32,778 nt of DNA, from assembly GCA_012523685.1 (NCBI GenBank), contig JAAYTR010000236.1, forward strand, positions 1 to 32,778. The letters are read 5' to 3'. Below are positions 1 to 32,778 of this stretch, piece after piece; positions within the stretch are counted from its first letter, which is position 1, and each line of letters begins with the position of its first letter. The notes beneath the pieces were generated by a model. That model made no database searches. It was not told the origin of the DNA and worked only from the letters and a program-made list of their open reading frames with translations. The stretch is from Clostridiaceae bacterium (GTDB lineage: Bacteria > Bacillota > Clostridia > DSM-8532). A program made the position numbers and the translations under genes.

Positions 1-21
1 CCTAAATAAATAGCAAAAATT

Positions 22-137
22 TTCGGTGACTATAACAGAGAGGACCCACCTGTTCCCATCCCGAACACAGAAGTTAAGCTCTCTAGTGCCCACGATACTT
101 GGCTGGAGACGGCCCGGGAAAATAGGTCGTCGCCGAA
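22..137 (+). rRNA. rrf: 5S ribosomal RNA
   Basis: This is a 116-base 5S rRNA. The terminal helix is visible: TTCGGTGAC at 22-30 pairs with GTCGCCGAA at 129-137 with one G-U pair. The loop A/B segment CCATCCCGAACACAGAAGTT is the typical bacterial 5S signature. It is followed after 7 bases by tRNA-Asn and a terminator, so it is the distal end of an rRNA operon whose 16S and 23S genes would lie before the window. End positions are set by the helix and could differ by a base or two. Confidence 0.95.
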
Positions 138-144
138 TTTTTAT

Positions 145-220
145 TCCTCAATAGCTCAGTCGGTAGAGCATGCGGCTGTTAACCGCAGGGTCGTTGGTTC
201 GAGCCCAACTTGAGGAGCCA
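145..220 (+). tRNA. tRNA-Asn (anticodon GTT)
   Basis: A 76-base cloverleaf. The acceptor stem TCCTCAA (145-151) pairs with TTGAGGA (210-216), the discriminator is G217, and CCA is encoded at 218-220. The anticodon arm is TGCGG-CTGTTAA-CCGCA, giving anticodon GTT (Asn). The T arm contains GGTTCGAGCC. It follows 5S rRNA directly, so it is probably the last gene of an rrn transcript. Confidence 0.97.
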
Positions 221-257
221 AAATATACGCCACATAACAGGTATGGCGTATATTTTT
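221..257 (+). terminator. Rho-independent terminator of the rRNA operon
   Basis: Inverted repeat AAATATACGCCA / TGGCGTATATTT with a loop of about 11 bases, ending in a run of seven Ts. It begins right after the tRNA CCA end. The stretch from here to the first protein gene (258-448) is AT-rich and holds only a candidate promoter. Confidence 0.9.
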
Positions 258-278
258 TTATATATTTTTAGATTATTA

Positions 279-307
279 TTACATATATACCTGAATGATA
301 CTATATT
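279..307 (+). promoter_or_regulatory. Candidate sigma-A promoter for the lipoprotein gene at 449
   Basis: TTACAT (279-284), a 17-base spacer, then TATATT (302-307). It lies downstream of the rRNA terminator and about 140 bases before the coding region. The region is AT-rich, so chance matches are easy. Confidence 0.4.
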
Positions 308-448
308 AGGGCTGGCATAAATTTACTATAAAAGCTATTATTATAGATACAGAGAAGTTAATATTTCCTATAATTCATATAATAAGGATAAGAGTTGTTA
401 AACAATATTTTATAAAAAACGCAAGGAAAGAATAAGGAGAAGGTTAAT

Positions 449-1384
449 ATGAATTCTTGTCTGAAAAGATATATATCTATATTTATGTGCTTCATAGTAT
501 TTATTTCTTTTTCCGGGTGTGGAGCTGAAACAGTTGAGAGAGAAAAGAGGAGTTCAAAACCGAAATCAAATAAAACCGAAAAAGCAAGAGAAGATTCTGA
601 TTTCGAACGAATAGTCATATGCGGTCACGAACTTCATAAGGATGACTATTACGTTAAAAGGAAGAGCGGTACCGATTATTTAATGATTAAAGCTGAGACT
701 TTTAAGTTTTCATTCAAAATTCCCTATCTTTATAGCACATATCCCGATGTAGAACAACATAATAACGGACTGATAAGTATTTTGTGGAAGGATAGAGATG
801 AAATTTTTCTTAAGGCTGATTTAGAGGAAGGTTCCACAACAGCTGTTATTAACGGCCGGGAATATGATATGGGTATGGCACCTGTTTTGCGCAATGAAAC
901 CCTTTTTATTCCGTCAAATTTCTTCATATCGCTCCTTGAGATGGAAGAAAAATACGACAGGAAGCTGGATACTATATTTATTGATAGAATTGAGGATTTT
1001 CCCGGGGATATTCTCTTAGGAAGATGGTCGGATATTGATACTAATCTGTTTGTCGGCTATAAGGATTATATCACCGGACTTGTTGACCTCCCGTCTTTTG
1101 CTCAGGCTTTTTCCTTTAATAAGGATGGCTCTTACAGCATAATTATGGTTAGTACAGGGGGATATAAAGACACATTTCTTTATTTGGAAGGTAAATATGT
1201 AATACATGGAAATACCATTGCCTGTTATGATATCCGTGAAACCCTTTATGAAGGTGAACCTTTACAACTTGTACATAAGAATAAGCGCCTGGAGAATATG
1301 CATTACGAATACATAAATAATTATAAACCCGGTCCGGATGAAGAACAGATTGAACTGACCTTCTGGTTAAGCAAGGCTGAATAA
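449..1384 (+). CDS. Lipoprotein with copper-amine-oxidase-N-like and lipocalin-like regions
   Basis: A predicted surface lipoprotein of 311 residues; its specific function is not recognised. Residues 1-24 form a lipoprotein signal peptide with a hydrophobic core and lipobox FSGC (Cys24 would be lipidated). Residues 30-50 are a Lys/Glu/Ser-rich linker. Residues about 105-180 resemble the copper amine oxidase N-terminal-like domain, a small cell-surface module, with ING...P...R...LFIPSNFF and a following acidic strand pattern. Residues about 186-311 look like a small beta-barrel of lipocalin-like type: GRWSD, then FSFNKDGSYSI, then EGKYVIHGNTI. The start is ATG with AAGGAGAAGG at 434-443 just upstream. 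The gene appears to be single, after an rRNA operon and before another lipoprotein. The domain calls rest on pattern only; a lipid- or ligand-binding role is an inference. Confidence 0.85.
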   Translation: MNSCLKRYISIFMCFIVFISFSGCGAETVEREKRSSKPKSNKTEKAREDSDFERIVICGHELHKDDYYVKRKSGTDYLMIKAETFKFSFKIPYLYSTYPDVEQHNNGLISILWKDRDEIFLKADLEEGSTTAVINGREYDMGMAPVLRNETLFIPSNFFISLLEMEEKYDRKLDTIFIDRIEDFPGDILLGRWSDIDTNLFVGYKDYITGLVDLPSFAQAFSFNKDGSYSIIMVSTGGYKDTFLYLEGKYVIHGNTIACYDIRETLYEGEPLQLVHKNKRLENMHYEYINNYKPGPDEEQIELTFWLSKAE

Positions 1385-1446
1385 GTGTTAATTCAACCGC
1401 AGGTTTTTGCAGCTTCACGTTTTGAAAATATTTTGTGTTACCAGTT

Positions 1447-1502
1447 TGTTTCAGAATCTAAATACTCATGGTGTAAAGCTTGCAGTATATAATACTGAAA
1501 CA
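1447..1502. other. Nested inverted repeat in the 1385-1632 gap
   Basis: TGTTTCAG (1447-1454) is the exact inverse of CTGAAACA (1495-1502), and its 3' arm overlaps a tight palindrome CAGTATATAATACTG (1483-1497). It lies between two lipoprotein genes. It has no T-run and so does not look like a terminator; it could be an operator or a chance structure in AT-rich DNA. Nothing else is visible in this gap except the weak promoter noted next. Confidence 0.3.
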
Positions 1503-1553
1503 CTGTCTAATTAACAATTCTAATATATTATATATATTGTAATTAAATGATTG

Positions 1554-1582
1554 TTGTAAACCCTCAAAAAGTTTGGTAAATT
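1554..1582 (+). promoter_or_regulatory. Weak candidate promoter for the DUF4015 lipoprotein
   Basis: TTGTAA (1554-1559), a 17-base spacer and TAAATT (1577-1582), about 50 bases before the chosen start. The -10 match is poor and the region is AT-rich. Confidence 0.3.
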
Positions 1583-1632
1583 GATACTATGTCGTTAAAT
1601 ATCAAATAATGTCGCTCAGGAAGGAAAACAAC

Positions 1633-2883
1633 ATGATAAAAAGAATCTTAGGGATAACAGCTATTATAATCATTGCATCAATGATTTTTGTTTCATGCTC
1701 AGCAAATAAACCAAGTGAAACCAGTATCCCGGTTGAAACAACTCCGGGTTTAACTGCTGATACACCGACATCATCGCCGGAAGAAACAACCACCCCGACA
1801 CCGACACCCACACCGGTTTCAACACCCACCCCTACCCCCACACCTGAACCAAAAGAGCCTGTAAAAGTTAAGGCTTTATATTTAACCGGCGGCACAGCAG
1901 CCAAAAGTATAGATCATTATATAGATCTGGCAAATAAAACAGAATTGAATTCTTTGGTAATTGATATAAAGGAAAATGGCATAATAAACTATGAATCGCA
2001 GATCCAGCTGGCCCGGGAATTATCACTGTATAAGAAAGTATATGATGTTGAAGAGATATTAAAAAAATGCCACGATAATAATATTTATGTAATAGGACGT
2101 ATTGTTGTATTCAGGGATAATGGCCTTTCCACTAAAAAGCCTGAATATGCTATTAAAAAACCGAACGGGAATTTGTGGAAAGAAGGAAAGATGGGTTCAT
2201 GGACCAACCCGTATATAAAAGAGGTTATTGACTACAATATTGAAATTGCAAAAGAAGCTGTAGAATTAGGTTTTGATGAAATACAGTTTGACTATGTAAG
2301 GTTTCCTACTACCAGTTCGAAGGAAGTAACCTATGGTGAAAATGTTCCTGCAAAAACAGAAGCAATAGGCGGCTTTTTAAAGAAGGCAACAGAAGAAATA
2401 AAAAAGGTAAAAGATGTACCTGTTTCAGCTGATATTTTTGGAATCGTAATTGAGAGTGACAGAGACGGTAAAGCAATAGGTCAGTTATTTGACGAAATAG
2501 GTATGGACATCGACTATATTTCCCCCATGATTTACCCTTCGCATTATGCCAATGCTTCCAGCGGAATCTTTGGAAACGGAGTAGGGCAGACCATTAATGG
2601 AGTTTTATTTACTGCACCTGACCTTGAACCCTATAATGTTATTTACCAGGCCCTATTAAAAGCTAAATCAAGGATTAGCCAGGTTCCTGGCTATAAAGCA
2701 AAGGTGAGACCTTACTTGCAGGACTTTACAATAAAGATGAAGGAAGGTTATTATCAGGAATATGGTGCTAAACAGGTAAGAGAACAGATTCAAGCAGTAT
2801 ATGATGCAGGATATGAGGAATGGATTCTCTGGGATGGCAGTAATACATACTCAGAAAGCGTCTTTTTACCTGAGAATCCATGA
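1633..2883 (+). CDS. Lipoprotein, DUF4015-type putative glycoside hydrolase
   Basis: A 416-residue secreted lipoprotein resembling the DUF4015 putative glycosyl hydrolase family (TIM-barrel type). Residues 1-22 are a signal peptide with lipobox VSC (Cys22). Residues 28-77 are a Thr/Pro/Ser/Glu linker rich in TP repeats. The domain begins near residue 79 (VKALYLTGG) and includes ELNSLVIDIKENG (104-116), GFDEIQFDYVRFP (213-225), VSADIFG (264-270), DYISPMIYPSHY (294-305) and a C-terminal GYEEWILWDGSN (393-404). The acidic residues around 217-220 are the sort that act as catalytic or substrate contacts in such barrels. An upstream in-frame ATG at 1609 exists, but AGGAAGGA at 1618-1625 lies about 8 bases before 1633, and only the 1633 start puts the signal peptide at the N terminus. 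The natural substrate is unknown; cell-wall or capsular polysaccharide is a guess. Confidence 0.88.
   Translation: MIKRILGITAIIIIASMIFVSCSANKPSETSIPVETTPGLTADTPTSSPEETTTPTPTPTPVSTPTPTPTPEPKEPVKVKALYLTGGTAAKSIDHYIDLANKTELNSLVIDIKENGIINYESQIQLARELSLYKKVYDVEEILKKCHDNNIYVIGRIVVFRDNGLSTKKPEYAIKKPNGNLWKEGKMGSWTNPYIKEVIDYNIEIAKEAVELGFDEIQFDYVRFPTTSSKEVTYGENVPAKTEAIGGFLKKATEEIKKVKDVPVSADIFGIVIESDRDGKAIGQLFDEIGMDIDYISPMIYPSHYANASSGIFGNGVGQTINGVLFTAPDLEPYNVIYQALLKAKSRISQVPGYKAKVRPYLQDFTIKMKEGYYQEYGAKQVREQIQAVYDAGYEEWILWDGSNTYSESVFLPENP
1789..1848 (+). repeat. Low-complexity CACC/ACACC repeats encoding a TP linker
   Basis: Degenerate tandem repeats of ACACCG/ACACCC/CACCCC encode residues 53-72 of the DUF4015 lipoprotein, an alternating Thr-Pro linker. 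The opposite strand reads as a Gly/Val-rich shadow frame with no coding value. Such linkers tether catalytic domains at the cell surface and are prone to length variation. Confidence 0.75.
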
Positions 2884-2903
2884 CTTTGTTTAGTGGTTGC
2901 AGT

Positions 2904-2928
2904 CGGGAAAGGGGCATCCTTATTCCCG
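2904..2928 (+). other. Stem-loop after the DUF4015 gene
   Basis: CGGGAA (2904-2909) pairs with TTCCCG (2923-2928), with an inner AGG/CCT pairing. It sits 20 bases after the stop codon, but no T-run follows, so termination is doubtful. It may be a 3' end-stabilising hairpin. Confidence 0.35.
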
Positions 2929-2973
2929 TACAGTTAAAACGTTACTAATTATAAAATATGATAAAGGCTGAAT

Positions 2974-4119
2974 ATGATGGATGTAATTATTAATACTTCA
3001 GAAAACTACAGGCTCGACAGAGTTGTTGCCTGCTTAGAAAAAATATTTGACAGTATGGGCGGGATTGAGAATATCGTCAAGCCCGGGATGAGGGTAGCTA
3101 TAAAGCCCAATCTTCTGATGGCGAAAAAGCCTGAGGAAGGTGCGACAACTCATCCTTCTGTTGTCCATGCCGTAATAAAGCTGGTACAAAAAGCGGGAGG
3201 AATTGCTGTTATAGTTGAAAGTCCGGGAGGGCCTTATAATATTCCTTTGCTCAGGATGGTATATGCAAAAACCGGTATAGAGCAGATTGCAAACGAAACA
3301 GGAGCTGAGCTGAACTATGACCTCAGGGTCGAAAAAATCAATAATAATGAAGCCGAGTATCTAAAGTCTTTAAAAATATTAAAACCTTTACATGACGCTG
3401 ATCTTATTATTAATCTGGCTAAATTGAAAACACATGGATTTATGGTTTATACAGGGGCGGTAAAGAATATGTTCGGCTCTATTGCAGGGTTGGAAAAATC
3501 AGACTACCATTTAAGGATGAGCAATCATGAGTTGTTCGCTAACTGTCTGATTGATATATTCCTTGCGACAAAACCCCGAATAAATATTATTGACGGGATT
3601 ATAGCCATGGAAGGCGACGGGCCAAGTGCAGGAGTGCCCAAATATGTCGGTTGTCTCTTTGCATCAACAGACGCTTTTGCATGTGATTACGCTGCATTAA
3701 AGGCTATAGGTGTTGATTACCGCAAGGTTCCGGTGATGAAAATTGCTGAAGATCGCGGTATTTTTGACAAGAATAAAGTTAATATTATTGGAGTTGATTT
3801 AGAGAGTATAAAACCCGACAGCTTTGAGGTACCGGCTCTTGAACTTCAAAAAACCGGATCAAAATTTGCATTTGTCCGCTTTATTAAAAATAAATTTCGT
3901 CCTCAGCCGCAAATTATACAAGATAAATGCATAAGGTGCGGTAAATGTATTGAGGTTTGCCCTCCAAAGGCCGTAGTAAAGGATAAAGAAAAGAACATTG
4001 GCATTGATTATAAAAAATGTATCAGTTGCTTTTGCTGTCACGAATTTTGTCCTGAAAAAGCTATTAGAATAAGAAAAAACACTTTAAGGAAATTCTTGGA
4101 GTATAACCGTTTTAATTAG
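2974..4119 (+). CDS. DUF362 domain protein with C-terminal two-[4Fe-4S] ferredoxin
   Basis: An iron-sulfur protein of 381 residues; its substrate is unknown. Residues about 1-300 match the DUF362 family: KPGMRVAIKPNLL (36-48), a THPSVVHAV stretch (59-67), AKLKTHGFMVYTGAVKNMFG (149-168) and a GDGPSAG loop (214-220). Residues 319-329 and 349-359 carry two CxxCxxCxxxC motifs (C319, C322, C325, C329 and C349, C352, C355, C359), each followed by Pro, as in bacterial 2[4Fe-4S] ferredoxins. No signal peptide is seen, so it should be cytoplasmic. It probably transfers electrons at low potential in an anaerobe. Two adjacent ATGs (2974 and 2977) are both compatible with AAAGG at 2963-2967. Cluster ligation is confident from the spacing; the reaction is not known. 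Confidence 0.9.
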   Translation: MMDVIINTSENYRLDRVVACLEKIFDSMGGIENIVKPGMRVAIKPNLLMAKKPEEGATTHPSVVHAVIKLVQKAGGIAVIVESPGGPYNIPLLRMVYAKTGIEQIANETGAELNYDLRVEKINNNEAEYLKSLKILKPLHDADLIINLAKLKTHGFMVYTGAVKNMFGSIAGLEKSDYHLRMSNHELFANCLIDIFLATKPRINIIDGIIAMEGDGPSAGVPKYVGCLFASTDAFACDYAALKAIGVDYRKVPVMKIAEDRGIFDKNKVNIIGVDLESIKPDSFEVPALELQKTGSKFAFVRFIKNKFRPQPQIIQDKCIRCGKCIEVCPPKAVVKDKEKNIGIDYKKCISCFCCHEFCPEKAIRIRKNTLRKFLEYNRFN

Positions 4120-4187
4120 CAATTTACCATAAAAAACGATGTATTAAATAAGAATTGTGGATAAAATGTATAATTATTAATATTTAT

Positions 4188-4220
4188 TTGTTGTTACCAG
4201 TGGATTTATGGTAATATATT
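4188..4220 (+). promoter_or_regulatory. Candidate promoter for the cheX-like gene
   Basis: TTGTTG/TTGTTA boxes (4188-4196) with an 18-base spacer to TAATAT (4212) or TATATT (4215-4220). A TATGG just before gives an extended -10 character. It lies 35 bases before the gene in a non-coding gap of 135 bases. Confidence 0.35.
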
Positions 4221-4254
4221 TATCATAAAATATCGACTCCTGAGGAGAGAACAC

Positions 4255-4725
4255 ATGAACGTAGAATATATAAATCCTTTTATTGAAGCCAGTCAGTCAG
4301 TATTAGTGATGATGACGGGCATAAAGCCCGAATTGGGGAAGGTTCACTTAAGAAAAGCTCCTTTTCCCAGCGAGAATATTGCAGTTATAGTCGGTTTAAC
4401 AGGTACAATCAGAGGACAAGTTGTTATCTCCTTTTCTCAAAATTCGGCTTTATCAATTGCGTCAGCAATGATGGGCGGTATGCCGGTGGCTGAACTGGAT
4501 GAAATATCAAAAAGTGCAATAGCTGAGCTTGCTAATATGATAATGGGTAATACAGCAACAATACTGGCCAGCAGGGGTATCGGAATAGAGATTACACCTC
4601 CGTCGTTGCTGATGGGTGAAAGACTTATGATATCACCTGCGAATATGCAGACTATAAGTATTCCGCTAATTTTAGGTAATGAAAACAGAGTTGAAATAGA
4701 TGTATCCTTGGAATCAAAAAAATAA
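4255..4725 (+). CDS. CheX-like CheY-P phosphatase / chemotaxis protein
   Basis: A 156-residue CheC/CheX/FliY-family protein, closest to CheX. In this family it dephosphorylates phospho-CheY or similar receivers in the cytoplasm. The family's helix motif (S/D)xxxExxNxxxN is seen as SAIAELANMIMGN, with Glu91 and Asn94 as the expected catalytic pair and Asn99 following. Only one such motif is present, as in CheX (CheC usually has two). The central glycine-rich GLTGTIRGQVVISF (47-60) and the C-terminal IPLIL strand fit the fold. The start is ATG with GAGGAG at 4242-4247. No CheA, CheW, receptor or flagellar gene is adjacent, so its target may be an orphan receiver, for example the one at 26049. 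Confidence 0.88.
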   Translation: MNVEYINPFIEASQSVLVMMTGIKPELGKVHLRKAPFPSENIAVIVGLTGTIRGQVVISFSQNSALSIASAMMGGMPVAELDEISKSAIAELANMIMGNTATILASRGIGIEITPPSLLMGERLMISPANMQTISIPLILGNENRVEIDVSLESKK

Positions 4726-4759
4726 ATTAATCAACAGGTAGTCATCAGGGAGTAACACT

Positions 4760-5257
4760 GTGAAAATAAATATTGTTTTGGTAGAGCCGGAAATACCTCA
4801 AAATACCGGGAATATTGCACGATCCTGCGCTGCTACAGGGGCCGCACTGCATTTAGTGGGGCCCTTAGGCTTTTCGATAAGTGATCGCTATTTAAAGCGG
4901 GCAGGCCTTGACTATTGGAAATATGTCGATTTAAAATATTATAATAACCTTGAGGAGTTCTTTTATTTGAACAAAGGTGCAAACTTTTTGTTTTGCACGA
5001 CAAAAGCTCAAAAATCTTACCATGAAATTCAATATTCAGAAGATTGTTTTCTTCTTTTTGGAAGAGAGACAAAAGGACTGCCTGAGTCATTGCTGAAATC
5101 AAATTATGAAAAATGTATACGTATTCCGATGCTGGATAATATACGTTCTTTGAATTTGTCCAATTCAGTAGCGATTGTTCTTTATGAAGCGCTAAGGCAG
5201 AATGATTTTAAGAATATGCAATTGAAAGGCCATCTTCATGGGGGAGAAGAGATTTAA
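4760..5257 (+). CDS. trmL: tRNA (cytidine/uridine-34-2'-O)-methyltransferase
   Basis: A SPOUT-class RNA methyltransferase of 165 residues, typical for TrmL. It methylates the 2'-OH of the wobble base in certain tRNA-Leu species using S-adenosylmethionine. Motif 1 is EPEIPQNTGNIARSCAATGA (9-28). The trefoil-knot motifs are LLFGRETKGLP (98-108) and IPMLDNIRSLNLSNSVAIV (122-140). The start is GTG at 4760, supported by GGGAG at 4748-4752; no better in-frame ATG gives the N-terminal strand. It follows the cheX-like gene by 34 bases and may share its transcript. Confidence 0.95.
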   Translation: MKINIVLVEPEIPQNTGNIARSCAATGAALHLVGPLGFSISDRYLKRAGLDYWKYVDLKYYNNLEEFFYLNKGANFLFCTTKAQKSYHEIQYSEDCFLLFGRETKGLPESLLKSNYEKCIRIPMLDNIRSLNLSNSVAIVLYEALRQNDFKNMQLKGHLHGGEEI

Positions 5258-5323
5258 TCATATTTAACAGGCTGATTAACGGGTATCTTATATATAAGAA
5301 TAAAAAAAAAGGCAGGTTATTTA

Positions 5324-6412
5324 ATGAACGGACAACGTAAGAGAATAGGCATACTAACCGGGGGTGGAGATTGCCCCGGGTTAAACTCTGTTATAAGAGC
5401 GGTTGTAAAAACTTCTATCAATATTTATGGATATGAAATAATTGGTTTTACTGATGGGTATATGGGTTTGGTTAATAACCGTTTTAAAAAACTGGCCTTA
5501 TCAGATGTATCCGGGCTTTTGGATAAAGGTGGAACCATTCTTGGTACGACCGACAGTTTCGATCCTTTTAAAATGGTTGTAGATAATGACGGTGAAAAAC
5601 AGGAAAGAGATATGAGCGGCCGCATTATTGATAATTTAAAGATGCATAATATTGAGTGTCTTATTGTGATTGGAGGAATCAACACTATAACTACAGGATA
5701 CAGACTGTCATTAAAGGGTGTTAAGGTTATTGCAATTCCTAAAAATATAGATAATGATATACCCGGTACAGATGCCACAATAGGGTTTATTTCTGCAGTA
5801 AACACTGCAACAGATGCACTTGATAAACTGCATTCTTCGGCTGAATCCCATCATCGGTTGATGCTTCTGGAGGTTATGGGAAGACGTGCCGGGTGGGTGG
5901 CTTTAGAATCAGGGATAGCCGGAGGAGCTGATATTATACTCATTCCTGAGATTCCTTATGATATAAATCTTGTAGCCAGAAAAATTTTAGAAAGAAAACG
6001 AACCGGCAAAAATTTCAGTATTATCTGTGTTTCGGAAGGGGCAGTTGCGGCCAAAGGGTCTGAATATATAGATGATTCTTGCCCGGAGTATACAAATCAG
6101 ATGTATGGAGTAAGCTCCCGTATAGCTGCACAGCTGGAAAAGCTGACGCATCTTGAATCACGCGTTACTGTACTCGGGTATTTACAAAGAGGCGGCGAAC
6201 CTTCACCCACCGATAGAATACTGTCAACAAGGCTTGGCGTTGAAGCTGTTAAAATGGCCGCAGAAGGAATTTATAATAAAATGGCTGGAATCGTAAATAA
6301 CGAACTTTGCCCTATTGATTTAACCGAAGTGGCAAATAAATGCAAGCATGTACCTGTTGACGGAGAGCTTGTCAGGATTGCCAGAAATATGGGCGTTAGC
6401 TTTGGCGATTAA
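5324..6412 (+). CDS. 6-phosphofructokinase family protein with atypical donor site
   Basis: A 362-residue PfkA-family protein with the N-terminal GGGDCPGLN loop (13-21) and the C-terminal EVMGRRAGW (183-191), ESRVTVLGYLQRGG (278-291) and PTDR (295-298) regions that bind fructose 6-phosphate. The family phosphorylates F6P with ATP or pyrophosphate in glycolysis. Three donor-side positions are unusual. The signature GGD(G/D)T is GGINT at 117-121, so the metal-binding Asp is Ile119. The catalytic-loop TIDND is NIDND at 141-145, although the base Asp143 is kept. The Arg usually found after GTT(N) in GGTILGTT is Ser (residues 69-78). The codons (ATC AAC) need several base changes from GAY GGN, so a single sequencing error does not explain them. 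It may be a divergent PPi or other-donor enzyme, or a non-catalytic paralog. No symbol is given for that reason. Confidence 0.85.
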   Translation: MNGQRKRIGILTGGGDCPGLNSVIRAVVKTSINIYGYEIIGFTDGYMGLVNNRFKKLALSDVSGLLDKGGTILGTTDSFDPFKMVVDNDGEKQERDMSGRIIDNLKMHNIECLIVIGGINTITTGYRLSLKGVKVIAIPKNIDNDIPGTDATIGFISAVNTATDALDKLHSSAESHHRLMLLEVMGRRAGWVALESGIAGGADIILIPEIPYDINLVARKILERKRTGKNFSIICVSEGAVAAKGSEYIDDSCPEYTNQMYGVSSRIAAQLEKLTHLESRVTVLGYLQRGGEPSPTDRILSTRLGVEAVKMAAEGIYNKMAGIVNNELCPIDLTEVANKCKHVPVDGELVRIARNMGVSFGD

Positions 6413-6441
6413 CAACAATACTTTGGAGGCATTTCTCGTTT

Positions 6442-7356
6442 ATGGATATTTTTAAACCAATAACATTAGAAGACATGGCATTATTCACTGATGTATTCAA
6501 AAGAATAAAGCCTATTGCTTCAGAATTTACTTTTCCTTATCTCTATATGTGGAGAAAAGATTACAACTTCAGTTATACAATAGTAGAAGATTATATATGC
6601 TTAATTTCCAGATCAAATGTATACCCGCCTTACAGTTTTTGTCCTATTCCGGTTAAGGGAGAGGATGATGAACAAAAGCTTAAAAAAGCTATAAGATTCA
6701 TTGAGGAATATTTTGAGGAAAAAGGAATGTCCCTGCGTTATGCAAGGGTTAGCGAAAGCTGTATTGATAAACTGAAAGCAGTTTATCAGGACAGTGTTAC
6801 CATTGAACCTCTCCCGCACACATTTGATTACGTGTATAATGCGTCAGATTTAATTAATCTTTCCGGTAAAAAATTCAGTAAAAAGAGAAATCATATAAGT
6901 AAATTTATGAGACTATACGGGGATTACGAATATGTACCGGTAACAGAAGAAAATCTGGACGAATGTATGAGAATACTTGATATGTGGGCAGATAAAAATG
7001 AGTCAGACCAAACCCCTGAGAATAGTGAAAGATTTGCATGCTATCAGCTATTTGAAAACTGGAACCGATTTACTTCGTTAAAGGGTGCCTTAATTAAAGT
7101 AAACGGAAGCTTTGAAGCCTTCACAATAGGTGAACTTTTGAACCCTGAAACCGCTTTAATACACATTGAAAAGGCGAATACAGACTATCACGGCCTGTAT
7201 GCGTTAATAAACAGGGACTTTTGCAGGAATGAATGGAGCAATGTAAAATATATTAACCGCGAGGAGGATTTAGGTATTGCAGGTCTGCGAAAATCTAAAT
7301 TATCATACAATCCGGCCTTTATGGTGAAGAAATTTTTAGTGAAGGTTTCACATTGA
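6442..7356 (+). CDS. DUF2156 (phosphatidylglycerol lysyltransferase C-terminal-like) protein
   Basis: A 304-residue soluble protein resembling the DUF2156 / LPG-synthase C-terminal family, a tandem GNAT-like fold. Its members include the aminoacyl-transfer domain of MprF, but stand-alone copies have no settled function. It shows the family-type opening F(K)PITLEDMALF, EFTFPYLYMWR (28-38), a KRNHISKFMR basic segment in the middle, and late acidic and aromatic motifs (IGELLNPETALIHIEKANTDY is split across the GNAT core), then INREEDLGIAGLRKSKLSYNP near the C terminus. There are no membrane segments, unlike full-length MprF. The ATG at 6442 has GGAGG at 6425-6429 with a rather long 12-base spacing. 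Its stop codon overlaps the -35 box of the purine promoter. Confidence 0.85.
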   Translation: MDIFKPITLEDMALFTDVFKRIKPIASEFTFPYLYMWRKDYNFSYTIVEDYICLISRSNVYPPYSFCPIPVKGEDDEQKLKKAIRFIEEYFEEKGMSLRYARVSESCIDKLKAVYQDSVTIEPLPHTFDYVYNASDLINLSGKKFSKKRNHISKFMRLYGDYEYVPVTEENLDECMRILDMWADKNESDQTPENSERFACYQLFENWNRFTSLKGALIKVNGSFEAFTIGELLNPETALIHIEKANTDYHGLYALINRDFCRNEWSNVKYINREEDLGIAGLRKSKLSYNPAFMVKKFLVKVSH

Positions 7357-7381
7357 CTTTAGTTCTGAATTTCTATAGTAT
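7353..7381 (+). promoter_or_regulatory. Promoter of the purine operon
   Basis: TTGACT (7353-7358), a 17-base spacer and TAGTAT (7376-7381). The -35 box overlaps the TGA stop of the DUF2156 gene. Transcription would begin near 7388, giving a leader of about 100 bases before purE. Confidence 0.6.
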
Positions 7382-7401
7382 GAAAAATGTAATGAATACA
7401 A

Positions 7402-7433
7402 GGGTTGGCTTTCCCCAGCCCGTTTTGCGTTTT
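7402..7433 (+). terminator. Terminator-like hairpin in the purE leader
   Basis: GGGTTGG (7402-7408) pairs with CCAGCCC (7415-7421) around a 6-base loop, followed by GTTTTGCGTTTT. Because the candidate promoter lies upstream, the hairpin would be inside the purE leader and could act as an attenuator. It could instead terminate read-through from the DUF2156 gene. No guanine-riboswitch core was recognised nearby. Confidence 0.5.
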
Positions 7434-7488
7434 AGTTATTAAGAGCTACCGTATCCAATTCAAGAGAACGAATTTTGGAGGTTGTACA

Positions 7489-7995
7489 ATGTCAAAAAAT
7501 CCTAAGATAGCAATCATTATGGGAAGCGATTCTGATTTCCCGGTTGTAGAGAGATGTATAAAAGTTCTTAAGGAGTTTGGTGTGGATTTTACGGTAAATG
7601 TTTGTTCAGCCCACAGGACACCCGATAAAGCGGCGGAACTTGCAAAAAATGCTGAGAAAAACGGTTATGATGCAATTATTGCAGCAGCGGGGAAAGCAGC
7701 ACATTTGCCTGGAGTTTTGGCGGCTTTTACGGTTCTTCCGGTTATCGGCCTGCCAATAAAATCCTCTACGATGGATGGCCTTGATTCACTTTTGTCAATT
7801 GTACAAATGCCAACCGGCATCCCTGTAGCAACAGTTGCCATAAATGGCAGTGAAAATGCAGCTCTTCTTGCCATTCAGATTATTGGAGTGGCATATCCCG
7901 ATTTAAGAATCAAATTCCATGAATATAAAAACAAATTAGCTAAACAAGTTGAAGTTAAAAACCAAATGCTTCAAGAGAAATTGCGGGGTATATAA
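7489..7995 (+). CDS. purE: N5-carboxyaminoimidazole ribonucleotide mutase PurE
   Basis: A 168-residue class I PurE-type protein, converting N5-CAIR to CAIR (or AIR plus CO2 to CAIR in class II systems) in purine synthesis. Motifs are IIMGSDSDFPVV near the N terminus, CSAHRTPDKA, and AAGKAAHLPGVLAAFTVLPVIG, the CO2/ribotide-site loops. The open frame extends upstream to 7405, but TTTTGGAGG at 7473-7481 sits correctly before the ATG at 7489, and the extra 28 residues are not PurE-like. It is first in the purE-F-M-N-D run. No purK is next to it, so whether the cell uses N5-CAIR cannot be told here. Confidence 0.95.
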   Translation: MSKNPKIAIIMGSDSDFPVVERCIKVLKEFGVDFTVNVCSAHRTPDKAAELAKNAEKNGYDAIIAAAGKAAHLPGVLAAFTVLPVIGLPIKSSTMDGLDSLLSIVQMPTGIPVATVAINGSENAALLAIQIIGVAYPDLRIKFHEYKNKLAKQVEVKNQMLQEKLRGI

Positions 7996-7998
7996 TAA

Positions 7999-9450
7999 AT
8001 GAATAAAAGGATTTTTGATTTCAGTAACTTTGACGCCGAAAGTGATGGTATACATGAAGCTTGTGGTGTTCTTGGGATATCAGACTACAGGGATGATGAT
8101 CTTGCACACATTATGTATTTTGGGCTATATGCACTTCAGCATCGGGGACAGGAAAGCTGCGGTATTGCAATAAATAATAATGGCGAAATAGTCGGGCAAA
8201 AGGGAATAGGCCTCGTGCCTGAGGTATTTACAGAAAAAACTCTTGATCGTATGGACGGCACGTCTGCAATCGGACACACCCGCTATTCCACCACTGGTGG
8301 CAGTTCAATCGAAAACAGTCAGCCCCTTATATTTAACTATAAGGGTGGAAGAATGGCTCTGGCGCATAACGGCAATCTGGTTAATGCAACAAAAATAAGG
8401 TATGAGCTGGAGAATAAAGGAGCTATTTTCCAAACTTCAACAGATTCCGAAGTAATAGCCAACTTAATATCACGTTATGGCTTGAAATATAAAGACCTTG
8501 AAGAAGTTCTCAAAAAGACCATGGATGTCATAGAAGGAGCGTATGCACTGGTTATTCTGACTCAGAAAAAATTGGTTGGAATACGCGATCCATGGGGGAT
8601 GAGGCCTCTATGTATCGGGAAGATGGGAAACTCGTATGTTCTGGCATCGGAAAATTGCGCATTTGATGCAATTGGAGCTGATTTTATCAGAGATGTGGAA
8701 CCCGGCGAAATGATATTTATAGAAGACGGTTCATTAAAATCAATTAAAACCAATTATAAAAAATCGCATAAATCATGTATTTTTGAACATATCTATTTTG
8801 CAAGACCGGACAGTGTTATAGACGGAGCTTCAATTTACAGGTCGCGTCTGGAAGCCGGAAGATTACTGGCAAGAGAATATCCGGTAGAGGCAGACCTTGT
8901 AGTGGGGGTTCCGGATTCAGGAATTACTGCGGCAATAGGTTATTCCCGGGAATCGGGTATTCCCTATGGAGAGGCCCTGATTAAAAACAGATATGTAGGA
9001 AGGACATTTATACAGCCCAATCAAAAGCTTAGAGAACGCAGTGTCGGTATTAAATTAAATGCTTTGAGGGAAGAAATACAAGGTAAGAGAATTATTATTA
9101 TTGACGATTCAATAGTACGTGGTACGACATCATATAGAATTGTTCAAATGCTAAAAAATGCGGGGGCCAAAGAGGTTCATATGAGAATCAGTTCGCCGCC
9201 CGTCTTAAATCCATGCTATTTCGGTATAGACATATCTTCTAAAGAACATTTAATTGCAGCAAATTATAGCATAGAAGAAATAAGGGAAAGCATTAATGCA
9301 GACAGTCTTGCTTTCTTATCTGTGGAAAGTCTCTTAAAAACACCTATCGGAGCCCCTGCCAACAGTTTTTGTACAGGCTGCTTTACAGGTGAGTATCCGA
9401 TGAGTGTCCCATCACATACCAGTAGTTTTTCTGGAAATAAAAAATGTTAA
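7999..9450 (+). CDS. purF: Amidophosphoribosyltransferase PurF
   Basis: A 483-residue enzyme making 5-phosphoribosylamine from PRPP and glutamine, the first committed step of purine synthesis. The 21-residue leader before Cys22 (EACGVLGI) is a propeptide as in B. subtilis PurF; Cys22 becomes the N-terminal nucleophile of the class II glutamine amidotransferase domain (about 22-235). The phosphoribosyltransferase domain carries RIIIIDDSIVRGTT (364-377). Cys260, Cys406, Cys458 and Cys461 match the four ligands of the B. subtilis-type [4Fe-4S] cluster, which makes the enzyme oxygen-sensitive. It begins 3 bases after purE with only a weak Shine-Dalgarno, so translational coupling is likely. Confidence 0.97.
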   Translation: MNKRIFDFSNFDAESDGIHEACGVLGISDYRDDDLAHIMYFGLYALQHRGQESCGIAINNNGEIVGQKGIGLVPEVFTEKTLDRMDGTSAIGHTRYSTTGGSSIENSQPLIFNYKGGRMALAHNGNLVNATKIRYELENKGAIFQTSTDSEVIANLISRYGLKYKDLEEVLKKTMDVIEGAYALVILTQKKLVGIRDPWGMRPLCIGKMGNSYVLASENCAFDAIGADFIRDVEPGEMIFIEDGSLKSIKTNYKKSHKSCIFEHIYFARPDSVIDGASIYRSRLEAGRLLAREYPVEADLVVGVPDSGITAAIGYSRESGIPYGEALIKNRYVGRTFIQPNQKLRERSVGIKLNALREEIQGKRIIIIDDSIVRGTTSYRIVQMLKNAGAKEVHMRISSPPVLNPCYFGIDISSKEHLIAANYSIEEIRESINADSLAFLSVESLLKTPIGAPANSFCTGCFTGEYPMSVPSHTSSFSGNKKC

Positions 9451-9485
9451 TTATTTATTATTTTATAGAAAGGCCAGGTTAGAAA

Positions 9486-10508
9486 ATGACAAATTACAAG
9501 GAAGCCGGAGTAGATGTCGAAGCGGGGTATAAAGCTGTTAATCTTATGAAATCTCATGTAAAGAAAACGTTGCGACCGGAGGTGCTTACAGAGATTGGTG
9601 GTTTTGGCGGGCTCTTCAGCCTGGAAGGCATGAATTTTGAAAAGCCTGTACTTGTTTCGGGAACGGATGGTGTCGGAACGAAATTGAAGATTGCTTTCCT
9701 TATGGACAAGCATTATACCGTAGGCATTGACTGTGTTGCGATGTGTGCAAATGACGTGGTCTGCAGCGGGGCCCAGCCACTGTTTTTCCTGGATTATATA
9801 GCTATAGGAAAGCTGATACCTGAAAAAGTCGAGCAAATTGTAAAAGGGGTATCGGATGGATGTATCCAGGCGGGATGTGCTTTAATTGGAGGGGAGACAG
9901 CTGAGATGCCAGGCTTTTATCCTGAAGACGAGTATGATTTGGCGGGTTTTGTTGTAGGTATCGCAGACCGGGACAAGCTTGTTACCGGAGAAAAGATTAA
10001 ACCCAATGATATTCTAATTGGACTTGCCTCGTCCGGAATTCACAGCAATGGATATTCACTTGTAAGAAAAATATTTGATATTAACAAGGATGTTTTAGGA
10101 GAGTACAGGGAAATCCTGGGCAAGACTTTGGGGCAGGAACTTCTTACACCTACCCGGATATATGTTAAGACCATACTCAAACTGATTAAAAAATATAATA
10201 TTAAAGGAATTTCCCACATAACAGGTGGAGGATTCCTGGAGAATATACCAAGAATGCTGCCCGTAGGCATGAAAGCTGTGGTTCATAAAGGTACATGGCC
10301 TGTCCATCCTGTGTTTAAGCTTATGCAGGAAAAGGGTAATGTCGCTGAGAAGGATATGTATAATACGTTTAATATGGGAATTGGTATGGTATTGGCTGTT
10401 CCGGCTGAGATAGCACCTTTTGTTGTGGCAGAAGCCAATAATCAGGGCGAGAAAGCCTATATAATCGGTGAGATAGTAAAGGGCGAGGAGAAAATTGAGA
10501 TATGTTAA
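9486..10508 (+). CDS. purM: Phosphoribosylformylglycinamidine cyclo-ligase (AIR synthetase)
   Basis: A 340-residue PurM that closes FGAM to AIR with ATP. Motifs include [14 protein letters not shown] (about 58-71), [17 protein letters not shown], a [11 protein letters not shown] loop, and [16 protein letters not shown] in the C-terminal half. The length matches the usual 340-350 residues. AAAGGCCAGG lies about 8 bases upstream of the ATG. It overlaps purN by 7 bases. Confidence 0.97.
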
Positions 10509-11125
10509 GAATCGGTGTTATGGTCTCAGGAGGGGGTACTAATCTTCAGGCTATTTTGGATAATATCAATAATGGTACGTTATCAGGTTGTCAAGTTGTT
10601 ACTGTAGTGTCCAGCAAGCCGGATGCATTTGCGCTTGAACGGGCAAAAATAAACAATATCCCATCTAAGGTCATATCCAGGAAAGATTTTAATAGTATAG
10701 AAGAATACGACGACGCCCTTCTGACTCATATGCAAAGCTGTGGTGCAGAACTGGTTGTGTTAGCTGGATTCTTAAGCCATCTGGGTGAGAAATTTGTAAA
10801 TGCATATAAAAATGCAATTATAAACGTACATCCTTCATTAATTCCGTCATTTTGCGGAAAAGGCTATTATGGGCTTATTCCTCATATTAAAGCTTTGGAA
10901 TATGGTGTTAAAATAACCGGTGCCACTGTTCATTTTGTTGAGCTTGATTATGATTCCGGCCCCATAATATTACAAAAGGCCGTTGAGATATTACCGGGAG
11001 ATACACCGGAAACTTTGCAAAAAAGAGTAATGGAACAGGCGGAATGGGAGATTTTGCCAATAGCTATAAAGCTCTTTAGCCAGAAAAAACTGAAAATAAA
11101 CGGTCGACATGTAGAAATAGTTTAG
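10502..11125 (+). CDS. purN: Phosphoribosylglycinamide formyltransferase PurN
   Basis: A 207-residue folate-dependent GAR transformylase. It shows [12 protein letters not shown] (8-19), the catalytic [10 protein letters not shown] (108-117, with Asn108 and His110) and the late Asp in [10 protein letters not shown] (Asp151). Its ATG lies inside the last codons of purM, a 7-base overlap that points to coupled translation. Next is purD; a purH, which often sits between these two, is absent. Confidence 0.96.
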
Positions 11126-11134
11126 AGGTGGATA

Positions 11135-12394
11135 ATGAAAATTCTTGTTGTTGGAAGCGGAGGAAGAGAACACGCAATTTTGTGGAAACTGAAACAAAGC
11201 CCAAGGGTGACAAAGCTTTATTGCGCACCGGGAAACGGCGGTATTTCGGAGATAGCTGAATGTGTGCCTATCAAGGCTATAGATATTAATGGGATAGTTA
11301 AGTTCTCCCTGGAAAAAGCTATAGATATGGTTGTAGTAGCTCCCGATGATCCTCTGGCGGCTGGTATGGTTGATGCCCTTGAGAAAGTGGGAATTAGAGC
11401 ATTAGGACCAAAGAAGAATGCTGCAATTATTGAAGCCAGTAAGGTGTTTTCAAAGGAGCTTATGAAAAAATATCATATTCCTACTGCGGCTTATGAAAGT
11501 TTTAATGATAGTAATTCAGCTATTGAATATGTAAAATCAGCTAAATTGCCGCTGGTTATTAAAGCAGACGGTCTAGCGCTCGGTAAAGGTGTTCTTATAT
11601 GCAATACAACAGAGGAAGCGTTGACGGCCGTATCCTCGATTATGGAGGATAAGAAATTTGGAGACGCAGGGCAAAGGATTGTTGTGGAAGAGTTTATGAC
11701 CGGTCCTGAGGTGTCTGTTCTGGCATTTACAGACGGGAAAACCGTTATACCGATGGTTAGCTCACAGGATCATAAAAGAGCATTCGATAATGACCAGGGC
11801 CTTAATACAGGAGGAATGGGGGCATTTTCACCCAGCAGGGTATACACTGAAGAACTTCAGGAAGAATGTTTGCGAACTATATTTATCCCGACTATAAAAG
11901 CCATGGAACTTGAGGGGAGACCGTTTAAAGGAATTTTATATTTTGGCTTAATGCTGACCCCTGATGGACCCAAAGTACTGGAATATAATGCCCGTTTCGG
12001 GGATCCGGAGACTCAGGTTGTGCTTCCTCGCCTTGAAACAGATTTGGTAGAAATTTTTGATGCAATTATTGATGAAAAGCTGGAGACAATAAAAATATCA
12101 TGGTCATCACACTGTGCGGTTTGTGTTGTTATGGCATCTGGAGGATATCCGGAAAACTATGCAAAAGGTTATGAAATAACAGGCCTTGAAACCATAAAAA
12201 GTCAGGAAGATATAATGCTGTTTCATGCCGGAACAAAAAAAGAAAGTGAGAAATTCTATACCAATGGAGGACGTGTTCTGGGTGTTACAGCATTGGCTGA
12301 AGATATCGAAACAGCCCGAAAAAAAGCTTATGAGACAGTTTCTGCCATTTACTTTGAAAACGCACATTATAGAAAAGATATAGGTATAAAGTAG
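11135..12394 (+). CDS. purD: Phosphoribosylamine-glycine ligase PurD
   Basis: A 419-residue ATP-grasp ligase joining phosphoribosylamine and glycine to give GAR. It starts with MKILVVGSGGREHAILWKL, has the grasp elements VIKADGLALGKGV and VVEEFMTGPEVSVLAF, then GGMGAFSP and the metal-site NARFGDPETQVVLPRL. GAGGTGG precedes the ATG, 9 bases after purN. It is the last biosynthetic gene of this operon. Confidence 0.97.
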   Translation: MKILVVGSGGREHAILWKLKQSPRVTKLYCAPGNGGISEIAECVPIKAIDINGIVKFSLEKAIDMVVVAPDDPLAAGMVDALEKVGIRALGPKKNAAIIEASKVFSKELMKKYHIPTAAYESFNDSNSAIEYVKSAKLPLVIKADGLALGKGVLICNTTEEALTAVSSIMEDKKFGDAGQRIVVEEFMTGPEVSVLAFTDGKTVIPMVSSQDHKRAFDNDQGLNTGGMGAFSPSRVYTEELQEECLRTIFIPTIKAMELEGRPFKGILYFGLMLTPDGPKVLEYNARFGDPETQVVLPRLETDLVEIFDAIIDEKLETIKISWSSHCAVCVVMASGGYPENYAKGYEITGLETIKSQEDIMLFHAGTKKESEKFYTNGGRVLGVTALAEDIETARKKAYETVSAIYFENAHYRKDIGIK

Positions 12395-12466
12395 CACTTG
12401 AGGATAATGCCGGCAGAATAAGACCTGTCTGCCCAACCAATACTATATTGGGGAGGTGAGTTAGTC

Positions 12467-12628
12467 TTGAAGATTAACAGATCGATAGGCTGTTCTGTAA
12501 CAGAATGCAGATACCATGCAAAAAGTGAGCCAATGTGCAGTCTGGAAAATATACAGGTTTCAAAAAATAAGCCAACGACTGCAACAACTGAGAGCGATAC
12601 CGAATGTGCGAGCTTTGAAAAAGAATAG
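12467..12628 (+). CDS. Small DUF1540 domain protein
   Basis: A 53-residue protein read from a TTG start with a strong GGGGAGGTGAG at 12450-12460. Sequence features fit DUF1540: IGCSVTECRYH, then MCSLENIQV, and a C-terminal SDTECASF. Cys9, Cys14, Cys24 and Cys47 are the family's conserved cysteines and probably bind one metal ion, most likely zinc; this is inferred. It lies 72 bases after purD and right before a strong terminator, so it is probably transcribed with the purine operon. A longer antisense frame over the same bases has no ribosome binding site. The function of DUF1540 proteins is not established; some appear in spore-forming clostridia. Confidence 0.82.
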   Translation: MKINRSIGCSVTECRYHAKSEPMCSLENIQVSKNKPTTATTESDTECASFEKE

Positions 12629-12631
12629 TGC

Positions 12632-12662
12632 AACAGGCCGGTTAATATCCGGCCTGTTTTAA
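12632..12662 (+). terminator. Terminator of the purine operon
   Basis: AACAGGCCGG (12632-12641) pairs with CCGGCCTGTT (12649-12658) around a 7-base loop and is followed by TTTTAATT. It begins 3 bases after the DUF1540 stop codon. Confidence 0.92.
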
Positions 12663-12709
12663 TTACAACAGAATGCAGACATAACAATATGTTTTTATAA
12701 TTACCTATG

Positions 12710-12740
12710 TTACAATTAAATAGTCTATATTAACTATAAT
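12710..12740 (+). promoter_or_regulatory. Candidate promoter for the AEC transporter
   Basis: A perfect TATAAT (12735-12740) with TTACAA (12710-12715) 19 bases upstream, longer than ideal. It is located after the purine terminator and about 50 bases before the gene. Confidence 0.4.
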
Positions 12741-12793
12741 TAAAAGAGAAAAATATCTTTATAACTGCTTTTGTATACAGGGGGGCAACTTAA

Positions 12794-13732
12794 ATGCAAT
12801 ACTTAATTTTGTCGATCGAAGTAATTCTTCCGATTTTTTTCATGCTTGCACTTGGATATTTAATCAGAGAACTTAATCTGGTCACCGTAAGCGGATTTAA
12901 AATGTTTAGCAGAGTGACATTTTACATTTTCATTCCGGCACTGTTATTTATAAACATTTATAAATCCAATTTGGCAAATAGCTTGAATATAAGGCTGATT
13001 GCTTATGCAATTATATCCTTATTCATAATGTGTGTAATACTCTATATACTTATACCGCGCATTATTAAAGACAGATGGGATCAGCCTGTTGTTATGCAGG
13101 GGATTTATCGGAGCAATTTTATTATTTATGGAATGTGTATAATACAGGCCATTTATCCAGATGGCGATATGGGTATGGTAGCATTGCTATCAGCCTTTGT
13201 AGTTCCTCTTTACAGTGTAGTAACCGTATTGCTTTTTGAGATGTACTCCGATAAAAAGAATAACAAAAAAGACTTATTCTTTAACGTAATTAAATCACCA
13301 ATGGTATTCTCAGGAATTCTGGGACTGTTTTTTTTATTGACCAGACTGGAAATACCTGAAATATTACTGAGTCAGATAGAGAGCATATCAAAACTTGCAA
13401 CCCCGATCGCTTTATTGTGTCTGGGAGGAACCTTTAAAATTCAGGCTCTGAAGCACCATAAAAAGCCTCTTTTGGTAGCATGCACAGGACGGCTGATCAT
13501 AGTACCCTTAGTATTCTTATCAATTGCGATTCTTATGGGAATCAGAGGAATTGAATTAGTGACTTTAATGGCAATGTATGCTGCACCTGTAGCATCGTCT
13601 TCATTTCCCATGGCACAGGAGCTTGGGGGAAATGCCGAGTTGGCGGGAGAGATTGTAGTAATTACATCATTATTGTCAATTGCTACGGTGTTCAGCTGGG
13701 TTTTGATATTGTCATCCTCCGGGATGATTTAA
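12794..13732 (+). CDS. AEC (auxin efflux carrier) family transporter
   Basis: A 312-residue integral membrane protein of the AEC family, whose bacterial members export or exchange small organic acids such as malate. About ten hydrophobic segments are visible, in two groups of five separated by the charged stretch YSDKKNNKKD in the middle. The family-type N terminus LPIFFMLALGYLIRELNLV and the late TLMAMYAAPVASSSFPMAQE are present; the latter's Pro/Ser-rich break is typical of the crossover helix. GGGGGGC precedes the ATG. The substrate cannot be assigned from sequence alone. It is convergent with zupT, with 10 bases between the stop codons. Confidence 0.87.
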   Translation: MQYLILSIEVILPIFFMLALGYLIRELNLVTVSGFKMFSRVTFYIFIPALLFINIYKSNLANSLNIRLIAYAIISLFIMCVILYILIPRIIKDRWDQPVVMQGIYRSNFIIYGMCIIQAIYPDGDMGMVALLSAFVVPLYSVVTVLLFEMYSDKKNNKKDLFFNVIKSPMVFSGILGLFFLLTRLEIPEILLSQIESISKLATPIALLCLGGTFKIQALKHHKKPLLVACTGRLIIVPLVFLSIAILMGIRGIELVTLMAMYAAPVASSSFPMAQELGGNAELAGEIVVITSLLSIATVFSWVLILSSSGMI

Positions 13733-13742
13733 ATGTAACACC

Positions 13743-14561
13743 TTAAAATATAAAAATGACGCTTATAGCCATTATTGCCATGCCGACCATTAATCCCAGA
13801 ACAGAAAGATTGTGCTCCCCATATTCTCTTGATGCAGGCAACAGTTCGTCAAGTGATATATACACCATAATACCTGCAACTGCACCGAAAATAATACCGA
13901 ACATTGTGTCGGTTATCAGTCTGCCAAGAACGGCCATTGCGGCTATAGCACCCAGGGGTTCAGATAGACCGGAAAAAAGTGCTGCAAGAAGAGCTTTTTT
14001 TCTGCTGCCGGTGGAATAATAAACAGGTATAGAAATGGCTATTCCTTCAGGTATATTGTGAATTGCTATAGCCAAAGCAATTGACACACCCAAAGCAGAA
14101 TTCTTCATTGTTGATACATAGGAGGCAATACCTTCGGGAAAATTGTGTAGAGTTACTGCTATCGCAGTAAATACACCGGTTCTAAGGAGCTTGCCTGTGT
14201 TTCTGTTACTGCCGGATATACTCGCTTTATACATCGATTCAATTCTTCTTGCTCTGTGGGGATGATTGGGCTCGGGTATAAACTCATTTATTAAAGCCAT
14301 AAGAGTAATCCCAAAAAAGAAAGACAAAGCAGTAAGGATTTTACCGTTGACCGGGCCGTGTATATCACATAGATTTGTCTGAGATTCCTGGTAAAGCTCG
14401 ATAAATGAAATATAAATCATAATGCCTGCGGATAACCCAAGCATTATGGATAAAGCCTTTGTACCGGTTTTTTTAAAGAGTACCGACATTAATCCACCGA
14501 TACCGGTTGAAAGACCGGCAAGAGTTGCCAGACAAATTGATAAAACAACGTCAGAGTTCAT
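13743..14561 (-). CDS. zupT: ZIP family divalent metal transporter ZupT
   Basis: A 272-residue ZIP-family importer for zinc and related ions (iron, manganese) in the cytoplasmic membrane. It has about eight hydrophobic segments. The metal-binding helices show HNFPEGIA (139-146) and HNIPEGIA (168-175), and SGLSEPLGA (197-205) follows, all characteristic of the ZupT branch. A polar cytoplasmic loop lies at about 96-125. The ATG at 14561 (complement) has GAAGGA just upstream. It is the only - strand gene in the window, divergent from lepA. No clear Zur or Fur box was recognised upstream. Confidence 0.9.
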   Translation of the reverse strand: MNSDVVLSICLATLAGLSTGIGGLMSVLFKKTGTKALSIMLGLSAGIMIYISFIELYQESQTNLCDIHGPVNGKILTALSFFFGITLMALINEFIPEPNHPHRARRIESMYKASISGSNRNTGKLLRTGVFTAIAVTLHNFPEGIASYVSTMKNSALGVSIALAIAIHNIPEGIAISIPVYYSTGSRKKALLAALFSGLSEPLGAIAAMAVLGRLITDTMFGIIFGAVAGIMVYISLDELLPASREYGEHNLSVLGLMVGMAIMAISVIFIF

Positions 14562-14663
14562 ACTGTTCCTTCAGTAACTACTACTTGCTTATATTTATGA
14601 CAGACAAATCTTATAAATGTGGCATTATAAAAATAGAACTTAAATTCCTCGTTAGAGTTACAA

Positions 14664-14692
14664 TTGTGTGTTAAAAATGCTTATGGTATAAT
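14664..14692 (+). promoter_or_regulatory. Extended -10 promoter upstream of the lepA hairpin cluster
   Basis: TTGTGT (14664-14669), a 17-base spacer and a perfect TATAAT (14687-14692) preceded by TGG (extended -10). A transcript would start close to 14699, at the first base of hairpin 1. Confidence 0.6.
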
Positions 14693-14699
14693 ATTTTCA

Positions 14700-14815
14700 C
14701 CCATTTACGAAATCAGAGATTTCGAATGGGTCCCGAAAACATTGAAACATTAAGCAGGTTGGCCTGCTCTGCAGGCCATGCCGTCTGCGTCGGCACATAG
14801 CAATAAATTGCTATG
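14700..14815 (+). other. Cluster of four tandem hairpins before lepA
   Basis: Hairpin 1 (14700-14730) has CCCATT and CGAAATC pairing with GATTTCG and AATGGG. Hairpin 2 (14761-14777) is GGCCTGC-TCT-GCAGGCC. Hairpin 3 (14779-14795) is TGCCG / CGGCA. Hairpin 4 (14796-14815) is CATAGCAAT-AA-ATTGCTATG, a perfect 9-base stem. The G+C of the middle part is above that of the neighbourhood. There is no open frame and no terminator T-run. It is either a structured leader or small RNA, or a small non-autonomous repeat element. Confidence 0.65.
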
Positions 14816-14828
14816 CCTGAGCTTATGT

Positions 14829-14834
14829 TATAAT
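14829..14834 (+). promoter_or_regulatory. Second extended -10 element, proximal to lepA
   Basis: TATAAT preceded by TGT (extended -10), 43 bases before lepA. A -35-like TTGCTA lies at 14808-14813, inside hairpin 4, with a short 15-base spacer. Confidence 0.45.
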
Positions 14835-14876
14835 AATCACTGATTTAAATAATATACTTATTGGAGTTTTGAAAAT

Positions 14877-16688
14877 ATGGGATTAGAGAGACAGAAGAGA
14901 ATACGTAATTTTTGCATTATAGCGCATATTGACCATGGTAAATCCACTTTGGCAGACAGACTGCTCGAAAAAACAGGTGTGCTGACGTCTCGGGAGATGG
15001 ATGCACAAGTTCTTGACAATATGGATATTGAAAGGGAACGGGGAATAACCATCAAGGCTCAAGCTGTCAGAATGATATATAAGGCATCTGACGGGGTTGA
15101 ATATATATTAAACCTTATTGATACCCCGGGTCATGTTGACTTTAACTATGAGGTTTCCAGAAGTATAGCTGCCTGTGAAGGTGCGGTGCTGGTAGTCGAC
15201 GCCTCACAAGGAATTGAAGCACAAACTTTGGCCAATGTATATCTTGCTGTTGAACATAATCTTGAGATAATGCCTGTTATCAACAAGATTGATCTTCCCA
15301 GTGCCAGACCTGACGAGATAATTCAGGAAATAGAGGATGTAATAGGTATAGAAGCACAGGGTGCTCCGCAAATTTCAGCGAAAAACGGAATTAATATTGA
15401 AAGTGTTTTGGAAGGGATAGTTAAGACCATACCGGCGCCTGCAGGAGACGAAGATGAGCCATTGAGAGCTTTAGTCTTTGACTCCTACTATGATGCGTAT
15501 AAAGGCGTAGTTGCATATATCCGTGTCAAAGAGGGAAAAGCGCAGCTGGGTGATACTATTCGTATGATGCATACCGGAAAAGAGTTTGTAGTAACCGAAA
15601 TCGGTTATTTAAGACCCGGAGGCCTAATTCCCAGCGACTCACTGCTTGCCGGCGAGGTGGGGTATTTATGCGCTAGTATTAAAAATGTTAAGGATTGTCG
15701 TGTAGGCGAAACTATAACGAATGCATCAAATCCGGCAAAAGATCCATTGCCGGGATACAAAAAGGCTGTCCCGATGGTGTTCTGCGGCATTTATCCCGCA
15801 GACGGCTCCAAATATGGCGATCTTCGGGATTCTCTTGAAAAATTACAGCTTAATGATGCTTCATTAATGTTTGAGCCTGAGACATCCAAAGCACTAGGCT
15901 TTGGTTTCCGTTGCGGATTTCTTGGATTGCTTCATATGGAGATTATTCAGGAGCGCCTGGAACGTGAATACAATCTTGATCTTATTACAACGGCGCCCAG
16001 TGTAATATATAAAATACTAAAAACCAACGGAGAAATAATTGAACTTGACAACCCCACAAATATGCCTGATCCGACACTCATTGAAAGTATGGAAGAGCCG
16101 GTAGTGAATGCTACAATAATGACCCCTACTGAATTTGTCGGCAATATTATGGAGCTTTGTCAGGAGCGGAGAGGGACGTATCTCGGCATGGAATACCTTG
16201 AGGAGACAAGGGCCATATTGAAATATGAAATACCGCTAAATGAAATAATATACGATTTCTTTGATGCATTGAAATCCCGTACCAAAGGGTATGCATCCTT
16301 AGATTATGAGTTTAAAGGCTATAAAGAATCAAACCTCGTTAAGCTGGATATAAGGATGAATAATGAGGTAGTTGATGCACTGTCCTTCATAATTCATGCT
16401 GACAAGGCATATTCAAGAGGAAGAAGAATGGCCGAGAAATTAAAGGAAACCATTCCGAGGCAAATGTTTGAGATTCCGATACAGGCCTGCATCGGTAATA
16501 AAATAATTGCAAGGGAAACCGTTAAAGCATATAGAAAAGACGTTCTTGCCAAGTGCTACGGGGGAGATATATCCCGTAAGAGAAAGCTGCTTGAAAAGCA
16601 GAAGGAAGGTAAAAAGCGCATGCGTCAGGTCGGCAGTGTAGAAGTGCCGCAAGAGGCATTTATGAGTGTTCTGAAGCTGGATACGTAA
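14877..16688 (+). CDS. lepA: Elongation factor 4 (LepA) GTPase
   Basis: A 603-residue ribosome-associated translational GTPase (EF4/LepA), thought to act in back-translocation or 30S maturation. G motifs are [13 protein letters not shown] (G1), DTPGHVDF (G3) and NKIDLPSA (G4), followed by EF-G-like domains. The LepA-specific C-terminal domain ends ...[19 protein letters not shown]. Length and start (ATG with GGAG at 14863-14866) are normal. It precedes hemW by 36 bases, an arrangement common in Firmicutes next to hrcA. Confidence 0.98.
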
Positions 16689-16724
16689 GATACTTACTGG
16701 TGCCTGTATTGAAAGGTTTATTGC

Positions 16725-17864
16725 ATGAATCAAAAGAAAATTGGTTTATATATTCATATACCCTTCTGCAAAAAGAAATGCTATTATTGCGATTTTCCAT
16801 CCTATTCGGGAATGGACGATTATTGGGAAGCATATATTGATGCATTGGCATCTGAGCTTATTCAAAAAGCAGATGAATTCCAAAACCCACATGTAGAAAC
16901 TGTTTTTATCGGGGGTGGGACTCCGTCTCTGATTCCTGCAATGTGTATATCTAAAATACTGGATACCGTTTATTCGCATTATACGGTTTCAACGGATTGT
17001 GAATGCACTATCGAATGTAATCCGGGTACCTTAACCGGCGATAAGCTAAAGGCGTATAAGGATCATGGTGTGAACCGCCTCAGTATTGGATTGCAGGCTT
17101 GTCAGGATGAAATCTTAAAAAAGCTTGGCAGAATTCACACCTGTGAAGATTTTTTATTTTCCCTGGAACTGGCACGAAAACATGAATTTGATAATATAAA
17201 TGCCGATATTATATTTAGTATTCCTTATCAGACTTTTGCACACTGGCAGGAGACGATATCACTGATTATATCTTTAGATCTGGCTCATGTTTCATGTTAC
17301 AGCTTACTAATTGAAGATAATACAGTTTACGGTAAGATGAAAAAAGAAGGTATTATTAAAGAGGCAGACGATGAACTGGACAGAAAGATGTATCATTATG
17401 CTGTTGACAGCTTAAATGCAGCCGGACTATACCAGTATGAAATATCTAACTTTGCGAAACCTCATTTAAGGTGCCGGCATAATATGAATTACTGGAGAAG
17501 GGGTGAATATCTCGGAGTTGGTGCAGGCGCACATTCACATTATAATAAAAGACGCTTTGCAAATATATCGGATATTTCCATGTACATTAAAGGTGTTAAC
17601 AGCAGGAGTTTAATTTTATCGGAGGACAGTTATCTTTCAAGGGAGAACGAACTTGAAGAAAGTATTTTTTTAGGACTGCGGCTAAATGAAGGAATTGACT
17701 TAAACAAGCTTTCTAAAGAGTTTGGGATAGATTTGGAGAGAAAGAATAAGAAAAAACTTGAACATTTAACATTACAAGGATTTGTTGAACAAGAGGGATC
17801 TATAGTAAAATTAACAAAAAAAGGGATGGATCTGGCCAATGCAATTATTGTCGAATTAATTTAG
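16725..17864 (+). CDS. hemW: HemW-type radical SAM protein (heme chaperone)
   Basis: A 379-residue radical SAM protein. The motif CKKKCYYC (Cys15, Cys19, Cys22) binds the [4Fe-4S] cluster. The following residues are DF rather than the extra Cys of true HemN, so it belongs to the HemW branch: a heme-binding chaperone rather than coproporphyrinogen dehydrogenase. Also present are VFIGGGTPSLIP (SAM site), RLSIGLQACQDEILKKLGR and the C-terminal HemW domain with NMNYWRRGEYLGVGAGAHS. The start is ATG with GAAAGG upstream. It is probably co-transcribed with lepA. Confidence 0.94.
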   Translation: MNQKKIGLYIHIPFCKKKCYYCDFPSYSGMDDYWEAYIDALASELIQKADEFQNPHVETVFIGGGTPSLIPAMCISKILDTVYSHYTVSTDCECTIECNPGTLTGDKLKAYKDHGVNRLSIGLQACQDEILKKLGRIHTCEDFLFSLELARKHEFDNINADIIFSIPYQTFAHWQETISLIISLDLAHVSCYSLLIEDNTVYGKMKKEGIIKEADDELDRKMYHYAVDSLNAAGLYQYEISNFAKPHLRCRHNMNYWRRGEYLGVGAGAHSHYNKRRFANISDISMYIKGVNSRSLILSEDSYLSRENELEESIFLGLRLNEGIDLNKLSKEFGIDLERKNKKKLEHLTLQGFVEQEGSIVKLTKKGMDLANAIIVELI

Positions 17865-17904
17865 TTAAATATAATAAACAAAGGATATTAAGGGAGGGAT
17901 CTTG

Positions 17905-19179
17905 ATGGAGAAAAAGAACGAAAAAGACATAGCGTTAGCAATACCTGAGCTTTCAGAGATCAGCAACAGCTATATGGAGGATTTTCTTGGAGAGATTCAG
18001 GAAATTCTGGATGAAATCGAGCTTGAACTTGTAAATTTAGAAATGGATCCCGGTAATAAGGAATGCCTGAATTCTATTTATTGCAGCTTCCACACAATCA
18101 GAGGGCTCTCGGGACTGCTTAACAATACTACCTGCATAAAAATCACTGTAGCTACTGAAGAACTGCTGGAGACAGTAAGAAAATATAGTCCCGTAATATC
18201 AAAAACAATAATCAATTTGATTCTGGATTCCATAGACTTTATAAAAAAGCTGAACAATAACCCTGAACTGATTGAGGACAGTAAGTTCTACGGTGAAGTT
18301 GGCCGTCACTTAATTAATCTGAACAAAATTAAAGACGACATTCTTTTAGAAGTACGTAAGCCTATGACAAGAGATGCCCGGATAGGGGAAATCCTGGTTC
18401 AGGAGGGCGCATTGGCTCAATCAGAAGTTGAGGACGTTCTGAAAAAACAAAATAAAAGCAATAACAGAATGAAGTTTGGGGAAATTGTACTGAGAGAGAA
18501 AAAAGTTGATGCATCTGATATTATAAAAGCTATTCGAATGCAGAAGGTTCGCAATACCAATTCTGTAGATCAATATGTCAGGATTCCTCTGGAGAGACTG
18601 GATCAGATTATTGAAATTATTCAGAATGTAAGTACTTTATATGATTCGGTAAAAGATGAGGCTGTTCTTCGCTTTGGCAGCAACGATGCACTGACTATTG
18701 AGTCGACAAAAGCATATCATTTAATTACGGATGTCAGGAATATATTAAAAGAATTACGGATGGTTAATCTGCAGCAAGCATTCCAGAAGCTTACGCGGCT
18801 AGTGTGTTCAATAATTGAGGAGAATCATCTGGAAGTCATGTTTTCTACTCTGGGTGAGAATATTGAAGTGGACAAGGAGATTGCAGACAGAATTGCCCTT
18901 CCAATTGGAGATTTAATCTGGTTGCTCCTTGATAAGGCATACAGCAGGAAGGAAAATAATAACAATAAACGTATCGGTAGTATTGAAGTGGTTGCCTACG
19001 AAGAGAGTAATACTGTTCATATCGATATTACAAGTGATGTTGCTACTGATATAGAGGAACTGAAATCAGACAATAAGTACATTGAAAATATGCAAAAGCT
19101 TAATTATTTAAAATGCCGGCTGGAAACCGATGACATGCATGGTGAAGGTGTAAGAATGTCTGTTATAATTCAGAGATAG
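17905..19179 (+). CDS. CheA-like Hpt protein with degenerate ATPase domain
   Basis: A 424-residue CheA-related protein. Residues 15-115 form an Hpt domain with the phospho-accepting His63 in SFHTIRGLSGLL. Residues about 158-215 hold two helical repeats starting RIGEILVQEG and KFGEIVLREK, a pattern resembling domains in type II/IV secretion ATPases and some CheA proteins. Residues 223-300 match the CheA dimerisation helices (YVRIPLERLDQIIEIIQNV). Residues 308-424 resemble the CheA ATPase domain, but the N box reads IGDLIWLLLDKAYSRKENN, without the HLxRNxxDHGIE residues, and the DxGxG box is SDVAT. Only the final GEGVRMSVIIQ recalls the G-rich lid. No CheW-like P5 domain follows. TTG at 17902 is possible, but ATG at 17905 has better spacing to GGGAGGG. 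It is probably a phosphotransfer scaffold, not a kinase. Confidence 0.82.
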   Translation: MEKKNEKDIALAIPELSEISNSYMEDFLGEIQEILDEIELELVNLEMDPGNKECLNSIYCSFHTIRGLSGLLNNTTCIKITVATEELLETVRKYSPVISKTIINLILDSIDFIKKLNNNPELIEDSKFYGEVGRHLINLNKIKDDILLEVRKPMTRDARIGEILVQEGALAQSEVEDVLKKQNKSNNRMKFGEIVLREKKVDASDIIKAIRMQKVRNTNSVDQYVRIPLERLDQIIEIIQNVSTLYDSVKDEAVLRFGSNDALTIESTKAYHLITDVRNILKELRMVNLQQAFQKLTRLVCSIIEENHLEVMFSTLGENIEVDKEIADRIALPIGDLIWLLLDKAYSRKENNNNKRIGSIEVVAYEESNTVHIDITSDVATDIEELKSDNKYIENMQKLNYLKCRLETDDMHGEGVRMSVIIQR

Positions 19180-19217
19180 TTTTATCAAAATACATAATAT
19201 AGTGGTGTTATGATAAA

Positions 19218-19252
19218 AAATACCCTTGTAGTGGTGCAAGGGTATTTGTTTT
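19218..19252 (+). terminator. Terminator after the CheA-like gene
   Basis: AAATACCCTTG (19218-19228) pairs perfectly with CAAGGGTATTT (19237-19247), followed by GTTTT. It separates the lepA transcript from the hrcA transcript. Confidence 0.88.
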
Positions 19253-19291
19253 GCCTGTTTGCAACGTTATCACATTTAAAAATTGGAATAC

Positions 19292-19320
19292 TTGACAAAG
19301 AGATAGTACAATGATATTTT
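19292..19320 (+). promoter_or_regulatory. Promoter of the hrcA-grpE-dnaK operon
   Basis: Perfect TTGACA (19292-19297), a 17-base spacer and TATTTT (19315-19320). Transcription would start within the CIRCE element just downstream, the usual geometry for HrcA repression. Confidence 0.8.
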
Positions 19321-19324
19321 TATA

Positions 19325-19351
19325 TTAGCACTCAATGGGTGAGAGTGCTAA
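19325..19351 (+). promoter_or_regulatory. CIRCE operator for HrcA
   Basis: TTAGCACTC (19325-19333), 9 bases, then GAGTGCTAA (19343-19351): a perfect match to the CIRCE consensus. HrcA binds it and represses the operon until heat shock. The in-frame ATG at 19335 lies within this operator and so is not the translational start of hrcA. Confidence 0.98.
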
Positions 19352-19373
19352 CAATAGAACGGGGGTGAAGGTA

Positions 19374-20429
19374 ATGGTCCGGGATAACGAGCTTAGTGAA
19401 AGAAAACGAAGTATACTGAAATCCATTATAGATGATTATATACAATCGGCACAGCCTGTCGGGTCCAGGACTATTGCCAGAAAGCATGAATTAGGCCTCG
19501 GTTCTGCTACTATACGCAACGAAATGGCTGACCTGGAGGAATTAGGATATATTACACAACCTCATACATCCGCCGGAAGAACGCCCACTGATAAAGGGTA
19601 CCGTTTTTATGTGGAGAATTTAATGCAGATTCATAGCCTTGCTAAGGATGAAATGGCCTTAATCAGAAAGGCTATGAATGAAAAAATAGAGGAAATTAAC
19701 GAGCTTATCAAAAGAGCAAGTACAATTATTTCAAATATAACAGGTTATACTGCCGTGGTAATGTCGCCGCAGCTTACAAGAACTGTGATAAAGTCAGTTA
19801 AGTTGTTAGGTATTGATGAAAAAAGGCTACTGATTGTAGTGGTTGCGGGGGGCGGAATAGTTCATAACAGGCTGATCAGCCACGATAGTTTAATTGATGG
19901 CTCACATATAGAAAAGCTTAATCAAGCTTTTAATATAATTATTTCAGGTAAAACCATGGACCAGATTTCAATGCCGGTAGTAAAGGAGCTTCAAAGAGAT
20001 ATTGATGTTCCTAAAGAAGTGCTGATTCCCATCTTTGAAGCCATAGAAGACTGTGTCCGGAAAATCGAAACTGCAGATTTTTATATTGATGGCGTAACCA
20101 ATATATTGAACTATCCTGAGTTTAACGATCTAATGAAGGCACGGGAGGTTTTGGATATTCTCAAGGAAAAAGAGATCATAAACCAGTTGATTTTTGAAGG
20201 ATCAAAAAAACAGCAGCTTGAGTTCAAAATCGGCAGTGAAAATGAAATTAATGAAATGAAGGATTTAAGTGTAATAACAACTGTCTATGGTCGAAAAGGC
20301 AAGGATATTGGAACCATCGGAGTCATAGGTCCGACACGTATGACTTACGGAAAGGTGGTTTCTTCAATAAAATACATCAGAGAGCTTCTGAACAGAGAAA
20401 TAATAAAAATATTTGGGGATGATCTCTGA
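19374..20429 (+). CDS. hrcA: Heat-inducible transcription repressor HrcA
   Basis: A 351-residue repressor of class I heat-shock genes that binds CIRCE and is assisted by GroEL. The N-terminal winged helix contains RKRSILKSIIDDYI and GSRTIARKHELGLGSATIRNEMADLEELGYI, followed by HTSAGRTPTDKGYRFYV. A GAF-like domain and C-terminal segment follow (TVYGRKGKDIGTIGVIGPTRMTYGKVVS). The chosen ATG follows GGGGGTGAAGG. An upstream ATG at 19335 would place coding sequence in the CIRCE operator and lacks a ribosome binding site. It is autoregulated, judging from the operator. Confidence 0.97.
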   Translation: MVRDNELSERKRSILKSIIDDYIQSAQPVGSRTIARKHELGLGSATIRNEMADLEELGYITQPHTSAGRTPTDKGYRFYVENLMQIHSLAKDEMALIRKAMNEKIEEINELIKRASTIISNITGYTAVVMSPQLTRTVIKSVKLLGIDEKRLLIVVVAGGGIVHNRLISHDSLIDGSHIEKLNQAFNIIISGKTMDQISMPVVKELQRDIDVPKEVLIPIFEAIEDCVRKIETADFYIDGVTNILNYPEFNDLMKAREVLDILKEKEIINQLIFEGSKKQQLEFKIGSENEINEMKDLSVITTVYGRKGKDIGTIGVIGPTRMTYGKVVSSIKYIRELLNREIIKIFGDDL

Positions 20430-20451
20430 TAGGTGCGAAAGGAAGTAAATA

Positions 20452-21030
20452 ATGACAAAGAACAGCGATGTTGCTCCAAAGAAGAAAATCAGTACTGATG
20501 AAGATGTTGAAATAGCAACTGAGGCTTCTGTACAAAACGATGATAATGGTTTGGACAAACAAAACGAAGATATTGATCTTAATGAAGCTATTAAAAAGAA
20601 AGACGCAGAGTTGAACGAATTAGTCGATAGGATGCAGCGCCTGGCTGCAGAATACGACAACTTTCGGAAAAGGACTCAGAAAGAGAAAGAAAGAATTTAT
20701 ATTGATGCACTCGTTGATGTAGTAGGCAAATTTCTTCCGGTAGTAGATAATCTGGAACGGGCTGTTACAGCGGCTGAACAAGAAGAAAACAAAGGAATTC
20801 TGGAAGGAATAAATCTAATTTACAAGCAAACAATGGATGCGCTGGATAAACTGGGTGTTAAACCCATTGAAGCTGTTGGTACGTGTTTTGACCCTGAAAT
20901 TCATAATGCCGTTATGCATGTTGAGGATGATTCCCTTGAGTGCAACATAGTAACAGAAGAGTTTCAAAAAGGCTACATTTACAGAGATGAAGTAGTAATA
21001 CGGCATTCGGTGGTAAAGGTAGCAAACTGA
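20452..21030 (+). CDS. grpE: GrpE nucleotide exchange factor
   Basis: A 192-residue DnaK co-chaperone that drives ADP release. The first 60 residues are acidic and charged, then a long coiled-coil helix, then RLAAEYDNFRKRTQKEKE, a core motif, and the C-terminal beta domain ending VVRHSVVKVAN-like (EVVIRHSVVKV). GGAAG lies 8-12 bases before the ATG. It is 22 bases after hrcA and so in the same CIRCE-controlled operon. Confidence 0.97.
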   Translation: MTKNSDVAPKKKISTDEDVEIATEASVQNDDNGLDKQNEDIDLNEAIKKKDAELNELVDRMQRLAAEYDNFRKRTQKEKERIYIDALVDVVGKFLPVVDNLERAVTAAEQEENKGILEGINLIYKQTMDALDKLGVKPIEAVGTCFDPEIHNAVMHVEDDSLECNIVTEEFQKGYIYRDEVVIRHSVVKVAN

Positions 21031-21113
21031 CAAAATATATCACAGCATAAAATATTACAAATAATAAAATTGTACTCTTTGACCTTAAATATAATAACAG
21101 GAGAGTGTTTAAA

Positions 21114-22961
21114 ATGGCAAAAGTTATAGGTATAGACCTTGGAACAACTAATTCGTGTGTCGCTGTAATGGAAGGCGGCGAGCCCGTTGTAATCACAAAT
21201 GCAGAAGGAAACCGCACAACTCCGTCAGTTGTAGCCTTTTCTAAAACAGGGGAGAGACTTGTTGGGCAAGTTGCAAAGCGACAGGCTATTACAAACCCTG
21301 AAAGAACTGTTATGTCCGTAAAAAGAGATATGGGCACTGACAGAAAGATTAAAATCGATGAAAAAAGTTTTACTCCTCAGGAAATTTCGGCAATGGTATT
21401 GCAGAAATTAAAAGCGGACGCAGAGGCATACCTGGGAGAAAAAGTTAACCAGGCTGTTATTACGGTTCCTGCATATTTTTCTGACTCGCAGCGTCAGGCA
21501 ACAAAAGATGCCGGCAAAATTGCGGGTCTCGAAGTATTGCGAATAATTAATGAGCCAACTGCTGCAGCGTTGGCTTATGGTTTGGATAAAGAAAGTGATC
21601 AGAAGATTCTTGTTTTTGACTTAGGTGGCGGAACATTTGACGTATCCATTCTTGAGATAGGAGACGGTGTTTTTGAGGTTCTGGCAACCAGCGGGAACAA
21701 TCGATTAGGTGGTGACGATTTTGATCAGAGAGTCATTGATTGGCTCGCTGATGAATTCAAGAAAGATAATGGAATTGATTTAAGAAACGATAAAATGGCA
21801 ATGCAGCGCCTAAAAGAAGCAGCGGAGAAAGCTAAAATTGAGCTCTCCAGTGTTGCACAATCAAATATAAACCTGCCTTTTATTACTGCTGATGCATCAG
21901 GACCTAAGCACCTGGATACTAACTTAACCCGTGCTAAATTTGATGAATTAACAGCAGATTTGGTAGAAAAGACAATGGAACCACTGCGCAAAGCGCTGTC
22001 TGACGCCGGCCTTTCACCCAACGAGATTGACAGAGTATTACTGGTAGGCGGTTCAACCCGTATTCCGGCTGTTCAGGATGGTGTTAAGAAATTCTTAGGT
22101 AAAGAACCTTTTAAGGGAATAAACCCCGATGAATGTGTTGCAATTGGAGCAGCTATACAGGCTGGTGTACTTTCCGGAGAAGTCAAAGATTTACTCCTTT
22201 TAGATGTAACTCCGCTATCTCTCGGAATTGAAACCCTCGGTGGTGTATTTACCAAATTGATTGAAAGGAATACAACAATCCCTACAAAGAAGAGTCAAAT
22301 CTTTTCAACTGCTGCTGACGGACAAACCAGTGTTGACATAAAGGTTTACCAGGGTGAGCGTGAGATGGCTGCTCATAACAAGCTATTAGGGAATTTCCAG
22401 CTTACAGGTATTCCGCCGGCTCCCCGTGGAGTTCCTCAGATAGAAGTTACATTTGATATTGATGCCAATGGTATTGTTCATGTATCGGCAAAGGATATGG
22501 GGACAGGAAATGAACAGAATATAACCATAACCGCAAGCAGCAACTTAAGTGAAGCCGATATCGAAAAGGCCATTAAAGAAGCTGAAAGATTTGCTGCTGA
22601 AGACAAAAAGCAAAAAGAAAGCATTGAAGTCCGTAATGAAGCTGACAGCCTGGTTTATCAAACTGAGAAGACGCTGAAAGATATGGGTGACAAGCTGAGT
22701 GCTGAGGATAAATCTGCAATCGAAGCCGAGATTAACAAAGTTAAGGAAGCTCTTAAAGGCAGTGATACTGCTGCAATCAAGCAGGCAACTGAGAGTTTGA
22801 CTCAGGCATTCTATGGCATCTCACAGAAATTATATCAACAAAATCCTCAGGGACAAGGACCCAATCCGGATGCCGGATTTAATCCCGGTGCTGATGGCAA
22901 TGCCCAAGACAATGTTTATAATGCTGATTATAAAGTAGTTGATGAGGATGATAAACAATAA
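21114..22961 (+). CDS. dnaK: Chaperone DnaK (Hsp70)
   Basis: A 615-residue Hsp70. The N-terminal ATPase domain shows [44 protein letters not shown] and [14 protein letters not shown]. The substrate domain starts near [14 protein letters not shown] and ends with the acidic VVDEDDKQ. An upstream in-frame GTG at 21105 would add three residues, but ACAGGAGA at 21096-21103 fits the ATG at 21114. The 83-base gap from grpE has no clear promoter, so it probably depends on the CIRCE promoter. Confidence 0.98.
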
Positions 22962-23036
22962 AATAGACAGGTTAGAGCCATAATTCTAAAATAAATTTGC
23001 TAATATTAATTTGGAACGGTATTTGTCTGGAATATG

Positions 23037-23045
23037 TGGTATAAT
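23037..23045 (+). promoter_or_regulatory. Extended -10 promoter element in the dnaK-dnaJ gap
   Basis: TGGTATAAT, a perfect TATAAT with an extended TGn, like the one before lepA. No good -35 lies at the ideal distance (TTGTCT at 23023-23028 is too close). Its transcript would start near 23052, giving dnaJ a separate promoter from the CIRCE-driven hrcA operon. Confidence 0.5.
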
Positions 23046-23050
23046 ATGCC

Positions 23051-23064
23051 CGCAAGCGCTTGCA
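23051..23064. promoter_or_regulatory. LacI/CcpA-type palindromic operator
   Basis: GCAAGCGCTTGC (23052-23063) is a perfect 12-base palindrome with the AAGCGCTT core of LacI-family operators. Read as CGCAAGCGCTTGCA, it matches the catabolite-response pattern TGNAANCGNTNNCA at every defined position but the first. It overlaps the expected start point of the -10 element at 23040, a position suited to repression. Confidence 0.5.
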
Positions 23065-23070
23065 TAGCAA

Positions 23071-23155
23071 AATACGGTTGTGGTCATGTTACACTATCTC
23101 CGTATTAGGGACCTCCCGCTTACCCAAATTTAAGGTTTCGGTAACATATCGGAGG
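23071..23155 (+). ncRNA. Structured leader RNA upstream of dnaJ with alternative pairings
   Basis: One set of pairings is AATACGG (23071-23077) with CCGTATT (23100-23106), then TTACC (23120-23124) with GGTAA (23140-23144) inside CCTCC (23112-23116) with GGAGG (23151-23155). The last pairing hides a Shine-Dalgarno. Competing pairings are ATGTTAC (23086-23092) with GTAACAT (23141-23147), and CTCCG (23098-23102) with CGGAG (23150-23154). No known riboswitch family was recognised. It may control the small ORF after it and, through it, dnaJ. Confidence 0.5.
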
Positions 23156-23165
23156 CATTGAAACT

Positions 23166-23225
23166 ATGTATGAAAGACATTTACCGTTTCATCTTTGTAC
23201 ATATGAAGCTAAATTGGAGGGTTAA
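23166..23225 (+). CDS. Candidate 19-residue leader peptide before dnaJ
   Basis: ATG at 23166 with GGAGG at 23151-23155 (10-base spacing), reading [19 protein letters not shown] and stopping with TAA at 23223-23225, two bases before the dnaJ TTG. The ORF runs through the dnaJ ribosome binding site, so ribosomes translating it would affect dnaJ initiation. Whether it is translated is unknown; no homolog is recalled. Confidence 0.4.
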
Positions 23226-23227
23226 TC

Positions 23228-24364
23228 TTGGCTGAAAAGAGAGATTATTACGAGGTGCTTGGTGTATCAAAACAGGCATCCCCTGAAGATATAAAAAAGG
23301 CTTACAGAAAGCTGGCCAAAAAATACCATCCGGATATTAATCCGGGTGATAAAAATGCGGAAGCAATGTTTAAAGAAGTAAATGAAGCCTACAGCGTATT
23401 AAGTGATGAGCAAAAGCGCTCCAGTTACGACCGTTTCGGGCATGCTGCCTTTGACGGTACAGGGGGTGGTTTTAGCGGATTTGATGGTTTTGGCTTTGGC
23501 GGGTTGGATGATCTTTTTGAAACATTTATGGGCGGAGGCTTTGGAAGGAGCAGGAGAAGCGGCCGTAACGGGCCTGTCCGGGGTAAAGATATTCAGTATT
23601 CTGTAGAAATTACTTTTGAAGAAGCAGCATTTGGTGTAACTAAGGAAATACCAATAACCAGGATGCAAACCTGTACTAAATGCAGCGGAACCGGTGCAAA
23701 GCCCGGAACTACACCGGAAAACTGCAAGAAATGTCAGGGAACAGGGCAAGTGCGTTATTCGCAGGTAACACCTTTTGGTCAGTTCGTTAATGTAAAGACA
23801 TGCGATGTATGTAATGGTGAGGGTAAGATAATAAGTCAACCTTGCGAGACATGTCATGGTAAAGCAAGGGTATCAAAGAATTCGAGAATAAGCTTGAACA
23901 TTCCTGCCGGAATTGATGATGGTCAAACCATATCTCTGAAAGGTGAAGGCGAATCAGGCCTTAGGGGTGGTCCGTCAGGCGATTTGTATGTGATAATACA
24001 TATAATGCCCCATGCAATATTTAAACGGGAAGGCTATGATGTTGTTTGTGATATACCAGTATCGTTTACACAGGCGGCTTTAGGAGCCGAAATCGACATT
24101 CCCACCATCGATGGTATAATAAAGTATAACATTCCTGAAGGGACCCAGACCTCCACTGTTTTCAAGTTAAAAGGTAAAGGAATAAAGCGTCTGAGAAGTA
24201 ATACCAGGGGAGATCAATATATTCGTGTGAATGTTGAAGTACCCACAAAACTATCTCAGAAGCAAAAAGAACTACTGCGTCAATTTGCCGACATCAGTGG
24301 TGATGAAGGGCTCGAACAGAAAAAGGGATTTTTCGAGAAAGTAAGAGATATATTTAAAGAGTGA
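23228..24364 (+). CDS. dnaJ: Chaperone DnaJ (Hsp40)
   Basis: A 378-residue DnaJ that stimulates DnaK ATPase and delivers substrates. The J domain has HPD at 34-36. A Gly/Phe-rich region spans about 75-115. The zinc-finger region (149-213) has four motifs: [24 protein letters not shown] and CETCHGKA; the fourth ends in Ala instead of Gly. The C-terminal substrate domains follow. The start is TTG at 23228, supported by GGAGGG at 23216-23221; no in-frame ATG could start the J domain. It follows a 266-base gap rather than abutting dnaK. Confidence 0.97.
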
Positions 24365-24377
24365 AAGCAGGTATCCT

Positions 24378-25310
24378 ATGAAATGGATAGAAGTGTCAGT
24401 CAGAACGACACATGAAGCATCTGAAGCAATAGCCGAGAAGTTTATGAATATGGGAGCGAACGGGACTGAAATGGTTGACCCGACAGCGTTTCGCCAAGTC
24501 CTCGAAAACAACAGGTATCTTGATTATGCTGATGATGGAACAATAGAGAAATACGGAACTGACGTCATTGTTAAAGCCTACTTTTCAGATGAGCTCAGCC
24601 CCATAGCTATAACTGATGAGATTAAGCTTTTTCTGGACAGTATTTCCAATTATATTAATATTGGTCCCGGGGAGGTAAAATATACCCTGCGAGACGATAC
24701 CGAATGGAAAGATGCGTGGAAACAATATTTTAAGCCTTTTAAGTTTACCGAAACAATAGTGATTAAACCAAGCTGGGAAGAATACGTTCCCCGGGAAGAT
24801 GAGATAGTTATTGAGATGGACCCGGGAATGGCCTTTGGAACAGGGACTCATGAAACAACAAAAATGTGTGCTTTATTAGGTGAGAAGCTTTTAAGGAAGA
24901 ATGACAGAGTACTGGATCTTGGATGCGGAACAGCTATATTAGGGATTTTAGCTGCCAAGCTTGGTGCATCATCAATCCTGGCCGTAGATATAGATAATGC
25001 CTCTGTTAAGACGGCTCGACAGAATATTGATAATAATGGAGAAACAAACAGAATCCAGGTGATGCGGGGCGTATTGAATGATGTTCCTGAAGAAGCCTTC
25101 GATTTGATATTTATTAACATTATTGCAGATGTTATTATTGAAATATCTACGGATATAAAGAAATATGTAAAAAGCGGAACAAATATAATACTTTCGGGGA
25201 TTATAAAGGGACGAAAAGCCGAAGTTAAAAGAAAGTATTCAGACTTGGGCTTTATTCTTATTGATGAAATGAATATGGGAGAGTGGGAGGCGATGGTTTT
25301 TCGTGCATAG
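24378..25310 (+). CDS. prmA: Ribosomal protein L11 methyltransferase PrmA
   Basis: A 310-residue SAM-dependent enzyme that trimethylates ribosomal protein L11. The N-terminal L11-recognition domain (MKWIEVSV...) is followed by DPGMAFGTGTHETTKM (148-163), the SAM motif VLDLGCGTAILGI (178-190) and NIIADVI near residue 250. The ATG is 13 bases after dnaJ, a common order in Firmicutes (dnaJ-prmA-rsmE). It overlaps rsmE by 8 bases. Confidence 0.96.
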   Translation: MKWIEVSVRTTHEASEAIAEKFMNMGANGTEMVDPTAFRQVLENNRYLDYADDGTIEKYGTDVIVKAYFSDELSPIAITDEIKLFLDSISNYINIGPGEVKYTLRDDTEWKDAWKQYFKPFKFTETIVIKPSWEEYVPREDEIVIEMDPGMAFGTGTHETTKMCALLGEKLLRKNDRVLDLGCGTAILGILAAKLGASSILAVDIDNASVKTARQNIDNNGETNRIQVMRGVLNDVPEEAFDLIFINIIADVIIEISTDIKKYVKSGTNIILSGIIKGRKAEVKRKYSDLGFILIDEMNMGEWEAMVFRA

Positions 25311-26052
25311 ATTTATTGTCTCTCCCGATAATATCCAGAATGATAAAATAACACTTGAGGGGGATGATTTAAAACATTTACGACAGGTATTGAGGCTCAA
25401 ACCCGGAGATACAATACATGTATTTGACGGGAGCGGTGTCGAATACGAAGCAGTTATTTTTTCTTTGGAGAAATTTAGAGCAATCGCTGAAATTAAAGCT
25501 GTCTTCCAAGCAGAAACAGAACCTCAAACCCGTGTTACCCTGTTTCAGGGTCTGCCAAAAGGTGAAAAAATGGATCTTATCATACAAAAAAGCGTAGAAT
25601 TGGGTGTCCATAGGATAAACCCTGTTATAACAAACAGGACTGTTGTGAAGCTAAATGAATCAGACAGCAAAAAAAAGACAGAGCGCTGGTCAAGGATAGC
25701 CAGGGAAGCTGCAAAGCAATGTCGCAGAGCCTACGTCCCCGAGGTTACAGAACCAATAACATTTGATGAGGCTTTGAGAAAAGCTGAACCCTTTGGTGCA
25801 GCTTTATTATTATATGAAAACGAAGCAAAAAAATGTTTGAAAGAAACACTGAAATGTTATAATATTAATAAGATTAGGGATATCGCACTGTTTGTCGGGC
25901 CGGAAGGCGGTTTTGCACATCAGGAAGTGGAAGATTGTGCAAATTTAGGTTACGACATAGTGAGTTTAGGAAAACGGATATTAAGAGTAGAAACCGCCAC
26001 TATTTCTGTCCTTTCAATTATAATGTATGAGATGGGTGAAATAAATTTATGA
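25303..26052 (+). CDS. rsmE: 16S rRNA (uracil-1498-N3)-methyltransferase RsmE
   Basis: A 249-residue SPOUT methyltransferase of 16S rRNA U1498. Residues 1-70 form a PUA-like domain (GDDLKHLRQVLRLKPGD). The catalytic knot is marked by GLPKGEKMDLIIQKSVELGV (83-102), FVGPEGGF (197-204) and LGKRILRVETA (222-232). GTG at 25303 is the start, inside the end of prmA, with GGGAGG about 12 bases upstream. It overlaps the next gene by four bases (ATGA). Confidence 0.96.
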   Translation: MHRFIVSPDNIQNDKITLEGDDLKHLRQVLRLKPGDTIHVFDGSGVEYEAVIFSLEKFRAIAEIKAVFQAETEPQTRVTLFQGLPKGEKMDLIIQKSVELGVHRINPVITNRTVVKLNESDSKKKTERWSRIAREAAKQCRRAYVPEVTEPITFDEALRKAEPFGAALLLYENEAKKCLKETLKCYNINKIRDIALFVGPEGGFAHQEVEDCANLGYDIVSLGKRILRVETATISVLSIIMYEMGEINL

Positions 26053-26426
26053 GTAAGATTACTTTTGTTATTACTGATGATGCTATATTTATGCGAACCC
26101 TATTAAGAAAAATTATTGAGCAATCTGATGAATACGAAGTTGTCGGTGAAGCATCCAATGGCCATGAAGCTATTGCTGCTGCGAAAAAGTATCAACCCGA
26201 TATTTTGACTTTAGATATTACTATGCCTGAGATGGATGGAATCCAGGCTGTCAAGGAAATCTTAAAAGTTAGCCCGAAAACGCGTATTATAATGGTTTCG
26301 GCGATGGGTCAGCAGTCAATGGTTATTGAAGCCATAAAACAGGGAGCCAAGGACTTTGTTGTGAAACCCTTTGATAAATCAAGGGTCTACCAGTCAATCA
26401 GGAATGTTCTTGCTATGGATAAATAA
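26049..26426 (+). CDS. CheY-like single-domain response regulator
   Basis: A 125-residue receiver with no output domain. It has the acidic pair Asp10/Asp11, the phosphorylation site Asp56 in LTLDITMPEMDG, Ser84 in MVSAMGQQ, and Lys106 in VVKPFD, so all catalytic residues are present. Its start overlaps the rsmE stop by 4 bases, implying coupled translation. It has the proportions of CheY, yet no chemotaxis operon surrounds it. A pairing with the CheA-like protein at 17905 or the CheX-like protein at 4255 is possible but not shown. Confidence 0.93.
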   Translation: MSKITFVITDDAIFMRTLLRKIIEQSDEYEVVGEASNGHEAIAAAKKYQPDILTLDITMPEMDGIQAVKEILKVSPKTRIIMVSAMGQQSMVIEAIKQGAKDFVVKPFDKSRVYQSIRNVLAMDK

Positions 26427-26459
26427 ATTTTACATGTAAGTTAAGGAGTATTTAATTTA

Positions 26460-27335
26460 ATGCTGAGAAGTATGACCGGCTTCGGCCATTGTGAGTATAC
26501 AGAACAGGATATTACTTTTACAATTGAAATAAAAACTGTAAATCATCGATATAGCGACATCTTTCTTAGAATGCCGAAACAGCTTTCACCCTTTGAAGAA
26601 CTGATACGTTCCCTTACCTTAGCAAAAATACAAAGGGGAAAGGTCGATATCTACATAACCTATGAAAATAAATCCTCTGACTTTCAGGAGGTAATACTTG
26701 ATGAAGGACTTGCGAAAGCCTACTGTGATGCAATGAGAAGAATTTCATCTAATCTTGGGCTCAGAGACGATATATCGGCTACATCTTTAGCCCGTTTTCC
26801 TGATATTATAAAGGTTGAGAAACAGGACAATAACGAGGAAGTCGGTAAGATCTTAGAAAAGGCTTTTAGCTTAGCCCTTGAAGAACTTATACAGATGAGG
26901 ACCCGGGAAGGTGAGAAGCTTAAAGAAAGCCTATTTGCAAACCTTTCGTCAATTGAAACATATATCGGAATAATTTGCGAAAAAGCTCCACTTGTTGTAA
27001 AAGAGTATAAAGAAAAACTTGAGGCAAGATTATCGGAGCTGATTGATCTGGAAATGGTTGATCAGGGCCGGATTGCCACAGAAGTTGCGTTATTTGCTGA
27101 TAAATGCAGTATAGATGAAGAGCTTGTCAGGTTAAAAAGTCATATTATGCAAATGAGAGAAATGCTGAACGTCGGCAGCCCGGTTGGTAAAAAAGCAGAT
27201 TTTTTAATCCAGGAAATGAACAGAGAAGTTAATACAATAGGATCAAAAGCAAGCGATATAGATATTACACGAAATGTAGTTGAACTAAAAAGTGAAATTG
27301 AAAAGTTACGGGAACAAATACAGAATATTGAATAG
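26460..27335 (+). CDS. yicC: YicC/YloC family endoribonuclease
   Basis: A 291-residue YicC-family protein, members of which are endoribonucleases affecting small RNA and mRNA turnover. It has the conserved N-terminal MLRSMTGFG, VNHRYSDIFLRMPKQLSPFE, QRGKVDIYI, and the C-terminal DUF1732 segment (GKKADFLIQEMNREVNTIGSKASD is split across the family motif). AAGGAG is upstream. The order yicC-remA-gmk-rpoZ is typical in Firmicutes. Confidence 0.93.
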   Translation: MLRSMTGFGHCEYTEQDITFTIEIKTVNHRYSDIFLRMPKQLSPFEELIRSLTLAKIQRGKVDIYITYENKSSDFQEVILDEGLAKAYCDAMRRISSNLGLRDDISATSLARFPDIIKVEKQDNNEEVGKILEKAFSLALEELIQMRTREGEKLKESLFANLSSIETYIGIICEKAPLVVKEYKEKLEARLSELIDLEMVDQGRIATEVALFADKCSIDEELVRLKSHIMQMREMLNVGSPVGKKADFLIQEMNREVNTIGSKASDIDITRNVVELKSEIEKLREQIQNIE

Positions 27336-27356
27336 TAGATAAAAAGGAGGCGCTTT

Positions 27357-27653
27357 ATGAAACTAATAAACGTTGGGTTTGGAAATATGGTTTCTGCAAA
27401 TAAAATAGTAGCTATTGTCAGCCCTGAATCGGCGCCTATAAAACGAATTATACAAGAAGGAAGAGAGCGTGGGGTCCTGATAGATGCCACCTATGGGAGA
27501 AGAACACGTGCTGTTATTATAACAGACAGCGATCACGTTATTCTGTCTGCTCTTCAGCCTGAAACAGTTGCCAGCAGAATGCAGGACCTGGAAGAAGATT
27601 CTGATGGTGAGACTTTGAAGAAAAATAAGCCCGAACGGGAGGCAAATATATGA
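27357..27653 (+). CDS. remA: RemA/DUF370 family DNA-binding regulator
   Basis: A 98-residue DUF370 protein, homologous to B. subtilis RemA (YlzA), a DNA-binding protein that activates matrix and osmoprotection genes there. It shows [20 protein letters not shown], a conserved [18 protein letters not shown] segment and a short charged tail. AAGGAGG lies just upstream. It overlaps gmk by four bases. The regulated genes in this organism are unknown. Confidence 0.92.
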
Positions 27654-28255
27654 ATCCGGGTTTACTATTAGTAGTATCGGGACCAGCCGGAGTGGGTAAG
27701 GGTACTATAGTACGAAAAATGATGGAGAATGACACTAAGTTTGTTTTTTCAGTTTCTGCTACATCGCGGGTTCCCAGAGCCAACGAAAGTGAAGGAAAAA
27801 ACTACTACTATAAGACCAGAGAACAATTTGAGGAAATGATAAAAAATGATGAACTGTTAGAATGGGTGGAATACTGCGGAAATTACTACGGAACCCCCAG
27901 AGACCTCGTTTGCAGAGAAATAGAAAAAGGAAATGTAGTAATACTTGAAATTGAGGTTGATGGAGCACTTAATGTAAAGAGGCTTTTCCCTGATTGCGTG
28001 CTCTGTTTTATAATTCCACCGGATTTTGATGAGCTTGAGAAAAGACTCCGGGGAAGAGGAACTGATACTGAGGAATCAATAATAAGCAGACTTTCAAGGG
28101 CAAAAGAAGAATTTAAATACTTAGATAAATATGACTATTTAGTAGTGAACGACAGTATAGAAAATGCCACACAAAGATTTATCAGCATAGTACAGGCTGA
28201 ACAAATGAGAACAAATAGAAATCAGTCATTAATAAATAAATTTAAGAATATTTGA
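27650..28255 (+). CDS. gmk: Guanylate kinase
   Basis: A 201-residue kinase turning GMP into GDP with ATP. The P-loop is GPAGVGKGT (11-19), Ala replacing the commoner Ser. The GMP-binding region includes [19 protein letters not shown], and a lid [11 protein letters not shown] follows. ATG overlaps remA. It connects the purine pathway to GTP and to (p)ppGpp control. Confidence 0.97.
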
Positions 28256-28269
28256 GGAGTTGAATTATT

Positions 28270-28527
28270 ATGATTTATCCCCCGATGTCTTCTTTATTGG
28301 AGAAGGTTGACAGCCGATATACGTTAGCCATTTTAATAGCTAAACGTGCCCGCATGCTGACCAATGGAGCACAGAAGCTTACGGACTATAATACCGACAA
28401 GGCTGTGACCCTTGCCATACATGAAATAAATGAGGGAAATATAACTTATCACAAGGTCAAAAAACCTCAGCTAACACATGAGAATATGGTTGAGGCTTCA
28501 CTAAACAGTATCGAGGATCAAGCTTAG
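28270..28527 (+). CDS. rpoZ: DNA-directed RNA polymerase omega subunit
   Basis: An 85-residue omega subunit that stabilises RNA polymerase. N-terminal MIYPPMSSLLEKVDSRYTLA and AKRARMLT are as in the family, then NTDKAVTLAIHEINEGNI. It starts 14 bases after gmk with TGAGGAG upstream. Confidence 0.95.
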   Translation: MIYPPMSSLLEKVDSRYTLAILIAKRARMLTNGAQKLTDYNTDKAVTLAIHEINEGNITYHKVKKPQLTHENMVEASLNSIEDQA

Positions 28528-28560
28528 CAAATTAATAGTAACATACAGGAGGAATAATAG

Positions 28561-29949
28561 ATGCAGTTTGAAAAAACCATGGACAAAGTGGTCGCGCTGT
28601 GTAAAAACCGTGGCTTTATTTTTCAGGGGTCAGAGATTTATGACGGGCTTGCCAACACTTGGGATTATGGTCCGTTAGGTGTTGAGTTTAAAAATAATGT
28701 TAAAAAAGCCTGGTGGAAAAAGTTTATTCAGGAAAGCCCTTATAATGTAGGGGTTGATTGTGCTATCCTGATGAATCCGCAAGTTTGGGTGGCTTCCGGT
28801 CATGTAGGAGGATTTTCAGATCCTCGTGTTGATTGTAAACAGTGTAAAACAAGACATAGAGCAGATAAAATTATTGAAGATTTTAACATAGAGAATAATA
28901 TTGAAATGGCTGTGGACGGTCTGCCAAATGATGTAATGACAGCCTATATGAAAGAAAAAAATATTCCGTGTCCTAATTGCGGTTCACATGATTTTACCGA
29001 TATAAGAAAATTCAATCTTATGTTTAAAACCTTCCAGGGCGTTACCGAGGATTCTAAGAATGAGATATATCTGAGACCTGAAACAGCTCAGGGTATATTT
29101 GTCAATTTTAAGAATGTTCAAAGAACAACCCGTAAGAAAATACCCTTTGGCATAGGCCAAATAGGTAAATCATTCAGAAACGAAATCACTCCCGGCAATT
29201 TCACATTTAGAACAAGAGAGTTTGAACAAATGGAACTGGAATTCTTCTGTGAACCCGGGACCGATCTGGAATGGTTCCATTACTGGAAGGATTTTTGTAA
29301 AAACTGGTTGATTAGTCTTGGCATGAAAGAAGAAAATATAAGGATGCGTGATCATTCGAAGGAAGAACTGTCTCATTACAGCAAGGCTACCACTGACATA
29401 GAGTTCAAATTTCCATTTGGATGGGGCGAGCTTTGGGGTATTGCCGATCGTACAGATTTTGACTTAAAGCAGCATATGGAGCATGCAAAAGAGGATTTAT
29501 CATACTTTGATCCTATAAAAAATGAAAAGTATATCCCATATTGTGTTGAGCCGTCATTAGGAGCCGACCGCGTCACTTTGGCCTTTTTATGTGACGCCTA
29601 TGATGAAGAAGAAGTGTCTGAAGGTGATGTGAGAACCGTATTGAGATTACATCCATACCTTGCACCTGTGAAAGCTGCAGTACTACCTCTGTCGAAAAAA
29701 CTCTCCGATCAGGCTTTCAAAATTTATGAATCTCTCAGCAAGGAATTTGTATGTGAGTTTGATGATGCCGGTTCAATTGGAAAGCGCTATAGAAGACAGG
29801 ACGAAATCGGCACACCATATTGTATTACTTTTGACTTTGATTCTTTAGAAGATGATTGCATCACAGTACGTGAACGTGATACAATGCAACAGGTAAGAAT
29901 ACCAATTAAAGAATTAAACGGATTTTTAAAGGATAAGATATTATTCTAG
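28561..29949 (+). CDS. glyS: Glycyl-tRNA synthetase, homodimeric type
   Basis: A 462-residue class II synthetase of the alpha2 type (also called GlyQS), distinct from the alpha2beta2 GlyQ/GlyS pair. It charges tRNA-Gly. Class II motifs include [25 protein letters not shown] and the ATP/glycine-site [18 protein letters not shown]...CPNCG pair suggests a zinc ribbon in the insertion. The C-terminal anticodon-binding domain has [26 protein letters not shown] is 7-12 bases upstream. It follows rpoZ by 33 bases with no T-box leader. Confidence 0.97.
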
Positions 29950-29956
29950 TTACAGG

Positions 29957-29977
29957 AAAGCAAGAATTGCTTTTATT
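29957..29977 (+). other. Weak hairpin between glyS and ppdK
   Basis: AAAGCAA-GAA-TTGCTTT followed by TATTATAAAA. The stem is only 7 AT-rich pairs, so at best a leaky terminator; ppdK may still be partly co-transcribed. Confidence 0.3.
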
Positions 29978-29999
29978 ATAAAATCAGGAGGTAGTATAA

Positions 30000-32630
30000 A
30001 TGGCGAAATACGTATATCTCTTCAGTGAAGGAAATGCTTCAATGAGGAATTTGCTTGGTGGAAAGGGTGCTAATCTGGCTGAGATGACAGGCCTTGGGTT
30101 GCCGGTTCCAAGAGGTTTTACAGTCACAACCGAGGCTTGCACAAGGTATTATCAAGATGGACAGAAAATTTCTAAGGATATTGAAGAAGAAATTTATCAA
30201 TATCTTATCAAAATGGAGCAGATAGTAGAAAAACAGTTTGGTAATCCTGAAAATCCGTTACTTGTATCGGTTCGTTCAGGTTCAAGAGCATCAATGCCGG
30301 GTATGATGGATACAATCCTTAATCTCGGTCTTAATGACGTTGTTGTAGAGGGACTTGCAAAGCTTACAAATAATCCAAGATTCGCATATGACAGCTATAG
30401 AAGATTTATACACATGTTCAGCGATGTTGTTATGGGTATTGAAAAGAATAAGTTTGAACACCTGTTGCAGACAATGAAGAATAATAAAGGTGTTAAGCTG
30501 GATACCGACCTGAATGCCGACGATTTAAAAAATCTTGTTGTGCAGTACAAAGACCTTTACAAAAAAGAAATGGGCAAAGATTTCCCTCAGAACCCGAGAG
30601 AACAGCTCATGGAAGCAGTCAAGGCAGTATTCCGCTCATGGGATAATCCTCGTGCTATTTACTATCGTCGTATGAATGATATTCCAAGTGACTGGGGCAC
30701 CGCTGTAAACGTACAGGAAATGGTTTACGGTAATATGGGCGAGGATTCAGGTACAGGAGTTGCGTTTACCCGTAATCCTTCGACCGGGGAGAAGAAGCTC
30801 TACGGAGAATTCCTAATGAATGCTCAGGGCGAGGATGTTGTTGCAGGTATCCGTACCCCTCAATCTATTGACCAGCTTAAGGATACAAACCCCGAAGCAT
30901 ATGACCAGTTTGTAAAAATAGCACATACCCTTGAAAATCACTATCGTGACATGCAGGATATGGAGTTTACAATTGAACGTGGTAAATTATTCATGCTTCA
31001 GACCAGAAATGGTAAACGTACTGCTCAGGCTGCACTGAAAATAGCTGTAGATTTGGTCAGCGAAGGTATGATTACCAAGGAAGAAGCTATATTGAAAGTA
31101 GACCCCAAGCAGCTTGATTCACTGCTCCACCCGAATTTCGAGGCAAAAACATTAAAAGCTGCAAAGCCTATAGCAAAAGGTCTTCCCGCTTCTCCAGGTG
31201 CGGCAACCGGAAAAGTTTACTTTACAGCAGAGGATGCTACGGCCGCATTTGCCAACGGAGAAAAAATGATAATTCTTGTACGTGTAGAGACTTCTCCGGA
31301 AGACATTGAAGGCATGCATGTTTCTCAGGGATTCCTGACCGCCCGCGGTGGAATGACCTCCCACGCAGCCGTTGTTGCCCGTGGCATGGGAAGATGCTGT
31401 GTAGCCGGTTGTGGTGAGCTGAGAATTGATGAAGCCGGTAAGAAATTTACAGATGCGGCCGGAAATGTTTATAGAGAAGGTGACTGGATTTCTCTTGACG
31501 GTTCTACCGGTAACGTTTATGCAGGTCAATTGCCTACAGTTGCTCCTGAACTTACAGGCGATTTTGGAAAGTTTATGGCATGGGCAGACGAAATTAGAAT
31601 GTTGAAGGTAAGAACAAATGCCGATACCCCTGCAGATGCAGCTCAAGCATTTAACTTCGGCGCTGAAGGAATCGGGCTGTGCCGTACCGAGCACATGTTC
31701 TTTGAAGGCGAAAGAATTAAGGCAATGCGTGAAATGATAGTTTCCCGTACAGAGGAACAAAGAAGAAAGGCTCTTGATAAATTGCTTCCAATGCAAAGAA
31801 AAGATTTTGAGGGACTTTTCCGTGAAATGAAGGGTCATCCTGTTACCATTCGCTATTTAGATCCTCCTCTACATGAATTCTTGCCTCAGGCTGATGGTGA
31901 CATCAGAAATCTGGCTGACGATATGGGTATGAGCTATGACGATCTTAAGGCTATTGTGGAAAGCTTACACGAGTTTAATCCTATGATGGGTCACCGTGGA
32001 TGCCGTCTGGCTGTATCATATCCTGAAATTGCGGAAATGCAGACCAGAGCTGTTATAGAGGCTGCTATTAATGTAAATAAGGAAGGTATGAGTGTTGTTC
32101 CGGAAATTATGATTCCTCTTGTAGGAGATGTTAAGGAATTACAGTATGTTAAAGATGTTGTTGTAAAAACTGCTGATGAAATAATCGAAAAAGCCGGAGT
32201 TGACCTTAAGTACATGGTGGGAACCATGCTTGAGATTCCCAGAGCTGCTTTAACAGCTGACGAAATTGCTAAAGAAGCAGAATTCTTCTCTTTCGGAACC
32301 AATGACCTTACACAGATGACTTTCGGATTCTCACGTGACGATGCTGGTAACTTCCTCGAAGATTACTATGCAAAGAAAATTTATGAATCTGATCCTTTTG
32401 CCAAACTTGATCAAACAGGTGTTGGTAAATTAGTTGAAATGGCAGTTAAATTAGGGAAGAAGACTCGTCCTGATATCAAACTGGGTATCTGCGGTGAGCA
32501 CGGTGGAGAGCCTTCATCAGTTGAATTCTGCCACAGAGTGGGATTGAATTATGTATCCTGTTCACCATTCCGTGTGCCGATTGCCCGTCTGGCAGCAGCA
32601 CAGGCTCAGGTTAATAACCCTAGAAAATAA
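30000..32630 (+). CDS. ppdK: Pyruvate, phosphate dikinase
   Basis: An 876-residue PPDK interconverting phosphoenolpyruvate, AMP and PPi with pyruvate, ATP and Pi. It has an N-terminal nucleotide-binding domain (GGKGANLAEMTGLGLPVP; SVRSGSRASMPGMMDTILN), the phospho-His domain with Thr453-Ser454-His455 in GGMTSHAAVVARG, and a C-terminal PEP/pyruvate barrel with GTNDLTQMTFGFSRDD and GICGEHGGEP (Cys831). His455 and Cys831 fall at the same numbers as in the C. symbiosum enzyme. AGGAGG is 8 bases upstream of the ATG. In anaerobes it works in glycolysis or gluconeogenesis and helps set PPi levels. Confidence 0.98.
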   Translation: MAKYVYLFSEGNASMRNLLGGKGANLAEMTGLGLPVPRGFTVTTEACTRYYQDGQKISKDIEEEIYQYLIKMEQIVEKQFGNPENPLLVSVRSGSRASMPGMMDTILNLGLNDVVVEGLAKLTNNPRFAYDSYRRFIHMFSDVVMGIEKNKFEHLLQTMKNNKGVKLDTDLNADDLKNLVVQYKDLYKKEMGKDFPQNPREQLMEAVKAVFRSWDNPRAIYYRRMNDIPSDWGTAVNVQEMVYGNMGEDSGTGVAFTRNPSTGEKKLYGEFLMNAQGEDVVAGIRTPQSIDQLKDTNPEAYDQFVKIAHTLENHYRDMQDMEFTIERGKLFMLQTRNGKRTAQAALKIAVDLVSEGMITKEEAILKVDPKQLDSLLHPNFEAKTLKAAKPIAKGLPASPGAATGKVYFTAEDATAAFANGEKMIILVRVETSPEDIEGMHVSQGFLTARGGMTSHAAVVARGMGRCCVAGCGELRIDEAGKKFTDAAGNVYREGDWISLDGSTGNVYAGQLPTVAPELTGDFGKFMAWADEIRMLKVRTNADTPADAAQAFNFGAEGIGLCRTEHMFFEGERIKAMREMIVSRTEEQRRKALDKLLPMQRKDFEGLFREMKGHPVTIRYLDPPLHEFLPQADGDIRNLADDMGMSYDDLKAIVESLHEFNPMMGHRGCRLAVSYPEIAEMQTRAVIEAAINVNKEGMSVVPEIMIPLVGDVKELQYVKDVVVKTADEIIEKAGVDLKYMVGTMLEIPRAALTADEIAKEAEFFSFGTNDLTQMTFGFSRDDAGNFLEDYYAKKIYESDPFAKLDQTGVGKLVEMAVKLGKKTRPDIKLGICGEHGGEPSSVEFCHRVGLNYVSCSPFRVPIARLAAAQAQVNNPRK

Positions 32631-32661
32631 AGAACAAAAATTATAAACAAAAAAAGCTAAT

Positions 32662-32706
32662 CAGGGCATTATCTCTTAATATAGTAAGGATAATGCCCTG
32701 TTTTAT
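32662..32706 (+). terminator. Terminator after ppdK
   Basis: CAGGGCATTATC (32662-32673) pairs perfectly over 12 bases with GATAATGCCCTG (32689-32700), followed by TTTTATAT. The last 72 bases of the window hold nothing recognisable. Confidence 0.93.
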
Positions 32707-32778
32707 ATGTTTTTCCTTGTGTGTAATTTTTTAATTATTTACTAAGTGAATTCTAATGTTTCTCCTTATATTTATTAA

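Follow-up and report, generated by a model that had tools for sequence, protein, structure and literature searches.

Results

We found that gene X, which lies in the 32,778-nucleotide stretch of DNA analysed here (the window), very probably encodes a dead MshEN-type CheA. Judged by its sequence, it is a non-catalytic descendant of such a kinase and is conserved under strong purifying selection in one clostridial family only.

Domain architecture and loss of the kinase site

The start codon (ATG 17905), the stop codon (19177-19179) and a ribosome site rated good, AGGGAGGG, located 5' of the ATG, agree with the reading frame originally predicted at 17905-19179. The gene and its parts are as follows.

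17905-19179, + strand: gene X, probable 424-aa CheA-derived pseudokinase with the order P1-MshEN-P3-lidless P4 and no P5/CheW (sequence, model and same-locus orthologs)
17962-18264, + strand: P1/Hpt domain, aa 20-120 (Pfam Hpt E=0.0017, below cut-off; PDB CheA P1 matches; AlphaFold helices)
18091-18093, + strand: codon of His63, in FHTIRG
18157-18159, + strand: codon of Glu85, at the position of the CheA Glu that contacts phospho-His
18280-18354, + strand: additional helix that follows the P1 bundle, aa 126-150, containing His135 (alignment, AlphaFold)
18379-18450, + strand: MshEN motif 1, RIGEILVQEGALAQSEVEDVLKKQ, aa 159-182 (NF053729 at 159-213, PDB MshEN matches, consensus of PMC5013675)
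18472-18543, + strand: MshEN motif 2, KFGEIVLREKKVDASDIIKAIRMQ, aa 190-213 (NF053729, PDB MshEN matches)
18568-18804, + strand: P3 dimerisation hairpin, aa 222-300, with conserved tip RFGSND at aa 256-261 (PDB matches, alignment)
18805-19176, + strand: P4 (Bergerat-fold) remnant, aa 301-424, N box/G1 replaced and lid/G2 deleted (alignment, AlphaFold, Foldseek)

Searches of solved structures with phmmer matched CheA P1 at about residues 19-116 and CheA P3-P4 at residues 221-393, with E values of 1.3e-13 to 1e-8, far beyond chance. A profile of the orthologs strengthened the CheA match in the PDB to 9e-21, and P3-P4 of T. maritima CheA (4xiv) matched P3 and early P4 of gene X with E=8e-9 (3e-13 with the profile). 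AlphaFold (26 orthologs) gave a confident P1 bundle, with helix pLDDT of about 80-94, and a confident P4 remnant, with the P3 hairpin less so and the middle at low confidence; when the model was submitted to Foldseek, CheA P3-P4 structures were the top matches. At E<1, none of the Pfam models for MshEN, HATPase_c or CheA dimerisation matched the gene X product, and the assignments of P3, P4 and MshEN rest on NCBIfam and PDB profiles instead.

P3 is recognisably that of a CheA. A P4 domain carrying the N, G1, F and G2 boxes was found in none of the 26 full-length orthologs to which all our residue counts refer. Alignment with an intact relative showed that the catalytic Asn of the N box is replaced by Leu, Ile, Phe, Ala or Cys in 26/26, and that of the two N-box His positions one is occupied by E, D or K and the other mostly by K. 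The Asp of DxGxG is Gly, Ser, Asn or Cys, again in every ortholog, and from the first Gly of this box onwards 57 residues are deleted in all 26, corresponding to residues 381-437 of the intact relative, which comprise the rest of G1, the F box, the lid and G2. No CheW-like P5 was found in the gene X product or its orthologs, which end right after the P4 remnant, where P5 would start. What all orthologs have in common is the P3 hairpin with its tip, RFG(S/N/T)(N/D/K)(D/N), and early P4, and their best-conserved regions are MshEN motif 2 and P3. On these sequences catalysis is not credible, and the protein presumably binds no ATP at all. The original prediction, a CheA-like pseudokinase that keeps the dimerisation helices, lacks a CheW-like domain and has unrecognisable N and DxGxG boxes, is therefore well supported, both by the sequence and by the same-locus homologs, none of which has the intact ATP site that would have refuted it.

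Distribution and descent

Orthologs were present in 28 of the 32 genomes of the Thermoclostridium family, spanning six of its seven genera and including Thermoclostridium caenicola and uncultured Clostridiaceae, and the order lepA-hemW-X-hrcA was seen wherever the contig permits a view. In the seventh genus (four genomes, among them the closed 2.97-Mb G020), hemW directly adjoins hrcA, and neither tblastn nor inspection by eye of the hemW-hrcA gaps revealed a remnant of gene X. Because the lepA/hemW/hrcA/grpE/dnaK tree nests this genus inside the family, gene X was lost there.

Among 341 genomes of the class scanned beyond the family, one relative scored above threshold, an intact CheA of 888 aa (genome G347, L081), and a scan of the phylum added one more, an intact CheA of 600 aa (G687, L125). 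The closest intact relatives are full-length CheAs with the same P1-MshEN-P3-P4 order, which align colinearly with the gene X product (256 bits for the G687 protein, in which HTIKG, NSISH and DDGNG are intact). The P3 tips of gene X and the G687 protein share (R/K)FGSND. In the P3-P4 tree, gene X forms one clade beside G687, well separated from the canonical CheA of the family; its branch is very long, and exactly where it attaches is unsure. The intact MshEN-CheAs retain the phospho-accepting His, the N box, DxGxG, the lid and the CheW domain, and their genes are members of che operons with CheB, CheD, CheR, MCP and CheW (gene names assigned by reading translations), whereas gene X, from which P5 and all catalytic parts have been lost, is a solitary gene flanked by hemW and hrcA.

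Two further CheA-like genes were observed. One is a second gene of G347 (L081:12569-14287, 572 aa), situated in the che cluster that also holds the MshEN-CheA. A partial CheA with intact DxGxG (L064, G009:C379) is found in a genome of the genus to which the window belongs; its nearest grouping is with G462, an MshEN-type CheA from a different class, and its origin is unsure, its host genome being 7% contaminated.

The MshEN-type domain

The two GEI(L/V) repeats that had been described as inserted between the Hpt and dimerisation regions are real, but they are no new insertion, being part of a probable MshEN-type domain that gene X has in common with intact MshEN-type CheAs. The MshEN consensus consists of two 24-residue motifs, RLGxx(LVI)(LVI)xxG(LVI)(LVI)xxxxLxxxLxxQ, joined by a short spacer (PMC5013675), and MshEN-CheA fusions were already named by Wang et al. 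2016 (PMC5013675), so the fusion in itself was known before this analysis. The first motif of the gene X product is close to consensus; the second is degenerate (Lys in place of Arg and of the turn Gly, Phe/Ile in place of Leu), and the spacer has 7 residues compared with 5 in the consensus. Both Gly and both Gln positions that contact c-di-GMP (contacts from PMC5013675) are retained. NF053729, an NCBIfam model of an MshE-related c-di-GMP motif, matched residues 159-213 over its full length with E=2e-8 and 33.9 bits, slightly below its cut-off of 38 bits; it also matched 22/26 orthologs and scored above cut-off in the intact CheA of G347 (44.6 bits). When a profile of the segment was searched against the PDB, all 13 sequences matched were pilus ATPases that carry MshEN or the c-di-GMP domains of such proteins, including the V. 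cholerae MshE domain 5htl. Foldseek gave no meaningful match with the model of the MshEN-P3 fragment, which is of low confidence. Motif 1 was lost in four orthologs, by two changes on the tree. Given the degenerate motif 2, the score below cut-off and these losses, c-di-GMP binding may be absent from gene X orthologs or not universal among them.

P1 and phosphotransfer

His63, predicted from its HTIRG context, is present in the gene X product, and its closest relatives retain it together with Glu85. Among the 26 orthologs, position 63 is His in 16, Asn in 5, Asp in 2 and Arg, Ile and Val in 1 each, and its absence from 10/26 corresponds to four independent changes on the tree. Glu85 was found in 16/16 His-bearing compared with 5/10 His-lacking orthologs (Fisher p=0.004, uncorrected for kinship). 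The extra helix behind the P1 bundle contains His135 (codon 18307-18309), which is invariant in 26/26 although the canonical phospho-His is often gone; the intact G687 relative has Phe at this position.

These data bear on whether gene X works as a phosphotransfer protein or phosphate sink, in which His63 would take phosphate from a kinase or a receiver and hand it on, as in ChpT or Spo0B. We consider this unlikely. The joint retention of His63 and Glu85 in 16/26, with Glu85 lost only where His63 is absent, speaks for it, as does ChpT itself, whose lid is likewise replaced and which is unable to autophosphorylate (PMC3433190). However, the phospho-His required in proteins of the ChpT/Spo0B type has been lost four times, while P1 and the rest of the protein are still under purifying selection (P1 dN/dS 0.10-0.13 in pairs without His63), and phosphotransfer therefore cannot be the common function. 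The phosphotransfer hub of the original prediction is accordingly weakened for the family and retains some support in the nearest relatives. Losses of His63 and of MshEN occurred mostly in different orthologs, indicating that neither is the single function common to all. In the present protein P1 is perhaps still phosphorylatable.

The proposed partner, a receiver encoded at 26049, also counts against phosphotransfer, since it is retained in genomes without gene X. It was equally present in G014, G020, G044, G025 and G347, all of which lack gene X, with 68-74% identity, and was thus ruled out as a link specific to gene X. This stand-alone receiver (26049-26426) is highly conserved, with 68-93% identity among genomes inside and outside the family, whether or not they have gene X.

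Genomic neighbourhood and cellular context

Three elements lie between gene X and hrcA.

19218-19247, + strand: terminator-like hairpin after gene X (consensus match; weak alone)
19292-19320, + strand: promoter-like site upstream of CIRCE
19325-19351, + strand: hrcA CIRCE operator, TTAGCACTC-N9-GAGTGCTAA

Terminator-like consensus matches numbered 3 in the region, compared with 2.4 expected by chance. Together, the hairpin and the promoter-like site with CIRCE suggest that gene X is most likely the last gene of a lepA-hemW-X unit. They also separate gene X from hrcA, so that the link with general physiology suggested earlier from the hemW-hrcA locus does not hold through hrcA. A heat-shock link through hrcA was ruled out, because hrcA has its own promoter and CIRCE; where gene X is missing, the CIRCE/promoter element likewise comes after hemW. 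CIRCE overlaps ATG 19335, the hrcA start given by the mechanical open reading frame call, and hrcA probably begins further downstream.

The source genome encodes seven GGDEF domains and a canonical CheA whose site is intact (G000:C56), and CheW domains were detected in 31/32 family genomes. Presence of chemotaxis or c-di-GMP genes did not separate the genomes with gene X from those without. The intact CheA and the widespread CheW domains, along with the strong conservation of P3, would fit a structural pseudo-CheA that sits in the array, or titrates canonical CheA through P3 heterodimers, without sensing c-di-GMP. We regard this as distinctly improbable, since the CheW-binding P5 is missing and with it normal entry into arrays, the P3 of gene X is far from that of canonical CheA in the tree, and the retained MshEN domain would be left unexplained.

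Pairwise dN/dS of the orthologs was 0.04-0.13 over the whole protein, and no ortholog has an internal stop, the incomplete ones breaking off at contig ends. Gene X can hardly be a decaying pseudogene on its way out: its complete loss from one genus and the lack of MshEN motif 1 or His63 in some members would agree with decay, but reading frames are open in all orthologs, dN/dS is about 0.1 over the full length, and the gene is spread over six genera. This strong purifying selection and the universally kept P3/early-P4 core lend support to the scaffold role that had also been proposed.

Discussion

We propose that the gene X product is a dimeric, non-catalytic adaptor, probably responsive to c-di-GMP, with a P1 domain that is optionally phosphorylatable; for the mechanism as a whole, we judge the arguments to be evenly poised. 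The protein would act as a dimer, as its P3 suggests. By binding c-di-GMP, MshEN, which lies directly ahead of the P3 hairpin, would shift the posture of the dimer and so alter its contacts with a partner, which might be a response regulator, a receptor array or another kinase. Where His63 and Glu85 are retained, as they are here, P1 may in addition accept phosphate, either from another kinase such as the intact CheA of the same genome or from a receiver, phosphorylation being a dispensable extra.

To our knowledge, the few bacterial histidine pseudokinases described so far are DivL and phosphotransferases with a dead fold, for example ChpT. Spo0B of Bacillus is a dimeric phosphotransferase with a dead kinase fold. 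In ChpT of Caulobacter, a lidless ATPase-type fold is likewise part of a dimeric phosphotransferase (PMC3433190). The gene X product probably resembles both: it is kinase-like, would be dimeric judging from P3, and its ATPase-type fold appears, from sequence and model, to have no part in autophosphorylation. In ChpT and Spo0B, however, the required His is on the dimerisation hairpin, whereas gene X carries it on a P1 domain of its own, and 10/26 orthologs have lost it; unlike them, gene X also has MshEN. DivL of Caulobacter is a kinase turned non-catalytic sensor/adaptor (PMC4211667) and is similar in that a histidine kinase became non-catalytic with its phospho-His replaced, in gene X in some orthologs. 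DivL is a PAS-bearing protein of the class I kinase type, whereas gene X is of the CheA type with MshEN. Our literature search found no conserved CheA pseudokinase of this kind.

The wider reading, that gene X is a c-di-GMP-gated CheA pseudokinase that left its operon and became a family-wide adaptor under second-messenger control, linking c-di-GMP with a kinase or phosphorelay that is not part of classical chemotaxis, is tentative, and we hold it to be somewhat doubtful. Gene X is carried by the cultured strain Thermoclostridium caenicola DSM 19027 and is thus open to experiment. The ATP site is lost everywhere and the phospho-His repeatedly, while P3 and mostly MshEN are kept; if the proposal is true, a chemotaxis kinase would have been turned into a second-messenger adaptor in this family.
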